Below, one piece after another: positions 1-64,000 of a DNA stretch of 64,000 nt. The stretch is from Devosia marina (lineage in GTDB: Bacteria; Pseudomonadota; Alphaproteobacteria; Rhizobiales; Devosiaceae), in the NCBI RefSeq assembly GCF_009758415.1, contig NZ_WQRF01000010.1, forward strand, positions 1 to 64,000, read 5' to 3'. The notes below the pieces were generated by a model. That model was not told the DNA's origin and did no database searches. It saw only the letters and a program-made list of their open reading frames with translations. The translations under genes and the position numbers were made by a program. How positions within the stretch are numbered: the first letter of the stretch is position 1; each line of letters begins with the position of its first letter.

Positions 1-64
1 ACAGCGGAAAGAACGGCTCGATCCGGCGCATCTGTTTCAGCGTCAACATCAGCAAATCACTCAA
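1..64 (-). CDS. IS5-family transposase, N-terminal fragment cut by the window edge
   Basis: Reading leftwards from a TTG at 64, the first 21 codons give a peptide beginning LSDLLMLTLKQMRRIEPFFP. This matches the usual N-terminus of alphaproteobacterial IS5-family transposases (pattern SDLFWLTEAQMARLRPFFP, from memory). A strong AGGAGGT ribosome-binding site lies at 71-77. The rest of the gene is outside the window, so integrity cannot be judged. The element's terminal sequence sits between this gene and the tadE-like gene at 132. The identification rests on 21 residues plus the context of an IS end. Confidence 0.7.
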   Translation of the reverse strand, partial: MSDLLMLTLKQMRRIEPFFPL

Positions 65-131
65 GGCAGCACCTCCTGCCACCTTGAATCACTGCTCATC
101 ATTCAACTCAACAAATTAATGTGTCCTGACC
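65..131 (-). mobile_element. Terminal segment of the IS5-type element
   Basis: Between the transposase start and the neighbouring pilus gene there are only about 67 bases. Read on the minus strand they begin GGGTCAGGACACATTAA, directly after the TAG stop of the tadE-like gene. The sequence CTAG at the junction fits a TA-rich IS5-family target. The exact end and any target duplication cannot be fixed because the other end of the element is outside the window. Confidence 0.5.
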
Positions 132-704
132 CTAGTTGATCGAGATGGGGTCGCCGAAGCGCGGCAGGAAATAGGCGGAGCGATACAGGTTGACCGGCGC
201 GTCGAAGATAAGGCCCTGCAAGGGAGTGTAACTGTAGCTGGCCTCGGCGGCGATAACCATGTTGCCCCGCGAGATATCGATCATGGCGTCAGGAAGTGCG
301 TAAGCGCTGCCCACGGTGTGGGGTGTGACATTGGTGTAGCTCTCGCCTTGATACTGGCGTGTCCAGATCACCTCGGTCGACCCGTCGCTTTCGACCCATA
401 CCGCGGTCACCACCTGCAGGACGTCATTGGACTCGAAGGGCGCCATGATCCCGCTGGCCGCCAGAAAGAAATCCTGCATCTGGCTGCTGGCGATGGTGCC
501 GTCAGCCCGCGCCACGAGGTCACCAATGGCGCCCGCCACCGACTGCACCTTGCGGTCCACGGTAATCAATGCACTCGCTTCCAGTGTGCCGAGATAGGCG
601 AACAGCATGACCGGCAGGACAAGTGCAAATTCTACTACCGCAACGCCCTGTTCGGCGCTACAGACCCGCTTAAGCCCGTTCAGAATTTCGCGAATCCTGC
701 TCAT
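132..704 (-). CDS. tadE: TadE-like minor pseudopilin of the Tad pilus
   Basis: This 190-residue protein has a short basic N-terminus followed by the typical pseudopilin helix (EQGVAVVEFALVLPVMLFAY, about residues 18-37). The conserved Glu in VEFAL marks prepilin-peptidase processing. TadE/TadF-type proteins are minor subunits needed to assemble Flp pili. Its ATG overlaps the stop of the upstream TadE-like gene by 4 bases, so the two are probably translationally coupled. The coding region ends exactly where the IS5-type element begins, and the element may supply the stop codon, so a few natural C-terminal residues may be missing. It could equally be called TadF. Confidence 0.8.
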   Translation of the reverse strand: MSRIREILNGLKRVCSAEQGVAVVEFALVLPVMLFAYLGTLEASALITVDRKVQSVAGAIGDLVARADGTIASSQMQDFFLAASGIMAPFESNDVLQVVTAVWVESDGSTEVIWTRQYQGESYTNVTPHTVGSAYALPDAMIDISRGNMVIAAEASYSYTPLQGLIFDAPVNLYRSAYFLPRFGDPISIN

Positions 705-1231
705 GAAAATGGCTCGTTCTGGAATACGGTTGCCGAGCCCATCAGTCGCCGGCCATCGCCAAGGTTCGACATGCCAAGGACGCCCAGTCGTATCGCAACC
801 GGATAGCGATAATAGACCTGAACCAGCGTTACGGACTTGCCATTGCCAGGCGTCCAGGTCTCGCCCACTGTCCAGTCGCAGGGGGCCTCACAATTCGTGT
901 CGAGTGGTGGTTGCAGATCGGCTGATTGGAAATCGGCCAGCGTATTGACCCTGATGTGCAGCCCGGCGCAATCGGGGAACAGTCCGTAAAGGCGACCGCA
1001 GATGTCAGCGCGAAATTCTTCGATCGTGGTTCCGGCGGCCTGCACCTGGCCCGTGCGAATGGTGCGCGCGGCATCCTGAACGGCGCTTTCCAGGATTTGC
1101 GAGGACAGGAAGATCACCGAGGTCTGCATAATTGCCCCGATAATGCCGAAAAAGGGCAGAGCGAGCAGCGCAAATTCAATCGCCGTCACACCGCGCTCGT
1201 CGCGCGTCAGACGGCGGCTCTGCCGCTTCAT
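701..1231 (-). CDS. tadE: TadE-like pseudopilin of the Tad pilus
   Basis: The protein is about 176 residues from an ATG at 1231. The N-terminus (MKRQSRRLTRDERGVTAIEF) leads into a hydrophobic helix (LLALPFFGIIGAIMQTSVIF), the TadE signature with the conserved Glu. An in-frame GTG at 1291 would add 20 residues that do not resemble the family, so the ATG is preferred although its ribosome-binding site is weak. It is the first of two overlapping pseudopilin genes, transcribed away from the Flp/Cpa genes. Its job would be pilus assembly at the inner membrane. Confidence 0.8.
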   Translation of the reverse strand: MKRQSRRLTRDERGVTAIEFALLALPFFGIIGAIMQTSVIFLSSQILESAVQDAARTIRTGQVQAAGTTIEEFRADICGRLYGLFPDCAGLHIRVNTLADFQSADLQPPLDTNCEAPCDWTVGETWTPGNGKSVTLVQVYYRYPVAIRLGVLGMSNLGDGRRLMGSATVFQNEPFS

Positions 1232-1397
1232 CCTGTGCCAGCTTTTGCCGTACAATTTGCTTTGGCTCCCGCGTACCCGCTTTGGAGCCACACTAGGGGC
1301 ATACCCTCACTCAATGGTTAGGAAGACTGACGCAAAACCTGGGATTGCCCCTTAGGGTAAATGCCGCCTTAACGGGTATCCACGATCCGGCACGGCC

Positions 1398-1844
1398 CTA
1401 GTTGGCGGCTGACTGCACCAGCTGGGACGAAGCCAGGACCTGACCCGAATAACCGGTGTCGTCGCCCATCATCACCACGGGCTGGCAAGTTGGTGCGCAG
1501 GACAGGGTGGTCCGGCTCTGTCCCTGATAGACAGTCATGATGCCGGCGCTCATCTGCACCACTTCCACCAGCGTGTCTGCAACTGGCTCGCCCCGGCTGT
1601 CCAGCACGATCAGATTGGTCTGGCCATAGCTCTTGCCGGTCAGGATCAAGGTTTGCGGATCCTGTATGGTCACATCGGCAATGCCGGGATTGCCCACAAT
1701 GACGGTCGCAGCCGGTGCACTGATGCGCAAAATGCGTGCCATGTTCACATTGACACTGATCGGCGCACCGTCCTGGGCCAGGGCGGGCATCGGCGCCGCA
1801 AGAGTTGCGGCAAGCAACAGGGCAGTGGCGGCAAAACGGAACAT
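1398..1844 (-). CDS. Pilus assembly protein with CpaC/RcpA N-terminal-like domain
   Basis: The start chosen is the ATG at 1844, which opens a clear signal peptide (MFRFAATALLLAATLAAPMP, then ALAQDG). A longer reading frame extends upstream to 1982 but would bury the signal peptide. The mature part of about 125 residues carries the secretin N-terminal pattern (ISVNVNMARILRI..AATVIVGNPGIADVTI..LILTGKSYGQTNLIVLD) found at the start of CpaC. There is no secretin ring domain. Small periplasmic proteins of this type occur in rhizobial Tad loci. It may act with CpaC in the outer-membrane channel, but its exact role is not known from sequence. Confidence 0.75.
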   Translation of the reverse strand: MFRFAATALLLAATLAAPMPALAQDGAPISVNVNMARILRISAPAATVIVGNPGIADVTIQDPQTLILTGKSYGQTNLIVLDSRGEPVADTLVEVVQMSAGIMTVYQGQSRTTLSCAPTCQPVVMMGDDTGYSGQVLASSQLVQSAAN

Positions 1845-2227
1845 GGTGCAAACCTGGGTACTGATACGCTGTGCCATACGATCCACCCGAATGGTAAATA
1901 CTTGGCAAACGCCATGGGATTGATCGCTCATGCGCTCGGTGTCGGTGCTGGACGAGTATAGATCATAAGGTCGGCTCAACATGAATGTGTCTGCAAAGTA
2001 TCCGCCATTCTCAATTGTCAGGGTTTGGGCAGTTGTTTCATTATTAAAAGTTTATCTACTTGTTAAACGTCGTGTTTACCAGAAAAACGGCAATCCGTCG
2101 CAATCACGGGGTCGGCCTCTCGATTAACGCTATTTCAACGTGTGGCGGCTAGCGTCAGACCATGTTCGATGAGTGACGTGGTCCGACACTGCGCTCACCC
2201 GAGGACGTGTAAAAAAGGAGCCTGGGA
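1845..2227. promoter_or_regulatory. Divergent intergenic region upstream of flp
   Basis: This AT-rich stretch separates the leftward pilus gene from the rightward flp pilin gene and must hold both promoters. It contains an imperfect inverted repeat, GTTAAAC near GTTTACC, at about 2063-2081. A strong AAAAAAGGAG ribosome-binding site lies just before flp. I could not assign a specific sigma-factor or CtrA site with confidence. Confidence 0.4.
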
Positions 2228-2434
2228 ATGAATATTTTCGCACGTTTCGCGCAGGATGAGTCGGGCGCGACGGCAATCGAGTACGGCCTGATCGCCGCAC
2301 TCATCTCTGTTGGTATTATCGCTGCCGTTTCCGTTCTGGGTGGCACTCTCAATGACGTGTTCACACGTATTAATACCGACCTGACGGGCAATATGCCGGC
2401 TGCCGCCGGTGGTGGCGAAGGCGGTGGCGGCTGA
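2228..2434 (+). CDS. flp: Flp-family type IVb major pilin
   Basis: A 68-residue prepilin with a short leader (MNIFARFAQDESG), the processing and assembly motif GATAIEYGLIAALISVGIIA, and a glycine-rich tail. The Glu-Tyr pair is the hallmark of Flp pilins. The peptide would be cut after the leader Gly by the CpaA-type peptidase encoded at 2858 and polymerised by CpaF/TadB/TadC. The ribosome-binding site (AAGGAG) is strong, as expected for a major subunit. A second, more divergent pilin follows at 2556, separated by a strong hairpin. Confidence 0.95.
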   Translation: MNIFARFAQDESGATAIEYGLIAALISVGIIAAVSVLGGTLNDVFTRINTDLTGNMPAAAGGGEGGGG

Positions 2435-2496
2435 TCCCGATTAGGGTATCACGCAAATAGTCGATCACGTCCAGAATGTGCTCGACTAGGAATACA

Positions 2497-2540
2497 TCGC
2501 GGGCTCCCGCCTTCGGCAGAGCCCGCGATTTCGATTGTTG
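2497..2540 (+). terminator. Hairpin between the two pilin genes (terminator or attenuator)
   Basis: TCGCGGGCTC (2497-2506) pairs perfectly with GAGCCCGCGA (2519-2528) over a 12-base loop, followed by a weak T-rich run. It would end or reduce transcription after the major pilin flp, letting it be made in excess of the downstream assembly genes. It may also stabilise the flp message. Confidence 0.65.
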
Positions 2541-2555
2541 CGGTGAGGATTGCCC

Positions 2556-2765
2556 ATGTCTGGACCTAAAAGGATCGGTCAGCGTCTGGGTGCAACGCTG
2601 CGCGGTCTGGTCTTCAATGAAGATGGTGCAACCGCAATTGAATACGCACTAATTGCCTCGCTGCTTTCCATGGCTGTTGTGGGGTCCGCTTTTTTGCTGG
2701 GCGGCGGCGTTGCAGATCTTTGGGCCCACGTCCGTGACGAGGTCGTCGCTGGACTTGCCCTATAG
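2556..2765 (+). CDS. Second Flp-family pilin
   Basis: About 69 residues from the ATG at 2556. The motif DGATAIEYALIASLLSMAVV is Flp-like, with the Glu-Tyr pair, but the leader is longer and more basic (MSGPKRIGQRLGATLRGLVF) and the tail lacks the Gly-rich end of the first pilin. A TTG two codons earlier is possible but the GAGG at 2545-2548 is better spaced for the ATG. It may be a minor or alternative pilin. Confidence 0.85.
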   Translation: MSGPKRIGQRLGATLRGLVFNEDGATAIEYALIASLLSMAVVGSAFLLGGGVADLWAHVRDEVVAGLAL

Positions 2766-2857
2766 GCGGTACCTACGTCTTCCCGTTCGCTAATTCTTAA
2801 GCGTAGTCGTGCCAACAATGGTGCGGTCCGGCAGTTTTGCTTTGCGTGGAGGATGAC

Positions 2858-3388
2858 GTGTTCCATTACCTAGCCCTGTTTTTCTTCCCCCTGGCCATGG
2901 CCTTTGCCGCGTCGTCTGACCTGTTGACCATGCGCATCTCCAACAAGCTGGTCTTGCTTCTGGTGGTAGGTTTTGTGGCAATGGCGCTCATCGTCGAACT
3001 GCCATTGCAGCAGTTCGCCATGCACGTCCTTTGCGCCTTTGTGGTGCTGGTTGTCGCTTTTGGTCTGTTCGCCATGCGCTGGATCGGCGGTGGCGATGCC
3101 AAGCTGGCCGCTGCGACCACGCTCTGGCTCGGCTTTGTCGGCCCCTCTGGAGATCCGACATTGCTGGTCTATCTGGTGCAGTCCGCCCTACTCGGTGGGG
3201 TGCTGACCCTGTTTATCCTGATGCTGCGGCGCCTGCCGATCGATACCTTGTTTGTCGATCGGCCTTGGCTGGGCTGGCTCAATCGTCTGCACGATCCCAA
3301 GCAGGGCGTACCCTACGGCATCGCCTTGGCGGCGGCCGGTCTGCTGACCTATTCCAACACCGCCATCTTCGAGCGCCTTACGGCCTGA
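2858..3388 (+). CDS. cpaA: Prepilin peptidase CpaA/TadV
   Basis: A polytopic inner-membrane aspartyl protease that cleaves Flp and TadE-type leaders. The catalytic Asp residues are visible in SSDLLTMRISN near the N-terminus and in the GGGDAK motif (GxGD class). The length of about 176 residues fits the short TadV/CpaA type that lacks the methylase domain of PilD. Start: a GTG at 2858 is preceded by GGAGG at 2848-2852; an in-frame TTG at 2837 has no such site. The gene leads the cpaA-cpaB-cpaC-cpaE-cpaF-tadB-tadC run. Confidence 0.9.
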   Translation: MFHYLALFFFPLAMAFAASSDLLTMRISNKLVLLLVVGFVAMALIVELPLQQFAMHVLCAFVVLVVAFGLFAMRWIGGGDAKLAAATTLWLGFVGPSGDPTLLVYLVQSALLGGVLTLFILMLRRLPIDTLFVDRPWLGWLNRLHDPKQGVPYGIALAAAGLLTYSNTAIFERLTA

Positions 3389-3597
3389 GCATCAGTATTC
3401 AGATTTTTGTAGAGGCCGCCGGCGAAATAATCGCTGGTGGTCTTTTTGCTTCATGCTTTGCGCACTCGCAAAAAGCAAGCGTTCATAACTTGTTAACGCC
3501 TTCTGCAAAGCCCTGATTAACTAAAACTTGACCCTTTGCTTCCATAGTTCATCCGGTGGAATTGGGCCAGTAGGCTCGCGTACAACCGGAGTAGGGC

Positions 3598-4512
3598 ATG
3601 AGACCCGCGCGTATCATCCTGTTATTGGTTGCCCTTGTGGCAGGTTCTCTGGCGGCCTTTCTGGTCATGCGGGGCAGCGCGCCACCGGCACCGACAACTG
3701 AGGTGAGGACCGAGGTCGTCCAGGAAGCCAAGACCCAAATTCTGGTGGCCAAGGCTCCGATTGGCGTTGGCGAGCGGCTCAACCCGGCGCGTGTGGAATG
3801 GCAGGACTGGCCTGAAGGCGCCCTGCGCACCGAATATGTGACCGTTTCGGCCATGCCCGACGCGCCCGAGCAGCTCACCGGCGCTGTCGCCCGTTTCGAA
3901 TTCTTCCCCGGCGAACCAATCCGCGAGGCCAAGCTGGTCCGTGCCGATCAGGGTTATCTCTCCGCTGTGCTCTCGCCCGGCAAGCGCGGTGTTTCTGTCA
4001 CTGTGACGGCAGCCTCCAGCGCTGGCGGTTTCGTGGTGCCCAATGACCATGTCGACGTGCTGCTGACCACCTCCACCGAGATGGGCCAGCGCTCCGAGGT
4101 CATCTTGTCCAATGTGCGCGTCCTGGCCCTGGGCAAGCGGCTTGGCGAAATGGGCGTCAGCGGTGGCGATGAAACCGGCGCTGAAGACAGTCCCAACCCC
4201 ACCACCTTCAACGATTCGACGATTGCCACGCTCGAACTCGATCCGGCCCAGGCCGAAACCCTGGTCAACGCCTCGACCCGGGGACGCCTGAGCCTGACCC
4301 TGCGTTCCGTGGCCGATTTCAATCGCGTCGAAACGGGCGTGCCCACCAATCAGGCCGTCCGGCTGATCCGCTATGGCCGGGAACGGAGCGTGCTCGCCGG
4401 CAGTGCCATGTCCGCTGACGCCAATGATTACAGCACCCCCGAAGTCAACAATCTGCCCGGCAACAATCAGGCCCCGGAGGCGTCCTCGACGCCCCAGATC
4501 CTGCCGCAATAG
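3598..4512 (+). CDS. cpaB: Flp pilus assembly protein CpaB (RcpC)
   Basis: A 304-residue protein with an N-terminal signal anchor (residues 1-22). A SAF-type region follows (ILVAKAPIGVGERLNPARVEW), then the CpaB/RcpC conserved block (SVTVTAASSAGGFVVPNDHVDV). CpaB is a periplasmic component thought to link the inner-membrane motor with the CpaC secretin. The C-terminal 40 residues are Asn/Pro/Ser-rich and probably disordered. A ribosome-binding site (GGAGTAGGG) precedes the ATG. cpaC follows after 10 bases. Confidence 0.92.
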   Translation: MRPARIILLLVALVAGSLAAFLVMRGSAPPAPTTEVRTEVVQEAKTQILVAKAPIGVGERLNPARVEWQDWPEGALRTEYVTVSAMPDAPEQLTGAVARFEFFPGEPIREAKLVRADQGYLSAVLSPGKRGVSVTVTAASSAGGFVVPNDHVDVLLTTSTEMGQRSEVILSNVRVLALGKRLGEMGVSGGDETGAEDSPNPTTFNDSTIATLELDPAQAETLVNASTRGRLSLTLRSVADFNRVETGVPTNQAVRLIRYGRERSVLAGSAMSADANDYSTPEVNNLPGNNQAPEASSTPQILPQ

Positions 4513-4522
4513 AGGCGAGACA

Positions 4523-5947
4523 ATGATGGACAAGCCAATCAATTCGACACTGCGCAGGGTCTCGCGAGGCGCCGCCACGCTCGGCCTGGCCGCCCTGTTG
4601 GGCGCCACTGCCGCCGTCACTCCGGCCATGGCGCAAGCCACCCCGGCCCAGGTAACCATCGCCGCCTCGGCCTATGGCGCGGTGCGTTCGCTCGATGTCG
4701 AGCTGAACAAGTCGGTCATTGTCGATCTGCCCGCGGGCGTTGCTGAGGTCATCGTGTCCCAGCCCGATGTGGCTGCTGCGATCATGCGCACCCGCACCCG
4801 CGGCATCATTCAGGGGGTCACTGGCGGCAACACCAATGTCTTCTTTCTTGATGATCAGGGACGTACCATCCAGGTGCTGGACCTGCGCGTCATTGAAGAG
4901 CCCTCTCAGGTCGGCAATGCCCTCGAAGATGCCCTGCGGCGCGTCATTCCCGGCTCCCACATCAGTGTGGAATCGGTGACTCTGGGCGATGAAACCAACC
5001 GCGTCGTTCTGACTGGCACCGTGCGTTCCGCCGAGGACAAGGACCGCGCCATGGCGGTGGCGGTTCAGTTCGCCGGTGCTGCGGAGAACGTGGCCAGCAT
5101 TATCGACGTCGCCGGGGCCCAGCAGGTGATGCTGCAGGTTACCGTTTCCGAGGTAAAGCGCGACATCGCCAAGCAGTTCGGCATCAACTTCGGCGCCCTG
5201 CTCAATGTCGGCACGCTGAACCTGTTTGAATTCACCAACCGACTTCTGACCGACTCCTTCCCCACCGATGGGCTGAATGTCGGCTACAATGACGGCAACG
5301 GGAATTCCGTCGCGGCAGCGGTCCGTGCGTTGGAAGGGCGTGGGGCGCTGCGCGTTCTGGCCCAGCCGACCCTCACCGCAATTTCGGGACAGGAAGCCAA
5401 GTTCCTGGCCGGTGGCGAATTGCCCTATTACACCTATGACGACGAAGAGAACACACGCACGGTGATCTTCAAGCCCTACGGCGTAGAACTGTCATTTGTG
5501 CCAACGGTGAAGTCCAACGGTACGATCGGCCTCAAGGTCGATACCTCGGTCTCTGAGCCACAGGCCGATTTCTCAATTACCAAACGTCAGGCGGCCACAT
5601 CGGTGGAATTGCCCAGCGGCACAACCCTTGCCATTGGCGGTTTGCTGCAGGAATCGGCCAGCCAGGACATTCGCCAGTTCCCGTTGCTCGGGGACATCCC
5701 GATCCTGGGCGCCTTGTTCCGCTCGCGCGACTACCAGACCCAGCAGACCGAATTGGTCATTCTGGTTACCCCCTATCTCGTCTCGCCCAGCCCGGCCAAC
5801 TCCATTCCCGTGCCGACCGACCGCACAGTGATGGCCAGCGACGCCGAGGGTATCTTCCTGGGCCGGCTCGAGACCATCTACGGCGTTGGCGCCACCGGCG
5901 AATTCCGGGGTGCGTTCTCCGGAAATGTCGGCTTTGTTTTGGACTGA
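4523..5947 (+). CDS. cpaC: Tad pilus secretin CpaC (RcpA)
   Basis: A 474-residue outer-membrane secretin. The ATG at 4523 opens a signal peptide ending in TPAMAQA. An N-terminal pilus domain follows (LNKSVIVDLPAGVAEVIVSQ), then a BON-like segment (VVLTGTVRSAEDKDRAMAVA) and the secretin C-domain (VQQVMLQVTVSEVKRDIAKQ, later PLLGDIPILGALF and ELVILVTPYLV). The earlier in-frame region overlapping cpaB is not part of the gene. CpaC forms the channel through which the pilus leaves. The next gene is cpaE; the lipoprotein gene cpaD usually found here is absent. Confidence 0.93.
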   Translation: MMDKPINSTLRRVSRGAATLGLAALLGATAAVTPAMAQATPAQVTIAASAYGAVRSLDVELNKSVIVDLPAGVAEVIVSQPDVAAAIMRTRTRGIIQGVTGGNTNVFFLDDQGRTIQVLDLRVIEEPSQVGNALEDALRRVIPGSHISVESVTLGDETNRVVLTGTVRSAEDKDRAMAVAVQFAGAAENVASIIDVAGAQQVMLQVTVSEVKRDIAKQFGINFGALLNVGTLNLFEFTNRLLTDSFPTDGLNVGYNDGNGNSVAAAVRALEGRGALRVLAQPTLTAISGQEAKFLAGGELPYYTYDDEENTRTVIFKPYGVELSFVPTVKSNGTIGLKVDTSVSEPQADFSITKRQAATSVELPSGTTLAIGGLLQESASQDIRQFPLLGDIPILGALFRSRDYQTQQTELVILVTPYLVSPSPANSIPVPTDRTVMASDAEGIFLGRLETIYGVGATGEFRGAFSGNVGFVLD

Positions 5948-5971
5948 TTGCGGATCAGGAGCACTACACCC

Positions 5972-7246
5972 ATGAGTTTCCTCACCCCTGACCAGCCAGC
6001 CCAGGCAGAAGAGCCGGCAGCCGAGATCGCCTCCGGCGCACGCCTTGTGCCGCGCATCACCATCCAGGCCTTCTGCGAACATTCTCAGTCGGCCCAGCTG
6101 GTCGAAAGCGCAATGCATGACCGGCGCATGTCCAAGGTGGCTCTGACCACCCACAATGGCGGCATCGACGGTGCGGTCGAGACCTACAAGTCAAACCCCA
6201 CGCCCAATCTGATCATTGTCGAAACCACGCTGTCGCCGGACCAGATTCCGTCCGCGCTCGAAAAGCTTGCCGAGGTCTGCGACGCCTCGACCCGCGTCAT
6301 CGTGCTCGGCCATGTCAACGACGTCCTGCTCTATCGCGAGCTGATCCGTTCGGGCATTTCTGAATATATCGTGCTCCCGGCCACCTCGTCCGAGATCGTC
6401 ACTTCCATCACCGATCTCTATGCCGCTGAAGGTGCCGCCCCGATCGGGCGCACTGTCGGCTTCATTTCGGCCAAGGGAGGCGCGGGCAGCTCCACCATTG
6501 CACACAATGTGGGCTGGGCCATTGCCACCGGCCTGCGTCAGGATTGCCTGATCGTGGATATGGACCTGCCCTTCGGCACGGCAGGCCTCAACTTCAATCA
6601 GGACCCGCCGCATGGTCTGGCCGATGCGGTTCTGGCCAACCAGAAGGTTGACCAGACCATGCTGGACCGGCTGATGAGCAAGGCGGCCAACCACATCAAT
6701 CTGCTCACCGCGCCCGCCACCCTGGATCACACCTGGGATTTCGAGGAGCGGGAGTTCGAACAGGTCCTTGAGATCTGCCAGAAGAGCGTGCCGCTGATCG
6801 TGCTCGACATTCCCCATGGCTGGACGGGCTGGACCCGGCAGACCCTGGCGTCGATCGACGATATCGTCATCGTCGCCGAACCGGACCTGGCCAATCTGCG
6901 TAACGCCAAGAATATGGCCGATGCCATCAAGGCGCTGCGCCCAACCGACGCCGGCCCACGGCTGGTGATCAACAAGCTCGGCGTGCCCCGCCGGCCCGAG
7001 ATCAGCGCCACTGAATTCGCCTCCTCGGTGGAATGCGAACTGATCGGACAGATCGGCTTTGATGCGCAGCTTTTCGGCACGGCGGCCAATAACGGGCAGA
7101 TGATTGCCGAGGTCGCGGCCAGCAACAAGATTAACGAGATCTTCTCCAATATCGGCATGCATGTCACCGGCCGGCAGCCGGGTCATGCGCCGGCAAAAAC
7201 CGGGAGCCTGCTCAAGCTTCCATCCCTGTTCAAGAAGCGGGCCTGA
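5972..7246 (+). CDS. cpaE: Pilus assembly/localisation ATPase CpaE (TadZ)
   Basis: A 424-residue MinD/ParA-like protein. It has an N-terminal receiver-like domain (to about residue 140) and a deviant Walker A motif, AKGGAGSST, around residue 168. The ATG at 5972 is chosen; an upstream in-frame codon at 5948 lies at the cpaC stop. CpaE/TadZ places the Tad machine at its cellular site. Downstream conserved blocks (IVDMDLPFGTAGLNF, VLDIPHGWTGW) fit the family. Confidence 0.92.
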   Translation: MSFLTPDQPAQAEEPAAEIASGARLVPRITIQAFCEHSQSAQLVESAMHDRRMSKVALTTHNGGIDGAVETYKSNPTPNLIIVETTLSPDQIPSALEKLAEVCDASTRVIVLGHVNDVLLYRELIRSGISEYIVLPATSSEIVTSITDLYAAEGAAPIGRTVGFISAKGGAGSSTIAHNVGWAIATGLRQDCLIVDMDLPFGTAGLNFNQDPPHGLADAVLANQKVDQTMLDRLMSKAANHINLLTAPATLDHTWDFEEREFEQVLEICQKSVPLIVLDIPHGWTGWTRQTLASIDDIVIVAEPDLANLRNAKNMADAIKALRPTDAGPRLVINKLGVPRRPEISATEFASSVECELIGQIGFDAQLFGTAANNGQMIAEVAASNKINEIFSNIGMHVTGRQPGHAPAKTGSLLKLPSLFKKRA

Positions 7247-7284
7247 AGCCAGCAAGCGTAGAGACCAGGACGGTAGGGACTTTC

Positions 7285-8775
7285 ATGTTTGGCAAGCGCA
7301 CCACATTTGGCGGCAATACGCCCGGACTGAGCGAGGCGCCACGGCCCGTTGCCAGTCCATCGCCCGCCCCGGCACCTGCGCCGCAGCGCCGCGCCAGCGA
7401 TGACGATGGCATGAGCGCGCGCATGCGCACCACCGATGAGGTGCTCGACGTTCGCGCACCCGCCGATGCCCAACGCGCCAAGGAATATTTCCAGACCAAA
7501 TCCGCCATTTTCAACGCGCTGATCGACTCTATCGATCTCAGCCAGCTCGCCACAATGGAGAACCAGGCCGCGCGTGAGGAAATCCGCGATATCGTTGCCG
7601 AGATCATCGCGCTCAAATCCATTGTGATGTCGATTTCCGAGCAGGAAGACCTGCTCGAGGATATCTGCAACGACGTTTTGGGCTATGGCCCGCTCGAGCC
7701 CTTGCTGGCACGCGACGACATCGCCGATATCATGGTGAACGGTTCGCAGAAATGCTACATCGAAGTGGCCGGTAAGGTGCGCCTGACCAATGTGCGCTTC
7801 CGCGACGATGCACATCTGATGAATGTCTGCCAGCGCATCGTGTCTCAGGTCGGCCGCCGCGTCGATGAAGGCTCGCCCATCTGCGACGCGCGCCTGCCCG
7901 ACGGTTCCCGCGTCAACGTCATTGCCCCGCCGCTGGCCATTGATGGCGCCGCGCTCACCATACGTAAGTTCAAGAAGGACAAGCTGACCCTTCAGCAGCT
8001 CGTCAAATACAATTCCATCTCGCCCGAAGGTGCCGAAGTGCTGCGCATTCTGGGCCGCGTGCGCGCCAATGTGCTGATCTCGGGCGGTACCGGCTCGGGC
8101 AAGACCACGCTGCTTAACTGTTTGACCGCTTTCATCGAGAAGGATGAGCGCGTCATCACCTGCGAGGACTCGGCCGAACTTCAGCTCCAGCAACCCCATG
8201 TGGTGCGCCTTGAAACCCGTCCGCCCAATCTCGAGGGCGAAGGCGAGATCACCATGCGCGATCTCATCAAGAACTGTCTGCGTATGCGTCCCGAACGCAT
8301 CATCGTGGGTGAGGTGCGTGGCCCGGAGGCCTTCGACCTGCTCCAGGCCATGAATACTGGCCACGACGGCTCGATGGGCACGCTGCACGCCAACTCGCCG
8401 CGTGAGGCTCTTTCTCGTCTCGAATCCATGATCACCATGGGCGGCTATGCCTTGCCCAGCCGCACGATCCGCGAGATGATCGTCTCTTCCATCGACGTCA
8501 TCGTCCAGGCCGCGCGCCTGCGCGATGGCTCGCGCCGCATCACCCACATTTCCGAGGTGCTGGGTATGGAAGGCGATGTCATCGTCACCCAGGACGTCTT
8601 CCTCTACGATATCATGGGCGAGGACGCCAATGGCATGCTGCTGGGCAAGCATCGCTCCACCGGCATCACCAAGCCTCAATTCACCGAGCGCGCCCGCTAC
8701 TTCAACGAAGAAGCCAATCTGGTCGAAGCGCTCGAAAAGGCCAATGTCGAAGAGCATGAGATTTTGAGGGGCTGA
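7285..8775 (+). CDS. cpaF: Tad pilus secretion ATPase CpaF (TadA)
   Basis: A 496-residue type II/IV secretion ATPase that powers Flp pilus assembly. The Walker A motif GGTGSGKTT lies at about residues 267-275. The Asp box ([11 protein letters not shown]), the Walker B region ([10 protein letters not shown]) and the His box ([15 protein letters not shown]) are all recognisable. The first 70 residues are Pro/Ala-rich and variable, as is common in alphaproteobacterial CpaF. Spacing to tadB is 2 bases, so the two are probably cotranslated. Confidence 0.95.
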
Positions 8776-8777
8776 CC

Positions 8778-9752
8778 ATGATTACGCTCGTTCTTGTCGC
8801 GCTCTTCGTCGTCACCATCGGGGCCGCCGGCTTTGCTCTGGTGCCCTCGGCTCTGGGCAATAAGCGCGCTGAACAGCGCATGAAGGCATTTCAGGGCGAT
8901 ATCCGCGCCAATCGCCGCGAGGCCGACGCCAGCCGCACGCGCGAAGACCGTCGCCGCTCCGTGCAGCAGGCTCTCAAGTCCCAGACCGACGCGCTCAATG
9001 CCAAAAAGCGCCTCAGCCTGCCCGACCTGATCTTTCAGGCCGGCATGACCATCAAGCCCGCGGCCTTCATTCGCAACAGCATCATTTTTGGCGTGGTGCT
9101 GTTTGTGGTGCTCGTCATTGTCCAGGTGCCGTTCTATTTCGCCGCGATCTTTGCGGTGGCAGGCGGTTATCTGCTGCCGCGCTTTTATGTTGCGCGCCGC
9201 CGCAAGAAATATCAGGACCGCTTCCTCGATGAATTGCCTAACGCTGTCGAAGCCATCGTGCGGGGCGTCAAGACGGGTCTGCCGCTCAACGATTCCATGC
9301 GCGTGGTGGCCAAGGATACCAAGGAGCCGGTGCGGTCCGAATTCGCCCGCGTGCTGGATCAGCAGAGTTTTGGCCTGTCCATGACCGAGGCCGTGCAGGT
9401 TCTGCTCGATCGTGTCCCGCTGCCCGAAGTTAATTTCTTCGTCGTGGTCATTTCCGTGCAGCAGCAGGCCGGTGGTAATCTGTCCGAAGCGCTGGGTAAT
9501 CTGGCGCGCGTGCTGCGCAACCGCAAGAAGATGAAGCAGAAGGTCAAGGCCATGTCCTCCGAGGCCAAGGCTTCGGCCGGTATCATTGGCTCGCTGCCCT
9601 TCGTTGTGGCCACCCTGGTGTCGTTGGTTACGCCGACCTATTTGCAGCCGCTGTTTGTTACGCCGGTCGGTAATATTTGTCTGGCCGTGGGCGTGCTGAT
9701 GCTCGCAACCGGCATTTTCGTGATGAACCGCATGGTGCAGTTCGAAGTTTGA
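8778..9752 (+). CDS. tadB: Tad pilus inner-membrane platform protein TadB
   Basis: A 324-residue GspF-family membrane protein. It has an N-terminal helix, two adjacent helices around residues 95-130 and a C-terminal pair. The conserved platform motif appears as LPNAVEAIVRGVKTGLPL and later VVVISVQQQAGGNLSEALGN. Together with TadC it forms the membrane base on which CpaF acts. Its gene lies between cpaF and tadC in the same direction. Confidence 0.92.
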   Translation: MITLVLVALFVVTIGAAGFALVPSALGNKRAEQRMKAFQGDIRANRREADASRTREDRRRSVQQALKSQTDALNAKKRLSLPDLIFQAGMTIKPAAFIRNSIIFGVVLFVVLVIVQVPFYFAAIFAVAGGYLLPRFYVARRRKKYQDRFLDELPNAVEAIVRGVKTGLPLNDSMRVVAKDTKEPVRSEFARVLDQQSFGLSMTEAVQVLLDRVPLPEVNFFVVVISVQQQAGGNLSEALGNLARVLRNRKKMKQKVKAMSSEAKASAGIIGSLPFVVATLVSLVTPTYLQPLFVTPVGNICLAVGVLMLATGIFVMNRMVQFEV

Positions 9753-9768
9753 GCCGGGGTCATCATCC

Positions 9769-10779
9769 ATGAACATCGTCGAGCTTCTGACCCAGCGGGA
9801 ATTCCTCATCGCCGTGTTGGCGGCCATTTCCGCAGCCGCAGTGGTCTTCACCTTCGGGTCGTCCATGATTGTCCGGCAGGACATGAAAAAGCGCATCAAG
9901 CGCGTCGCCGTCGAACGCGACCGGATGCGTGCCGAGGAAATGGCGCGCCTGCGCGGATCCTCCGGTGCCGATGGGCGCAGTTCGATTCGACGTGGCAAGG
10001 AACCGAAGTCCTACATGAAGCGCGCCGTCGAGCGCCTCGATCTGAAGAAGGCCTTCCAGGACGATACCACCGTGGACAAGCTGGCCATGGCCGGGCTGCG
10101 CGGACAGGGCGAGTTGACCAAATTCCTGTTCCAGCGTCTGGTCTATCCGATCGGCATTTTTGCCTTTGCCGCTTTCTATCTGCTCTTCGTGACGCCCGGG
10201 GATCGCCCACTGTTCCTGAACCTCGTCTATGCCATCGGCGCAGGACTGGTCGGCGCCTATCTCCCATTGCTGCTGCTCAGGAACCGGACCCAGAAGCGCC
10301 AGACCTCCATCCGCCGCTCCTGGCCGGATTGTCTCGATCTACTCCTGCTGTGCGTGGAAGCCGGCATGTCGATGGAACACGCCTTCAAGCGCGTCGCCAA
10401 GGAAATCGGCGGCCAGTCCGCTGAACTGGCCGAAGAGCTGACATTGACCACTGCCGAATTGTCTTTCCTCGAAGACCGCACCCGCGCCTACGAAAATCTG
10501 GGCCGTCGCACCGGCCTTGATGGCGTCAAATCGGTGATGACCGCCCTTATCCAGGCCGACCGCTATGGTACCTCGGTGGGCCAGGCCCTGCGCGTCATGG
10601 CTGAAGAAGGCCGTGAAGCGCGCATGATGGAAGCCGAAAAGAAAGCCGCCGCTCTCCCCCCCAAGCTCACCGTGCCGCTGATTCTGTTCTTCCTGCCGGT
10701 GCTGTTCATCGTCATCCTGTCCCCGGCCATGATCCAGGTCTTTTCCGGTTCGGTCGCCACGACGATGGGCGGGAACTAA
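9769..10779 (+). CDS. tadC: Tad pilus inner-membrane platform protein TadC
   Basis: A 336-residue GspF-family protein, partner of TadB. Membrane helices are seen near residues 15-35, 120-170 and 300-330. The family block appears as WPDCLDLLLLCVEAGMSMEH and YGTSVGQALRVMAEEGREAR. It is the last rightward gene of the pilus operon; the lipoprotein gene tadD follows in the opposite orientation. Confidence 0.92.
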   Translation: MNIVELLTQREFLIAVLAAISAAAVVFTFGSSMIVRQDMKKRIKRVAVERDRMRAEEMARLRGSSGADGRSSIRRGKEPKSYMKRAVERLDLKKAFQDDTTVDKLAMAGLRGQGELTKFLFQRLVYPIGIFAFAAFYLLFVTPGDRPLFLNLVYAIGAGLVGAYLPLLLLRNRTQKRQTSIRRSWPDCLDLLLLCVEAGMSMEHAFKRVAKEIGGQSAELAEELTLTTAELSFLEDRTRAYENLGRRTGLDGVKSVMTALIQADRYGTSVGQALRVMAEEGREARMMEAEKKAAALPPKLTVPLILFFLPVLFIVILSPAMIQVFSGSVATTMGGN

Positions 10780-10955
10780 GCCGGCGGCCGTGGGCGGGCG
10801 TCGGCCTGCCTGTCCTGAGCGATCTCTTCGGCCAGCACGATCGACAAATTTTCGGGACCACGGAAATCACTGCGTCCTGCCACACTGGTCCATGCAGCAG
10901 GCATAGGTCGCAGGACCGGCCTTGGGGAGATAGACGATGAGCAGATTGGGGGGCG

Positions 10956-11699
10956 TTAGCCCTTCTCGATCATGTCCCAGCGGTTCTGCTGGGTAAGCAG
11001 CGCCCGGACATAGGCCATATTGGCCTCGACCTGGTCGGGCGGCAGCTCGGCAGCATAGAGGGCGCGGCACTCGTCGAACCGGCCTTGCAGGCCCACCACC
11101 AGCGCCAGGTTTTGACGCGTCTGCGTATTTGCGCCGCGCATCTGCACCGCCCGGCGCAAATGCTTCTCTGCGGCCACCAGATCATTGGTCATGGCATAGG
11201 ACAGACCCAGATTGGTCTCGATCGAAGCCTCACCTGGCGCAATGACCCCGGCCTGGACATAGAGCTTGCGAGCCTCCTGGTGCCGCCCGGTCTGGTCCAG
11301 CGTCGCGCCAAGCACCAGCAGCGCGTTCCAATCCGGCGCATCTGGCCGGATCACATTGCGCAGCACTTCGATGGACTGTTCGAATCGTCCGGCGGCTGTG
11401 AGTGCCTTGGCATAGGCCACGCTGATCGCCACATCGCCGCTATGGTTGGGCATCGCCTGTTCCAGGGCCGCCGCCGCCTGTTGCGGTTGACCAGCCGCGC
11501 GCAGAGCGGCTGCATAGTGAATTACCGTGGCGCGGTCCGTCGGATTGGCGCGATAGCGCGCGGTCAGTTCGCTGAGATTAGCGTGGTTTTGCGCCGCGCT
11601 CATGCCGGCATAGTCCGCGCTGGCCAACTGTCCGCGATTGGATGCGCAGGCCGAAAGTACAAGGGCTGCAACGCCTGCCAGGAGCAGGGGGCGCAACAT
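10956..11699 (-). CDS. tadD: Tad pilus TPR lipoprotein TadD
   Basis: About 247 residues from an ATG at 11699, which opens a lipoprotein signal peptide (MLRPLLLAGVAALVLSACAS, lipobox Cys at residue 18). An earlier in-frame start at 11774 would place 25 residues before it. The mature protein is a run of tetratricopeptide repeats (for example ALRAAGQPQQAAAALEQAM and TLDQTGRHQEARKLYVQAG). TadD is thought to help assemble the outer-membrane part of the system. It faces tadC tail to tail across 176 bases. Confidence 0.85.
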   Translation of the reverse strand: MLRPLLLAGVAALVLSACASNRGQLASADYAGMSAAQNHANLSELTARYRANPTDRATVIHYAAALRAAGQPQQAAAALEQAMPNHSGDVAISVAYAKALTAAGRFEQSIEVLRNVIRPDAPDWNALLVLGATLDQTGRHQEARKLYVQAGVIAPGEASIETNLGLSYAMTNDLVAAEKHLRRAVQMRGANTQTRQNLALVVGLQGRFDECRALYAAELPPDQVEANMAYVRALLTQQNRWDMIEKG

Positions 11700-11872
11700 T
11701 CCGCTGATCCGTCCTGGGTTGAACAATTTGCACTCCGGGCCACTGACGGGCCATGTGATCTCACCCAAGAGCAATAGATCATTAACCCTAACGCGCAGTT
11801 AAACCGCGATCCTGTGGCGTTGTGCGCCCGTGTGGTCCCGGCTAGACAAGTGCGACGAAACGGAGATCTGCC

Positions 11873-13222
11873 ATGACTGACCAAGCCGCCATTCCACTGA
11901 TTTTCATTCCCGAGAACGGGGTGGAGGCCGGGCCACTGGACGATGGGCAGCGGGCCTGGGCCAAGGCCAATGGCTTTGCCGGCCAGCAGGGTCGTCTGCT
12001 GGCAATGCCTGATACCAAGGGAGGCATTGCGGCCTGGTTGTTCGGCACCGGCACTGACCAGCGGCGCCCCGTTTTCGTCGCCGGGCTCGCAGCCGCAGGC
12101 CTGCCTGAGGGCGACTATCAATTGCGGGGCGATTATGGCGATCCGACCCTGGCCGCCATTGCCTTCCGCCTCAGCGCCTATCGCTTCGAGACCTATCGCG
12201 CCGCCCCGCCGGCGCCTCGTCTGGTTCTTCCCGAAGCGGCCGATACCGGGGAAGTCGAGCGGCAGGTCGCTGCCGCCAGCCTGACGCGCGATCTGATCAA
12301 CACCCCTGCCAATGATCTGGGTCCCGATGCCCTCGAGGCCCGCGCGCGGGATCTGGCAACCCGCCACGGCATGAGCGTCACTGTCATCAAGGGTGATGAC
12401 CTGCTCGAACAGAATTTCCCTTTGATACACGCCGTAGGCCGTGCCAGCGCCCAGGCGCCGCGCCTTATCGATATGCGCTGGGGCAGGGATACCGATCCCA
12501 AGGTGACCCTGGTTGGCAAGGGCGTCACCTTCGATACCGGCGGTCTCGACATTAAATCGGCCGCCGGCATGCTGATGATGAAAAAGGACATGGGCGGCGC
12601 GGCCAATGTGCTCGGGCTCGCCCATGCCATCATGGATGCGGGGCTCCCGCTTCGCCTGCGGGTATTGCTGCCCGTCGTTGAAAACGCCATTGCCGGCAAT
12701 GCCTTCCGCCCCGGCGACGTCCTGCGCTCGCGCGCCGGCATCAGCGTCGAAATCGGCAATACCGATGCGGAAGGCCGGTTGATCCTTGCCGATGCCCTGG
12801 CCCTGGCCGATGAAGAGGCTCCGGACCTGCTGGTTGATATGGCAACGCTAACCGGTGCTGCCCGCGTTGCCCTTGGTCCGGAATTGCCTGCGCTTTATTC
12901 CACCGATGATGGCGTGGCGGCTGATCTCGCTGCCGCAGGGCTTGCGGCCGAAGATCCGCTCTGGCGCATGCCGCTCTGGTCACCCTATGCGAGCCTGCTC
13001 TCCTCTCGCATTGCCGATCTGAACAACACCGCCAGCGGCGGACATGCCGGGTCTGTCACCGCGGCCCTGTTTCTCAAGCGCTTCGTGGACAAGGCCGGCG
13101 CCTGGGTTCATCTCGACATTTTTGGCTGGGCGCCCGAGGCACGGCCCGGCCGTCCGGCCGGCGGCACCGATCAGGCCATTCGCGCAATATACGGCCTGCT
13201 CCGGCAGCGTTACTCGGCCTGA
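11873..13222 (+). CDS. M17 leucyl aminopeptidase family protein
   Basis: A 449-residue cytosolic metallo-aminopeptidase that removes N-terminal residues from peptides. The family blocks are visible: NTPANDLGPDAL, the metal-binding segment GKGVTFDTGGLDIKSAAGMLMMKKDMGGAA, and the signature NTDAEGRLILADAL. The length and the truncated N-terminal domain fit the PepB-like branch rather than E. coli PepA (about 500 residues). Its 3' end overlaps the converging membrane-protein gene by 13 bases. Confidence 0.88.
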   Translation: MTDQAAIPLIFIPENGVEAGPLDDGQRAWAKANGFAGQQGRLLAMPDTKGGIAAWLFGTGTDQRRPVFVAGLAAAGLPEGDYQLRGDYGDPTLAAIAFRLSAYRFETYRAAPPAPRLVLPEAADTGEVERQVAAASLTRDLINTPANDLGPDALEARARDLATRHGMSVTVIKGDDLLEQNFPLIHAVGRASAQAPRLIDMRWGRDTDPKVTLVGKGVTFDTGGLDIKSAAGMLMMKKDMGGAANVLGLAHAIMDAGLPLRLRVLLPVVENAIAGNAFRPGDVLRSRAGISVEIGNTDAEGRLILADALALADEEAPDLLVDMATLTGAARVALGPELPALYSTDDGVAADLAAAGLAAEDPLWRMPLWSPYASLLSSRIADLNNTASGGHAGSVTAALFLKRFVDKAGAWVHLDIFGWAPEARPGRPAGGTDQAIRAIYGLLRQRYSA

Positions 13223-13905
13223 TCCGGGGCCTTCGGGCCAGGAATGATATCGGTGCCGGTGGTCCGCTCGATTACCTGATCGGTCACTTCGGTGCCATGC
13301 TTGGGAAACAGCATCGGCGCGGCGGCAAACCCGCCGATGACCGCTACCAGCATCACCCAGCCGGCCCATTTCTTGTGCTTCTCGATGAAGTTGCTGGCCA
13401 CCGGTCCAAAGAAATAGAACAGCCCGCAGGGTACGAAGAAGCGCAGGCCTCGGCCAATGAAACCGTAAAGAATAAAGGTCCAGATATCGACACCGGCTAC
13501 GCCGCTGGTGATGGTGACGATCTTGTATGGGATGGGCGTCACCGCACCGATCATGATCATGAATGGGCCATTGGCAACAAAACTGTCGCGCAGTTGCTCG
13601 AAACTTGCTCCGGCGCCGTAGAACTCCACGATGCCTTTGCCAATGGTATCGAACAGGAAATAGCCGATCGCATAGCCGAATATCCCTCCCACCACCGACG
13701 AAATGGTGCAGATGGCCGCCAGCCGCCAGGCGCGCCGACGGTCCGCCAGGATCATCGGCGCCAGCATGACCTCGGGAAACACCGGGACGATCATCGCTTC
13801 AAGAAAGCAGATCAGCGCCAGGATCGGCTCGGCCAAGGGGTGCCCCGTGGCGGCCTTCAGCCGATCATAGAGCCCCGGTTTTTCCTGCTGCGCTGTATCG
13901 GTCAT
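13210..13905 (-). CDS. DedA/YqaA-like membrane protein (SNARE-associated domain)
   Basis: About 231 residues from an ATG at 13905 with a GAGAGG ribosome-binding site. An N-terminal amphipathic segment precedes several membrane helices. The region SSVVGGIFGYAIGYFLFDTI and the later VTPIPYKIVTITSGVAG resemble the DedA/VTT domain of YqaA-type proteins. That family is linked to lipid scrambling and membrane homeostasis. The substrate is not known. The gene is convergent with the aminopeptidase gene. Confidence 0.75.
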   Translation of the reverse strand: MTDTAQQEKPGLYDRLKAATGHPLAEPILALICFLEAMIVPVFPEVMLAPMILADRRRAWRLAAICTISSVVGGIFGYAIGYFLFDTIGKGIVEFYGAGASFEQLRDSFVANGPFMIMIGAVTPIPYKIVTITSGVAGVDIWTFILYGFIGRGLRFFVPCGLFYFFGPVASNFIEKHKKWAGWVMLVAVIGGFAAAPMLFPKHGTEVTDQVIERTTGTDIIPGPKAPDQAE

Positions 13906-13988
13906 GCCTCTCGACCGGCTCCCTTTGATCTTATCCAGCCTGCTTGAACGACACACTGGCTCATGACCAGTGAATTTTATGTGTCGAC

Positions 13989-14933
13989 CTAATATCCCCG
14001 TGCGCGGTCCACCACATTTGGCAGCGCCTTGCCCTGCTCGTGCTCAGTGAGCACCTGCGTAAAATAGCGCACACCGCTCTGCTCGTTGGAGATAGCAGCG
14101 ATATGTGGGGTAATATAGCAATTCTCGATGGCCCAGAGCGGGCTCTCCTGCGGCAGGGGCTCGACTTCGAACACATCCAGGCTCGCCGCTCCCAGCGTTC
14201 CGTCCTGAAGTGCCGCTGCGATATCGGCTTCCTTTTGGTGACCGCCCCGCGCCGCATTGATAATGACCGGGCCACCAGCCAGCCGATCGCGGCGCAGCTT
14301 GGCAAAGGTGGCGCGATTGAGAATGCCCGTGGTTTGGGGCGTCAGCGGCAGCAGATTGACCAAAATATCGGTGCCTGCGAGAAACGCGTCGAATTCGGCC
14401 TGGCCGGCAAAGCCCTCCACCCCGTCCATGCCCTTGGGCGTGCGGCTCCAGCTTCGCAAATCAAAGCCGAGCGGCTTGAGGCGCCTGGCCGCGTCCTGTC
14501 CCAACACGCCCATGCCCATGATGCCCACCGTGGTCTCGCCTGCGGCGGGCGGGTAATACTGGTCCCAGCGGCGCGCCTTCTGGTCGGCCTGAAACCGCGT
14601 GAACTGGCGGTGATGCATGGTGACATGGGCCACCACATAATCGCTCATCCGCTGGCTCAGATCTTCGTCGACAAACCGCACGATCGGCGCATCGGGCAGG
14701 TTGGGGTGCTTGAGCAACGCGTCCACCCCTGCGCCGAGCGACAGCACTGCCTTGAGGTTGACTAGCCCGTCAAAAGCGTCGGCCTGTGGCTTCCAGACGA
14801 AGATATAGCGAATCTCGGTCGGGTCGAAACTGTCTCCTCGCCGCACCACGGGGTAGGGCGCCAGCGCCTCTGAAAACGCCCGAGCCCAGCTCGCTTCATC
14901 AACATCGGAAAGGTGCAGCAGCAACATCGACAA
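13989..14933 (-). CDS. D-2-hydroxyacid dehydrogenase (glyoxylate/hydroxypyruvate reductase A type)
   Basis: A 314-residue NAD(P)-dependent oxidoreductase. The Rossmann motif GIMGMGVLGQDAARRL is modified but recognisable. The catalytic Arg lies in VIINAARGGHQKEADI, and the conserved block LDVFEVEPLPQESPLW is followed by the catalytic His in NCYITPHIAAIS. The size and the short substrate domain fit GhrA, which reduces glyoxylate and hydroxypyruvate. Other 2-ketoacids cannot be excluded. Confidence 0.85.
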   Translation of the reverse strand: MSMLLLHLSDVDEASWARAFSEALAPYPVVRRGDSFDPTEIRYIFVWKPQADAFDGLVNLKAVLSLGAGVDALLKHPNLPDAPIVRFVDEDLSQRMSDYVVAHVTMHHRQFTRFQADQKARRWDQYYPPAAGETTVGIMGMGVLGQDAARRLKPLGFDLRSWSRTPKGMDGVEGFAGQAEFDAFLAGTDILVNLLPLTPQTTGILNRATFAKLRRDRLAGGPVIINAARGGHQKEADIAAALQDGTLGAASLDVFEVEPLPQESPLWAIENCYITPHIAAISNEQSGVRYFTQVLTEHEQGKALPNVVDRARGY

Positions 14934-14950
14934 CGGTCCTTGATATGAAA

Positions 14951-14978
14951 AAAAGCCGCACCTTGGGGCGCGGCTTTC
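14951..14978 (-). terminator. Rho-independent terminator after the cytochrome c gene
   Basis: On the minus strand a GC-rich stem (GCCGC/GCGGC with flanking A-T pairs) is followed by seven T residues, just downstream of the cytochrome c stop at 15007. The plus strand also reads as a weaker terminator. Confidence 0.8.
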
Positions 14979-15006
14979 TTGAGAATCTCGTCAGTCAGGC
15001 AAAGCC

Positions 15007-15783
15007 TTACTGGCTGGCGGCCGGCGCTTCCGGGCTTGCAGGCGAGGTTTCCTGCACAGGCGTGCCTTCCACCCGCCTATCCGACTGGGTCGCAGTCGGC
15101 GTTTCCACGGCGGCACCCGGCTCGGTTGTCACGGTCTCTACGCTAGCATCCTCAGGCGCAACTATTTCTTCGGGAATGGTCTCGACTTCGGTGACCTCGC
15201 CTCCGGCCGGAGCTGCCTCTTCTGCGGGCGCCGCTTCCGGTTCCGGGAACGGCACGGGGTCTGCGGCAAGGGTCTGCAGATAGGCCAGGATGTCGGCGCG
15301 TTCCTCGGGTGAACGCACGCCGGCAAAAGCCATCTTGGTACCCGGCGCGTAGTCGCGCGGATTGGCCAGGAAGGCGTCCAGGTTTTCATAGGTCCAGGTC
15401 TGCCCTTCGGCCTGCTGCTGCAGCAGAATGTCCGAATAGGCAAAGCCCTCCATATGGGCCTTGGGGGCGCCGACGATATGGTAGAGGTTGGGGCCCTGCT
15501 TGGCCGCTTCGCCCTCACCAAAGGTATGGCAGCTCTGGCACTTGCGCACGGCGGCAGCGCCATTGTCCACACTGGCACTTGCCAGTAGCACCGGCAGCGG
15601 TGTCACGGGCACTTCTTCCACCGGTGCGCCGGCTTCGGCCACTTCCGGTTCGGGCAAGGCGTAGCCGGGGCCGCGGTTCTCGATCGGGTGATAGATGGCT
15701 TCAGCCAGGAACCCAGCACCCATAACGAACAACAGGGTGCCGAGCACGGCGCCGATGATCTTGTTTAGCTCAAACGAATCCAT
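15007..15783 (-). CDS. Membrane-anchored cytochrome c, CycM-like
   Basis: About 258 residues from an ATG at 15783. An uncleaved N-terminal anchor (NKIIGAVLGTLLFVMGAGFL) is followed by the IENRGPGYALPEPE linker typical of rhizobial CycM. Haem c is attached at CQSCH (residues 82-86), with a likely Met ligand in GTKMAF. CycM-type proteins carry electrons from the bc1 complex to cytochrome oxidase. The Ala/Pro/Glu/Val-rich tail of about 80 residues is longer than I would expect and is probably disordered in the periplasm. Confidence 0.87.
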   Translation of the reverse strand: MDSFELNKIIGAVLGTLLFVMGAGFLAEAIYHPIENRGPGYALPEPEVAEAGAPVEEVPVTPLPVLLASASVDNGAAAVRKCQSCHTFGEGEAAKQGPNLYHIVGAPKAHMEGFAYSDILLQQQAEGQTWTYENLDAFLANPRDYAPGTKMAFAGVRSPEERADILAYLQTLAADPVPFPEPEAAPAEEAAPAGGEVTEVETIPEEIVAPEDASVETVTTEPGAAVETPTATQSDRRVEGTPVQETSPASPEAPAASQ

Positions 15784-16066
15784 TTGGTCTCTCTGCCGGT
15801 CCATCCCCTGTGGACAATTTCCCGAGCCAGCCCAAACTGCGATCCCGTAACGGAATCTGCCTCAACCGGCCGGCTCGACGCGCGCGGAACATAGTATCAA
15901 GACCACTTCTGGCGCAACAGGTCAAACCGCCGCGGCGATGACCGGGCAGTGGAAAATGGCCTATGCGAGACGATTCTCCGCGCCACTGCAGATGCAGCCT
16001 GCAGATTGACTCCATACTGAGCCCGCGCCACAACCCGCCTGCCTTTCTATTCACGGATGACCATCA
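15784..16066. promoter_or_regulatory. Divergent promoter region between cytochrome c and prephenate dehydratase genes
   Basis: The 283 bases between the two start codons must hold promoters for both genes. I see no convincing coding sequence and no clear operator here. Confidence 0.4.
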
Positions 16067-16888
16067 ATGACCAAGAAGATTGCTTTCCAGGGCGAACCCG
16101 GCGCTTTCAGCCACGCGGCTGCCGCCAATGTCTTTCCCGGCGAAGAGTTTCTTGGCTGCGTCACCTTTGAGGAAACGCTCAATGCGGTGCAGTCCGGCAA
16201 GGCCGATTTTGCCGTGGTTCCGGTAGAGAACTCACTCTATGGCCGCATCACTGACATTCACCACCTGCTGCCCGAAAGTGGCCTCAACATCATTGGCGAG
16301 ACCTATCTGCGGGTGGAAATGACCCTGCTCGGCGTGCCCGGTGCCAGGCTTGAGGATGTCAAGGCGGTGCAATCGCTCTCTGTTGCGCTGGGCCAGTGCC
16401 GCAAGTTCATCTCTGCCAACGGCCTGCGTACCATCAATGCCGTCGACACCGCCGGCTCGGCCCGCGAGATCGCCGAAAAGGCCGATCCGGCCGTGGCCGC
16501 GATTGCCTCGCACTTTGCGGGGGAAATCTACGGGCTCACTGTGCTGGCCGAAAACATCGAGGATGCCGACCACAACACGACCCGGTTCCTGGTGCTCTCG
16601 CCGACCGAGCAGCTCGCGCCCAACGAAGGCAAGGTGAAAACCACCTTTGTCTTCCGGGTCCGCAACGTGCCGGCCGCACTCTACAAGGCCATGGGCGGCT
16701 TTGCCACCAATGGCGTGAATATGACCAAGCTCGAAAGCTACATGGTTGGCGGCGCCTTCACCGCCACCCAGTTCTACGCCGATATCGAGGGTCACCCCGA
16801 CGATATCGGCGTGCAGCACGCCTTCGAAGAGCTGGGTTTCTTCACCGATTATTTCCGCATCCTCGGCGTCTATCCGGCGGCCGATTGA
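16067..16888 (+). CDS. pheA: Prephenate dehydratase
   Basis: A 273-residue enzyme converting prephenate to phenylpyruvate in phenylalanine synthesis. The catalytic domain starts KIAFQGEPGAFSHAAA and contains NTTRFLVLS with the conserved Thr-Arg pair. The C-terminal ACT domain carries the Phe-binding ESYMVGGAF and TQFYADIEGH segments, so feedback inhibition by Phe is expected. There is no chorismate mutase domain, as in other alphaproteobacteria. Confidence 0.93.
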   Translation: MTKKIAFQGEPGAFSHAAAANVFPGEEFLGCVTFEETLNAVQSGKADFAVVPVENSLYGRITDIHHLLPESGLNIIGETYLRVEMTLLGVPGARLEDVKAVQSLSVALGQCRKFISANGLRTINAVDTAGSAREIAEKADPAVAAIASHFAGEIYGLTVLAENIEDADHNTTRFLVLSPTEQLAPNEGKVKTTFVFRVRNVPAALYKAMGGFATNGVNMTKLESYMVGGAFTATQFYADIEGHPDDIGVQHAFEELGFFTDYFRILGVYPAAD

Positions 16889-16910
16889 ATAACAAGACCG
16901 GCGACAGTTT

Positions 16911-18890
16911 TCATTCTGGGCACTGCCTGCGTTTGTCCTTTCGGCGTGCGGGCAGTGGCTGGCCAGGCAGCGCCTTGTTGATTTCCCTTATCTGGGCGCA
17001 TGCCATGTCAATCGGAACAGGTTTGCCGAAGAAATATCCCTGTCCGATATCGCAGCCCGTGCCCTGAAGCAGTTCCAGCTGTTTGTGCGTTTCAACGCCT
17101 TCCACGACAACTTTGGCGCCGGTCTTTTTCGCCAGGACGAGAACGGCCTCGATAACCGATAGGCCGATGGAGTCGGTGTCGAGATCGTTCACAAAGGCAC
17201 GATCGATCTTGATTTCGTCCCAGTGAAACGTCGTGAGATAAGAAAGAGACGAATACCCCGTGCCAAAATCATCCAGCGCGAGGGAAACACCCAGATAACG
17301 CAGTTCGGAAAGCACGGCGATGGGCTGTTTTGGATCGGCCATCATCACCGACTCAGTCACCTCGAGCTTCAGCCTGTCCGGTGGCAGCCGCGTTGCCATA
17401 AGGGCGTCCGCTGTGGTCTCCATGATTTCGCCCTGCATGATCTGGATGACCGACAGGTTGACCGCGACCTGAACGTTGGGCGGCAGACGCAGAGCGTCCT
17501 TGCAGGCACAGGCAATCATGTGCTTGCCGATGTCCACAATCTGCCCGGAAGCTTCTGCGATCGGAATGAACTCGTCCGGCGGGATTGGCCCCAACTGTGC
17601 GTGATGCCAGCGCGCCAAAGCTTCGACCCCCACCACCGCGCCGGTCACCAGGTCGACCTGGATCTGGTAGTGCGGCGTGATTTCACCCTTGCCGATGGCA
17701 TCCCGCAGATCATTTTCGAGGGTCAGGCGGCGCTCGACCATCTCGCGAAGCGATTGATCATAGACGGAAACTGAGCCTTTCTTTCGCGCTTTGGCTTCGC
17801 TCTGCGCCAGGTCTGCGTCTTCGAGCAGTCCGCGCGCGTTCTGGTTCTGTCGAGTAGAAATGGCTATCCCCGCTGTCGCACTGATCGTCACCGAACTGCC
17901 GTCAATCTCGAATGGCCGTTTGAGTGCCTCCAGCGCGCGATCGGCAATGGTCTGGGCCTCCGCCTTGTCGCGCAGGTGCAGGAGTGCTGCGAATTCATCG
18001 CCACCCAGGCGGGCGACGACATTGCCCGGCGCGGTCGAAATTATCTCCTCCAGCCTTCTGGCCGCCGCGATGAGCAGCTTGTCGCCAAACATGTGGCCCC
18101 ATGTGTCATTGATCAGCTTGAATCCATCCAGATCAAATACGATCACCGCCGTATGGCTGGCATCAGCGTCTGTGGGCTGGTTCGTGTCCGGAAATGCCGT
18201 CCGGTTTGCCAGGCCGGTCAGTGGGTCGTGATGCGCCAGATAGGCGAATTTGTCCGCCGCGCGGCCAACCTGTCGGTGCGCCCGGCGCAGGGTACGGTTC
18301 TGGAAAGCTGACACAATTAGCATGATGGCTGCCGAAGCCAAGGCCGTAACCACCAGATAGTGCTGGGTTGCTTGCTTTTCTGTCAGCGTCTGGCGTATCG
18401 CAGCCGCCTTGTTGACGGCTGAATCGGTTGCCTCTGCGCCAATCTTTTCGATGGTGGCCCCAACCGGCGCCAACGTGTCGAGCAATTGCGAAGCTGTAGC
18501 GGTGCTGTCCAGATTGGACATTTCCGCATCGACCGATTCAAGAAGGCGCATCAACTCGTCATAGGCCCGCCCGCTTTCGGGGTTGGACGCCAGGAATTCG
18601 CCGTAGCCGCCGACACTCCAGCTATCGAGCCGTCCCAGCAGAATTTGATAATATAGTTTGGTGTTGTCGGCGTCGGCCTGCCGCCCCAGAGCTGCGTAGC
18701 GCGCGAGGTAGGCTTCCAGCTGCGCTGCTTCAATCCGGCCATGCGCACCGATCCACGAAACATCGAAGCGCATGGAGTTTCGCACGGCGTCGGCTGTGTC
18801 CTCGACCACGCGCGCATGCAGCACTGTCGCAATGCCCAGCACGACGATGATCACGACCGCGAATTGCCGAAACCAGACGAATTGCAGCAT
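16911..18890 (-). CDS. DcpA-like dual GGDEF-EAL enzyme for cyclic di-GMP
   Basis: A 659-residue inner-membrane protein. Two membrane helices (about residues 9-27 and 178-197) flank a periplasmic domain of about 150 residues. The GGDEF domain is intact (RLGGDEF, about residue 296). The EAL domain (VEALARW, about residue 423) keeps its metal and catalytic motifs (VTESVMM, LDDFGTGYSS, VVEGVET). No RxxD inhibitory site precedes GGDEF. The gene for a PruR-like periplasmic protein lies 20 bases upstream in the same direction. In Agrobacterium the DcpA-PruR pair switches this enzyme between c-di-GMP synthesis and breakdown in response to pterins. Confidence 0.88.
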   Translation of the reverse strand: MLQFVWFRQFAVVIIVVLGIATVLHARVVEDTADAVRNSMRFDVSWIGAHGRIEAAQLEAYLARYAALGRQADADNTKLYYQILLGRLDSWSVGGYGEFLASNPESGRAYDELMRLLESVDAEMSNLDSTATASQLLDTLAPVGATIEKIGAEATDSAVNKAAAIRQTLTEKQATQHYLVVTALASAAIMLIVSAFQNRTLRRAHRQVGRAADKFAYLAHHDPLTGLANRTAFPDTNQPTDADASHTAVIVFDLDGFKLINDTWGHMFGDKLLIAAARRLEEIISTAPGNVVARLGGDEFAALLHLRDKAEAQTIADRALEALKRPFEIDGSSVTISATAGIAISTRQNQNARGLLEDADLAQSEAKARKKGSVSVYDQSLREMVERRLTLENDLRDAIGKGEITPHYQIQVDLVTGAVVGVEALARWHHAQLGPIPPDEFIPIAEASGQIVDIGKHMIACACKDALRLPPNVQVAVNLSVIQIMQGEIMETTADALMATRLPPDRLKLEVTESVMMADPKQPIAVLSELRYLGVSLALDDFGTGYSSLSYLTTFHWDEIKIDRAFVNDLDTDSIGLSVIEAVLVLAKKTGAKVVVEGVETHKQLELLQGTGCDIGQGYFFGKPVPIDMACAQIREINKALPGQPLPARRKDKRRQCPE

Positions 18891-18910
18891 GGTTGGCCAG
18901 AGTCTTCCGT

Positions 18911-19399
18911 TTATTTAATCGTAATGCTGCGAACCTGCCACGCCGATCGGGCATGATAGAGATCGGTCCGAAGCGCCTCGAAGTCATCGAACGGGTAGAT
19001 GATGAAAAGGGGGCCCTTGTTGCGCACCGACATGAATTCGCCATCCTGCTTGAGTGCCAGCAGCACCGGGTAGGCCGAGAAGTCCGATAGGGGAATTGTC
19101 GTGCGATAATTGTTCAGCGCCAGAACGTCGGCCTCTGTCCCTTGGGCGCCCACATGAGCAAGCAGCCTATCCATCGGGACGCCCTCAAATACCGGGCTGC
19201 CGTCATGCCAGGGTGTAGCGGTGACGATCTGGCCAGATCCGATTGCCTCGAGCTCAGACCGCGTAAAATCGCGTGGGACACCGCCTTCGATGGCGCCATC
19301 AATGGTGAGGATGACTGCCTCTGCTTGCGCCAGTACCGCGAAAGGAGTCACGCCGGTAGCGAGCAGGACAGCCGAAAACAGCAGAGCTATCGTCTTCAT
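18911..19399 (-). CDS. PruR-like periplasmic protein (molybdopterin-oxidoreductase-like fold, pterin binding)
   Basis: A 162-residue secreted protein with a signal peptide ending near residue 24 (PFAVLAQA). The mature part ([49 protein letters not shown]) resembles the oxidoreductase molybdopterin-binding domain. It lacks the Cys that ligates molybdenum in sulfite oxidases. Small proteins of this type, such as A. tumefaciens PruR, bind pterins and control a partner GGDEF-EAL enzyme, which is encoded immediately downstream. The function here is by analogy. Confidence 0.75.
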
Positions 19400-19603
19400 G
19401 GGTGCCTCTCAGATCCATTAAATTCCCATCTTGCAGCAATTCAAAAAACGTCAGGTAAACGTAGCCAGCCGTTTTCTCCGCAATTTCTTCATTCGCGATT
19501 TGACATGGCCCGCGCTGCCCAGCGCATCGTCTCGCCCGTTGACTCGCGGGCGGCCCCGGCTATGGTCCGCGCGACGAAAACCACGCAGCCGCTCAGGAAC
19601 CCT

Positions 19604-20446
19604 ATGTCGTACACCCAGCTTGCCCAGACCATCGACACCGCCTTCGAGAACCGCGCCGAGGTCAACTTTTCAACCACGGGCGAAGTGCGCGATGCCGTCA
19701 ACGAAGCGCTGAACCTGCTCGACAGCGGTCAGGCTCGCGTCGCCGAAAAGGTGGATGGTTCCTGGCAGGTCAATCAGTGGCTCAAGCGCGCCGTGCTGCT
19801 CTCCTTCCGCCTCAACGACAATGAGCCGATGACCGGCGCGCCGCAGGGCTCTACCTGGTGGGACAAGGTGCCCACCAAGTTCGAGGGTTGGACCGACAAT
19901 ACCTGGCGCGAAGCCGGCTTCCGCGCCGTGCCCGGCGCCATCGTCCGCCGCTCGGCCCATATCGGCAAGGGCGCCATTCTGATGCCTAGCTTTGTCAATC
20001 TGGGGGCTTTTGTCGGTGAAGGCTCCATGGTCGACACCTGGGTCACGGTCGGCTCCTGCGCACAGATCGGCAAGAATGTGCATCTGTCCGGCGGTGTCGG
20101 CATTGGCGGCGTGCTCGAACCGCTTCAGGCCGGCCCGACCATCATCGAGGACAATTGTTTCATCGGCGCCCGCTCCGAAATCGTCGAGGGTGTGGTCGTG
20201 GGCGAAGGCTCGGTGATTTCCATGGGCGTGTTCATCGGCGCTTCCACCAAGGTGGTGAACCGCCAGACCGGCGAAATCCATATGGGCTATGTCCCACCCT
20301 ATTCGGTAGTCGTTTCCGGTTCGCTTCCGGGCAAGCCGTTCCCAGATGGCACCCCAGGCCCGAACCTTTACTGCGCCGTCATCGTCAAGACCGTCGACGC
20401 CCAGACCCGCTCCAAGACCGGAATCAACGACCTGCTGCGGGACTAA
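19604..20446 (+). CDS. dapD: Tetrahydrodipicolinate N-succinyltransferase
   Basis: A 280-residue enzyme of the succinylase branch of lysine and meso-diaminopimelate synthesis. The start is the ATG at 19604; upstream in-frame sequence overlapping the pruR region is not coding. The C-terminal half is a left-handed beta helix with hexapeptide repeats ([40 protein letters not shown]). dapE lies two genes downstream, giving a small dap cluster. Confidence 0.94.
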
Positions 20447-20535
20447 ACGGAGGGCTGGCGCTGGTTTAGACGGCGCCAGCATCCTACTCTGATGCCGGCG
20501 GGGCCTGATTCCTGCATCATGAGAGGGGGACAAAG

Positions 20536-21012
20536 ATGGACAATATCAAAGCGCTTTTGACCACCACCGAGGGGCGCATCGGCCGTCAGCAATGGTGGAT
20601 CGGCATCGTCGTGCTGATCGTCATTTCGATCGTTGCCAGCATTGTGCTGAGCATTCTCAGCTTCGGCAATGGCACGGTCATGGCCTGGTTCGGTGTGCTC
20701 ATCAATCTGGCGCTGATCTGGCCGAGCTATTGCCTCGGCATTAAGCGCCGCCACGATCGCGACAACAACGGCACCGACCTCAAGATTCTGATCGCGGGAT
20801 CCGTGCTGCTCAACCTGCTCGCGGCAACGGGCATCGGCTCCTCCATGACCGACATGGGCGGCGTGATGATGCCGGTTCCCTCCATCTGGCTGGGCGCCCT
20901 CAACCTCATCTTCGCTATTTTCGCAATCTACATGCTGGTCCAACTCGGCTTCCTCAAGGGCACGGCCGGACCCAATAACTATGGTCCCGATCCGCTGGAC
21001 GGTGCCGCCTGA
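20536..21012 (+). CDS. DUF805 family membrane protein
   Basis: A 158-residue inner-membrane protein with about four helices. The DUF805 features are the N-terminal GRIGRQQWWIGIV and the loop KRRHDRDNNGT. A start at ATG 20536 follows a GAGAGGGGG ribosome-binding site. It sits between dapD and dapE in the same direction; the function of the family is unknown. Confidence 0.85.
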   Translation: MDNIKALLTTTEGRIGRQQWWIGIVVLIVISIVASIVLSILSFGNGTVMAWFGVLINLALIWPSYCLGIKRRHDRDNNGTDLKILIAGSVLLNLLAATGIGSSMTDMGGVMMPVPSIWLGALNLIFAIFAIYMLVQLGFLKGTAGPNNYGPDPLDGAA

Positions 21013-21029
21013 ACCTAACCGGAGCCGTC

Positions 21030-22184
21030 GTGACCATCGAACCAGCTGACCTGCTCGCCCGCCTCATCGCCTGCCCTTCGGTCACTCCCGAGGAGGCGGG
21101 CGCGCTCGATCTGCTGGAGGTCGAACTCGAGGCCATCGGCTTTGCGGTGACCCGACTGCGGTTCGAGGGTGACGGCTCCTATCCGGTCGACAATCTCTTT
21201 GCCACCAGAGGGCAGGGCGGTCGCCGCCTGCTCTTTGCCGGCCACACCGATGTCGTCCCGCCCGGCGACCGCGCGAACTGGACGTCCGATCCGTTCACCC
21301 CGCGCGTCGTAAACGGCGTCATCTATGGCCGCGGTGCTGCCGACATGAAATCAGGCATCGCCGCTTTTGTTGCCGCCTGCGCCGACATCCCGACCGAGGC
21401 CGGCACCATTCAGCTCGCCATCACCAATGACGAGGAAGCCGACGCCATCAACGGTACTGACAAGCTGGTTGCCTGGATGGCCGAGAACGGACACCAGTTC
21501 GACTTCGCCATTGTCGGCGAGCCCAGCTCCACCGAAACTCTGGGCGACAGCATCAAGATCGGTCGGCGCGGTTCCTTTTCGGGCAAGGTCACCGTCACTG
21601 GTACGCAAGGTCATGTCGCCTATCCGCACAAGGCCAATAATCCGCTCCCGGTCTTGGCCGCTATCGCTACGGCACTCTCTTCCGAAAAGCTCGACACTGG
21701 TACCGATCATTTCCCTGCCTCCAATCTCGAGCTAACCACCATCGATGTCGGCAATCCGGTCAGCAATGTCATTCCGATGAGCGGAACACTGCGCTTCAAT
21801 ATCCGCTACAACGACACCTGGACCCCCGAAACCCTGGCCGATTGGATTCGCGCCCGCATTGCCAGCGTCGATCCCAACGGCACTGACATTATCTTTGAGG
21901 TTTCCGGCACGCCCTCCCGTGCCTTCCTGTCCCCACTGGGCAGTGACATTGAGACGCTTTCGGCAGTCATTGCCGAACGCAATGGCAAGCCGCCCGAATA
22001 TTCCACCGGCGGCGGCACCTCGGATGCGCGCTTCATCGCCCAATATGGGCCCGTGGTTGAATGCGGTCTTGTCGGCCCGTCCATGCACAAGGCCGATGAG
22101 CACATCGCCCTGGCCGATCTCACTGGCCTGACTGAAATCTATACAGCCTTCATGCGCCGCTACTTCGTCGGAGACCCGGCATGA
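21030..22184 (+). CDS. dapE: Succinyl-diaminopimelate desuccinylase
   Basis: A 384-residue M20-family zinc hydrolase starting at GTG 21030. It hydrolyses N-succinyl-LL-diaminopimelate in lysine and cell-wall precursor synthesis. Metal ligands are visible in FAGHTDVVPPGD, GRGAADMKSG and TNDEEADA, and near the C-terminus in GPSMHKADEH. The stop overlaps the next gene by 4 bases (ATGA). Confidence 0.94.
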   Translation: MTIEPADLLARLIACPSVTPEEAGALDLLEVELEAIGFAVTRLRFEGDGSYPVDNLFATRGQGGRRLLFAGHTDVVPPGDRANWTSDPFTPRVVNGVIYGRGAADMKSGIAAFVAACADIPTEAGTIQLAITNDEEADAINGTDKLVAWMAENGHQFDFAIVGEPSSTETLGDSIKIGRRGSFSGKVTVTGTQGHVAYPHKANNPLPVLAAIATALSSEKLDTGTDHFPASNLELTTIDVGNPVSNVIPMSGTLRFNIRYNDTWTPETLADWIRARIASVDPNGTDIIFEVSGTPSRAFLSPLGSDIETLSAVIAERNGKPPEYSTGGGTSDARFIAQYGPVVECGLVGPSMHKADEHIALADLTGLTEIYTAFMRRYFVGDPA

Positions 22185-22720
22185 AGATCATCAACGCCCT
22201 GCGCCAGTCGGTCTATGGCTGGATCATGATTCTCAGGAACGAAGCCGGATGGCAGGCGCGCTTCCGCTTCACCCGAGCGGGCCTGGTGACGGCTTTGGTG
22301 CTGTTCTACCTGTCTGCCTTCCTGGCAGTGGTGCTGGGCTCGCTCAATTATGGCGTGCCAACCCTGGGCGAACTCACCGCAACGCTTGTGTTTCAGTCCC
22401 TGTTTCTCGCGGCGCCGCTCATCGGCATCTACGGAACCCGCTATGCGCTGCGCCAGCGCGATCCCGTTCTGCCGCTGCTGGTCCCCAGCATTTATGCGCT
22501 GACCTTCTATGTCGGCCTGGGCGCTTTGCTTTCGCTCACCATAGGGTTTTTGTTGCCGCTGCTTTGGCTGGCGCTGGCCTATATGTTCTTTCGCCTGGGG
22601 CGGTTGGCAGGCGGGTGGAGCATCGGCGTTTGCGTCGCCTTTGCAGTATTGACGGTGCTGCTCCTTGCCGGAACGCCCATCGCACTCTACATCATGCCAG
22701 CACCCGTTCCCGCCGCCTGA
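22181..22720 (+). CDS. Hypothetical membrane protein downstream of dapE
   Basis: A 179-residue protein with an N-terminal cytoplasmic stretch of about 40 residues and four or five membrane helices. I do not recognise the family. Overlap with dapE (ATGA) suggests translational coupling. A second membrane protein gene follows. Confidence 0.7.
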   Translation: MKIINALRQSVYGWIMILRNEAGWQARFRFTRAGLVTALVLFYLSAFLAVVLGSLNYGVPTLGELTATLVFQSLFLAAPLIGIYGTRYALRQRDPVLPLLVPSIYALTFYVGLGALLSLTIGFLLPLLWLALAYMFFRLGRLAGGWSIGVCVAFAVLTVLLLAGTPIALYIMPAPVPAA

Positions 22721-22734
22721 GCCGAGTCTGTTCC

Positions 22735-23301
22735 TTGCCCCAGTCCTCACCGACCTTTGTTGAAGAAGCGCTCGAAGCCGCCCGCGGCGCCTGGGCCCTG
22801 GTGTTGGGGCGGCAGGATGCGGCCAGCTATTTCGATTTTTCCCAGCGCGGCCTGATTGGCAGTTTCATTGCTTTGCTGCTTGCCATTGCCGTCAGCGTCT
22901 TCGGCCCGCAACTGCTCGGCGTTGGCTCGCCCACCGGCGCTGCTGCCGGTATGACGCTGCTCTCGGGCCTCCTGTTCGCCCTGCAGATCGGCGCTGCCTA
23001 TATCGTCCTGCGGATGATGGGGCGGCTCGATGGCTTCATGCCCTATCTGGTGGCCGACAACTGGGTGAATTTCTACGTCTCGCTGATCGGCGCCATCAGC
23101 ATCGTCCTGCTCGGCGGCAGCGACATCATGCTGTTGGTCGTGGGGGTGCTCAGCATCATTATCGAGATCAACATTGCCCGCCGCATCGTCACCCTGGCGC
23201 CAATCCAGATCGCCATTTTCATTGTCGCTCAGGTGGTCGCGCAATTTGTGGGACTGATGGTGCTTGGCGGCATCATCCTGCAGACCATGGGACCCGTTTA
23301 A
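22735..23301 (+). CDS. Hypothetical membrane protein (second after dapE)
   Basis: About 188 residues from a TTG at 22735 ([20 protein letters not shown]). The open frame runs further upstream but there it overlaps the previous gene in another frame. Four hydrophobic segments follow a short N-terminal amphipathic region. The start is uncertain because no ATG or GTG is well placed and the ribosome-binding site is weak. The function is unknown. The gene converges with truA and the two overlap by 4 bases. Confidence 0.65.
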
Positions 23302-24038
23302 GGGTAGTCGACCCCGGTCAGGAACAGCCCGCTCGCCGGCGCCATGGCGCCGCAGCGCGTCCTGTCTGCTGCATCGAGCGCCGCGCGAAAATCGCCGGGG
23401 CTCCACTTGCCTTCACCCACCAGCTTGAGCGACCCCACCATCGAGCGGACCTGATGGTGCAGGAAGCTCCGCGCACTCGCCGCAATGGCGATGATCTCGC
23501 CATCCCCGCTCACCTCGAACGCGTCCAGGGTGCGCATGGGCGAGTTGGCCTGGCACTCGGAAGAGCGGAAGGTGGTAAAGTCATGGTGACCCAGAATGGT
23601 CTGTGCCGCCTCATGCATCCTCTCCGCATCCAGTGGCTTGGGTACGTGCCAGACCTGGTTTCGCTCTATGGCTGCCGGCGCTCGCCGGTTGAGAATGCGA
23701 TATTCATAGTGCCGCGCCGTCGCCGAAAACCGCGCTTCGAAGGTGTCGGGCACCGCTTCGCTTTCCACCACCACCACCGGGTAGGGCCGCAGATGATAGT
23801 TCAGCGCCTCGCGAATGCGGAATGGATCCCACTGTTTGGACAGGTCGAAATGCGCCACCTGGCCCAGCGCATGCACACCGGCATCGGTGCGGCCGGCCGC
23901 CTGGGTGGTGACCGTCTCGCCCGAAAAGCCGGCAATCGCCTCTTCCAATGCCTGCTGCACGCTGATCCGGTCCTTCTGCCGCTGCCAACCGGAGAAGGGG
24001 GTTCCGTCATATTCAATTGTGAGCTTATAGCGCGGCAT
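23298..24038 (-). CDS. truA: tRNA pseudouridine(38-40) synthase TruA
   Basis: A 246-residue enzyme that makes pseudouridine in the tRNA anticodon arm. The family start [20 protein letters not shown] and the catalytic Asp in [19 protein letters not shown] are clear, as is [14 protein letters not shown]. The start codon overlaps the stop of fmt at 24038, so def, fmt and truA form one leftward operon. Confidence 0.95.
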
Positions 24039-24967
24039 CAGGTCACTGTGTCGGGCAGCGTTCCGGCGCCACGCAGGAACGTCGCCGCATCCATGGCGCC
24101 CTTGCCCTCGCGCTGCACCTGCATCAGACGCACCGCGCCAGCGCCGCAGGCGATCACCAGTTCGTCGCCCAAAAGAGCACCCGGCGCCCCGGCGCCTTCG
24201 CTCAGTCTCGAGCGCAACGCCTTGATCCGCACCGGCCTGCCAGCGAGTTCCATCTCGAACCAGGCACCCGGAAAGGGCGACAACCCTCGGATCAGATTGT
24301 GCACCTCCTCGGCGCTCTTGGAAAAATCGATCCGCGCCTCGGCCTTGTCGATCTTGGCCGCGTAGGTCTCGCCACTCTTGGGCTGCGGGGTGAAATCCAG
24401 GCTCCCGCGCTCCAGCGCCGCCAGCGCCCGGCCCATAAGATCGGCACCCAAGCGCATCATCTGGTCGTGCAGTTCGCCCGCGGTCATCTCGGGCGTGATG
24501 GCGATGATCTCGGTCGGCCCCATTGCGCCGGTATCGAGACCTTCATCCATTTGCATCACGACAATGCCGGTCTGCTTGTCGCCGGCCATGATGGCGCGCT
24601 GGATTGGGGCCGCGCCACGCCAGCGCGGCAAAAGCGAACCATGCAGGTTCAGGCAACCATATTCAGGCGCCTCGAGAATGGGCTTGGGCAGCAGCAGCCC
24701 ATAGGCCACGACAACCGCGACCTCGGCCCCAAGCGCGGCGAACTGGGCCTGCTCGGCTTCGGCTTTGAGAGATCGCGGCGTAAACACCGGAATGCCAAAC
24801 GCCTCGGCCGCTTCATGCACCGGGCTCTTGCGCTCGGCCTGACCGCGTCCTGCCGGTTTGGGCGCACGCGTATAGACCGCCACCACCTCATGTCCGGCTG
24901 ACACTATTTCGGTCAGCGTCGGAACGGAAAAATCGGGCGTACCCATGAAGACGACGCGCATGGTCAA
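24038..24967 (-). CDS. fmt: Methionyl-tRNA formyltransferase
   Basis: A 309-residue enzyme that formylates initiator Met-tRNA using 10-formyl-THF. The N-terminus [16 protein letters not shown], the formyl-THF site [20 protein letters not shown] and the C-terminal anticodon-binding domain are present. The start may be the second Met at 24961. It lies between def and truA, and an inverted-repeat element separates it from def. Confidence 0.95.
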
Positions 24968-25058
24968 CGACCTCGTGGTTCGACAGGCTCACCATGAGGT
25001 CTACGCGAACGCAGCACTCCCATAGACCTCATCCTGAGCCTGTCGAAGGGCGAGGTCG
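24968..25058. repeat. REP-like inverted repeat between fmt and def
   Basis: Two 35-base arms (24968-25002 and 25024-25058) are inverted copies matching at 30 of 35 positions. They share the core TTCGACAGGCTCA and end in CGACCTCG. Each arm is itself nearly palindromic. Elements with a core like CCTCATCCTGAGCCTGTCGA are scattered through many alphaproteobacterial genomes. The pair would form a large cruciform or RNA hairpin between two cotranscribed genes. Confidence 0.75.
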
Positions 25059-25071
25059 CGGCCACCGGATA

Positions 25072-25587
25072 TCAGCCTGCGGCCCGCTTCGCCTGCTTCT
25101 CGAATTTCTTGATCACGCGGTCGCGCTTCAGGCGGCTGAGATAATCGATATAGAGCACGCCATCGAGGTGATCGAGCTCGTGCTGAATGCACACCGCCAG
25201 CTTGCCCTCTGCCTCTTTCACCACGTCCTGCCCATCGAGATCGGTATATTTCACCGTCACCTCATTGGGGCGCTCGACCTCGTAATAGAGCTCGGGAATG
25301 GAAAGGCAGCCTTCCTCGGTCACCTGCATCTGTTCGCCAAAAGCAGTGATCTCGGGATTGATCATCACCAGCGGAGCCGCCGGCTCACCCTCGCCCGCCA
25401 GGTCCATCACCACAATGCGCTTCATCACCCCGATCTGCGGGGCGGCCAGGCCAATACCCGGCGCATCATACATGGTGTCGAGCATGTCCTTGGCCAGCGA
25501 CTTGATCTCGTCATCGACCTCGATGATCGGGTCGGCAACGGCACGCAAGCGCGCATCGGGAATGATCAGAATTGGGCGAACGGCCAT
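25072..25587 (-). CDS. def: Peptide deformylase
   Basis: About 171 residues from an ATG at 25587 (MAVRPILIIPDARLR). An in-frame TTG at 25650 would add 21 unrelated residues. The three deformylase motifs are intact: GIGLAAPQIG, EGCLSIP and QHELDHLDG, which carries the metal-binding His residues. It removes the formyl group added through Fmt, fitting the def-fmt-truA order. Confidence 0.94.
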   Translation of the reverse strand: MAVRPILIIPDARLRAVADPIIEVDDEIKSLAKDMLDTMYDAPGIGLAAPQIGVMKRIVVMDLAGEGEPAAPLVMINPEITAFGEQMQVTEEGCLSIPELYYEVERPNEVTVKYTDLDGQDVVKEAEGKLAVCIQHELDHLDGVLYIDYLSRLKRDRVIKKFEKQAKRAAG

Positions 25588-25721
25588 GGCAGAAAAGTCC
25601 GGCGATGAAAGGATTGCCCCCGATATGGCGATTTCCGGCTCCCGGGTCAACTGCAGCCCTATTCAATCCACCGCAGCAGCAGAACATTTTGCGAACAGCA
25701 GAATCGGATTAAGCTCACGCC

Positions 25722-27146
25722 ATGCAAGCTCTCGATATGACATTGTTCACTCTCGGCCAGTTCCCCGTCACGAACGCCATGGCCCTGCTGGCCGGCGTGC
25801 TGGCCCTGGTTGTCCTGCTGATCATCTGGCTTGTTGCTTCGGCGCGCGCTAGCGCGGCCCGTGCCGAACAGCGGGCCCGCGAGGCGGCCGAGGGGTTGAA
25901 GTCGAGCTTTCTCGAACAGATCGCCTTCCGTGATACGCGAATCCGGGATCTTGAAGCCCAACTTGAGCGCGAGCGTGATCGCGCCAGCGATCTGCTTGAC
26001 ACCGAGCGTGAAAAATCCAGCGGCCTGCAATCCGAACTGGCCGCCATGCGCACGCGGCTCGACGAGCAGGCGCGCCAGAACGAGGCGAATCTGAAGCGCT
26101 TCATGGAAGCGCGCCAGCAAATGACCGACGAGTTCAAATCCATTGCTGGCGATGTGCTGCGCACCCATGGCGAGACCTTTACCAAGCAGAACCGCGAGCA
26201 GGTCGACACACTGTTGAAGCCCTTGCAGGACAAGATCACCGAGTTCCACAAGAACCTGGTCGAGGACCGCTCCGCCATGGGCGAGCGCATCCGCGCCTTG
26301 GCAGAAAGCAATCTGCAAATTACCACCGAGGCGCAGAACCTCACCCGCGCCCTCAAGGGCAATTCGCAGACCCAGGGCGCCTGGGGCGAGATGATCCTGG
26401 CCACCATTCTCGAACAGTCTGGACTGCGCGAGGGCGAGCAATATTTCACCCAGCAGAGCCATAGCGGCGAGGATGGTCAGCGCCTGCGCACCGATGTCGA
26501 AATCCTGATGCCCAATGGCGACCGGCTGGTAATCGACTCCAAGGTGTCCCTGACCGCCTTCGAAGCCTTTGTGAACAGCCCCGAAGATGACCGCGACCAG
26601 CATTTGCGGGCGCATATTGCGTCGGTGCGCGGTCACATCACCACTTTAGGCGACAAGGGCTACAATCGGGCCGCGAAGTCCAGCCTGGACTATGTGATGA
26701 TGTTCGTGCCCATCGAATCCGCGCTGGCCACGGCCATTCAGCATGATACCAAGCTGGTCGAATTCGGCATGGGCAAGGGGGTGATGCTGACCACGCCGAC
26801 CACGCTGATGACCGTGCTGCGCACAGTGCGCAATGTCTGGGATATAGAAAAGCGTCACCAGAATGCCGAAGAAATCGCCGAGCGCGCCGGCCAGCTTTAC
26901 GACAAGGTGGCTGGGTTCCTTGGGACCATGGACCAGGTCGGGGACGCCATCGACAAGTCCCAGCGCGCCTATACCAAGGCCAGGGATCAATTGACCTCCG
27001 GGCGCGGCAATGTCGTGCGGCAGGTCGAAATGCTGCGCGAACTCGGCGCCAAGTCGAGCAAACCCATTCCACCCACATGGGATGGTGGCAGCGAAGAAGG
27101 CCCGGCATTGCGACTGGTCAAGGATGAGCCGGGCGATCTCAATTGA
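25722..27146 (+). CDS. rmuC: DNA recombination protein RmuC
   Basis: A 474-residue protein with one N-terminal membrane helix (about residues 17-42) and a long coiled coil (about 45-130). The RmuC domain follows (TQGAWGEMILATILEQSGLR, later DSKVSLTAFEAFV and VPIESAL). RmuC limits DNA inversions at short repeats and has a nuclease-like fold. It starts divergently from def across a short promoter region. Confidence 0.9.
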   Translation: MQALDMTLFTLGQFPVTNAMALLAGVLALVVLLIIWLVASARASAARAEQRAREAAEGLKSSFLEQIAFRDTRIRDLEAQLERERDRASDLLDTEREKSSGLQSELAAMRTRLDEQARQNEANLKRFMEARQQMTDEFKSIAGDVLRTHGETFTKQNREQVDTLLKPLQDKITEFHKNLVEDRSAMGERIRALAESNLQITTEAQNLTRALKGNSQTQGAWGEMILATILEQSGLREGEQYFTQQSHSGEDGQRLRTDVEILMPNGDRLVIDSKVSLTAFEAFVNSPEDDRDQHLRAHIASVRGHITTLGDKGYNRAAKSSLDYVMMFVPIESALATAIQHDTKLVEFGMGKGVMLTTPTTLMTVLRTVRNVWDIEKRHQNAEEIAERAGQLYDKVAGFLGTMDQVGDAIDKSQRAYTKARDQLTSGRGNVVRQVEMLRELGAKSSKPIPPTWDGGSEEGPALRLVKDEPGDLN

Positions 27147-27220
27147 ATTCGATCATGTGATCGAACCCGGGTCCCGCTTGTGCGTTTCATCCTCGTGCAA
27201 CTGCATAAGGGAGATCAGTC

Positions 27221-27697
27221 ATGGTGCAGAACCACGATCATCCGGGCAGCCTCGTGCCCCAGGAAACCAGTTTCGACAATGCCGATACGCCGGGCATTGC
27301 CCAGCCCTATAGCCAAAGCGAGATCGAGGATTTGCTCTATGGCGATGACCGTCCGGCACGGGATCGGTTGGCTCGGCTGTGGGAGATGCGCCACGAGGCC
27401 GCCGAGCGCGAAAGCGGTGATTTCGGTGGTCAGGACCCGGCCTATATGCTTGAGGAACTCGACCGCGCCATCGCAGAATTGCAGCGTGATCTCGATAACA
27501 CCGATGACACCGGCAACATTGATGCCTCCATGTCATCCGATCCCGCCGATCACCTCGACGCCCTGTCGCCCGACGACACCGACGCGCGCGATGCCTTGAT
27601 CGGCGAAGAGGTCTTCTATGAGGAAGACGAGGACGGTCCCGTCGACGATGACCACGCCTGGCACGGCAGCGAGGAGTTCGACCCGCATTTAAACTAG
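27221..27697 (+). CDS. Hypothetical acidic protein
   Basis: A 158-residue soluble protein with a good ribosome-binding site (AAGGGAGAT) before its ATG. It is very acidic, especially the last 60 residues, which are rich in Asp and Glu. A helical segment (QSEIEDLLYGDDRPARDRLA and the following stretch) may be a small folded core. It has no signal peptide or membrane helix. I do not recognise a family. It follows rmuC in the same direction and could be cotranscribed. Confidence 0.65.
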   Translation: MVQNHDHPGSLVPQETSFDNADTPGIAQPYSQSEIEDLLYGDDRPARDRLARLWEMRHEAAERESGDFGGQDPAYMLEELDRAIAELQRDLDNTDDTGNIDASMSSDPADHLDALSPDDTDARDALIGEEVFYEEDEDGPVDDDHAWHGSEEFDPHLN

Positions 27698-27765
27698 AAG
27701 AGCATCTTTTGGGGCGCCAGGCCACCTCACTCCAGTCCTTCCCCGCCAGGGCAGGGCGGAGGCTG

Positions 27766-28362
27766 TCAGATTACGGTCCGCGCCTTGAGCGCCTGGCTCA
27801 ATGTGCCTTCATCGAGATAGTCCAGCTCTCCGCCCACCGGCACGCCATGAGCGAGCCGCGTCACACGGATATCCGTCCCCGTCAGCCGATCGGTGATGTA
27901 ATGGGCCGTCGTCTGCCCCTCGACAGTGGCATTCATGGCAAGGACGATTTCGGAATAGTCGTGCGCCCGCGCGATGAGGCCCTCAAGATTGAGGTCATCC
28001 GGTCCCACGCCATCGAGCGGTGACAAGACACCACCCAATACGTGATAGCGCACCTGGCCCACGCCGGCGCGCTCCAGCGCCCAGAGATCGGCCACATCTT
28101 CCACCACGATCAGAATACCGCTCTCGCCCCGGCGGGGATCGGCGCAGATCGAACAGGGCGACGTGGTGTCGACATTGCCGCACACCTCGCAACTCTTGAC
28201 CGCAAGCACGGCGCGGTCCAAGGCCGCCGAAAGGGGCAGCATGAGCTGCTCCTTCTTCTTGATCAGGTGCAGCACCGCGCGCCGCGCCGAGCGTGGCCCA
28301 AGCCCTGGCAGACGCGCCAGAAGCTGGATCAACTGTTCAATTTCAGGTCCGCCGGAGGCCAC
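27766..28362 (-). CDS. recR: Recombination mediator RecR
   Basis: A 198-residue protein of the RecFOR repair pathway. The helix-hairpin-helix ([20 protein letters not shown]), the zinc finger ([16 protein letters not shown]) and the Toprim domain ([16 protein letters not shown]) occur in order. It is the last gene of the dnaX-ybaB-recR operon. Confidence 0.95.
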
Positions 28363-28374
28363 AGCGGGGCGAGC

Positions 28375-28698
28375 CTAAAACGGCAGCTTCATGCCCGGGG
28401 GGATCGGCAGACCGGACGTCACGTCAGCCATCTTGCGCTGGGCTTCAGCTTCGCTCTTGCCCTTGGCGTCGTTAAAAGCGGCAATGATCAGGTCTTCGAC
28501 CATCTCGGCATCTTCCGGCTTGAGCAATGAAGGATCGATCTTGATACCCTTCATTTCGCCTTTGCCGCTCAGCGATACGCTGACCATGCCACCGCCCGAG
28601 CGGCCCTCGACCACCAGATCGGCCAGTTCGGCCTGCATGGCCTCCATCTTGGCCTTCATCTCGCCGGCGGCCTTCATCATATTCATGATGTCTTTCAT
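28375..28698 (-). CDS. YbaB/EbfC family nucleoid-associated protein
   Basis: A 107-residue DNA-binding protein with an N-terminal Met/Lys-rich coiled coil and the family core VVEGRSGGGMVSVSLSGKGE. Its start overlaps the end of dnaX by 4 bases. The position between dnaX and recR is the standard one. Confidence 0.93.
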   Translation of the reverse strand: MKDIMNMMKAAGEMKAKMEAMQAELADLVVEGRSGGGMVSVSLSGKGEMKGIKIDPSLLKPEDAEMVEDLIIAAFNDAKGKSEAEAQRKMADVTSGLPIPPGMKLPF

Positions 28699-30449
28699 TC
28701 GTCGTCCTCTTCAATTGGGGGCGGAGCCAGTTCGGCGGGCGCGGCTTCATCGTCACGCACCGTCACGTTCACCAGCTTGGCGCCCGGAAATGTTTCCAAT
28801 ATGGCTTTGACCAGCGGATCATCATGCGCGGCGGCCGTGGCCGCCTCTTTGCGCTGCTCATTTTCCTGCCGGATGGTCAGCCCCTCGGGGGCCTTGGTCG
28901 AGACCATCACCAGCCAGCGCTGCCCGGTCCACGTCTGCAGGCGCGCCGAGAGCGTGGCGATAATGCCAGGGTCGGCGCCATCGCTCAGCGCCACCTCGAT
29001 CCGGCCCTGCTCGAACGAGACCGGACGCATCTGGCTTTCCAGCGCCAGCTTGACCAGAACATCGCGCTTGGCGGCGGCCAAGCCAATGAGATCCTTGTAC
29101 GACGCCACCGTGGCCAGCGCCGGCTGCGCAACGGCCTGTGGCCGCGACGCGGGAAGCGCTGGCGAAGGCGCCGCCACCGGAGCGGGCGAGGGGCTGGTCT
29201 GCATGGCCTCGACGCGCATGGCGGACGCGCCGCCGGATGGCCCGCGGGGCGCAGGCGGTGCACTGCCGCCACCCGAAGGCAGGCTGCCCTGCTGGGTCAG
29301 CTTGGAAATCACATCGTCAGGGCTGGGGAGATCGGCTGCATAGGCCAGGCGAATGAGTGTCATCTCGGCGGCCTGCAGCGCATTGCCGGCCCGCCCGGTT
29401 TCCTCATTGCCCTTGAACAGGATCTGCCAGGCCCGGGTCAGCGCCCGCATCGGCAGGCGCTGCGCCAGATCGGCGCCACGCGTCCGTTCGTCCGGGGTCA
29501 GCGAAGCGTCGTCTGCCGCCGCCGGCACCACCTTGATGCGGGTTACCAGATGCGTGAATTCGGCAAGATCGGCCAACAATGTCTGTGGATCGGCGCCCAG
29601 ATCATAAAGTTCCTTGAGCGCAACCAGGGCCTCGGCAATCCGGCCGCCCATCAAATCTTCGAACAAGTCGATGATCCGCGCCCGATCCCCCAGGCCCAGC
29701 ATGGCCTTGACCGTCGCCGTGCTCACCGAACCATTGCCATGGGCAATGGCCTGATCGAGCAGCGAGAGCGAGTCGCGCGCCGAGCCTTCACCGGCCCGTA
29801 CAATCATGGCCAGCGCGTCCGGTTCAAAGCCGATGCCCTCCTGGCCGAGTATCTTTTCGAGATAGGCCGACATCACGTCGGCCGGAATGCGCCGCAGATC
29901 GAAGCGCTGGCAGCGCGACAGGATCGTCACCGGGACCTTGCGGATCTCGGTGGTGGCAAAGATGAATTTCACATAAGGCGGCGGCTCTTCGAGCGTCTTG
30001 AGCAGCCCGTTGAAGGCCGCTGTGGAGAGCATGTGCACCTCGTCGATAACATAGACCTTGTAGGGCGCCGAAACCGGCCCGTATTTCACCGAGTCGATGA
30101 TTTCGCGGATGTCGCCAATACCGGTATTGGAGGCAGCGTCCATCTCCACGACATCGACATGGCGCCCCTCGATGATCGCGCGGCAATGGGCGCCTTCGGT
30201 TTCCAGCTCCAGCGTTGGGTGGCGGCCGGTTTCGTCCTCATAGTTGAAGGCGCGGGCCAGAATGCGGGCCGTGGTCGTCTTGCCCACGCCGCGCACGCCG
30301 GTCAGGATGAAGGCGTGGTGGATGCGGTTTTGCGCAAAGGCATTGCCCAGCGTCTGCACCATCGCGTCCTGCCCGACCAGGGTCGAGAAGTCGCGCGGGC
30401 GGTATTTGCGAGCCAGGACCAGATAGGGCGTGGTCTGAGTGTCAGCCAT
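28695..30449 (-). CDS. dnaX: DNA polymerase III gamma/tau subunit
   Basis: About 584 residues from an ATG at 30449 (MADTQTTPYLVLARKYRPRD) with AGGACAGG upstream. The clamp-loader ATPase has Walker A GVRGVGKTT and the sensor segment SRCQRFDLRRI. Most Cys of the usual zinc module are missing (only HCRAI remains), as I recall for related alphaproteobacteria. A Pro/Ala-rich linker leads to the C-terminal tau-type domain, which contacts the polymerase. The SRP RNA gene lies just upstream. Confidence 0.93.
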   Translation of the reverse strand: MADTQTTPYLVLARKYRPRDFSTLVGQDAMVQTLGNAFAQNRIHHAFILTGVRGVGKTTTARILARAFNYEDETGRHPTLELETEGAHCRAIIEGRHVDVVEMDAASNTGIGDIREIIDSVKYGPVSAPYKVYVIDEVHMLSTAAFNGLLKTLEEPPPYVKFIFATTEIRKVPVTILSRCQRFDLRRIPADVMSAYLEKILGQEGIGFEPDALAMIVRAGEGSARDSLSLLDQAIAHGNGSVSTATVKAMLGLGDRARIIDLFEDLMGGRIAEALVALKELYDLGADPQTLLADLAEFTHLVTRIKVVPAAADDASLTPDERTRGADLAQRLPMRALTRAWQILFKGNEETGRAGNALQAAEMTLIRLAYAADLPSPDDVISKLTQQGSLPSGGGSAPPAPRGPSGGASAMRVEAMQTSPSPAPVAAPSPALPASRPQAVAQPALATVASYKDLIGLAAAKRDVLVKLALESQMRPVSFEQGRIEVALSDGADPGIIATLSARLQTWTGQRWLVMVSTKAPEGLTIRQENEQRKEAATAAAHDDPLVKAILETFPGAKLVNVTVRDDEAAPAELAPPPIEEDDE

Positions 30450-30587
30450 GCGGCCTGTCCTTGTCCTTCTTGCCGGGGAATCTGCCATTGGTCATGTCCG
30501 GAACATAGGGCAAGCCGGACCATGTCGCAAAAGGCCAATGCCGATATTGCGCTGTCCGATGCCCGATTCTGAACAGGGAATTGAGTA

Positions 30588-30679
30588 GGAGGCTGGCATC
30601 GACCCGTGAGGATCTCGTTGGGGCTGCTTCCTTCCGGACCTGACCCGGTTGGCGAGGAACACGTCCGCGCCAACCTCCC
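30588..30679 (-). ncRNA. ffs: Signal recognition particle 4.5S-type RNA
   Basis: The minus strand contains the invariant domain IV core GGTCAGGTCCGGAAGGAAGC. The ends pair (GGAGGTTGGCG near 30678 with TGCCAGCCTCC near 30588), giving a hairpin RNA of about 92 bases. This is the normal small bacterial SRP RNA, which with Ffh targets nascent membrane proteins. The position upstream of dnaX is common. The exact ends are estimated from base pairing. Confidence 0.93.
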
Positions 30680-30772
30680 GAGGGGCTATATGCGGATTTT
30701 GATGCCGGGATGCAAGGGGGGCGGGATAACGAGCCGGCGAGGCTCCCAGCCAGTGACGCCCTCACGCGGGCG

Positions 30773-31804
30773 TCATGTCGGCAGAATACTGCGTCGAAAG
30801 GCCCGCACCAGCGCCTGGTCGAACCACTGTTCATTGTCCGTCAGATAGTCATAGGCCGCTTCGGAGGTGACCGGTTGCTTGTAGGTCCGGCGCTCCACCA
30901 GTGCCGAAAAGACATCGCAGATGGTCACCATCTTCACCAGGTCCGGCAGGCTGTTGCCCGTCAGGCCCGCCGGATAGCCAGAGCCGTCCAGCAGTTCATG
31001 GTGCGATCGCACACAGCCCAACACATCCGTATTTTGGACGCCGTGCTCCTTGAGAATGGCGTAGCCGATCATCGGATGCCGCCGAACATTGGCGATTTCT
31101 GCCGCGTCCAGGGCCGTTTCCTTGTTCAGGATCTCAAGCGGTATGAAGGCCTTGCCGACATCGTGCGCAAATCCGGCCGTAGTCAGGAGAACCTTGTCTT
31201 CGCGCGAAAACCCCAGTGACGAGCCAAACGCCGCGGCCGTGCCTGCAACCAGCAGGCAATGCTGGTAGGTCAGATTGTCATAGGACATCACCTCCTCCAT
31301 CCAGTGATGGATGCCTTCGGCCTCGACGGCGTCGAGTACTGCCTGTGCGCCCGCATCGATCAGGCCCTGATAATTGCCGGCAGCGTTCCAAGTATTGGGC
31401 TCGAGCAGGTCTTCGATAGCGAGCTGTGTTTCGGGCGGTACGCAGCTTTGATGGGTCTTGAGAAACGAAAACTTGGCCATCAACTGCCGCAGCGCGGCGT
31501 TGATGCCCTCCTCACCGCTGAGCAAATCGCTGGCCCCCAAGGCGCGGGCCTGGGATTCGGTGTGGTGGTTGCGGTCCCTTAGCAAGAACACGACAGGGCT
31601 GTCGGGCGCGCGATGTACGGCCAGCGCCAGGCGCAACATGCTGGCGCTGGCAAGATTCTCAAGATCGACATCGCACAAAATCAAGGCATTTTTGACCTTG
31701 ATGGTGGGCGCAGCATGGATGGGGAACATGCGGCACACCCCGCGCATGATCAGCCGCTTGAGTTCCCCCTCCTGCACCAGTTCCCGGTCCGTGAACAGCA
31801 ACAA
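30773..31804 (-). CDS. HD-GYP domain protein, probable c-di-GMP phosphodiesterase
   Basis: A 343-residue protein. The start is a TTG at 31804, with GGAGGG seven bases upstream. The N-terminal third looks like a degenerate receiver-type fold (KNALILCDVDLENL..PVVFLLRD) with no clear phosphorylation site. The C-terminal HD-GYP domain is well conserved: AHDVGK, RRHPMIGYAIL, HHELLDGSGYPAGL and the later ICDVFSAL. These are the metal ligands and GYP motif of enzymes that linearise c-di-GMP. It is divergent from the LOG-family gene. Confidence 0.83.
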   Translation of the reverse strand: MLLFTDRELVQEGELKRLIMRGVCRMFPIHAAPTIKVKNALILCDVDLENLASASMLRLALAVHRAPDSPVVFLLRDRNHHTESQARALGASDLLSGEEGINAALRQLMAKFSFLKTHQSCVPPETQLAIEDLLEPNTWNAAGNYQGLIDAGAQAVLDAVEAEGIHHWMEEVMSYDNLTYQHCLLVAGTAAAFGSSLGFSREDKVLLTTAGFAHDVGKAFIPLEILNKETALDAAEIANVRRHPMIGYAILKEHGVQNTDVLGCVRSHHELLDGSGYPAGLTGNSLPDLVKMVTICDVFSALVERRTYKQPVTSEAAYDYLTDNEQWFDQALVRAFRRSILPT

Positions 31805-32134
31805 TTGTTTGCCCTCCGGACATCAGAAGGCCATGCGATTATTGAAGAGTTGTGAATAAAACAGGTGTTCGGTGAAAGATAAGCGGGAGGAGTCATGCTC
31901 CTCAATTATATCATGCCCTGTCTTGCCACTGGCGCTCATCAAGGGGCACGTGGACGCCGCTGCCACGCGCGTGAACCCGTTGACCGTGTCCGTGTCCTTG
32001 CCCTTGCCCGAACAACCACGGCTGGTTATGCCCTTCTTAGGTCTTTATAGCCAAAATGGTTACCAGCTTGTCTTTGGAAGGCCAGCAGGCAACCGGCGCT
32101 GAAGTGTGGCGCGCCTGCCAATCGGGAGTTTGTC
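31805..32134. promoter_or_regulatory. Divergent intergenic region, HD-GYP / LOG genes
   Basis: These 330 bases hold no convincing gene. A short hairpin (GGAGGAG, four-base loop, CTCCTC) lies near 31888-31906. Promoters for both flanking genes should lie here but no consensus stands out. Confidence 0.4.
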
Positions 32135-33001
32135 TTGTCTAAACGTCGTCATCCGACATCCCTGCGTACCTCCAGCGAGGATGTTGCCGTCTCGCGCAAG
32201 GCGCCTGATACGCCACAGACGCGCAGCGCCGCTTATCGCCTCGCCTTTGCCGACGACGAGTTCATGACTTCGGAGGACACGCGTGGCGTGCGCTTCCAGC
32301 TCGAATATCTCAAGCCCGAATTCCGCCTGCGCGAACATGGGATCAATTCCACAGTGGTGCTGTTTGGCGGCGCACGGATTCCCGAGCCGGGCAAGCCGGC
32401 CTGGGCGGCCAAGAACGAAACGCAGCGCCGCAATCTCGAGGCCGCTTCACGCTATTATGACGAGGCGCGCAAGTTCGCTCAGTTCGCCTCGCAGACTGCC
32501 GCCTCGATGGACTTCAAGGAATATGTGGTGACCACCGGTGGTGGGCCCGGCGTAATGGAAGCGGGCAATCGCGGCGCGGCCGATATGGGTGCGCCCTCGA
32601 TCGGGCTCAATATCGTGCTGCCGCACGAGCAGGCGCCCAATCTCTATGTGACGCCGGATCTGAGCTTCAATTTCCACTACTTCGCCACCCGCAAGATTCA
32701 CTTCCTGATGCGAGCCAGGGCGGTAGCGGTCTTTCCGGGCGGCTTCGGCACGCTGGACGAATTCTTCGAGAGCCTGACCCTGATACAGACTGGCCGCATG
32801 GACCGCATTCCCATCCTGCTGTTCGGCAAGGAATTCTGGACCAAGGTCATCAACCTTGAGGCTCTGGCAGAGGCCGGGACCATATCCCCCGACGATACGG
32901 ACCTGTTCACCGTGGTTGATACCGCCAGGGAAGGCTGGGATGTGGTGCGCCAGTTCTACAACCTGCCCCAGATGAGCGAGCCGACTTGGCGCGGCGGCTG
33001 A
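32135..33001 (+). CDS. LOG family (lysine-decarboxylase-like, TIGR00730) protein
   Basis: A 288-residue Rossmann-fold protein. The motifs TTGGGPGVMEAGNRGA and PGGFGTLDEFFESL are those of the LOG family, whose members release cytokinin-type bases from nucleoside monophosphates. This is the longer bacterial form with an N-terminal extension of about 70 residues; its substrate is not known. The start is a TTG with GGGAG upstream. Confidence 0.85.
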   Translation: MSKRRHPTSLRTSSEDVAVSRKAPDTPQTRSAAYRLAFADDEFMTSEDTRGVRFQLEYLKPEFRLREHGINSTVVLFGGARIPEPGKPAWAAKNETQRRNLEAASRYYDEARKFAQFASQTAASMDFKEYVVTTGGGPGVMEAGNRGAADMGAPSIGLNIVLPHEQAPNLYVTPDLSFNFHYFATRKIHFLMRARAVAVFPGGFGTLDEFFESLTLIQTGRMDRIPILLFGKEFWTKVINLEALAEAGTISPDDTDLFTVVDTAREGWDVVRQFYNLPQMSEPTWRGG

Positions 33002-33017
33002 GGCGTAAAGCGCCGGT

Positions 33018-34634
33018 CTACACCCCGCGCTTGCCGCCACCCTGATTGGCCAGGCCGCTGATCGTGGCGCGCAGCGCCGCGGGCTTGACCGGCTTGGTGA
33101 CCACGGCAATGCCGCGATCCTCTGCCAATGCCCGCACGGCGGGACTGCGGTCTGCGGTGACCAATGCGGCCGGCAAATGCCCGCCAATATTATGCCGCAG
33201 CCACTCGATGGCATCCAGGCCCGAGGTCTGGTCGAGATGATAATCCATCAGCACCAGATCGGGATACCAGCCTTCGAGCAGATGCTCGCGGTCAATTTGC
33301 TTGAGCGAGAGCGCCGTGCGCACCTCGCATCCCCAATGGTTCAGCAACCCCTCCATGGCCTCGAGAATGGCGCGCTCATTGTCCACGCACAGCACCTTCA
33401 GGCTCAGCGTACCGAAGCTGGGCTCCGGCGGCAGGGCCTCTGGCTGGCTGGTCGGCCGGGCATTGCGCACCGCGGGCAGGTAAATCGAAAAGCGCGACCC
33501 GCTGCCTTCGCGGCTGTCCAGCTCCAGTGTCAGCCCAAGCGCTGTTACCAGGCGCTGCACGATCGAAAGCCCCAGTCCAAGTCCCTGCGCCATGCGCGCG
33601 CCGCGTTCGAGCCGGGAAAACTCGGCAAAGACCAGCCGGTGCTGGTCCCTGTTGAAACCGATGCCGGTATCGATCACGTCGAGCCGCCAGCGATTGCCGC
33701 GTTTGCGCAGCCCCACCAGCACCTTGCCGCCAACCGGGGTATATTTGATGGCATTGGACACCAGGTTCTGCACGATGCGCCCCACCAGCGAGCGATCCGC
33801 CATCACGCTGGCCTTGGTGGCAACGATCCGCAGCGAAATCGAGCGCTCCCGCGCCATGGGGGCAAATTCAACTTCGGTCTTTTTGAGCAGATCCTGCACC
33901 TGGATCGGCGCCGGCGCCGGCTTGAGCGCGCCGCTGTCGATGCGAGAGATGTCGAGCAGCGCCGACATGATGTCTTCCACCGCCGTCAGCGACGCCTCGA
34001 TGGAATTGGCCAGTTCGGCAAAGCCTGTCGATTTGGCGCGTTCGATCAGCGTGGAAGTATAGAGCCGCGCCGCGTTCAACGGCTGCAGCAGGTCGTGGCT
34101 GGCCGCCGCCAGAAACCGCGTCTTGTCATGATTGGATGCATCGGCTTTGGCGCGGGCCGCTTCCAGTTCGGTATTGACTTGTTTGAGCGCGGCCGTGCGC
34201 TCCTCCACCCGCCGCTCCAGGGTCTGGTTGACCTGGGCCAGTTGCTGTTCGGCACGCACCCGGGCGGTGACGTCGGAAAAGCTCACCACCAGCCCGCCAT
34301 TGGGCAGGCGACTCGAATGAAACTCCAGGGCCTGGCCGGCATTGCCCAGGCGTTGGGTCACGCTGGTTAGTGCCGCGGTCAGCTCCTTGATGCGCTCGAT
34401 GGCCAGTTGCGCCGCATCGCCAGGCCCAAGGTCGCCGCGCTCGGCCATGAACAGGGCAATGTCGAACAGCGCTGAGCCAGGGCGGATCAGATCTTCGGGC
34501 AGATGCAACAGCCTGTTGTAGCGCTGGTTGGAGGTCACCAGGCGCAAGCCGGCGTCGAACACGGCGACGCCTTGTGGAATATGGTCGATGGCCAGCGCAA
34601 TGGCGCGTGTCGGATCGTGGTCGAGCAGGCTCAT
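33018..34634 (-). CDS. Hybrid sensor histidine kinase/response regulator with PAS domain (NahK/ErcS type)
   Basis: About 538 residues from an ATG at 34634. A TTG at 34742 would add 36 residues, so the start is uncertain. The order is a PAS-7-type sensor (FDAGLRLVTSNQRYNRLLHL), a coiled coil (TLERRVEERTAALKQVNTEL), a kinase H-box (FLAAASHDLLQPLNAARLY), ATP-binding boxes (NLVSNAIKYTPVGG, DTGIGF, GLGLGLSIVQRL) and a C-terminal receiver (DLVLMDYHLD). No membrane helix is seen, so it is cytosolic. It faces the LOG gene tail to tail with 16 bases between them. Confidence 0.88.
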   Translation of the reverse strand: MSLLDHDPTRAIALAIDHIPQGVAVFDAGLRLVTSNQRYNRLLHLPEDLIRPGSALFDIALFMAERGDLGPGDAAQLAIERIKELTAALTSVTQRLGNAGQALEFHSSRLPNGGLVVSFSDVTARVRAEQQLAQVNQTLERRVEERTAALKQVNTELEAARAKADASNHDKTRFLAAASHDLLQPLNAARLYTSTLIERAKSTGFAELANSIEASLTAVEDIMSALLDISRIDSGALKPAPAPIQVQDLLKKTEVEFAPMARERSISLRIVATKASVMADRSLVGRIVQNLVSNAIKYTPVGGKVLVGLRKRGNRWRLDVIDTGIGFNRDQHRLVFAEFSRLERGARMAQGLGLGLSIVQRLVTALGLTLELDSREGSGSRFSIYLPAVRNARPTSQPEALPPEPSFGTLSLKVLCVDNERAILEAMEGLLNHWGCEVRTALSLKQIDREHLLEGWYPDLVLMDYHLDQTSGLDAIEWLRHNIGGHLPAALVTADRSPAVRALAEDRGIAVVTKPVKPAALRATISGLANQGGGKRGV

Positions 34635-34809
34635 CTGGGTTCGCACAGTGGCAGGTTGCGGTATCTCGACCTTATCAGCCTCGGACCGGCCCGGCGCAAG
34701 ACCGCCCTTGGGACCATTGCTTTTTGCCCCAAAGCCTTTCAATCCTTGTTGATGGTTAACCGCGGCGGTCGCCGGAGTGGGGCGGGGCCAATAATGCGAG
34801 AGGGTCTAA

Positions 34810-35253
34810 ATGAGCGTGTTCAAGGAATTTCGGGACTTTGCTATCAAGGGCAACATGATCGATCTGGCCATCGGTGTGATCATCGGTGCGGCTTTCGGGG
34901 CCATCGTCTCCTCCATCGTTGACGACATCTTCATGCCGCTGATTGGTCTGCTGCTGGGCGGGATCGATTTTTCAAACCTGTTCGTTGTGCTGTCCAACCC
35001 CAATGATGTGGCCGTGCCTTCGCTGGCCGTTGCCCAGGAAGCAGGCGTGGCCACGCTCAATATCGGGCTCTTCATAAATGCCGTGGTCAAATTCACCATC
35101 ATCGCCGTCGTGCTCTTCATGGTGGTCAAGGGCATCAATTCGATGAAGCGCGAAGCCGCCAAGGAACCGGTGGAATCAACACCGGCCTCATCCAAGGAAG
35201 AAGTGCTGCTCACCGAAATCCGCGACGCCATCCGGGCCAGTGGCAAGGCCTGA
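34810..35253 (+). CDS. mscL: Large-conductance mechanosensitive channel MscL
   Basis: A 147-residue channel that opens under membrane tension to release solutes. The N-terminal helix and first membrane segment (FKEFRDFAIKGNMIDLAIGV, then IIGAAFGAIVSSIVDDIFMP) are typical, with a second helix near residues 85-108 and a charged C-terminal bundle. A terminator follows. Confidence 0.95.
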   Translation: MSVFKEFRDFAIKGNMIDLAIGVIIGAAFGAIVSSIVDDIFMPLIGLLLGGIDFSNLFVVLSNPNDVAVPSLAVAQEAGVATLNIGLFINAVVKFTIIAVVLFMVVKGINSMKREAAKEPVESTPASSKEEVLLTEIRDAIRASGKA

Positions 35254-35275
35254 ACTGAGACGCGATTAGACGAAG

Positions 35276-35302
35276 GGTCGGCAGCAATGCCGGCCTTTAT
35301 TG
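35276..35302 (+). terminator. Terminator after mscL
   Basis: GGTCGGCA (35276-35283) pairs with TGCCGGCC (35288-35295), one G-U pair, around the loop GCAA, followed by TTTATTG. Confidence 0.75.
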
Positions 35303-35326
35303 TCCAAGAGGTTAGGAATAAAGTCG

Positions 35327-35379
35327 TTGACACGAAGGCAAATGAATATATACCTAGTTCGTAGGTAGTCGATCCTACG
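35327..35379 (+). promoter_or_regulatory. Promoter and inverted-repeat operator upstream of the FixJ-like gene
   Basis: TTGACA (35327-35332), 16 bases, then TATACC (35349-35354) resemble housekeeping -35 and -10 elements. Immediately downstream are three alternating half-sites: ACCTA (35352-35356), TAGGT (35362-35366) and CCTACG (35374-35379). CGTAGG-N8-CCTACG is a perfect inverted repeat. Overlap with the -10 and start region suggests repression or autoregulation; this is inference. Confidence 0.5.
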
Positions 35380-35540
35380 GATTCATCGTATCGGACGGCG
35401 CCACCACTTAGAGCAAACTACACTTGCGGGACACCTGGGCAGAGGTGCAGCGGGGTAAAAGCGGATACGCTTTTGCCATGCGGACCGTCGTGCGCCCTGG
35501 CTACCGTTCGAAAAGCGAACTTGCCGGAAGGGGCTATGGC

Positions 35541-36176
35541 ATGAACACGCATACCTATTACCACGCATTTCTCAACCGGGACCGGCTGGTCCATATCGTC
35601 GATCCGGATCCGGGCACCTGCGAAGCGCTCAGCGTGCTGTTTCGCCTGGAGGGCTTCCAGACCATCTTCTCTCTCGAGGCCGCGCATTTCCTCGCCGCGC
35701 TGGAGCGCCGGCGGCCAGACGTGGCGGTCATCAATCTCAATCAGGGTGAAGAAGACGGGCTGAGCCTGTTGCGCCGGGTCAAGGGACTGCGCACCGGCGC
35801 GCCCGTCATCATGCTCGCCAACGAACCGCAACTGGAAGCTGCGGTCACTGCCATGAAGTTGGGGGCGACCGATGTGCTCAGCAAACCCATCGACAGCGAA
35901 TTGCTGCTCAGAGTGGTGCGGGACGCCTTGCGCAAGGATGTGCATCTCGGCGCCATGCAGGCCGGAGGCCGCCCCGTCGAGGTGCGCGGTTTTTCCCAGC
36001 TCACCCCGCGTGAGCGCGAGGTGCTGCAATTGATCACCAATGGCCAGTCCAACAAGGAAGCCGGCCGCGAACTCGGCATTTCCCCCCGCACCATCGAAGT
36101 GCATCGCGCCCGCGTCATGGAAAAGCTCGGCGCCCGCAACACCGCCGACCTGATGAGGATTGTGCTTACGAGCTAG
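35541..36176 (+). CDS. FixJ/LuxR-type response regulator with an altered receiver
   Basis: A 211-residue regulator. The ATG at 35541 has GGAAGGGG upstream. The receiver keeps the acidic pair (IVDPDP, residues 21 and 23) and the Lys (LSKP), but the phosphorylated Asp is replaced by Asn at residue 65 in PDVAVINLNQG. The following Pro is also lost. The C-terminal LuxR helix-turn-helix is intact (LTPREREVLQLITNGQSNKE, ISPRTIEVHRARVMEKL). It therefore probably works without phosphorylation. The hybrid kinase encoded nearby (33018) is not an obvious partner. Confidence 0.85.
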   Translation: MNTHTYYHAFLNRDRLVHIVDPDPGTCEALSVLFRLEGFQTIFSLEAAHFLAALERRRPDVAVINLNQGEEDGLSLLRRVKGLRTGAPVIMLANEPQLEAAVTAMKLGATDVLSKPIDSELLLRVVRDALRKDVHLGAMQAGGRPVEVRGFSQLTPREREVLQLITNGQSNKEAGRELGISPRTIEVHRARVMEKLGARNTADLMRIVLTS

Positions 36177-36207
36177 CACAACGTCATCGTGACTGGTGGC
36201 GACACGT

Positions 36208-36693
36208 TCAGCGTCTCCCATTGCCGGGCAACTGTTCGATCAGGTCTCGCGCCCATTGGGCGGCGCGTTCGACTTCGCCCACCTTCAGGGGACCTTCCTG
36301 GCCCAGGACGACAAAGCCGGCTGTGTCCCCGACCAGTACACAACCTTGCTCGGTCAGCTCTCGGGCCAGCCGTTCTGCAGCATAGCCGCCCGCGTGAACA
36401 ACCCAACGCAGGGGCGCGGGCTCGATCGTGTCGAGATCGATACGTGTGTCGAACGCGGCTGCGGGGCCTGCCAGGTCGGGGCGGGAAGCAAATTCCTGGA
36501 TTTCAGGCGTCGGCCGGAACCCCCGCGTGGGCGATCCGACAATGAGCAGGTCAACGCCGGACAAATCCATGCCTTGGGCCTGCTGTGCCGTGGCCAGCCT
36601 GACCTCATGCGTCTTGCTCAATTCGTCCGCCATAGCCTGGGCGATCTGCCCGGTATTGCCGAATATGCTGTCATAGACGATGAGAATGGACAC
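36208..36693 (-). CDS. Flavodoxin family protein
   Basis: About 161 residues from a GTG at 36693 (SILIVYDSIFGNTGQIAQAM). GGGGAG lies 8 bases upstream; another GTG at 36702 is too close to it. The phosphate-binding loop DSIFGNTGQ and the later VGSPTRGFRP are flavodoxin FMN-binding motifs. It is likely a small electron-transfer or quinone-reduction flavoprotein. An FNR/FixK-type box lies 54 bases upstream of the start, so induction at low oxygen is plausible. Confidence 0.8.
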   Translation of the reverse strand: MSILIVYDSIFGNTGQIAQAMADELSKTHEVRLATAQQAQGMDLSGVDLLIVGSPTRGFRPTPEIQEFASRPDLAGPAAAFDTRIDLDTIEPAPLRWVVHAGGYAAERLARELTEQGCVLVGDTAGFVVLGQEGPLKVGEVERAAQWARDLIEQLPGNGRR

Positions 36694-36746
36694 GGCACAC
36701 ACTCCCCGTTGCAGGGAGACTATGTCCCCCCAACTGCGGGCCGGCC

Positions 36747-36760
36747 TTGATGTCGATCAA
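36747..36760. promoter_or_regulatory. FNR/FixK-type box upstream of the flavodoxin gene
   Basis: TTGAT-GTCG-ATCAA is a perfect match to the FNR/FixK consensus TTGAT-N4-ATCAA. It is 54 bases upstream of the leftward flavodoxin start and beyond the 3' end of hemA, so it should act on the flavodoxin gene. Confidence 0.7.
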
Positions 36761-36821
36761 CCGGGCTGAGCTTTTTTTGGCGACGGTCCCGGTCTTCAGG
36801 CCGAGCACCTCAGTCTCAAAC

Positions 36822-38102
36822 CTAGCCGCCCAGGCTGGGCAGCGTCAGGTCCCCGCTAGTCAGCTTGCTGGCAGTTATCGCCGCATCGGCCCGTTCGCGC
36901 GGCAGTTCCAGGCTCGTCCATACGCTCACCAGCGCATGGCGCAACTCGAAGATCATCTCGTCGCTATGCAGCGGCGTCGGGGTGATGCGCAGCCGTTCGG
37001 TGCCCTTGGGGACCGTCGGGTAATTGATCGGCTGGATATAGATATTGTGCTTGTCGAGCAGCATGTCGCTGGCCGCCTTGACCGCCCGCGCATCGCCCAC
37101 GATCAGCGGCACGATATGGGTGTCGGTTTCCATCACCGGCAGGCCGGCATCGGCCAGGATCGCCTTGGTCAGCCGCGCCTGGCGCTGATGCATCAGGCGT
37201 TCTTCGCCATTGCCCTTCAAATGCTCGATTGAGGCGCGGGCCGCCGCGCAGAGCGCCGGGGGCAGGGCGGTGGTGAAGATGAACTCGGGCGCATAGGAGC
37301 GCACCGCATCGATGATCGAGCGATTGGCGGCGATATAGCCACCCATCACGCCAAATCCCTTGGCCAGCGTGCCCTCGATGACGTCGATCCGGTCCATCAG
37401 GCCGTCGCGTTCGGCAATGCCGCCGCCACGCGGACCATACATGCCCACGGCGTGCACTTCGTCGATATAGGTCAGCGCCCCGAATTCTTCGGCCAGGTCG
37501 CAGATTTCCTTGATGGGGGCGACATCGCCATCCATCGAATAGACGCTTTCGAAGGCGATCAGCTTGGGGCGCTTGCGGTCGACCTGGCTGAGCAATTCGC
37601 GCAAGTGCGCCACGTCATTGTGGCGGAAAATCTTCTTTTCCATGCCCGATTGGCGCACGCCCTGGATCATCGAGGCATGGTTGAGCTGGTCGGAAAAGAT
37701 GACGCAGTCGGGCAGCAGGCGGGCAATGGTCGAGATCGCCGCTTCGTTGGACACAAAGCCCGAGGTGAAAACCAGCGCGGCTTCCTTGCGGTGCAGATCG
37801 GCGAGCGAACGCTCAAGCTCGATCAGCGGCCGGTTGGTGCCCGAAATGTTGCGCGTGCCACCCGCGCCCACACCCATGCTGGCGGCGGTCTGCTGCATGG
37901 CCGTCACGACTTTGTCGTGCTGGCCCATGCCCAGATAGTCGTTGGAACACCAGATCGTAATCTCGCGGGCATTGTCTGCATCGTCACGATACACAGCCTT
38001 GGGAAACTTGCCGGCGATACGCTCGAGGTCAGCAAAGACGCGATAGCGCTTCTCTGCGCGCAGTGTATCCACTGCATCCTCGAAAATTCCGCGATAGTCC
38101 AT
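36822..38102 (-). CDS. hemA: 5-aminolevulinate synthase
   Basis: A 426-residue PLP enzyme condensing glycine and succinyl-CoA, the first step of haem synthesis in alphaproteobacteria. The start is the ATG at 38102; AAGGA is well spaced for it but abuts the other ATG at 38111. Family blocks include [39 protein letters not shown] and the PLP-Lys region [15 protein letters not shown]. The residue after LAK is Gly where I expect Ala. An FNR-type box lies upstream. Confidence 0.94.
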
Positions 38103-38440
38103 GGGAGCCATTCCTTTGCGAGCACCGGAACGGCGGGGCGGCCGGACCTGGCTCTTTAAGCTCTACCTAATCCCCGTGCCGCCGCATTGATATAGGTCAA
38201 TTCGACGCGCTGACGTGCCTAACCCCTTGCATGCATTGGGGAGCGCCAGCGAACATGAGAGCTATTCTAAAGTAAGCTCCCGGCCCTGCCAACACCGCCC
38301 GGCTACATTCGGTTTGAAAGCAAAATCAGCCCAAAAGTGTTCGAGGCCGCAATTAACCGGACCTTGGAGTACTTGTTGATAGATTGTTTGCGCTGCGCTT
38401 AGATCAAGTATCTCGGGGGAGAAGTGAGGGGAGTTTGGGA
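38103..38440. promoter_or_regulatory. Divergent regulatory region between hemA and the acyltransferase-like gene
   Basis: This 338-base region contains an FNR/FixK-type box at 38187-38200 (TTGAT-ATAG-GTCAA, one mismatch to the consensus), 85 bases upstream of hemA. The rest shows no gene. A promoter for the rightward gene should lie near 38350-38430. Confidence 0.6.
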
Positions 38441-39766
38441 GTGAAGAGCTTTTCGTCTTCAAGTTTTGCCGGCGAGCAGGTCGACGCGCTGGCACTGGCG
38501 CGGGCCGCCGTGGAGAAAAACCCGCAGGCCTTGTTCACCGATTTCCAGTGGTTTCTGTACAAGGGCAAGGACACTGTCTTTTTTACGGCCTTCTCCACTA
38601 GAAGCTATGACAAGGACGCCTTGGGCAACATGGTTGCCGAGATGATCGCCTTGGCACCCCAGCTCACCCATGGTTTTGTCGGCGCCCAGCCGGGCCAGCC
38701 TTTTCCCAAGCACATGCTCGATGCCATCACATCTGTCGAAATGGTCGACGAACTCGACGGCTACCCCGACAAATGGCTGTCCAAATCCTCCGACATCTTT
38801 GAACGCGAGGACCTGCCGCTGTTCCGCGTCATGGCCGCGGTGCGCCGCGATGGCCCCGACAGTGACGGTCGCGCGGCCATTCTGCAGGTGCGCTCCAGCC
38901 ATGCCTTGCTGGAAGGTTCGGATTCGGCCCTGCTGACCCGCTCGGCATCTGCCAGCCATGGCGTGCAGTCGGACAAGTCCAACAAGCTGCCCTGGGGTGA
39001 TCGGCTGAAAAGTGCCCTGCGCGGCGGCATGACCACGCTGATCTATCTGGTGCTGGCCAACATACTGGCCCCAAAGGAAAAGCCCTGGGGTTTTCGCACC
39101 CTGGCCATCGAGCGCCACCGCCTGCGCAAACTGGCCAACAAGCTTGGCGTCCGCCAGCGCTCGCTGATGTTCGCGTTGGTCACCCACGCCCTCAATGGTG
39201 AGGGTGCAGAAAAGCATATGAGCAAGAAGGTGATTGGTGCCAATTACACCATGCTCGACACCAAGCGGAACAGCACCGACGATGACTTCTTCCGCGTCCG
39301 CGCCCTGGAAGCCAAGTTCAAGGTGATGGACGACTTTGTCGACTATGTCCGGGCCGTCGATAACACAGTGGCTGGTATCGAGCAGAAGGACATTACCTCC
39401 TTCCAGGTGGTCATCATGTCCATGTTCAAGGCCATGCGGGCGGTCAACCGGGTCCTTCCCTTCCTGCCCAACAAGCGCTTTTGGCGCTTCAATGGCGGCA
39501 ATGATATCGTGCTGACCCTGGTACCGCCGCACCGAACCTATGGCCCGCTCACCCACGGCATGGTGGAGCCGCTCTACTGCGGCGCCTGGCACACCGAGGT
39601 CAATATCTGTACCTTCTGCCCCGGTCGCCAGTATGTGACGCTCAATTTTTCCATGGAGCAGCGCCACATCGCCCATGTCGACAAGATCATGAGCCTGCTA
39701 GCCGAAGTCGAGCGCCGCGAAGTTGGTCCCCATACCATGGCGCCGGCGGTCGAGAAGCTGCGCTGA
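38441..39766 (+). CDS. WS/DGAT-like (HHxxxDG superfamily) acyltransferase, altered motif
   Basis: About 441 residues from a GTG at 38441 preceded by GGGGAG; a TTG at 38384 is less likely. The layout resembles wax ester synthase/diacylglycerol acyltransferase-type proteins: an N-terminal domain with AILQVRSSHALLEGSDSALL where the family has HHxxxDG, then a C-terminal half with a hydrophobic helix (MTTLIYLVLANILA) and VIGANYTMLDT. Here the motif reads SHALLEG, so one His and the Asp are changed. Enzymatic activity is therefore uncertain, and I cannot name a substrate. Confidence 0.6.
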   Translation: MKSFSSSSFAGEQVDALALARAAVEKNPQALFTDFQWFLYKGKDTVFFTAFSTRSYDKDALGNMVAEMIALAPQLTHGFVGAQPGQPFPKHMLDAITSVEMVDELDGYPDKWLSKSSDIFEREDLPLFRVMAAVRRDGPDSDGRAAILQVRSSHALLEGSDSALLTRSASASHGVQSDKSNKLPWGDRLKSALRGGMTTLIYLVLANILAPKEKPWGFRTLAIERHRLRKLANKLGVRQRSLMFALVTHALNGEGAEKHMSKKVIGANYTMLDTKRNSTDDDFFRVRALEAKFKVMDDFVDYVRAVDNTVAGIEQKDITSFQVVIMSMFKAMRAVNRVLPFLPNKRFWRFNGGNDIVLTLVPPHRTYGPLTHGMVEPLYCGAWHTEVNICTFCPGRQYVTLNFSMEQRHIAHVDKIMSLLAEVERREVGPHTMAPAVEKLR

Positions 39767-39797
39767 GCGTTTTGACCCGAAGCGCGACTTTCCATCA

Positions 39798-39821
39798 TCA
39801 GAAGATTTCTGAAGTACGTAC
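39798..39821. promoter_or_regulatory. Palindromes upstream of the SDR gene
   Basis: TCAGAA-GAT-TTCTGA (39798-39812) is a perfect inverted repeat and is followed at once by the palindrome GTACGTAC (39814-39821). They lie about 80 bases before the SDR start and could be an operator; no regulator is identified. Confidence 0.35.
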
Positions 39822-39898
39822 ATCAGAGCTAGGTTGCGGGCGCAGCACTCTGTGGGTTTATATGTCGCGACATCTCAGCGATCGATCCGGACATCACC

Positions 39899-40669
39899 AT
39901 GAACCGCTTTGCCACCTATCCCAGCCTTGAAGACTGCCCCGTTGTCATCTCCGGCGGCGCCTCTGGTATTGGCGAGGCCATGGTGCGCGCTTTCGCCGGG
40001 CAGGGCGCCAAGGTCGGCTTCGTCGATATCGCAGAAGAGGCCGGCGAGGCCCTGGCTGTCGAACTGAACGCCTCAGGTCACACGGTGCGTTTCATCCCCT
40101 GCGACGTGACCGACGTCCCAGCCTATCAGGCCGCTATAGCTGAATGCGCCGAACGGCACGGCGATGCACTTGTCCTGGTCAATAATGCGGCCCACGACCA
40201 GCGCCACCAATGGAACGAGGTGACGCCGGAGGAGTGGGATCAGCGCATGGGGGTCAATCTCAAGCATGCCTTCTTCGCCATTCAGGCGGTGGCACCTGGC
40301 ATGGCCAAAGCGGGCAGGGGATCGATCATCAATTACGGCTCGATCAGTTGGATGATCATGGCGCCCGGTATCCCGGTCTACGAAACGGCAAAGGCAGCCA
40401 CGCACGGCCTGACCCGCGCTATGGCCCGAGAACTGGGGCAATCTGGCATACGCGTTAATTCACTGGTCCCCGGCGCCGTGATGACCAAGCGTCAGCGCGA
40501 ACTTTGGGTCACCGCGGATGACCTGGCCAACATCAAGGAGCAGCAGGCGATCCCTGAAGCGCTCTCGCCCGAAGACTGCGCCCGCATGGCCCTGTTTCTG
40601 GCCGCCGACGACAGCGCCATGATCACGGGTCAGCAATTTCTTGTGGATGCCGGTTGGGCCCACACCTGA
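39899..40669 (+). CDS. SDR family oxidoreductase
   Basis: A 256-residue NAD(P)-dependent dehydrogenase. The nucleotide-binding motif GGASGIGEAMVRAF, the NNAA motif, the catalytic Ser in NYGSISW and Tyr-Lys in YETAK are all present. The C-terminal GQQFLVDAGWAH is typical of sugar or polyol dehydrogenases of this family. The substrate cannot be assigned. Confidence 0.85.
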   Translation: MNRFATYPSLEDCPVVISGGASGIGEAMVRAFAGQGAKVGFVDIAEEAGEALAVELNASGHTVRFIPCDVTDVPAYQAAIAECAERHGDALVLVNNAAHDQRHQWNEVTPEEWDQRMGVNLKHAFFAIQAVAPGMAKAGRGSIINYGSISWMIMAPGIPVYETAKAATHGLTRAMARELGQSGIRVNSLVPGAVMTKRQRELWVTADDLANIKEQQAIPEALSPEDCARMALFLAADDSAMITGQQFLVDAGWAHT

Positions 40670-40772
40670 CCCCATTCATCCCCGGTTCAGGCTCTTTCCC
40701 TCATCACGCTCCTGCCTTATTGAGAGGGCAACACAAGGCCACCATTACCGAATCCTTACTTGGGGGAAGTCT

Positions 40773-41438
40773 ATGAAGTCGAAGGTTCTCGTCGCCCTTG
40801 CCGCGACCCTGGCGCTCAGCGCCTGCACCACCACCGATCCCTATACCGGCCAGAGCCGGATTTCCAACACCGCTGGCGGTGGTCTGCTCGGGGCTGGCGG
40901 CGGTGCGGTGGCAGGCGCCATTGTCGGCGCGGCAGTGGGCGGTGATCCGCGCGTTGGCGCCTTGATCGGCGCAGGCGTTGGCGGTCTGACCGGTGCGGCC
41001 ATCGGCAATTACATGGATCAGCAGGAAGCCGAGTTGCGTGCTCAGCTGCAGGGCACCGGCGTGTCTGTCACCCGCGTGGGCGACCAGATCATCCTCAACA
41101 TGCCGTCCAACATCACCTTTGCGACCGATCAGTCGACGGTGCAGCCCCAGTTCAACCAGACGTTGGTCTCGGTTGCTCTGGTCCTCAAGAAGTTCGACAA
41201 GACCATTGTCGATGTCTATGGCCACACCGACAGCCAAGGCGACGACGCGTATAATCTGGCGCTCAGCCAGCGCCGCGCCGTGTCGGTCGCCACCATCCTG
41301 GCCAATCAGGGTATCGATCAGCGCCGCTTCTACATCGAAGGCAAGGGCGAAACCTCGCCAATCGCCTCGAATGGCACCGAAGCCGGACGCGCGCAGAACC
41401 GTCGCGTGGAAATTCAGCTTTCGCCCATCCGCGGCTGA
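40773..41438 (+). CDS. OmpA-family lipoprotein with glycine-zipper domain (YiaD-like)
   Basis: About 221 residues from an ATG at 40773 with GGGGGAAG upstream. The lipoprotein signal is MKSKVLVALAATLALSACTT. A glycine-zipper segment follows (GGGLLGAGGGAVAGAIVGAA). The C-terminal OmpA domain binds peptidoglycan (VYGHTDSQGDDAYNLALSQR, then GRAQNRRVEI). It should anchor the outer membrane to the wall. A strong terminator follows. Confidence 0.9.
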   Translation: MKSKVLVALAATLALSACTTTDPYTGQSRISNTAGGGLLGAGGGAVAGAIVGAAVGGDPRVGALIGAGVGGLTGAAIGNYMDQQEAELRAQLQGTGVSVTRVGDQIILNMPSNITFATDQSTVQPQFNQTLVSVALVLKKFDKTIVDVYGHTDSQGDDAYNLALSQRRAVSVATILANQGIDQRRFYIEGKGETSPIASNGTEAGRAQNRRVEIQLSPIRG

Positions 41439-41460
41439 TCACCAATACGGAATTGTTCAG

Positions 41461-41491
41461 AGGCGCGATCGTTGGGTCGCGCCTTTCTTAT
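41461..41491 (+). terminator. Terminator after the OmpA-like gene
   Basis: AGGCGCGA (41461-41468) pairs with TCGCGCCT (41477-41484), followed by TTCTTATT. It sits at the end of the converging small membrane-protein gene and may serve both directions. Confidence 0.8.
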
Positions 41492-41778
41492 TGCGCGGGT
41501 GTCTCGACCACCGGTGCCGATGTCGGTGAGCCCGGCTGCATGTCGGTGCCTGGCGCGCCTGAAAAGATCTGCATGAGCAGCAGAATGGCCACTATGATCG
41601 CCAGAGCGCACAACCCATAGAGCCACCAATTGGTCGGTCCAGTCGAGCCGACCGTCGCATCGTGTTCTCCGGCAACCTTGAGCCCGGATCCGTCTGGTAC
41701 ATCCAGCTTGGCCGAGTTTTCGTCCACCAGATGGTCCACTTCCGCCATCGGCGGAGCCTGTTTGCCCTTGGCCATCAA
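41488..41778 (-). CDS. Hypothetical small single-pass membrane protein
   Basis: A 96-residue protein with an acidic N-terminal half and one membrane helix (NWWLYGLCALAIIVAILLLM, about residues 50-69). The short Pro/Thr-rich tail is probably periplasmic. The start may be the second Met at 41775. It overlaps the upstream gene by 4 bases, so the two are made together. The family is unknown to me. Confidence 0.65.
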   Translation of the reverse strand: MMAKGKQAPPMAEVDHLVDENSAKLDVPDGSGLKVAGEHDATVGSTGPTNWWLYGLCALAIIVAILLLMQIFSGAPGTDMQPGSPTSAPVVETPAQ

Positions 41779-42032
41779 TAGTCCCCCTTGAACACTGTCT
41801 CGGTGCCTACGGCACTCTCCACGCCTTCGCGCACCTCTGCGATGGCTTGGTCAATTTCTTCGGGCTCGTAGGCAACCGCGGCGCCTTCGGTCTTCGCACC
41901 CGTTGCCTCTGCCTTGAGTTGGTGCAGCAACTCGATCTTTTCGCGTGCCGTAAACAAAGTGTGATGCGCGATCTGCATGGGGTTAAGTTGGTCCTTGCCA
42001 CCCATGCGTTGTTTCAGGGTGTCGAAAATCAT
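41775..42032 (-). CDS. Hypothetical small soluble protein
   Basis: 85 residues from an ATG at 42032 with GGGAGAG four bases upstream. The sequence starts MIFDTLKQRMGGKDQLNPMQ and continues as a helical, acidic protein with no signal peptide. The longer upstream open frame is not coding-like. It is the first gene of a two-gene unit with the small membrane protein. Its function is unknown. Confidence 0.65.
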   Translation of the reverse strand: MIFDTLKQRMGGKDQLNPMQIAHHTLFTAREKIELLHQLKAEATGAKTEGAAVAYEPEEIDQAIAEVREGVESAVGTETVFKGDY

Positions 42033-42188
42033 TATTCTCTCCCGAACTTGTCCTGGGCCTTGCGACCCTCCAGCTAGATCAATGCGACAATACGCTGACG
42101 GTTCCGGCCTCTGCCCGCATTGGAACGCTCCGCTTAACCCCATCTTGAGAGGTTTGCGGCAATTTGGCGGGATGCGGAGGACGTTCGG

Positions 42189-43802
42189 ATGAACCGAATC
42201 ATCGGCATCCTGATTGCCGGGACACATGCGCGGGGCCGACGGATTGGCCTCTGGCTGGTGGCTTTCGTGGTCCTGATGTTCGGCGCCACCTGGATTGTTG
42301 CCGAGCAGGTCTCGCTCAACATGCGGGTGGAAACGCAACGCAGCCTGACCGGTTATGAGCGGCTGCGGGCCAATGTTCTCTCTACTTTCGATGAGATGGA
42401 TCGTCGCCTGGTTCAACCGGCCTGTTCACCGGCATTCCTTGACGAGCTGCGCCGCATCGCCTTTTTGCCGGACGGCATCAATGAACTGCTCTATGCCCCG
42501 GACGGTCGCGTCGAGTGTTCGGTCAATTCGGGGCGGCTGGACGCGCCCGAGGATTTGGGCGAGCCCGATATCGCCGCTCAATACCCGTTTGGCATGGCGT
42601 TCTGGGTAGACATTGATCTTGGCTTTCTTGGTCTCGATGGCATGGTCGGAATTTTGGCGCAACGCGGCTCGCTGGCCATGATCGTCCCACCTCAACCTTT
42701 GCCGGCAACTGGGCCGCGCTGGATGGAACAGGAACTCATCTTCCGTTTCAGCGACGAGGTCTGGCTGCACCGCCAGGGTGAGGCAGGTCTGTATGCTGAG
42801 GCCCTCAGTGCCACCGGCCCGGCCATTGCTTCGGTGTTCAGGGGCGTTTTCTACGAAACCGCGTGCGACAGCGGCGGCATTCATTGCGTCGCCAGTCGTA
42901 GCGATTTGACCCAACTCTTCGGGCTGGGCTGGGCTACACTCGCCGTCATCCTGCTTGTCACCAGCGTCTTGGCTGCCTGGGTTGCTCAGCAATTGCACCG
43001 CATCATTGAGCGCTACTGGTCGTTCGAGGCACGTTTCCTGCGTCGGCTCGACAAGGGTTCAGTAGTCTGCGCCTATCAGCCTTTGCTCAATTTGAAGAAT
43101 GATTTGGCCACAGGTTGCGAAGTGCTGGCACGCTGGCGCGATATTGACGGGACCATCGTGCCGCCGGACCGGTTCCTGCCCATTATCGAAAGGCACGGCC
43201 TGACCGAACGCTTCACCTCCATGGTGGTCGCCTATGCCTATGCAGACCTGACTGCATACCTGCCCAAGGGCCTGCGCCTGCAGGTCAATTTCAATATTTT
43301 CCCACAGGACCTCGATGCCGGCAAACTGGTTCCGATCTTCGCCCCTTTCCTGACGAAAGACTCTCCATTCGACGTTGTTGTCGAGATTGTCGAAACCGCC
43401 GAAATCAGCCCCGAAACGGCGCAGGTCGAAATCGAGCGGCTGCGCGCTGCTGGCCTCAAGGTCTACATTGACGATTTCGGCGCGGGCTATTCCTCCATGC
43501 AGAATCTGGCCGCCCTCTCCATTGATGGGGTCAAGCTGGATCGATCCTTCGCCATGGCCCCGGACCATTCGGTCATGTCCACGATGCTGGGTTACGCTAT
43601 CGACCTGGTGCAGGCCTCAGGGCGGTCTCTGGTGGTCGAAGGGGTAGAAACCATGGATCGGCTGAACGCTCTAAAGGCGACCGGTATGGTAAACTTCGCT
43701 CAGGGCTATGGCATTTCCCGTCCACTCTTTATCGCGCCCTTTGTGGCCTATCTTGCCGACCATGGTCCGCGTCCGTTGACCCGCCCCCGCCTGGTCGCCT
43801 GA
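42189..43802 (+). CDS. CSS-motif EAL-domain cyclic di-GMP phosphodiesterase
   Basis: A 537-residue inner-membrane protein. Two helices flank a periplasmic CSS-type sensor domain (PACSPAFLDEL and VECSVNSG), whose Cys residues sense redox state in the PdeC-type family. The cytoplasmic EAL domain has EVL in place of EAL (CEVLARWRD). It keeps the catalytic Glu, the EIVETAE block, IDDFGAGYSSMQNLA and VVEGVET. The VNLSP-type strand reads VNFNIFPQ. It is probably active, but two motifs are non-standard. Confidence 0.83.
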   Translation: MNRIIGILIAGTHARGRRIGLWLVAFVVLMFGATWIVAEQVSLNMRVETQRSLTGYERLRANVLSTFDEMDRRLVQPACSPAFLDELRRIAFLPDGINELLYAPDGRVECSVNSGRLDAPEDLGEPDIAAQYPFGMAFWVDIDLGFLGLDGMVGILAQRGSLAMIVPPQPLPATGPRWMEQELIFRFSDEVWLHRQGEAGLYAEALSATGPAIASVFRGVFYETACDSGGIHCVASRSDLTQLFGLGWATLAVILLVTSVLAAWVAQQLHRIIERYWSFEARFLRRLDKGSVVCAYQPLLNLKNDLATGCEVLARWRDIDGTIVPPDRFLPIIERHGLTERFTSMVVAYAYADLTAYLPKGLRLQVNFNIFPQDLDAGKLVPIFAPFLTKDSPFDVVVEIVETAEISPETAQVEIERLRAAGLKVYIDDFGAGYSSMQNLAALSIDGVKLDRSFAMAPDHSVMSTMLGYAIDLVQASGRSLVVEGVETMDRLNALKATGMVNFAQGYGISRPLFIAPFVAYLADHGPRPLTRPRLVA

Positions 43803-43877
43803 TCACATTTCCAGTTTCTGCGAAACCTGCATCAGGGCATCGCGTTCTGCCTCCACACCCCAATCAAGGAGGATGAA

Positions 43878-44267
43878 ATGGCCTATGATGACAACCGCGT
43901 CGACTCAGCTGACGTCAAGGAAACCCACGATCTGATCGCGTCGGACAAGGTCGAAGGCACCAAGGTCTATGACCCCAATGGCGACCATATCGGTTCCATC
44001 GAGCGCATCCTGGTCGAAAAGCGCGGCGGCAAGGTTTCCTACGCCGTTCTCAGCTTTGGCGGTTTCCTGGGTATTGGCCACGACCATTATCCATTGCCCT
44101 GGTCCAAGTTGGATTACGATGAAAATCTTGGTGGCTACCGCGTCGACATCACCAAGGACCAGCTCGAAGGTGCGCCGCGCTACGAGAATGAGGACGACAA
44201 TTTCTGGACGGCCGAGAATGGACGCCGCGTCCATGACTATTATGGCGTGACCCCATACTGGATCTGA
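43878..44267 (+). CDS. PRC-barrel domain protein
   Basis: A 129-residue cytosolic protein. The PRC-barrel core is VEGTKVYDPNGDHIGSIERI followed by YAVLSFGGFLGIGHDHYPLP and the WSKLDYD strand. Related alphaproteobacterial proteins are often stress-induced. A ribosome-binding site (AAGGAGG) precedes the ATG and a strong terminator follows. The function is not known in detail. Confidence 0.88.
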   Translation: MAYDDNRVDSADVKETHDLIASDKVEGTKVYDPNGDHIGSIERILVEKRGGKVSYAVLSFGGFLGIGHDHYPLPWSKLDYDENLGGYRVDITKDQLEGAPRYENEDDNFWTAENGRRVHDYYGVTPYWI

Positions 44268-44307
44268 TCCGGTCCCCGCTTTTTTCAATGACCAATTTAT
44301 TGCAAGG

Positions 44308-44337
44308 CCGGCGCCAGTTTTCCTGGCGTCGGTTTTT
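44308..44337 (+). terminator. Terminator after the PRC-barrel gene
   Basis: CCGGCGCCAG (44308-44317) pairs with CTGGCGTCGG (44323-44332, one G-U pair), followed by five T residues. Confidence 0.85.
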
Positions 44338-44385
44338 CACGTTCACGAACGTGTGAGTCTGTAACCCCTTTGGTCGCGCAGCGAA
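44338..44385 (+). promoter_or_regulatory. SigF-like promoter and inverted repeat upstream of the bufferin operon
   Basis: GTAACC (44361-44366), 15 bases, then CGAA (44382-44385) resembles the ECF SigF promoter of Caulobacter (GTAACC about 16 bases before CGAA, from memory). Just upstream, CACGTTC-AC-GAACGTG (44338-44353) is a perfect inverted repeat starting inside the T-run end of the preceding terminator. It may bind a regulator. The precursor gene starts 50 bases downstream. Confidence 0.55.
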
Positions 44386-44434
44386 TGTCTTCGTGTCGGA
44401 ACCCCCAAAGGTTCCCCATCAGAGGAGAAACCCC

Positions 44435-44743
44435 ATGAATCGTCTTTCGACCTTCGCCCTTGCCGCCTCGCTGACCGCCGCCCTCGGGGGCACAGCAATT
44501 GCCCAGGACTCCATGGGCGGCGACGCCATGGCTGCCACCGAAAAGTGCTACGGCGTAGCTCTTGCCGGCGCCAATGACTGCGCCGCCGGCCCCGGCACCA
44601 CCTGCGCCGGTACCTCCACCATCGACTACCAGGGCAACGCCTGGAAAGCCGTACCTGCAGGCACCTGCGAAACCATGTCGGTCGAGGGAGATCGCATGGG
44701 TTCGCTCGAGCCGCTCGACCGCGATCTTCCCACGGCAAGCTGA
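44435..44743 (+). CDS. bufA1: DUF2282 bufferin precursor peptide (BufA1-like)
   Basis: A 102-residue secreted precursor. The ATG at 44435 has AGAGGAG upstream, and the signal peptide ends near ALGGTAIAQ. The DUF2282 core contains four Cys (residues 38, 49, 57 and 78) in [25 protein letters not shown] and AGTCETM. In bufferins some of these Cys are converted by the DUF692 enzyme into thiooxazole rings that bind copper. The modifying enzyme, its DUF2063 partner and DoxX follow in order. The assignment is by family and context. Confidence 0.88.
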
Positions 44744-44757
44744 TTGGCGCCAATCAC

Positions 44758-44788
44758 GGGAGGCTCACGAGCCTCCCGCCTTTCTCAA
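44758..44788 (+). terminator. Hairpin between the precursor and enzyme genes (attenuator)
   Basis: GGGAGGCT (44758-44765) pairs perfectly with AGCCTCCC (44770-44777) around CACG, followed by GCCTTTCTC. It lies between the precursor stop and the bufB ribosome-binding site. It could end most transcripts after bufA so that precursor exceeds enzyme, or it could protect the bufA message. Confidence 0.65.
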
Positions 44789-44799
44789 GGGAGGCATCC

Positions 44800-45657
44800 A
44801 TGTTCCACGACCCTCTGCCGGCACGCCCCGGGCTGGGTTTGAAGCCGCAGCATTATGCCCAGATCATCGCCGAGAAGCCCGATCTTGGCTTCTTCGAAGT
44901 GCATGCCGAAAACTATATGGGCGAGGGTGGGCCGCCTCATCGTTATCTCAGCGCGATCTGCGCGGATTATCCGCTCTCGCTGCATGGCGTCGGCCTGTCC
45001 ATAGGCGGCGAAGCGCCGCTTGATCGCGACCACCTCAAGCGCCTGCGCGCCTTGGTCGAGCGCTACCAGCCCGCGTCCTTTTCCGAGCATCTGGCCTGGT
45101 CCAGCCATGACGAAGGCTATCTCAACGATTTGCTGCCCGTGCCTTACACTCCTGAAACGCTGGAGCGCGTCGTCGCCCATGTGGATGAGGTGCAGCAGGC
45201 CCTTGGCCGCCGCATGCTGCTCGAAAACCCCTCGACCTATGTCCTGTTCGAAGAAAGCACTATCGAGGAGGTCGATTTCCTCGCCGCCATCGCCGACCGG
45301 ACCGGTTGCGGCCTGCTGCTCGACGTCAACAATGTCATGGTCTCGGCGGTCAATCACCGGCTCGATCCGGTGGCCTATATCGATCGCTTTCCGGTGCACC
45401 ATGTGGGTGAAATTCACCTTGCTGGTTATGATGAAACCACCGATGACGCCGGCGAACGCCTGCTGATCGATGCGCATGGCAGCCGCGTGCGCCCCGACGT
45501 GTTCGCGCTCTACCGCCACACCATCATCCGCACGGGTGCCCTGCCGACCCTGGTCGAATGGGACAACAACGTACCCGCCTTCGATGTGTTGATGGACGAG
45601 GTTCGTCTGGTGGACGAGGTGCTCGATGGCACGTTGAACCGGAGATTGGCATCATGA
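44800..45657 (+). CDS. bufB: DUF692 multinuclear non-haem iron oxygenase (BufB-like)
   Basis: A 285-residue TIM-barrel enzyme with AAGGGAGG before its ATG. Iron ligands and family blocks are visible in order: [44 protein letters not shown] and DAHGSRV, then VEWDNN. MNIO enzymes modify Cys in ribosomal peptides. BufB acts on DUF2282 precursors such as the one encoded upstream. The stop overlaps the next gene by 4 bases. Confidence 0.92.
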
Positions 45658-46418
45658 CCAGTCAGAGCCAGTTCACCCGGGCATTGACCGATCCCGCTCA
45701 GCCGGTACCGGCGGGACTGGTCTCGCCACGCGGCAGTGTGGATAGCAAACGTTTCGCGGTCTATCGCAACAATGTCCATGTCAGCCTGGTTGGTGCCCTT
45801 GCGGCCCGCTTCCCGGTGACCCGCCAACTGGTCGGGGAAGAGTTCTTTGCCGGCATGGCACGGCTCTATGTTGGGCAGACCAAGCCCAAGGGTCCGGTTC
45901 TACTCCACTATGGCGACAGCTTCCCCGATTTTGTGGCGCAGTTTCCGCCCGCTTCGGGATTGCCCTATCTACCCGATCTGGCCCGGCTCGAGGCGGCCTG
46001 GACCGACGCCTACAATGCGGCCGATGTCGATGTTCTTGTCCCGGCCGATCTGAGCACGATTGGCGGTGATGCGCTGGCCGCGCTCGATCTGACACTGGCG
46101 CCGTCCACGCGCCTGGTGCGCTCTGGCTTTCCGGTCGGCTCGCTTTGGTCTGCCCACCAGACTACGCCGGTCAGCATTCCGGCATTATCGGGCAGCGAAT
46201 GCGTGCTGCTCACGCGGCCAGAGGCCGACATTCGCCTCACCATCATTCCACCCGCCGCCTTTGCATTCCTCAAGGCGATAGGGCAGGGCCTGCCTTTGGG
46301 CCAGGCGTCCGAAGCCGCCCTGACCGATTTTCCTGATTTTGATCCCGGCGCCGCGCTGGTGGGGCTGGCCGGACTGGGCGCCTTTGCGGCCCTGACCAAG
46401 GAGCAAGCTGATGTTTGA
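45654..46418 (+). CDS. bufC: DUF2063 partner protein (BufC-like)
   Basis: A 254-residue protein from an ATG at 45654, overlapping bufB (ATGA). The N-terminal DUF2063 region ([20 protein letters not shown], then [20 protein letters not shown]) is typical. DUF2063 proteins work with MNIO enzymes as precursor-binding partners. Annotations of a DNA-binding domain for this family are probably misleading. The longer upstream open frame inside bufB is not used. Confidence 0.9.
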
Positions 46419-46911
46419 TCGCGCCATTGCCCTCTGGAACCGTCTCGATGCGGGTCTGGGCGCAGTCCCGGCCGCCCTAGCGCTACTGGCCCTGCGCATC
46501 GCACTGGCCATTCCGTTCTGGCGGTCGGGCCTGACGAAATGGGACGGCTTTCTCAATCTCTCGACCGGTGCCCGCTATCTCTTCGAGCAGGAGTTCAAGC
46601 TGCACATTTTCGGGCAGGCCTTCGCCTATCCCGCGCCGCTGACCATGGCGTTCCTGGCCGGTCTGGGCGAGATCATCCTGCCCATCCTGCTGGTGCTGGG
46701 CCTGGGCACGCGCTTCGCCGCTCTCGGCATTCTGGGCATGACTGTCATCATCCAGCTCACCGTGCCTGATGGCCTGATCAATTTCCACCTGCCCTGGTTC
46801 GCCATGGCTCTCGCCTTGGTCGTCTATGGTGGCGGCACGCTTTCGGCCGATCGCCTGCTGGGCGGTTTTTTCGGCCAGCGGGTCAAGGGGTCTGCACGCC
46901 CCGCGCGGTAA
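46411..46911 (+). CDS. DoxX family membrane protein
   Basis: A 166-residue protein with four membrane helices and the DoxX pattern (LALRIALAIPFWRSGLTKWD, later GLGEIILPILLVLGLGTRFA). It overlaps bufC by 8 bases, making it the last gene of the bufferin operon. DoxX proteins are often encoded with bufferin genes; their role there is not settled. Confidence 0.88.
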   Translation: MFDRAIALWNRLDAGLGAVPAALALLALRIALAIPFWRSGLTKWDGFLNLSTGARYLFEQEFKLHIFGQAFAYPAPLTMAFLAGLGEIILPILLVLGLGTRFAALGILGMTVIIQLTVPDGLINFHLPWFAMALALVVYGGGTLSADRLLGGFFGQRVKGSARPAR

Positions 46912-47803
46912 CATAGAGCGCATAGAGCGAGGTGGTGGCGGTAATGAAGAGCCGGTTCCGCCTCGGTCCACCAAAGGTCAGGTTTGAAACCGTCTGCGGC
47001 ACAAAGATCCTGCCGCATAGCGTGCCCGTGTCGTCGAACACCTGCACGCCGTCCGCGGCCGAACACCACACCCAGCCGTCGGTATCCACCCGGAAGCCGT
47101 CGGGAATGCCATTGTCGATAACCGCAAATGGTCCCGCGTCCCGCAGCGCCATTCCGCCGTCTTCGACGGCAAAAGCGCGGATATGGCGCGGCGCATCGGG
47201 ATTATGGCTGGCGCCGGAATCGGCGACATAGAGCACGCTTTCGTCGGGCGAAAAGGCCAGCCCATTGGGCTGCACGAAGTCACCGACCATCAGCCTGACC
47301 TCGCCACTCCGCCCATCGATCCGATAGACCCCATGCACCGGTTGCTCGGGTTCGGCTCTATACCCCTCATAATCGGACAGGATGCCGTAGCTCGGATCGG
47401 TGAACCAGATCGAACCATCCGACTTCACCACCACATCATTGGGTGAGTTCAGCCTTTTGCCCTCAAACCGGTCGGCCAACACAGTGATCGTGCCGTCGAT
47501 CTCGGTCCGGGTCACCCGGCGCGGCCCATGCTCGCAGGAAATCAGCCGACCCTGGCGGTCACGCGTATGCCCATTGGCGAAATTCGATGGCTCGGTATAG
47601 ACGCTGACCGAATTGTCGCTGGGCAGATAACGCAGCACCCGCTGATTGGGGATGTCGGAAAAATAAAGTGCATCATGGTCCGAAAACCACACCGGCCCCT
47701 CGGCCCAGCGGCACCCGGTGTGCAGCTCTTCCAATTGCGCGCTGCCCACGATCTTGTGCGCGAATCGCGGGTCGATAATGTCGTAAAGTCCCTGCTCGGT
47801 CAT
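46883..47803 (-). CDS. SMP-30/gluconolactonase family protein
   Basis: About 306 residues from an ATG at 47803 with GGGAGGGG upstream. The six-bladed propeller pattern is clear: the metal-ligand region CRWAEGPVWF, then NSPNDVVVKSDGSIWFTDPS and VQPNGLAFSPDESVLYVADS. Such enzymes hydrolyse sugar lactones. A much longer open frame upstream runs through the tRNA-Thr gene and is not real. The 3' end overlaps the DoxX gene by 29 bases. Confidence 0.88.
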   Translation of the reverse strand: MTEQGLYDIIDPRFAHKIVGSAQLEELHTGCRWAEGPVWFSDHDALYFSDIPNQRVLRYLPSDNSVSVYTEPSNFANGHTRDRQGRLISCEHGPRRVTRTEIDGTITVLADRFEGKRLNSPNDVVVKSDGSIWFTDPSYGILSDYEGYRAEPEQPVHGVYRIDGRSGEVRLMVGDFVQPNGLAFSPDESVLYVADSGASHNPDAPRHIRAFAVEDGGMALRDAGPFAVIDNGIPDGFRVDTDGWVWCSAADGVQVFDDTGTLCGRIFVPQTVSNLTFGGPRRNRLFITATTSLYALYVTARGVQTP

Positions 47804-47898
47804 GCGCCCCTCCCTGATGCAAGCCAGCCATAGCCTTCCCGGCCATGGTCGGCAAGGCAACGGCGCGGCGCCGTAGCAAATCAAACGGAGGAGAAAAC

Positions 47899-47973
<75 letters not shown>

Positions 47974-48095
47974 AAATTCGCGGGGGCCGGTGATCCGGCG
48001 CGGCGACGGGGGCTCCTTTGCCATAGGGACCGTCTCGACGCAAGACCAAAAACAGCCTATCAACCGGACCAATGGAATCGAGGTGCCGAAGGGCC

Positions 48096-48257
48096 ATGGG
48101 CAAATCGGAACAAACTGCACTGCGCGAGCAAAGATTGGCCGCAAAGCTGCGGGAGAACCTCAAGCGTCGGAAGGAACAGGCAAAGGCGCGCGCCGCAGGC
48201 GACGCGAACGAGCAGGCTCTGACGACACCCGAAACGGACACGAACAAGAAACCGTAA
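48096..48257 (+). CDS. Small conserved basic protein upstream of murA
   Basis: 53 residues from an ATG at 48096 with GAAGGG upstream. The sequence starts MGKSEQTALREQRLAAKLRE and continues as one very charged, Lys/Arg-rich helix with a Thr-rich tail. Similar short proteins occur upstream of murA in related genomes, as I recall. The function is unknown; nucleic-acid binding is possible. Confidence 0.65.
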   Translation: MGKSEQTALREQRLAAKLRENLKRRKEQAKARAAGDANEQALTTPETDTNKKP

Positions 48258-48383
48258 ACCATTTTCGGGCGATTCTGATCGCAACACTTTCGAGAACGGC
48301 TGGTCTGGCTCACGTGGCATCGAAGACCCTGCCTTGCCTCCCAACAGGTAGCAGGCCTATCGGGCCATTTCTGAGGACTTCTT

Positions 48384-49676
48384 ATGGATCGTATTCGTTT
48401 GGTTGGCGGCAATGAATTGCGGGGTGAAATCTCCATTTCAGGCGCCAAGAACGCCGCCTTGCCACTGATGATCGCGTCCCTGCTGACGGACGAGCCGCTG
48501 GTGCTGCACAATGTGCCGCGCCTGGCCGACGTCAAGCAGCTCGAACGCATTCTGGAAAATCATGGCGTCGACATTGCGGTGCATGGTCGTCGCCGTGGCG
48601 AAGAGGAAGGCGTGGGCCAGCGCATGACCTTCCACGCAGCCGATATTGTCGACACCACCGCCCCCTATGATCTGGTCTCCAAGATGCGCGCCAGCTTCTG
48701 GGTCATCGGGCCGCTGCTGGCTCGCTGCCATGAGGCGCGGGTTTCCCTGCCCGGTGGCTGCGCCATCGGCACGCGTCCGGTGGATCTCTTTCTTTATGGC
48801 CTCAAGCAATTGGGCGCCGAGATCGACATCGATGAAGGCTATGTCGTCGCCCGCGCACCCAAGGGTGGGCTGGTCGGCGCCACGGTCAGCTTCCCCAAGG
48901 TTTCGGTGGGCGCCACCCACACCATCCTGATGGCCGCCTCCCTGGCGCGTGGTACCACGATCATCGAAAATGCCGCGCAGGAACCCGAAATCACCAATGT
49001 CGCCGAATGCCTCGTGGCCATGGGCGCAAAAATTTCTGGCATCGGCACGCGCACGCTGACTGTCGAAGGCGTCGAGAAGCTGCACGGCGCCACCGTGGAA
49101 GTCATTCCTGATCGCATTGAGACCGGCACCTTCGCCATGGCTGCGGCCATGACCGGGGGCGATGTGCTGCTCAGGGGCGCCCGGTCCGAGCACCTGCAGG
49201 CTGCGCTCGACATTCTCGCCCAGACCGGGACGGAGCTGTCCCACGAGGCCAATGGCATTCGCGTGCGGCGCAACGGCAATGGCATCCAGCCCGTCGACGT
49301 GGACACTGACCCGTTCCCTGGCTTCCCAACCGATTTGCAGGCCCAGTTCATGGCGCTGATGACCATGAGTTCGGGTGTCAGCGAAATTCGCGAGACGATT
49401 TTCGAGAACCGCTACATGCATGTGGCCGAACTCGCCCGCTTCGGCGCCGACATTGCCGTCAACGGCCAGGTGGCAACGGTCACCGGCCGCCCGCAATTGA
49501 AGGGAGCCCAGGTCATGGCCACCGATCTGCGCGCCTCGGTGTCGCTGGTCATCGCCGGCCTCGCCGCCAAGGGCGAAACCGTGGTCAACCGCATCTACCA
49601 CCTCGACCGCGGCTTCGAACGCCTGGAAGACAAGCTCTCCCGCTGCGGCGCCGAAATCGAGCGGCTTGCTGGCTGA
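48384..49676 (+). CDS. murA: UDP-N-acetylglucosamine 1-carboxyvinyltransferase
   Basis: A 430-residue enzyme for the first committed step of peptidoglycan synthesis (PEP plus UDP-GlcNAc). The N-terminal block [20 protein letters not shown] and the active-site loop [17 protein letters not shown], with the fosfomycin-target Cys, are intact. The full length matches the family. Tandem repeats begin 6 bases after its stop. Confidence 0.96.
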
Positions 49677-49682
49677 CGCACG

Positions 49683-49878
49683 GCCGAAGGCAAGATCACT
49701 CCAGTGGAGCGATTTTAGTAAGTCAGGCCACGAGACCTGTGGTCGAGTGGCAGCGCGCGGTGCCGAAGGCAAGATCGCTCCAGTGGAGCGATTTTAGTAA
49801 GTCAGGCCACGAGACCTGTGGTCGAGTGGCAGCGCGCGGTGCCGAAGGCAGAAGCACTCCGGTGGAGCGATTTTAGCG
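49683..49878. repeat. 79-bp tandem repeat, 2.5 copies, after murA
   Basis: Units start at 49683, 49762 and 49841, each with GCCGAAGGCA. The first two are full 79-base units differing by about one base (ATCACTCC versus ATCGCTCC). The third stops after about 38 bases and has more changes. Each unit holds CGCTCCAGTGGAGCG-type palindromes followed by ATTTTAG, like small terminators, and CCACGAGACCTGTGG. Confidence 0.9.
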
Positions 49879-50081
49879 TGCAGCGCTGTGAAAGTTATGC
49901 CCGAGTAGCGGCGGCAACGCGTACCATGGCGGATACGACTGAATTTGTGTTTGCGGCTGACCATTGCGGGTCTGCCCCTCAACGTCTCGGCGCTCTTCGC
50001 ATTGCCCCAATCCGCACAAACTTGTAGATCGGAGGTGGCGTGACCAGATAGGGTCATCGCCATCCCAACAGGGCCTTGCAC
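49879..50081. other. Intergenic region between the repeats and the DUF2948 gene
   Basis: With the repeat array this makes about 400 bases without a gene. Apart from a probable promoter for the DUF2948-hisD unit I see nothing certain. A long leftward open frame across the region has no family support. Confidence 0.4.
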
Positions 50082-50513
50082 ATGACCGATCTCAAGCTGA
50101 TTGCGCTTGATACCGAAGACCTCGAAGTTGTCTCCGCCCACGCGCAGGACGCGGTCGTCCGCGTCCCCGATATGGGCTATGCCCGGCGAGACCAACGCTT
50201 TGCAATGCTGATGAACCGCTTTGCCTGGGAAAGCGACACGCCGCGCGGCAAAGGCACGCGCAAACGTGCTGCACTCGATTTCCGCGGGGTAACCCATGTC
50301 GCCTATGCTGGATTTGATCCCACTGCGCCCGAAGGCGTGCTCAACCTTCTCGCCATCGGTTTTCAGGTCACCGATTCCCCCTCAGGTATTGTCGAGCTGC
50401 GCTTCGCAGGCGGCGGCACGATCCGCATCACGGTCGAATATCTCGAGGCCCGGCTGACTGACCTCGGCGCTGCCTGGGCCGCTTCCGGCAAACCCGCACA
50501 CGCCCTCGACTAG
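50082..50513 (+). CDS. DUF2948 family protein
   Basis: About 143 residues from an ATG at 50082 (TDLKLIALDTEDLEVVSAHA). DUF2948 proteins are small, conserved in alphaproteobacteria and commonly encoded next to hisD, as here (10 bases upstream). The core VRVPDMGYARRDQRFAMLMN is recognisable. The function is unknown. Confidence 0.85.
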   Translation: MTDLKLIALDTEDLEVVSAHAQDAVVRVPDMGYARRDQRFAMLMNRFAWESDTPRGKGTRKRAALDFRGVTHVAYAGFDPTAPEGVLNLLAIGFQVTDSPSGIVELRFAGGGTIRITVEYLEARLTDLGAAWAASGKPAHALD

Positions 50514-50523
50514 AAAGCATTTC

Positions 50524-51816
50524 ATGCCCTTACGCCTCGATAGCGCCCAGTCCGATTTCGAACAGCGCTTTTCCGATCTGCTCGGCGCCAAGCGCGAGTC
50601 CAGCAAGGATGTGAACGACACGGTCGCATCCATCATCAGCGATGTGCGGGCGCGTGGTGACGTGGCAGTGGCGGAGCTGACCAACAGGTTCGACCGAGCC
50701 AGTGTCACCCCGTCGACCCTGGCTTTCTCTGCCGATGAGATTGCTGAAGCAGCCGCGCGGGTTCCAGGCCATGTGCGCGCCGCCCTGCAGACCGCGCATG
50801 ATCGCATCAAGGCGCATCACGAAAAGCAGAAACCGCAGGATCACATCTATACCGATGATCTCGGGGTGACCCTCGGGTCGCGCTGGACCGCCGTGGACGC
50901 CGTCGGCATCTATGTGCCCGGTGGCCTGGCCTCCTATCCCTCATCTGTGCTGATGAATGCCGTGCCCGCCCATGTGGCTGGCGTCTCGCGCATTGCCATG
51001 GTGGTCCCGACGCCCAATGGGGAGATCAACCCGGCCATTCTCGCCGCTGCACAGATTGCCGGGATCACCGAGATCTACCGCATTGGCGGCGCCCAGGCCG
51101 TTGCAGCGCTCGCCTATGGGACCCAGGCCATCGCCCGCGTCGACAAGGTGACCGGGCCCGGCAATGCCTATGTCGCCGCCGCCAAGCGCCAGGTGTTCGG
51201 TCAGGTCGGTATCGACATGATCGCCGGTCCCTCCGAAGTGCTGGTCATTGCCGATGATTCGGCCAATCCCGCCTGGGTGGCGGCCGATCTCATCGCCCAG
51301 GCAGAGCATGGGGCAGGGGCCCAGTCGATCCTCGTCACCACTGATGCAAAACTCGCCGATGCAGTCGGTGCCGAGGTCGAGCGCCAGCTTGCCCTGCTCC
51401 CCAAGCAGACCATTGCCCGCGAAGGTTGGGAGGAGTTCGGCGCCATCATCACCGTCGCATCGCTCGATCAGGCAGCGGACCTTGCCAACCGCATCGCCTC
51501 CGAACACGTGGAAATCGCCACCGACGACCCACAGGCGCTGGTTCCGAAAATCCGTCATGCCGGCGCGATCTTTCTCGGACACCATACGCCCGAGGCCATC
51601 GGCGATTATGTCGGTGGCTCCAACCATGTACTGCCCACCGCCCGCTCGGCGCGCTTTGCCTCGGGCCTGGGCGTGCTCGACTTCATGAAGCGCACCTCGC
51701 TCCTCGGTTGCACGCCGTCGTCGCTGTCAGCGCTGGCCGAACCCGCCGTCACCATTGCCGGGGTCGAAGACCTCGATGGGCATGGCCGGTCCATTTCCAT
51801 AAGGCTCAATCGGTGA
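50524..51816 (+). CDS. hisD: Histidinol dehydrogenase
   Basis: A 430-residue enzyme for the last two oxidations of histidine synthesis. Family blocks include YVPGGLASYPSSVLMNAVPA, VDKVTGPGNAYVAAAKR and the zinc-ligand region QAEHGAGAQSIL, then GSNHVLPTARSARFASGL. Its stop overlaps the GTG of the next gene. Confidence 0.96.
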   Translation: MPLRLDSAQSDFEQRFSDLLGAKRESSKDVNDTVASIISDVRARGDVAVAELTNRFDRASVTPSTLAFSADEIAEAAARVPGHVRAALQTAHDRIKAHHEKQKPQDHIYTDDLGVTLGSRWTAVDAVGIYVPGGLASYPSSVLMNAVPAHVAGVSRIAMVVPTPNGEINPAILAAAQIAGITEIYRIGGAQAVAALAYGTQAIARVDKVTGPGNAYVAAAKRQVFGQVGIDMIAGPSEVLVIADDSANPAWVAADLIAQAEHGAGAQSILVTTDAKLADAVGAEVERQLALLPKQTIAREGWEEFGAIITVASLDQAADLANRIASEHVEIATDDPQALVPKIRHAGAIFLGHHTPEAIGDYVGGSNHVLPTARSARFASGLGVLDFMKRTSLLGCTPSSLSALAEPAVTIAGVEDLDGHGRSISIRLNR

Positions 51817-52784
51817 GCATTTCGATGGGCACAGAGCAGGCGGCGACCGGCAAGGACAGGCTGGTCACCGTCACGCTCGACCCCAATACCATCACCTCGA
51901 TCAATCCTGACGAGGTGCATGAATGGCGTATTGCCATTTACGATCTGCTTGAGGACAATGCCTTCAAGCCTGCCCGCGTCAGCGCCGAGGGGCCTTATGC
52001 GCTCCACATGTCGATCATCGGCAACTATATCCTGCTCGATGTGCGCCATCCCGAGACTTTCCAGCCCATCGCCGCCCACTATCTCTCGCTCACCCCGTTC
52101 CGCCGGCTCATCCGCGACTATTTCCGCATCCGCGACGCCTATTACGAGGCGATCCGCTCGGCCCAGCCCTTCCAGATCGAAACCGTCGACATGGCCCGGC
52201 GCGGCATGCACAACGAAGCAGCCGAGCTGCTGCGCACCCGCCTCACCAACAAGATCATTGTTGATCTCAACACCGCCCGGCGCCTGTTCACGCTGATCTG
52301 TGCCGTCCAGCCCTATGCGTCCCGCATCGATGAGGCGACCAGCGAATTGCCGACCGTGCTGTTTGTCTGCTCGATGAATTCGGTGCGCTCGCCCATCGCC
52401 GCAGCGCTCGCCCGCCAGGCCTTTCCGGGGCGGGTCATTGCCCGCTCGGTCGGCGTCAATGGCGGCAAGGCCGATCAGTTCGTGCATGAGGTGATGGAAG
52501 AAATCGGCATTGATATGAGCGTGCACACGCCCCACATCCTGGACGAGCTGGTCGCCAATCATTTCGACCTGGTCATCACCCTTTCTGACGACGCCCCCGA
52601 TGCGGTGGAAAAGAAGGGGCTGGAAGCTGGTGCCATCGAGCACTGGCAGGTGGATGACCCCTCGCTGGTCGAAGGCAATCGCAGCCTGGTTCTGGGCGCT
52701 TATCGCGAGCTGCGCGACGGTTTGCGCAAGCGCGTGAAAGCCCGTTTGGGGCCATTGATCGCAAGTGGTTCACAAAACCTTTGA
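51813..52784 (+). CDS. Fusion of UPF0262 domain with low-molecular-weight protein phosphatase
   Basis: A 323-residue protein from a GTG at 51813 (an ATG at 51825 is also possible). Residues about 10-165 match UPF0262 (LLEDNAFKPARVSAEGPYAL, NTARRLFTLICAV). Residues about 178-315 form a low-molecular-weight phosphatase/arsenate-reductase domain with the P-loop CSMNSVRS (nucleophile Cys about 186) and the acid loop VDDPS. The two are usually adjacent separate genes between hisD and infA, as I recall; here no stop separates them. A soluble phosphatase role is expected, but the substrate is unknown. Confidence 0.85.
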   Translation: MSISMGTEQAATGKDRLVTVTLDPNTITSINPDEVHEWRIAIYDLLEDNAFKPARVSAEGPYALHMSIIGNYILLDVRHPETFQPIAAHYLSLTPFRRLIRDYFRIRDAYYEAIRSAQPFQIETVDMARRGMHNEAAELLRTRLTNKIIVDLNTARRLFTLICAVQPYASRIDEATSELPTVLFVCSMNSVRSPIAAALARQAFPGRVIARSVGVNGGKADQFVHEVMEEIGIDMSVHTPHILDELVANHFDLVITLSDDAPDAVEKKGLEAGAIEHWQVDDPSLVEGNRSLVLGAYRELRDGLRKRVKARLGPLIASGSQNL

Positions 52785-52859
52785 ATTGAAGTAGGTTCCG
52801 CCCGATTTTGCGGCCCCGGCCAGCCAACAATGGCGCATGGGGCCTTCTCAGGAGAAAGT

Positions 52860-53078
52860 ATGGCCAAGGAAGAAGTGCTCGAATTCCCGGGCGTGGTCAC
52901 CGAATTGCTTCCCAACGCGACCTTTCGCGTGAAGCTTGAAAACGATCACGAAATTATCGCCCACACCGCCGGGCGCATGCGCAAGAACCGTATCCGCGTT
53001 CTCGCCGGCGACAAGGTGCTGTGCGAAATGACCCCCTACGACCTCACCAAGGGTCGCATCACCTACCGCTTTAAGTAA
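52860..53078 (+). CDS. infA: Translation initiation factor IF-1
   Basis: A 72-residue OB-fold protein from an ATG at 52860 with CAGGAGAAA upstream. The sequence [20 protein letters not shown] and [16 protein letters not shown] is characteristic. A short in-frame extension upstream is not used. Confidence 0.97.
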
Positions 53079-53093
53079 AAGGCATCCCGCGCC

Positions 53094-53732
53094 ATGGCCG
53101 GCCGCCCCGACCTGATTCTGGCTTCGGCCTCACCGCGCCGGCTGGCTCTGCTCAACCAGATCGGCATCGAGCCCGAGCACCTGGTGCCGGCCCATGTCGA
53201 TGAGACCCCCGAAAAAGGCGAACTGCCGCGCAAGCTGGCCCAGCGCCTGGCCGATCTCAAGGCCCTGACGGCCCAGCACAAGGCGTCCATTGCCGGCTTC
53301 GGCACCAATACCATGGTGCTGGCGGCCGACACGGTGGTCGCTGTGGGTCGGCGCATCCTGCCCAAGGCCGAGACCATGGAAGAGGCATCCGATTGCCTCC
53401 GCCTGCTCTCGGGCCGCGCCCATCGCGTCTATACCGGGGTCACGCTGATCACCCCCTCGGGCGCCCGCCGCCACCGCCTGGTGGAAACCCGCATCCGCTT
53501 CAAGCGCCTGTCCTCCAAAGAAATGGAGGCCTATCTGGCCAGTGCCGAATGGCGCGACAAGGCCGGCGGCTACGCCATCCAGGGCATTGCCGGCGCCTTC
53601 GTGGTCAAGCTGGTTGGGTCCTATTCCGCCGTGGTCGGCCTGCCTTTGCACGAAACCACCCAGCTTCTGGCGGGTGAGGGCTATCCGGTGCATTTCAACT
53701 GGCTCAACCAGTCGAGCCTGTCCGGCGTCTGA
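53094..53732 (+). CDS. maf: Maf family nucleotide pyrophosphatase
   Basis: A 212-residue enzyme hydrolysing non-canonical or pyrimidine nucleoside triphosphates. The N-terminal motif [19 protein letters not shown], the catalytic Asp region [17 protein letters not shown] and the C-terminal [13 protein letters not shown] are intact. It overlaps yacG at the stop (TGATG). Confidence 0.94.
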
Positions 53733-53917
53733 TGGCTGAATCTCCCAAAAAGAAATGCCCCATCTGTGGCAAGCCCATGGTGGAAGAATTCAAACCCTTC
53801 TGCTCCAGGCGCTGCGCCGATATCGACCTCAACCGCTGGCTCACTGGCAATTATGTCATTCCCGCCAGGGACGACGAGCCCTTGCCTGACGCGGACGGCG
53901 AGGACGAGAACTTTTGA
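53732..53917 (+). CDS. yacG: DNA gyrase inhibitor YacG, zinc-binding
   Basis: A 61-residue protein with four zinc-ligand Cys in CPICGKPM and [14 protein letters not shown]. YacG proteins inhibit gyrase in E. coli. The gene ends the infA-maf-yacG group. Confidence 0.93.
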
Positions 53918-54246
53918 GCTCACCGCCGCGATGCGACTCCTGCCGCTGGCAGGGGGGCTCACCAAAAGCCGGAACGTCTGGGCTCTGGCTCTGATTGCCG
54001 CTGGGCCGCCCTCGGGCCCGACCGCAGGGCCGCTTGAAGCAGCGCGCGGCCAGCGCTGGGCACAAATGATCCTCGGCTCGCGCGCGACACGACCCTCTGC
54101 GCCTGGCAGTGCTTGCCAGCGCGCTGTCACAACGCCGTCACCCTCCCCCGCAAATCCCTTTATCCACACCGCGTTTTCACGCTTGCGCGGCAAAAACCGT
54201 TCCCCTATAAGGCCGGTGGCTCGCGGCACCGCCGCAACGGCCCGAT

Positions 54247-54322
54247 GCCCAGATAGCTCAGTTGGTAGAGCAGCGGATTGAAAATCCGCGTGTCGCTGGT
54301 TCGATTCCGGCTCTGGGCACCA
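54247..54322 (+). tRNA. tRNA-Phe (anticodon GAA)
   Basis: A 76-base cloverleaf: acceptor GCCCAGA/TCTGGGC, D-loop AGTTGGTA, anticodon stem GCGGA/TCCGC with loop TTGAAAA, T-arm GCTGG TTCGATT CCGGC, and encoded CCA. The decayed island begins just downstream; I found no repeat of the tRNA 3' end that would mark a second attachment site. Confidence 0.97.
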
Positions 54323-54430
54323 CTTTCTCATAACGCTATCAACACGTTAGGCGACTGGCGATGTAAGTCGCAGCGTTGATCTTCCGCGCTGGGTTCCATT
54401 TGGGTGTCGCGAAGGCTCTGCAATCACTTG

Positions 54431-54634
54431 TCAGCCAAACTGCCGTAGAAGCGCCTCTGCCTGCTCCAGGACAAGCTTCACGGCGTCCTCTGCGAGATCG
54501 GGTGGGTAGCCGTACTTCTTTAGGATGCGCTTGACGAGCACCCGCATTCTGGCGCGCGCGCTTTCCCTCTTATGCCAATCGTCCGTTGCGTTTTGTCTCA
54601 GCTGCTCAAGGAGCTCATGGTGTTGAATGCCACT
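54431..54634 (-). pseudogene. C-terminal remnant of type I restriction subunit HsdR
   Basis: On the minus strand a frame ending in TGA at 54431-54433 encodes about 67 residues without a start. It includes NATDDWHKRESARARMRVLV, KRILKKYGYPPDLAEDAVKL and VLEQAEALLRQFG, the usual end of HsdR. Its 5' side is cut by the IS3 element at about 54635 and the rest is not on the element's other side. It is a dead gene fragment. Confidence 0.8.
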
Positions 54635-56277
54635 GAGAAGTGACCCAGTAGGCTGGGATAGGGGGTGCGGCTTAAAACTTGGACCGGTTATGCCTTAATG
54701 CCAAGACTTTCGCGGTATTCGACGGGGCTAAGAGCGCCAAGGGATATTTTGATGCGCTTCTCATTGTACCAACGGATGTAGGAATCAACTTCTTTCACGA
54801 ACTGCTCGAACGTGGCCGCCCTCCAGTCCCGCGGGTAAAAGAGTTCCGTTTTCAGCCTGCCGAAGAAGCCTTCGCATGCAGCGTTATCTTGCGAGCACCC
54901 CTTGTGGGACATTGAGCGAACCAGCTTCGCGTCATCGACTCTCGATAGCCAACCTGGCCAGCGATAGTGGGCACCGCGATCAGAATGAACGATGGGCCGT
55001 GCATCTGCGTCCGCTAAAGTCTCGATGGCGGCATCCAGCATCGTATTGACCAGCTCGGCATCCGGATGCGTTCCAATGGACCAGCTGATGACCAAGCCAT
55101 CGAAGCAGTCGATGATGGGCGAGAGGTACACCTTGCCAGCGGGGATCTGGAACTCGGTGATATCCGTAAGCCACTTTTCGTTCGGGGCTCTGGCCTGAAA
55201 ATCGCGGTTGATGAGGTTTTCAGGAGCCGGACTGATTTCTCCAAGATAGGAGCCGTACCGGCGCCGCTTTGGCCGTGCAACGACCAAGCTCTCCTGTTTC
55301 ATCAACCGCTGCACGACCTTTTCAGAGACCACAATGCACTGCCTGGTCAGCGACGCCCGCAGTCTGCGATAACCGTAGCAGCGACGGTTGAGTTCGAAGA
55401 TTTCAGCGATGCTGTGACGAATGGCGAGGTACTTGTCTGCCAGCTTCACACGGGCTCGATGGTAGAAGTACGAACTTCGTGCCAGCCCCAACTGGGCAAG
55501 CAGCTCTGGCAGCCGATAGAGATCTTTGAGGGCGTCAACCAGCAGTGTCTTCTCCCGATTGCTCAGGAGCTGCAGATCAACGCCCAGGCCTTTTTTTAGA
55601 AGTTCATTGGCCTTCTTCAAAAGGTCCCGCTCGATCTGCAGCTGCCGGATGTCGCGTTGCAGGGATTCGAGCTGACGCTGCAGCTCCTCTCGCTCTGGCG
55701 GCACGGACTTATTGCGTTTCATGGTTGCGAGAGCCTCAGAGCCGAGTAACTGCTTTTTCCAGTTCTACAATGTTGGCCTGCACACGCCGAGTTTGTCAGC
55801 AACTGCCTGCGCATTTTCTTCTCGACTGCAAAGACCAATGACGCCCGCCTGCTTCAATGCAGCTGGATAGCTTGGGCGGCAAGCTACCCCAACTATGGCT
55901 TTCCTAGCCTGAGGAAGCGCCTCGCGAACCCATGCGGTCAACGTTCCACGACCGGGATAGCCCAACCCTCTCATCGTTGCGGAAATGCAGCGATCATGCG
56001 TGAGGTAGTATTCTACAGCCGCCTGTTTCTGTGCCTGACTGTATTTGGGGCCTCGGACCGCAAAACCCACTGGCAAATCCAGGCGTTTCTCGTATTCGCG
56101 ATGCCAGCCCTTTAAGGCATTCTTGGTCGGGTAACCCAGCTGCAGAATGGTCGCCCTGACACGTTTGCCGAGCCTGATATACAGCTCGACCGCGCGGATC
56201 CTATCTTCGTACGAATACATGAACTACCTCCTTTGATAGTCCAAGTTTTCGTCCGCATCCCCACCGGGGCACTTCTC
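54635..56277 (-). mobile_element. IS3-family insertion sequence
   Basis: The ends share GAGAAGTG (54635-54642 and, inverted, 56270-56277) and a second matched block AAAACTTGGAC further in, giving imperfect terminal inverted repeats. The element is about 1.64 kb and carries one transposase frame. No target duplication is evident, and the flanks are unrelated gene fragments. This suggests deletion or recombination at the element after it inserted. Confidence 0.75.
54688..56220 (-). pseudogene. IS3-family transposase with an in-frame amber stop
   Basis: Codons from ATG 56220 to 54688 form one frame of 511 triplets broken by a TAG at 55765-55767. The first part (MYSYEDRIRAVELYIRLGKR) is the helix-turn-helix half. 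After the stop the frame continues NWKKQLLGSEALATMKRNKS into the rve integrase half (NEKWLTDITEFQIPAGKVYL, VHSDRGAHY, YNEKRIKISLG). In relatives I recall Tyr at the TAG position. It is therefore a nonsense mutant unless the stop is read through. The second half could start at 55722. Confidence 0.8.
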
Positions 56278-57383
56278 GGCGGAAATCAACATGCACGGGT
56301 TTTGAGGTGCTCGAAGGGGAGGAAGAGTCCATCGTCGAGTACCTGCAACTCAGGGACGATCTTGTGCGTATCGATGGGCGATACCGCAGTCCCAGTAGCG
56401 CGTACGGCACGATGTATCGCTTCTTGCGCGATCACAGGGAAGATGCCAACTTTGAAGCTATTCGAGCCATCCTTGCCCGCCACATCACCGCGAACTACCC
56501 AGGACAGGCAACGCTGTTCGGTGAACGCGTCGTTCCCAGGGAATACAGCTCAATCAAAGCGCTTGGAGAATCCAAGCACATAGATCCTCAGCGTATACGT
56601 TTGATGCTGCGGCACCAGCCATCGTTGACAGAACGGCCGAAGGGATTGCGGGGTAGAGCAGTAATTTCTCCAAGTTCAGCCAAGATAATCGTCGCGAGCA
56701 TCACGAACGGCTCCACGGAGGCGCAACTACGGAGAATCCTAGGGGCGAGGGTTTTTCAGGTGAGGGCCCTCCTTGAATTGGGTGCCATCCCGTTGGTAGG
56801 CCGCCGAGGAGAAGAGAGTCTCTACAGCCGGTCGCACGCCATCGATATCTTGACCAAGGTTATTGGTCGCTCGTCCGTGGACCCTTCGGAGATCAACTCA
56901 TTGGAGGAAAACCAAAGCAATTCAATTCAGGCAATCGCCACCGATCAAAAGATCCTGGAGCTCATTCTTGCAGGCAAGGTTCGAACCGGATTCAGGTCAG
57001 GGCAGAAAAAGGGCCTGTCAGGCTTGCTCGTCTCTCGGGCAGATTTGATTGCTTCCGTCGACGAGGAAGACCGCGGTCTAACCGGTGTGCAAATTGCAAA
57101 GCGGTTGCGAGTATCCGATGCCGTCCTATCTGACCTCTATCAAGTTGGTGCGCTCCCTCGTCCAAGTATTCGGACAGCTCGCGGTTTCAAGTTGACACCC
57201 GTTTCCACTGTTCGAGCTTTCGAAGCGCAATATGCCACTTTGAGAGAAATCGCGAATGGGCTCGGCTTGTCTACAAACGGCGCTATGAAGGTACTCAAGG
57301 CTAAGAAAATTTCTGCCCTCCCATTACCTTGCGGAAGGTACTCCGTCTTCGAGCGCGCGGACATCGCGAACATTATCCGATAG
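56278..57383 (+). pseudogene. C-terminal part of a TniQ-like transposition protein, 5' end removed at the IS
   Basis: The frame is open from the IS boundary and has no native start; a GTG at 56307 lacks family support. The first part (ANFEAIRAILARHITANYPG then SIKALGESKHIDPQRIRLML) resembles the middle of TniQ-family proteins of rhizobial transposons. The C-terminal half has helix-turn-helix-like stretches (LTGVQIAKRLRVSDAVLSDL and LREIANGLGLSTNGAMKVLK). The zinc-binding N-terminal TniQ domain is missing. The family call is tentative. GC content and codon use are lower than in the neighbours. Confidence 0.55.
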
Positions 57384-57408
57384 CGACTATTAGCTATGAG
57401 ATCCTGAA

Positions 57409-57438
57409 GGCCCCGGCAAAGTCCCGGGGGCTTTTTTG
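57409..57438 (+). terminator. Terminator after the TniQ-like remnant
   Basis: GCCCCGG (57410-57416) pairs with CCGGGG (57424-57429) plus C31, followed by six T residues. Confidence 0.8.
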
Positions 57439-57554
57439 CTCTGCAGAACAGCGGTTTAAGCCAGACTGTTGCCCACAAAATCTGAGCTTGCGCCAGACTA
57501 TCGCTGCGGCCTCATTGTAATCATTGAAGTTTTTTTGTGACCTGAGACATCCTA

Positions 57555-57960
57555 TGCCGGATTCTACGCCCATCACTGCCTTGCCACGGCGCCACTGGCT
57601 ATGCCGGACAAGAAGGGCCGCTTCTCGCCGCCCCTCGTCGATCAACACGGTATCGCCTTGCTCCAGCAGAAAACGGCACAGTAGGTCGATGGCTTGGGTG
57701 CCGCTCTCGGTCAGCATGATCTGATCGGGGCATGCATTCACCCCGACATCAGCAGTTGTCGCGATATCAGCCGGCGCAGCGGCGGCAGGCCGAGCGGCGT
57801 ACCATATTCCGACAAGACGACCCCGTCTGCTCGCGACAGTGTCCACAAGGATCGGCGTAGGGCGTCCTCGGGGAGCCATGGTGGCGGCGAACAACCGCGG
57901 CCTGGCTTGAAGGTGCCAGTATCGGCTTGGAGCGACACCCAAAAAAGCAGATCAAACCTA
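57555..57960 (-). pseudogene. Frameshifted fragment of a MocR-type (GntR/aminotransferase) regulator
   Basis: Two minus-strand frames together give the middle of a MocR-type protein: RADGVVLSEYGTPLGLPPLR and LISRQLLMSG (ending at 57738), then a -1 shift to NACPDQIMLTESGTQAIDLL and CRFLLEQGDTVLIDE. After that the match fades. The N-terminal winged helix and the PLP-Lys part are absent. It is a decayed remnant. Confidence 0.75.
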
Positions 57961-57971
57961 CGGCTGGTCAC

Positions 57972-58495
57972 CAGCCCTGAATCAGCCGAAACCTCGAAAG
58001 ATCTATCGCAGGAGACATCCCTTCCCGAATTCTCTCATCAACAAAGGTACCCGGTCGGTGGGTGCTACCGTTCACTAGGGAAAAGTCTTCCGCGCGAGGT
58101 TTCGTTGGCACGCCCCTTTCGCCTCTGGATTACAAGTAGAGTTCGCGAGAAATTGGCTCCCTGATTTAAGGGCGTACGGATTGAGATTCTCCACTCTGAA
58201 TCTAAGTATTGGGTCGCAGGAGTCAAATTCGGACAAATCGTAAAAATAACTGCTGGGAATGACGCAGTTATACTGTTGGGAAGAAAGTTTAATGTCAAAA
58301 ACCCACAGTAACCGTCGGTTAAGATCTGTCGCGTAACTTATCGCATGCGTCGGATGGGAATACGGCGAATTGCGTCGTTAATAAAGGCGTCCAAAAGCAC
58401 TCACCGGATCTCTAGAGATCCCATCCTAAACCGCTTCCCAGCATCTCTGCGGTAGAGTAGTCCATGTATTGCGCAATGCTCGTACTGGCTCGGTC
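57972..58495. other. Non-coding, AT-richer stretch at the end of the island
   Basis: About 520 bases with no convincing gene in any frame. Short open frames lack family features. It probably holds decayed island DNA on the left and the promoter of the chemotaxis unit on the right. Confidence 0.45.
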
Positions 58496-58849
58496 ATGGT
58501 CATGACCGGAGGCAGCCCCCATGTGGCCGAAATCAGCGGTGACGCTGACATCAGGCATTCCCAAGATATCACTGACATGCTGCGCAGCGCGCTCGCGGCC
58601 CATGATGTGGTGCTCGTGTCGCTAGACGAAGCGACTTGCGTCGATGTCAGTACCCTGCAAGTGCTGCTCGCAGCTCACAAGCAGGCCAAGAGCCTCGGCA
58701 AGTCGCTAGCCATGGCAGGTCCCGCCAAGGGTCGCCTACGCAAACTCCTGACAGAAAAGGGATTCCTAGACGTGGAGGGCGAGCCGATCTTCGCCGAGGC
58801 TCGCTTCTGGGTTACTCCACTCCAGCAGCCAAGGGACTTGTCGGCATGA
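58496..58849 (+). CDS. STAS domain protein of the chemotaxis cluster
   Basis: About 117 residues from an ATG at 58496 (58502 or 58469 are also possible). The STAS core (VVLVSLDEATCVDVSTLQVL, LLAAHKQAKSLGKSLAMAGP) resembles anti-sigma-antagonist-type domains and keeps the Ser that can be phosphorylated. Such proteins often head alphaproteobacterial che operons. It overlaps cheY by 4 bases. Confidence 0.78.
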   Translation: MVMTGGSPHVAEISGDADIRHSQDITDMLRSALAAHDVVLVSLDEATCVDVSTLQVLLAAHKQAKSLGKSLAMAGPAKGRLRKLLTEKGFLDVEGEPIFAEARFWVTPLQQPRDLSA

Positions 58850-59214
58850 CCAAGACCATTCTGACGATCGACGATTCCGCATCCATTCGCCAGATGGTGT
58901 CGATGACCCTGCAGAGCGTGGGACTGGATGTTGTCGAAGCCATCGATGGGGCCGATGGCTACAAAAAGGTGATTTCGCAGACCGTCCACGCCGTCATCAC
59001 CGATCTTAACATGCCGGCGATGAACGGCATCGACTTCATTCGCAAGTACCGCCAACACCCATCCAGCAAAGGGGTGCCAATCATACTGTTGACCACTGAG
59101 TCCGACGAGGAACTCAAGCGCGAGGCCAAGGAAGCCGGCGCCACCGGCTGGATCGTCAAGCCCTTCAAGCAGGACCAGTTGCTGGCCATCATCAAGAAGG
59201 TCACCGGCGCATGA
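58846..59214 (+). CDS. cheY: Chemotaxis response regulator CheY
   Basis: A 122-residue single receiver from an ATG at 58846. The acidic pair (TIDDSASIRQ), phosphorylated Asp (VITDLNMPAMNG), Thr (LLTTESD) and Lys (WIVKPF) are all present. Its usual kinase CheA should follow but is broken here. It overlaps both neighbours by 4 bases. Confidence 0.93.
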   Translation: MTKTILTIDDSASIRQMVSMTLQSVGLDVVEAIDGADGYKKVISQTVHAVITDLNMPAMNGIDFIRKYRQHPSSKGVPIILLTTESDEELKREAKEAGATGWIVKPFKQDQLLAIIKKVTGA

Positions 59215-59440
59215 ACATCTCCGATCCGACCGAAACCTTCCGCCAGGAAGCGCGCGAGCTGCTCGAACAGCTCGAGGCCGGCCTGCTCGATCTCGAGCAG
59301 GACCCGTCCAATGCCGACCTCATCAATTCCACCTTCCGGGCCCTGCACACCATCAAGGGTTCGGGCGCCATGTTCGGCTTCACGGCCGTGGCCGGCTTCG
59401 TGCACGAATTCGAGACCGCCTTTGACCAGGTGCGCAAGGG
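59211..59440 (+). pseudogene. cheA: 5' fragment of cheA (Hpt domain only)
   Basis: The start encodes the CheA phosphotransfer domain, with phosphorylated His in ALHTIKGSGAMFGF, to about VRKGQT. The reading frame then passes into cheW-derived DNA in the wrong frame and stops at 59576. The dimerisation, ATPase and regulatory domains are gone, so no kinase activity is possible from this gene. Confidence 0.88.
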
Positions 59441-59851
59441 GCAGACCGGGTACGCGAGATCCTCGATCTCGTCCCGATCACCGAAGTGCCCAATGCCCCA
59501 GATTTCGTGGGTGGGCTCATCAATGTGCGCGGCTACGTCGTCCCCCTGGCCGATCTCCGCGTCATGTTCGGCATGAAGCGGCCCGAGCCTGATCAGGACA
59601 CACGCATCGTGGTGATGGAAGTGGACATGGACGGCGAACCCACCATTGCCGGCATCCTCGCCGACAAGGTGCATGACGTCACCGAGATTGAAGCCGCCTC
59701 CATCGAGGAGGCTCCCAAGGTTGGCATGCGCTGGCGCCCGGAATTCATCGAGGGCATCGGCAAGCGCAATGGCGGCTTCATCATCATCCCCGATTTAAAC
59801 CGGATCATGCAGTGCGAGATCAGTCCGGAAGAAGAGGAAGGGCCGTCCTAG
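59441..59851 (+). pseudogene. cheW: 3' fragment of cheW fused behind the cheA fragment
   Basis: From about 59441 the second frame encodes ADRVREILDLVPITEVPN and then CheW blocks ([56 protein letters not shown]). The first CheW strands are missing. Translation could start at 59486, giving 121 residues, but the fold would be incomplete. The junction is a deletion of most of cheA and the start of this cheW. Confidence 0.85.
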
Positions 59852-59933
59852 TGCAGCCCTTCTGCGAACCTCGCTCCTTACAGCAACCTTGATCAACGTG
59901 AGCCCACAACCAGTGTGCTCCAAAGGACCTCAA

Positions 59934-61850
59934 ATGAGACTATCGCTTAAAGCAAAGCTCGGCTTCGGCTTCGGCTTGCTCGTTTTGCTGACGACCATCT
60001 TGGGCGCACTCTCCATCTACCAGATGAGCGTGATCAATGATCAGTCAACTGAGATCGCCTCCAACTGGCTCCCCAGCGTAGATACGATCAACCGGATGAA
60101 TACAGCCGCCTCGGACTATCGACTGGCCGAGTTTGGCCATGTGATCGCGCAAGACCAAGCTGGGATGCGCATGTTGTCAGAACAGATGGACCACTCGCTG
60201 GGTGAAATCACGGAATTACGTGCCAAGTATGAACCCATGATATCTTCACCTGAGGAACAAGAGCTGTACGACTCATTTGCCGGCGCTTTCGACCGCTATC
60301 TGGAAATTCATGACACCGCATTCGGCCTAGCTGCGCGAAATCAGACTGATGAGGCGATGGCTCTTTACAACGGCGAGTCGCAAACCTTGTTCACCGAATT
60401 CTCCGGCAGCTTGGGGCAACTCGTAGACTTGAACACCGCTGGAGGCGCGGCGGCGAGCGACCTCGGGGACGCCATCTTCAGTCAGGCTATGTTCATCATC
60501 GTAGGTCTGCTGGGGTTCTCGATTATTGCTGGCATAGCTTTGGCTTTTCTCATCACCACCGGCATTCTCAAAGGTGTAAACAGCGCTCTCGGCCTAGCCG
60601 ATGCTGTGGCAAAAGGGGACCTGAGTGCGACGGCCACCGTCAAGTCCAACGACGAGGTTAAGGACTTGGTGGTTGCCTTGAACAAGATGACTGAAAATCT
60701 TGCTGCATCTGCGGCGATCGCTGACCAGATCGGCTATGGCGATCTCAGCGCCAAGCCCAACGTGCTCTCAGACAAGGACGTACTGGGCCAGGCAATGGCC
60801 CGCATGGTGGAAGGTCTCCGCAGATCCGCCAAAGTCGCGGAACAGATCGCAGCTGGTAACCTTACCGTCACCCCCACGCCGCTCTCGGAAAAAGATAGCC
60901 TCGGCATCGCACTTAAAAGCATGGTCGAAAAGCTGCGCGAAGTTATCGCCGACGCGATCTCCTCCGCCAACAATGTCGCCGCAGGTAGCCAGGAGATGTC
61001 GGCTACGGCCGAGCAACTGAGCCAGGGCGCAACCGAGCAGGCGTCCTCGACGGAAGAGGCATCAGCCTCGATGGAGGAAATGGCTGCGACAATCAAGCAG
61101 TCGGCCGACAATGCTTCCCAAACCGAGAAGATTGCTCGTCAGTCCGCTGCCGACGCAATCTCTTCGGGAGAAGCGGTTGCCAACGCCGTCGCGGCAATGG
61201 AAACTATTGCCGAAAAGATCATGGTCGTGCAGGAGATCGCCCGCCAGACCGATCTGCTCGCCCTCAACGCCGCGGTGGAAGCCGCCCGTGCCGGCGAACA
61301 TGGCCGTGGCTTTGCGGTGGTCGCCTCCGAAGTGCGCAAGCTCGCCGAACGCAGCCAGGCTGCTGCCGCCGAAATCTCGACGCTCTCGGGCACCACGGTC
61401 AAGGCCGCCCAGTCTGCCGGCGAAATGCTCGGCAAGCTGGTCCCCGATATTCAGCGCACGGCTGAACTGGTCGAGGAAATCTCGGCAGCTAGCCGGGAGC
61501 AGAATGCCGGTGCCAGCCAGATCAACACGGCTATCCAGCAGCTCGACAAGGTTACCCAGCAAAATACCTCAGCCGCCGAGGAAATGTCGGCGACCTCGGA
61601 GGAGCTGGCGGGCCAAGCGGAGCAACTGCAGGCGGCAATTAGCTACTTCCGTCTCGGCGAGGCCCAGGCAGCTCGGGAAGGTGCTTCTAGAACATCGTCG
61701 GCGCTGAGAGAGGCCATTCATGCCAAGGCGCCCCATGTCGCCCCCCGCAAGCCGGCGGGCCGGGCAAGCAGCGGTGGTGGGTTCGATCTTACCCTCGATG
61801 ACGGGCCCGATGCGCTCGATTCCGAGTTCAGCCGCCGCGGCGCGGCCTGA
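59934..61850 (+). CDS. Methyl-accepting chemotaxis protein
   Basis: A 638-residue chemoreceptor from an ATG at 59934 (AAAGGACC upstream). A first helix ([20 protein letters not shown]) and a second near residues 190-215 flank a four-helix periplasmic sensor. A HAMP region follows, then the signalling hairpin ([40 protein letters not shown]). The C-terminus lacks the NWETF-type tether. The sensor half is less GC-rich than the signalling half, which may reflect domain exchange. Confidence 0.92.
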
Positions 61851-61858
61851 GATCGGCC

Positions 61859-62323
61859 ATGGCTGAGCAGACCCAGTACGTAACTCTGGGCGTTGCGGAG
61901 GAACTCTTCGCAGCGCCCGTCGAAAAGGTGCAGGAAATATTGGATATGCGGGATATTGCGCGGCTGCCCCAGTCTCCCGAGGCGCTGATGGGCATGATCG
62001 ACGTGCGTGGCCAGGGCGTTCCTGTAGTCGATCTGCGCCTGACCCTTGGTCTGCCTGGGGCAACCGACACCGAGAACACTCGCATCATCGTCCTGGCTCT
62101 TGCGGGCGAGGGTCGGGATCGGCGGCTCGGGCTACGTGCTGATCGGGTCTTCGAAGTGACAACCCTCGACGACGGTGCCCTCGATCCGGCGCCATCTGTA
62201 AGCGGCCAATGGTCAGGGCGCTGCATCGCCGGGATAGGTCGTGGCAACGGGCGCTTCGTAACGGTGCTTGACCTTGAGCGGCTCCTGGGGGACTTCGAAG
62301 CGGCCACCTCTCAGTCAGCCTAA
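61859..62323 (+). CDS. cheW: Chemotaxis coupling protein CheW (second copy)
   Basis: A complete 154-residue CheW (QYVTLGVAEELFAAPVEKVQ, MIDVRGQGVPVVDLRLTLGL, FVTVLDLERLLG). It couples receptors to CheA. It is only 8 bases after the receptor gene, so the two are cotranscribed. cheR and cheB, which often follow, are absent. Confidence 0.92.
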   Translation: MAEQTQYVTLGVAEELFAAPVEKVQEILDMRDIARLPQSPEALMGMIDVRGQGVPVVDLRLTLGLPGATDTENTRIIVLALAGEGRDRRLGLRADRVFEVTTLDDGALDPAPSVSGQWSGRCIAGIGRGNGRFVTVLDLERLLGDFEAATSQSA

Positions 62324-62328
62324 CCTTC

Positions 62329-62362
62329 CGGCACGCCCCAATGGGCGTGCCGTTCCTTTTCT
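62329..62362 (+). terminator. Terminator after the chemotaxis cluster
   Basis: CGGCACGCCC (62329-62338) pairs perfectly with GGGCGTGCCG (62343-62352) around CAAT, followed by TTCCTTTTC. Confidence 0.88.
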
Positions 62363-62855
62363 GGAGTACCAGGAATATTCTCTTCTGACCCGCCCCGCGA
62401 CAAGCGACTACCATTCGTCCAGAAGCCTCGCCCCAACGTCGTCGAGACAGGCGTCATATTTATAGCCAAGGACAGGAAAACTTGTGTCCGAGGCAACGAA
62501 CATCAGATGCCCATGGTCGTCAGGGTGAAAAATGCAGGCGGCGTGATTTCCTGACAATGTATCCGTTGCGTTTGGCTTTCCGTCGCACTGAATAGCCCCT
62601 AGATTTGTAGACGCCTTCCTCCTGGATGGTTCAACTCTTCAAGATGCTTCGATTTGGCCGCTTTTCTCGATTTTTGTTGAGAAACGGACAGACCGCAAAC
62701 GGCCCCGCTAAAGGCGCTGGCTGGAGGATTGGAGGGGCAGGGGTTTCCACAACCCGCCGGGCAGGTGCGCGCCCCCTTGCGGTCATTTGACCGGCCATCT
62801 CTGACACCTGGAAGCTGACGGTCTGCGCACGTCCTCGCCGTCAAAAATCTTTGGA
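62363..62855. other. Intergenic region with a possible gene fragment
   Basis: About 490 bases without an annotated gene. On the minus strand, frame ending TAG at 62408-62410, a start-less open frame of about 70 residues reads NLGAIQCDGKPNATDTLSGN and HAACIFHPDDHGHLMFVASD. It ends in SFPVLGYKYDACLDDVGARL. It looks protein-like and may be a truncated small protein. The remainder shows nothing certain. Confidence 0.35.
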
Positions 62856-63623
62856 TCAGAAGCGAGGGACAAGCATGCCGCCGTCGACGGAAATGACTTG
62901 TCCGGTTGTATAGGGCAGTCGGTTGGTCGCCAGGCTGGCCACAACTCGGGCAACGTCTTCAGGTTGACCAACCCACGGAAACAAGCAGAGGCCATCGACG
63001 GCGCGCTGCTTGTAGCTGTCGATCACCGGTGCGGTCATCGGGGTTTCGATGAGGCCCGGTTGAACGTCGTATACGGGGATGCCCTCAGCCCCGAGACGCG
63101 CAGCGAAGCATTTGGAGATCATCGCCGCTGCGGCCTTTGATGCGCAATATTCACTGCGGGGTACGGCAGCCGCACTTGCATTGGACGAAGTGACATTGAT
63201 GATGGATCGTGGGCGCGCGGGGTCATTATCCTGTCCAATGAGCCGACGTGCTGCGGCCTGGGTCAGAAAGAAGACGGCCTTGGCGTTGATCTGCATGCAG
63301 CGATCAAAGCTGGCTTCGCTGACATCGAGGGGGTCACCGCGCTGAAGCACGCCGACGCCGGCATTGTTGACGAGCGTGGTGAGCGGACCGATCTCGGCTT
63401 CTAGCTGATCCAAAGCTTTGTCATGAAGGCCGAGGTCGCCTACGTCGAAGGGCAAAGCCATGGCCCTGGCGCCAGTGGCCATGATGTCCTGGGTGACATC
63501 TTCGAGATCTGCCCCTCTGGACGCATTCACCGCAAGATCGAAGCCTTGGACGGCCAGTTCGACTGCGATCGCCCGGCCTATGCCTCTACTGGCCCCGGTA
63601 ACGAGGGCGACGGGTCGTTGCAT
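62856..63623 (-). CDS. SDR family oxidoreductase (FabG-like)
   Basis: A 255-residue NAD(P)-dependent reductase from an ATG at 63623 with AGGAGAA upstream. The motifs VTGASRGIGRAIAVEL, NNAGVGV, VTSSNAS with the catalytic Ser and YCASKAA with Tyr and Lys are intact, and the C-terminus ends SVDGGMLVPRF. 3-Ketoacyl or sugar substrates are possible. The longer upstream open frame is not coding-like. Confidence 0.87.
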   Translation of the reverse strand: MQRPVALVTGASRGIGRAIAVELAVQGFDLAVNASRGADLEDVTQDIMATGARAMALPFDVGDLGLHDKALDQLEAEIGPLTTLVNNAGVGVLQRGDPLDVSEASFDRCMQINAKAVFFLTQAAARRLIGQDNDPARPRSIINVTSSNASAAAVPRSEYCASKAAAAMISKCFAARLGAEGIPVYDVQPGLIETPMTAPVIDSYKQRAVDGLCLFPWVGQPEDVARVVASLATNRLPYTTGQVISVDGGMLVPRF

Positions 63624-63748
63624 GTATATTCTCCTGTCTTTCAGGTCGCTGAAGGTCGCCTGCCCACGGGGTCCGGCTGGAAATCTTTTCGATCGCCCGA
63701 GGCGACTGAGCGGCACTTGATTCCGTCGGGCCGCATCTCGATCGGAGG

Positions 63749-64000
63749 CTAAAGTTCAAGGTCACAGACGAAGATGGCTTCCTGGCCGCCGTCCAGGCTC
63801 GCCATGATCCGCGCGCCGATTGCCTTGTGCGTTGTGTTGGCGAGATACGCGTCGCGCGCTTCAGCGTCGCGGAAATCGATCCAGAACAGGTCGACCAGAC
63901 CATGCACAAGGGGCGCCTCGGGCGACACGTTCCGCCCAGTGCGGAAGTCTTCCATCCCCTCGATCTCCGAGCGCAACTGCTCAAGATCACGCATCAGACA
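63749..64000 (-). CDS. Dabb (stress-responsive A/B barrel) domain protein, 5' end outside the window
   Basis: At least 83 residues are visible; the frame continues past the right edge. The segment FRTGRNVSPEAPLVHGLVDL, FWIDFRDAEARDAYLANTTH and the end AIFVCDLEL fit the Dabb dimeric alpha-beta barrel. The family has varied small-molecule roles, so no function is assigned. Confidence 0.75.
   Translation of the reverse strand, partial: CLMRDLEQLRSEIEGMEDFRTGRNVSPEAPLVHGLVDLFWIDFRDAEARDAYLANTTHKAIGARIMASLDGGQEAIFVCDLEL

Follow-up and report, generated by a model that had tools for sequence, protein, structure and literature searches.

In Caulobacter crescentus the sigma factor SigF drives two buf-type operons together with a YedY/MsrP gene, SigF and the buf clusters are induced by copper, and a sigF mutant is copper-sensitive, according to what is reported in PMC3511200 and PMC8224329. 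The operon CC3254-CC3257 (CCNA_03363-03366) of this species has the gene order DUF2282-DUF692-DUF2063-DoxX and carries a SigF site of the form GTAACC-N16-CGAA. Likewise, the ECF16 sigma factor RpoE7 of Sinorhizobium meliloti drives a buf-type operon (SMb20530-20527), whose divergent neighbor is rpoE7-ecfR7; H2O2, Cd and chromate failed to induce rpoE7 or its target, and no msr gene is found among the RpoE7 targets described in PMC6180224. In the BcrS-AbcS/bcrXQP system of Brucella, the ECF16 sigma factor BcrS drives HOCl-induced MsrPQ-type genes beside it from a site of the form (T/C)GTAAC-N17-CGAA, and Msr genes have been noted in other ECF16 regulons; no bufferin operon is described in that paper (PMC8315932). 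The bufferins themselves are characterized as copper chelators in PMC12452194, where the Buf1 core gene set is described and the central Cys residues are reported to be modified to thiooxazole, while the outer Cys pair forms a disulfide. Modification of Cys residues in copper-associated peptides by MNIO enzymes is also known from the oxazolin/HvfABC system and from captophorins, which are 5-thiooxazole peptides (PMC12668002, PMC12452194).

The DNA analyzed here is a stretch of 64,000 nucleotides from Devosia marina (the window), in which, judged by sequence, the region 44435-46911 is a Buf1 bufferin operon of this already published kind (Table 1). Its four adjacent genes follow the order of the Caulobacter operon, with a gap of 56 bases between bufA and bufB and overlaps of 4 bases (bufB/bufC) and 8 bases (bufC/doxX), in agreement with the preliminary description, which had proposed a bufferin-type operon with overlaps of 4-8 bases after bufB and had suggested a search against DUF2282, DUF692 and DUF2063 profiles. 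In this search all three families exceeded the Pfam cut-offs (DUF2282, 86.7 bits; MbnB_TglH_ChrH, 353 bits; DUF2063 (PF09836), 86.7 bits), as did DoxX (63.7 bits), and the bufferin reading is also borne out by the Cys spacing of the precursor, the residues shared with MNIO enzymes and the predicted fold of BufC. Since SigF control and copper induction have been published for Caulobacter, the window operon adds a member to a known kind. The nearest named relative among the BufB loci listed is Devosia ureilytica XJ19-1, with 89% BufB identity. Upstream of the operon (42189-44267) lie genes for a CSS-motif EAL protein and a PRC-barrel protein; within the window-type BufB clade the operon neighborhood also aligns in the six remaining genomes, with most of the EAL gene unaligned in one of them (G063, locus L181).

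Table 1. Features of the Devosia marina bufferin operon (positions in the window)
Feature	Position	Strand	Description
ECF16/SigF-type promoter, GTAACC-N15-CGAA	44361-44385	+	49 bases upstream of the bufA ATG
bufA	44435-44743	+	Buf1 bufferin precursor, 102 aa; DUF2282 (PF10048)
Intercistronic hairpin bufA/bufB	44757-44778	+	perfect 9-bp stem, 4-nt loop
bufB	44800-45657	+	MNIO (DUF692) bufferin maturase, 285 aa; Pfam and NCBIfam
bufC	45654-46418	+	MNIO partner, DUF2063 and probable RRE-like C-terminal domain, 254 aa
doxX	46411-46911	+	DoxX family membrane protein, 166 aa; PF07681

The precursor BufA contains four Cys residues (38, 49, 57 and 78) in a 10-7-20 spacing, and the comparison with other bufferins that had been proposed earlier found this spacing in 99 of 101 BufA sequences taken from related loci, the window's included. 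An N-terminal signal peptide appears to end near AIA-Q, as judged by eye from the sequence; no NCBIfam family matched BufA and phmmer returned no solved structural relative. BufB scored 389 bits against the NCBIfam model MNIO_BufB (cut-off 310) and 246 bits against HvfB (cut-off 360), and because only the first of these scores exceeds its cut-off we place the enzyme in the BufB family; the system thus differs from oxazolin/HvfABC both in its enzyme and in its Buf1/DUF2282 precursor. By eye, BufB shares His, Glu and Asp positions with the solved DUF692 protein 3bww and with MbnB, positions that we take to bind iron. BufC and DoxX remained under the NCBIfam cut-offs for HvfC and HvfX, respectively. 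The AlphaFold model of BufC (pLDDT 86, 8 sequences) resembles TglI (8hi7, 8hci) and NGO1945 (3dee) with Z scores of 13.7-14.3, while phmmer found only weak molybdenum-storage matches among solved structures and a profile search found none. Residues ~144-252 of the model matched RRE chains (TbiB1, lasso B1) at a Z score of ~7, which is in the middling range of the tool, and Foldseek gave an E value of 2.9 for 5v1v. The length of BufC falls within the 250-260 residue class of DUF2063-RRE fusions given in PMC12452194, and the modeled C-terminal domain is probably RRE-like. From family membership we infer that modification, export, copper binding and sensing would apply to the Devosia system as well.

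Downstream of bufA, 49 of 101 loci carry a perfect stem of at least 7 bp; a stretch within bufB served as a control, imperfect because it is coding sequence, and gave such a stem in 4 of these loci. A hairpin at this place may shield the bufA mRNA or lessen read-through, and in this way favor the precursor over the enzymes.

The preliminary description had also pointed to a GTAACC-N15-CGAA promoter resembling the SigF site of Caulobacter. This site is present upstream of bufA, and its placement is conserved in the genus, although it should be regarded as a general ECF16 site rather than as one particular to Caulobacter; the N15 spacer is within the published range, which comprises N16 in Caulobacter and spacers of 16 and 15 bases counted on two S. 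meliloti promoters written as GTAACN-Nx-CGAA (PMC6180224). In the window, GTAACC-N14-17-CGAA was expected 0.12 times and found twice, two matches being reached in 1 of 100 shuffles. The second match (58790-58815, minus strand) was dropped as a promoter and attributed to chance, since it runs antisense within a coding region. Counts alone show no enrichment of the motif, either in the D. marina genome (17 matches versus 66 for the pattern read backward) or, in its GTAAC form, at the Devosia buf loci (21 versus 16). What argues for a real bufA promoter is its position. DUF2282 genes occur in 17 of 75 Devosia genomes at 21 loci, and GTAAC-N16/17-CGAA stands shortly upstream of bufA in 19 of these, with 0.00075 matches expected per 150-bp window under a first-order Markov model. 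The 402,090 strand-bases surrounding the 21 loci contained just two other matches, both in front of ECF sigma genes, one of them a buf-linked sigF (genome G024) and the other a different ECF sigma gene (genome G043). The motif is missing before bufA at the buf locus of genome G001 and at a second buf locus of D. marina itself. Two arrangements in the genus may be mentioned separately. In G043 (L188 3373-4080), a different ECF-sigma-like gene with its own GTAACC-N16-CGAA site lies divergent to the buf operon, and genome G029 (L194 4166-5100) encodes, behind the same promoter, a bufA-doxX pair without bufB and bufC. Since a complete buf locus (L192) is found elsewhere in the G029 genome, modification of the lone bufA product may occur in trans.

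Beyond the genus, the best 80 of at least 586 BufB loci, one of them from Devosia, carried the motif at a distance of up to 400 bases from bufA in 37 cases and lacked it in 43. It was found at 30 of 48 loci with a linked sigF-like gene versus 7 of 32 loci without one, and 18 of the 43 motif-less loci have such a linked gene, a label that was assigned by tblastn at an E value of 1e-5 and may therefore take in other ECF genes. At twelve Rhizobiaceae loci with linked sigF (L079, L083, L084, L090, L094, L103, L109, L112, L114, L121, L122 and L123) the sequence GTAAC-N17/18-CGTA occurs instead of the CGAA form; three of these sites are located at -81 to -89 relative to bufA and nine near -390, so that the latter are possibly not the bufA promoter. 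Five loci from Burkholderiales and Alphaproteobacteria (L073, L085, L074, L096 and L124) contain a conserved gene of ~330 codons between bufB and bufC, of which one scanned copy had no Pfam match.

Neither sigF nor nrsF is encoded in the window, and the earlier supposition that the sigma factor would act from elsewhere is supported by the remainder of the genome, which has NrsF genes on contigs C10 and C25 and its closest SigF homologue on C25. On C25, sigF-nrsF is divergent from genes for an MsrP-like molybdopterin oxidoreductase and a cytochrome b561, with GTAACC-N16-CGAA on both sides. In Caulobacter, by contrast, sigF-nrsF adjoins the buf operon in the published account, while the position of an ECF16 sigma gene beside MsrPQ-type genes is shared with Brucella. 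The MsrP-like protein, whose partner is the cytochrome b561, scored 80 and is thus below the NCBIfam MsrP cut-off of 207. The C25 NrsF has the two conserved Cys residues, Cys129 and Cys179, as reported for the Brucella anti-sigma factor (PMC8315932). At 29 of the first 30 Devosia nrsF loci listed, the same cytochrome gene is divergent from sigF-nrsF, and the thirtieth is without such a gene in the DNA covered. A query with the buf-linked SigF of G024 revealed no buf-type SigF in the D. marina genome, the one genome in which buf-type SigF without nrsF was sought; the best match was the C25 SigF at 39%. The C10 NrsF, however, is of the buf-linked type (48-52% to that type versus 33% to the C25 NrsF) and belongs to the second buf locus (L022 4576-7900; G000:C10:10575-13899), where this nrsF stands without sigF, divergent from the buf genes. 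The bufB of this second locus has an in-frame stop and its promoter is without the exact motif, while intact copies are found in relatives. We infer from these arrangements that the window operon would be transcribed in trans under the control of the C25 SigF.

Five of the 17 GTAACC-N14-17-CGAA sites in the D. marina genome precede bufA, sigF-nrsF, the MsrP-like pair, a TAT-type msrB gene and a cytoplasmic msrB gene. The predicted regulon resembles that of Caulobacter, where the same sigma factor is reported to drive a YedY/MsrP gene, and differs from its published account in that the site also stands before two msrB genes. The other 12 matches were set aside because they fall within reading frames or have no suitable gene behind them; among these, L006 precedes a gene for an ABC solute-binding protein. 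Across the genus, 92 of 149 MsrB places were included in a comparison that treats NrsF-negative genomes as natural deletions (30 first-listed, 60 fetched and 2 from D. marina), the fetched loci having been picked for NrsF-negative genomes, buf genomes and some NrsF-positive genomes without buf. The motif was found within 350 bases upstream of TAT-type MsrB, so labeled from a twin Arg judged by eye, in 22 of 23 examined NrsF-positive genomes versus 0 of 20 NrsF-negative ones (p = 2e-11, kinship ignored). Only G024 departs from this pattern; a single NrsF was found there, adjoining a buf-type SigF. Before cytoplasmic-type MsrB, a label that retains some distant paralogues (48-64% identity) in the counts, the motif was present at 21 of 29 loci of NrsF-positive genomes versus 1 of 20 in NrsF-negative genomes, the latter from G041, a genome 85% complete. 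In many of the cytoplasmic MsrB promoters (L016 and orthologues) the sequence CCTATAT is retained within the SigF spacer and may represent an overlapping promoter or operator. DUF2282 is confined to NrsF-positive genomes (17 of 17, versus NrsF in 37 of the 58 others; p = 0.002, Fisher), although genomes from a single genus do not count as independent data. Genome G012, which has one NrsF match under the curated cut-off, was treated as NrsF-negative in the MsrB comparison and as NrsF-positive in the Fisher test and in the tally of 54 out of 75. In summary, the operon is probably part of a SigF regulon that comprises both methionine-sulfoxide repair and bufferin genes.

The trees bear on the origin of this arrangement. 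Of the 17 buf genomes, 15 have an nrsF-linked SigF of the msr-linked type. The buf-linked type occurs in the other two, next to buf in G024 and away from both buf and msr in G021. In a SigF tree of 74 rows, which included 25 chosen msr loci and from which short rows were dropped (L077), the msr-linked rows formed one clade (25 rows, 100/100). G024, G021 and Pelagibacterium fall in a separate buf-divergent clade (38 rows, 99/96), and a third clade (99/98) consists of buf-linked rows, 10 of them downstream and 1 divergent. In the BufB tree, built from rows of at least 200 residues (L045 and L184 are identical and apparently one locus), Devosia is not a single clade (four changes); its main clade of 15 rows, which includes the window's BufB, grouped with 17 other rows, 14 of them with linked sigF. 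Together with the lone buf-type NrsF, these trees suggest that the Devosia buf operon lost its own SigF and has since come under the msr-linked one.

The full explanation that we favor, with a probability of roughly 0.8, is a Buf1 bufferin operon transcribed in trans by an ECF16 (SigF-type) sigma factor. Envelope stress, by copper and/or oxidation, would inactivate the membrane anti-sigma factor NrsF and thereby free SigF, which would start transcription at the site upstream of bufA and also before sigF-nrsF, the MsrP-like/cytochrome b561 pair and the two msrB genes. BufBC would then oxidize the two central Cys residues of BufA to copper-binding thiooxazoles, the outer pair forming a disulfide, and the peptide would be exported by Sec, so that copper would be buffered in the periplasm while the reductases repair oxidized methionines; DoxX would have an accessory membrane role, and the hairpin after bufA would raise precursor over enzyme. 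Alternatively, a housekeeping promoter or a regulator specific to copper could drive the operon, and the SigF-like site would then be a relic of a lost ancestral buf-linked SigF. That no close buf-type SigF was found in the D. marina genome, that the second locus has a buf-type NrsF but no sigma gene, and that the motif shows no enrichment by count all speak for such a relic. However, a relic should decay, as it has at the second locus, while the site is kept at 19 of 21 loci despite varying spacers and flanks, and the same site tracks the presence of NrsF at msrB across the genus, which makes this explanation quite improbable. Very improbable indeed is an inactive or redundant window operon whose work is done by the other buf locus of the genome, since it is this second copy that has the in-frame bufB stop and no exact promoter, whereas the window operon has four uninterrupted reading frames, has kept its promoter and lies in a neighborhood that aligns in the six other genomes of its clade.

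Because the regulator adjoins MsrP-like/MsrB repair genes, copper and oxidation are equally likely as the signal. The main task of the peptide could concern another metal, or a thiol sink against oxidants within a regulon of methionine-sulfoxide repair. In line with this, the genes that share the motif encode repair enzymes, the operon controlled by the Brucella ECF16 factor BcrS is induced by HOCl (PMC8315932), and Caulobacter SigF is involved in the response to chromium and cadmium (PMC3511200). We nevertheless regard such a non-copper task as rather unlikely, given the copper induction of Caulobacter SigF and its buf clusters, the copper sensitivity of the sigF mutant (PMC8224329) and the copper chelation reported for bufferins (PMC12452194). 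Somewhat more credible, yet still tentative and slightly short of an even chance, is the idea that the bufferin operon of Devosia lost its own neighboring SigF and was taken over by a different ECF16 sigma factor with methionine-sulfoxide repair as its core regulon, so that bufferin production would fall within an envelope-oxidation response, with copper not the primary stimulus.

A buf operon in trans to an msr-linked SigF whose predicted targets include two msrB genes, as in Devosia, was not found in the literature searched, which covered few subscription papers. The arrangement would tie copper-buffering peptides to the repair of oxidized proteins in a genus that encodes the two apart, and Devosia genomes with and without SigF offer a comparative test of what this family of sigma factors senses. 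It may also represent a case in which an operon kept its promoter while its sigma factor was replaced.
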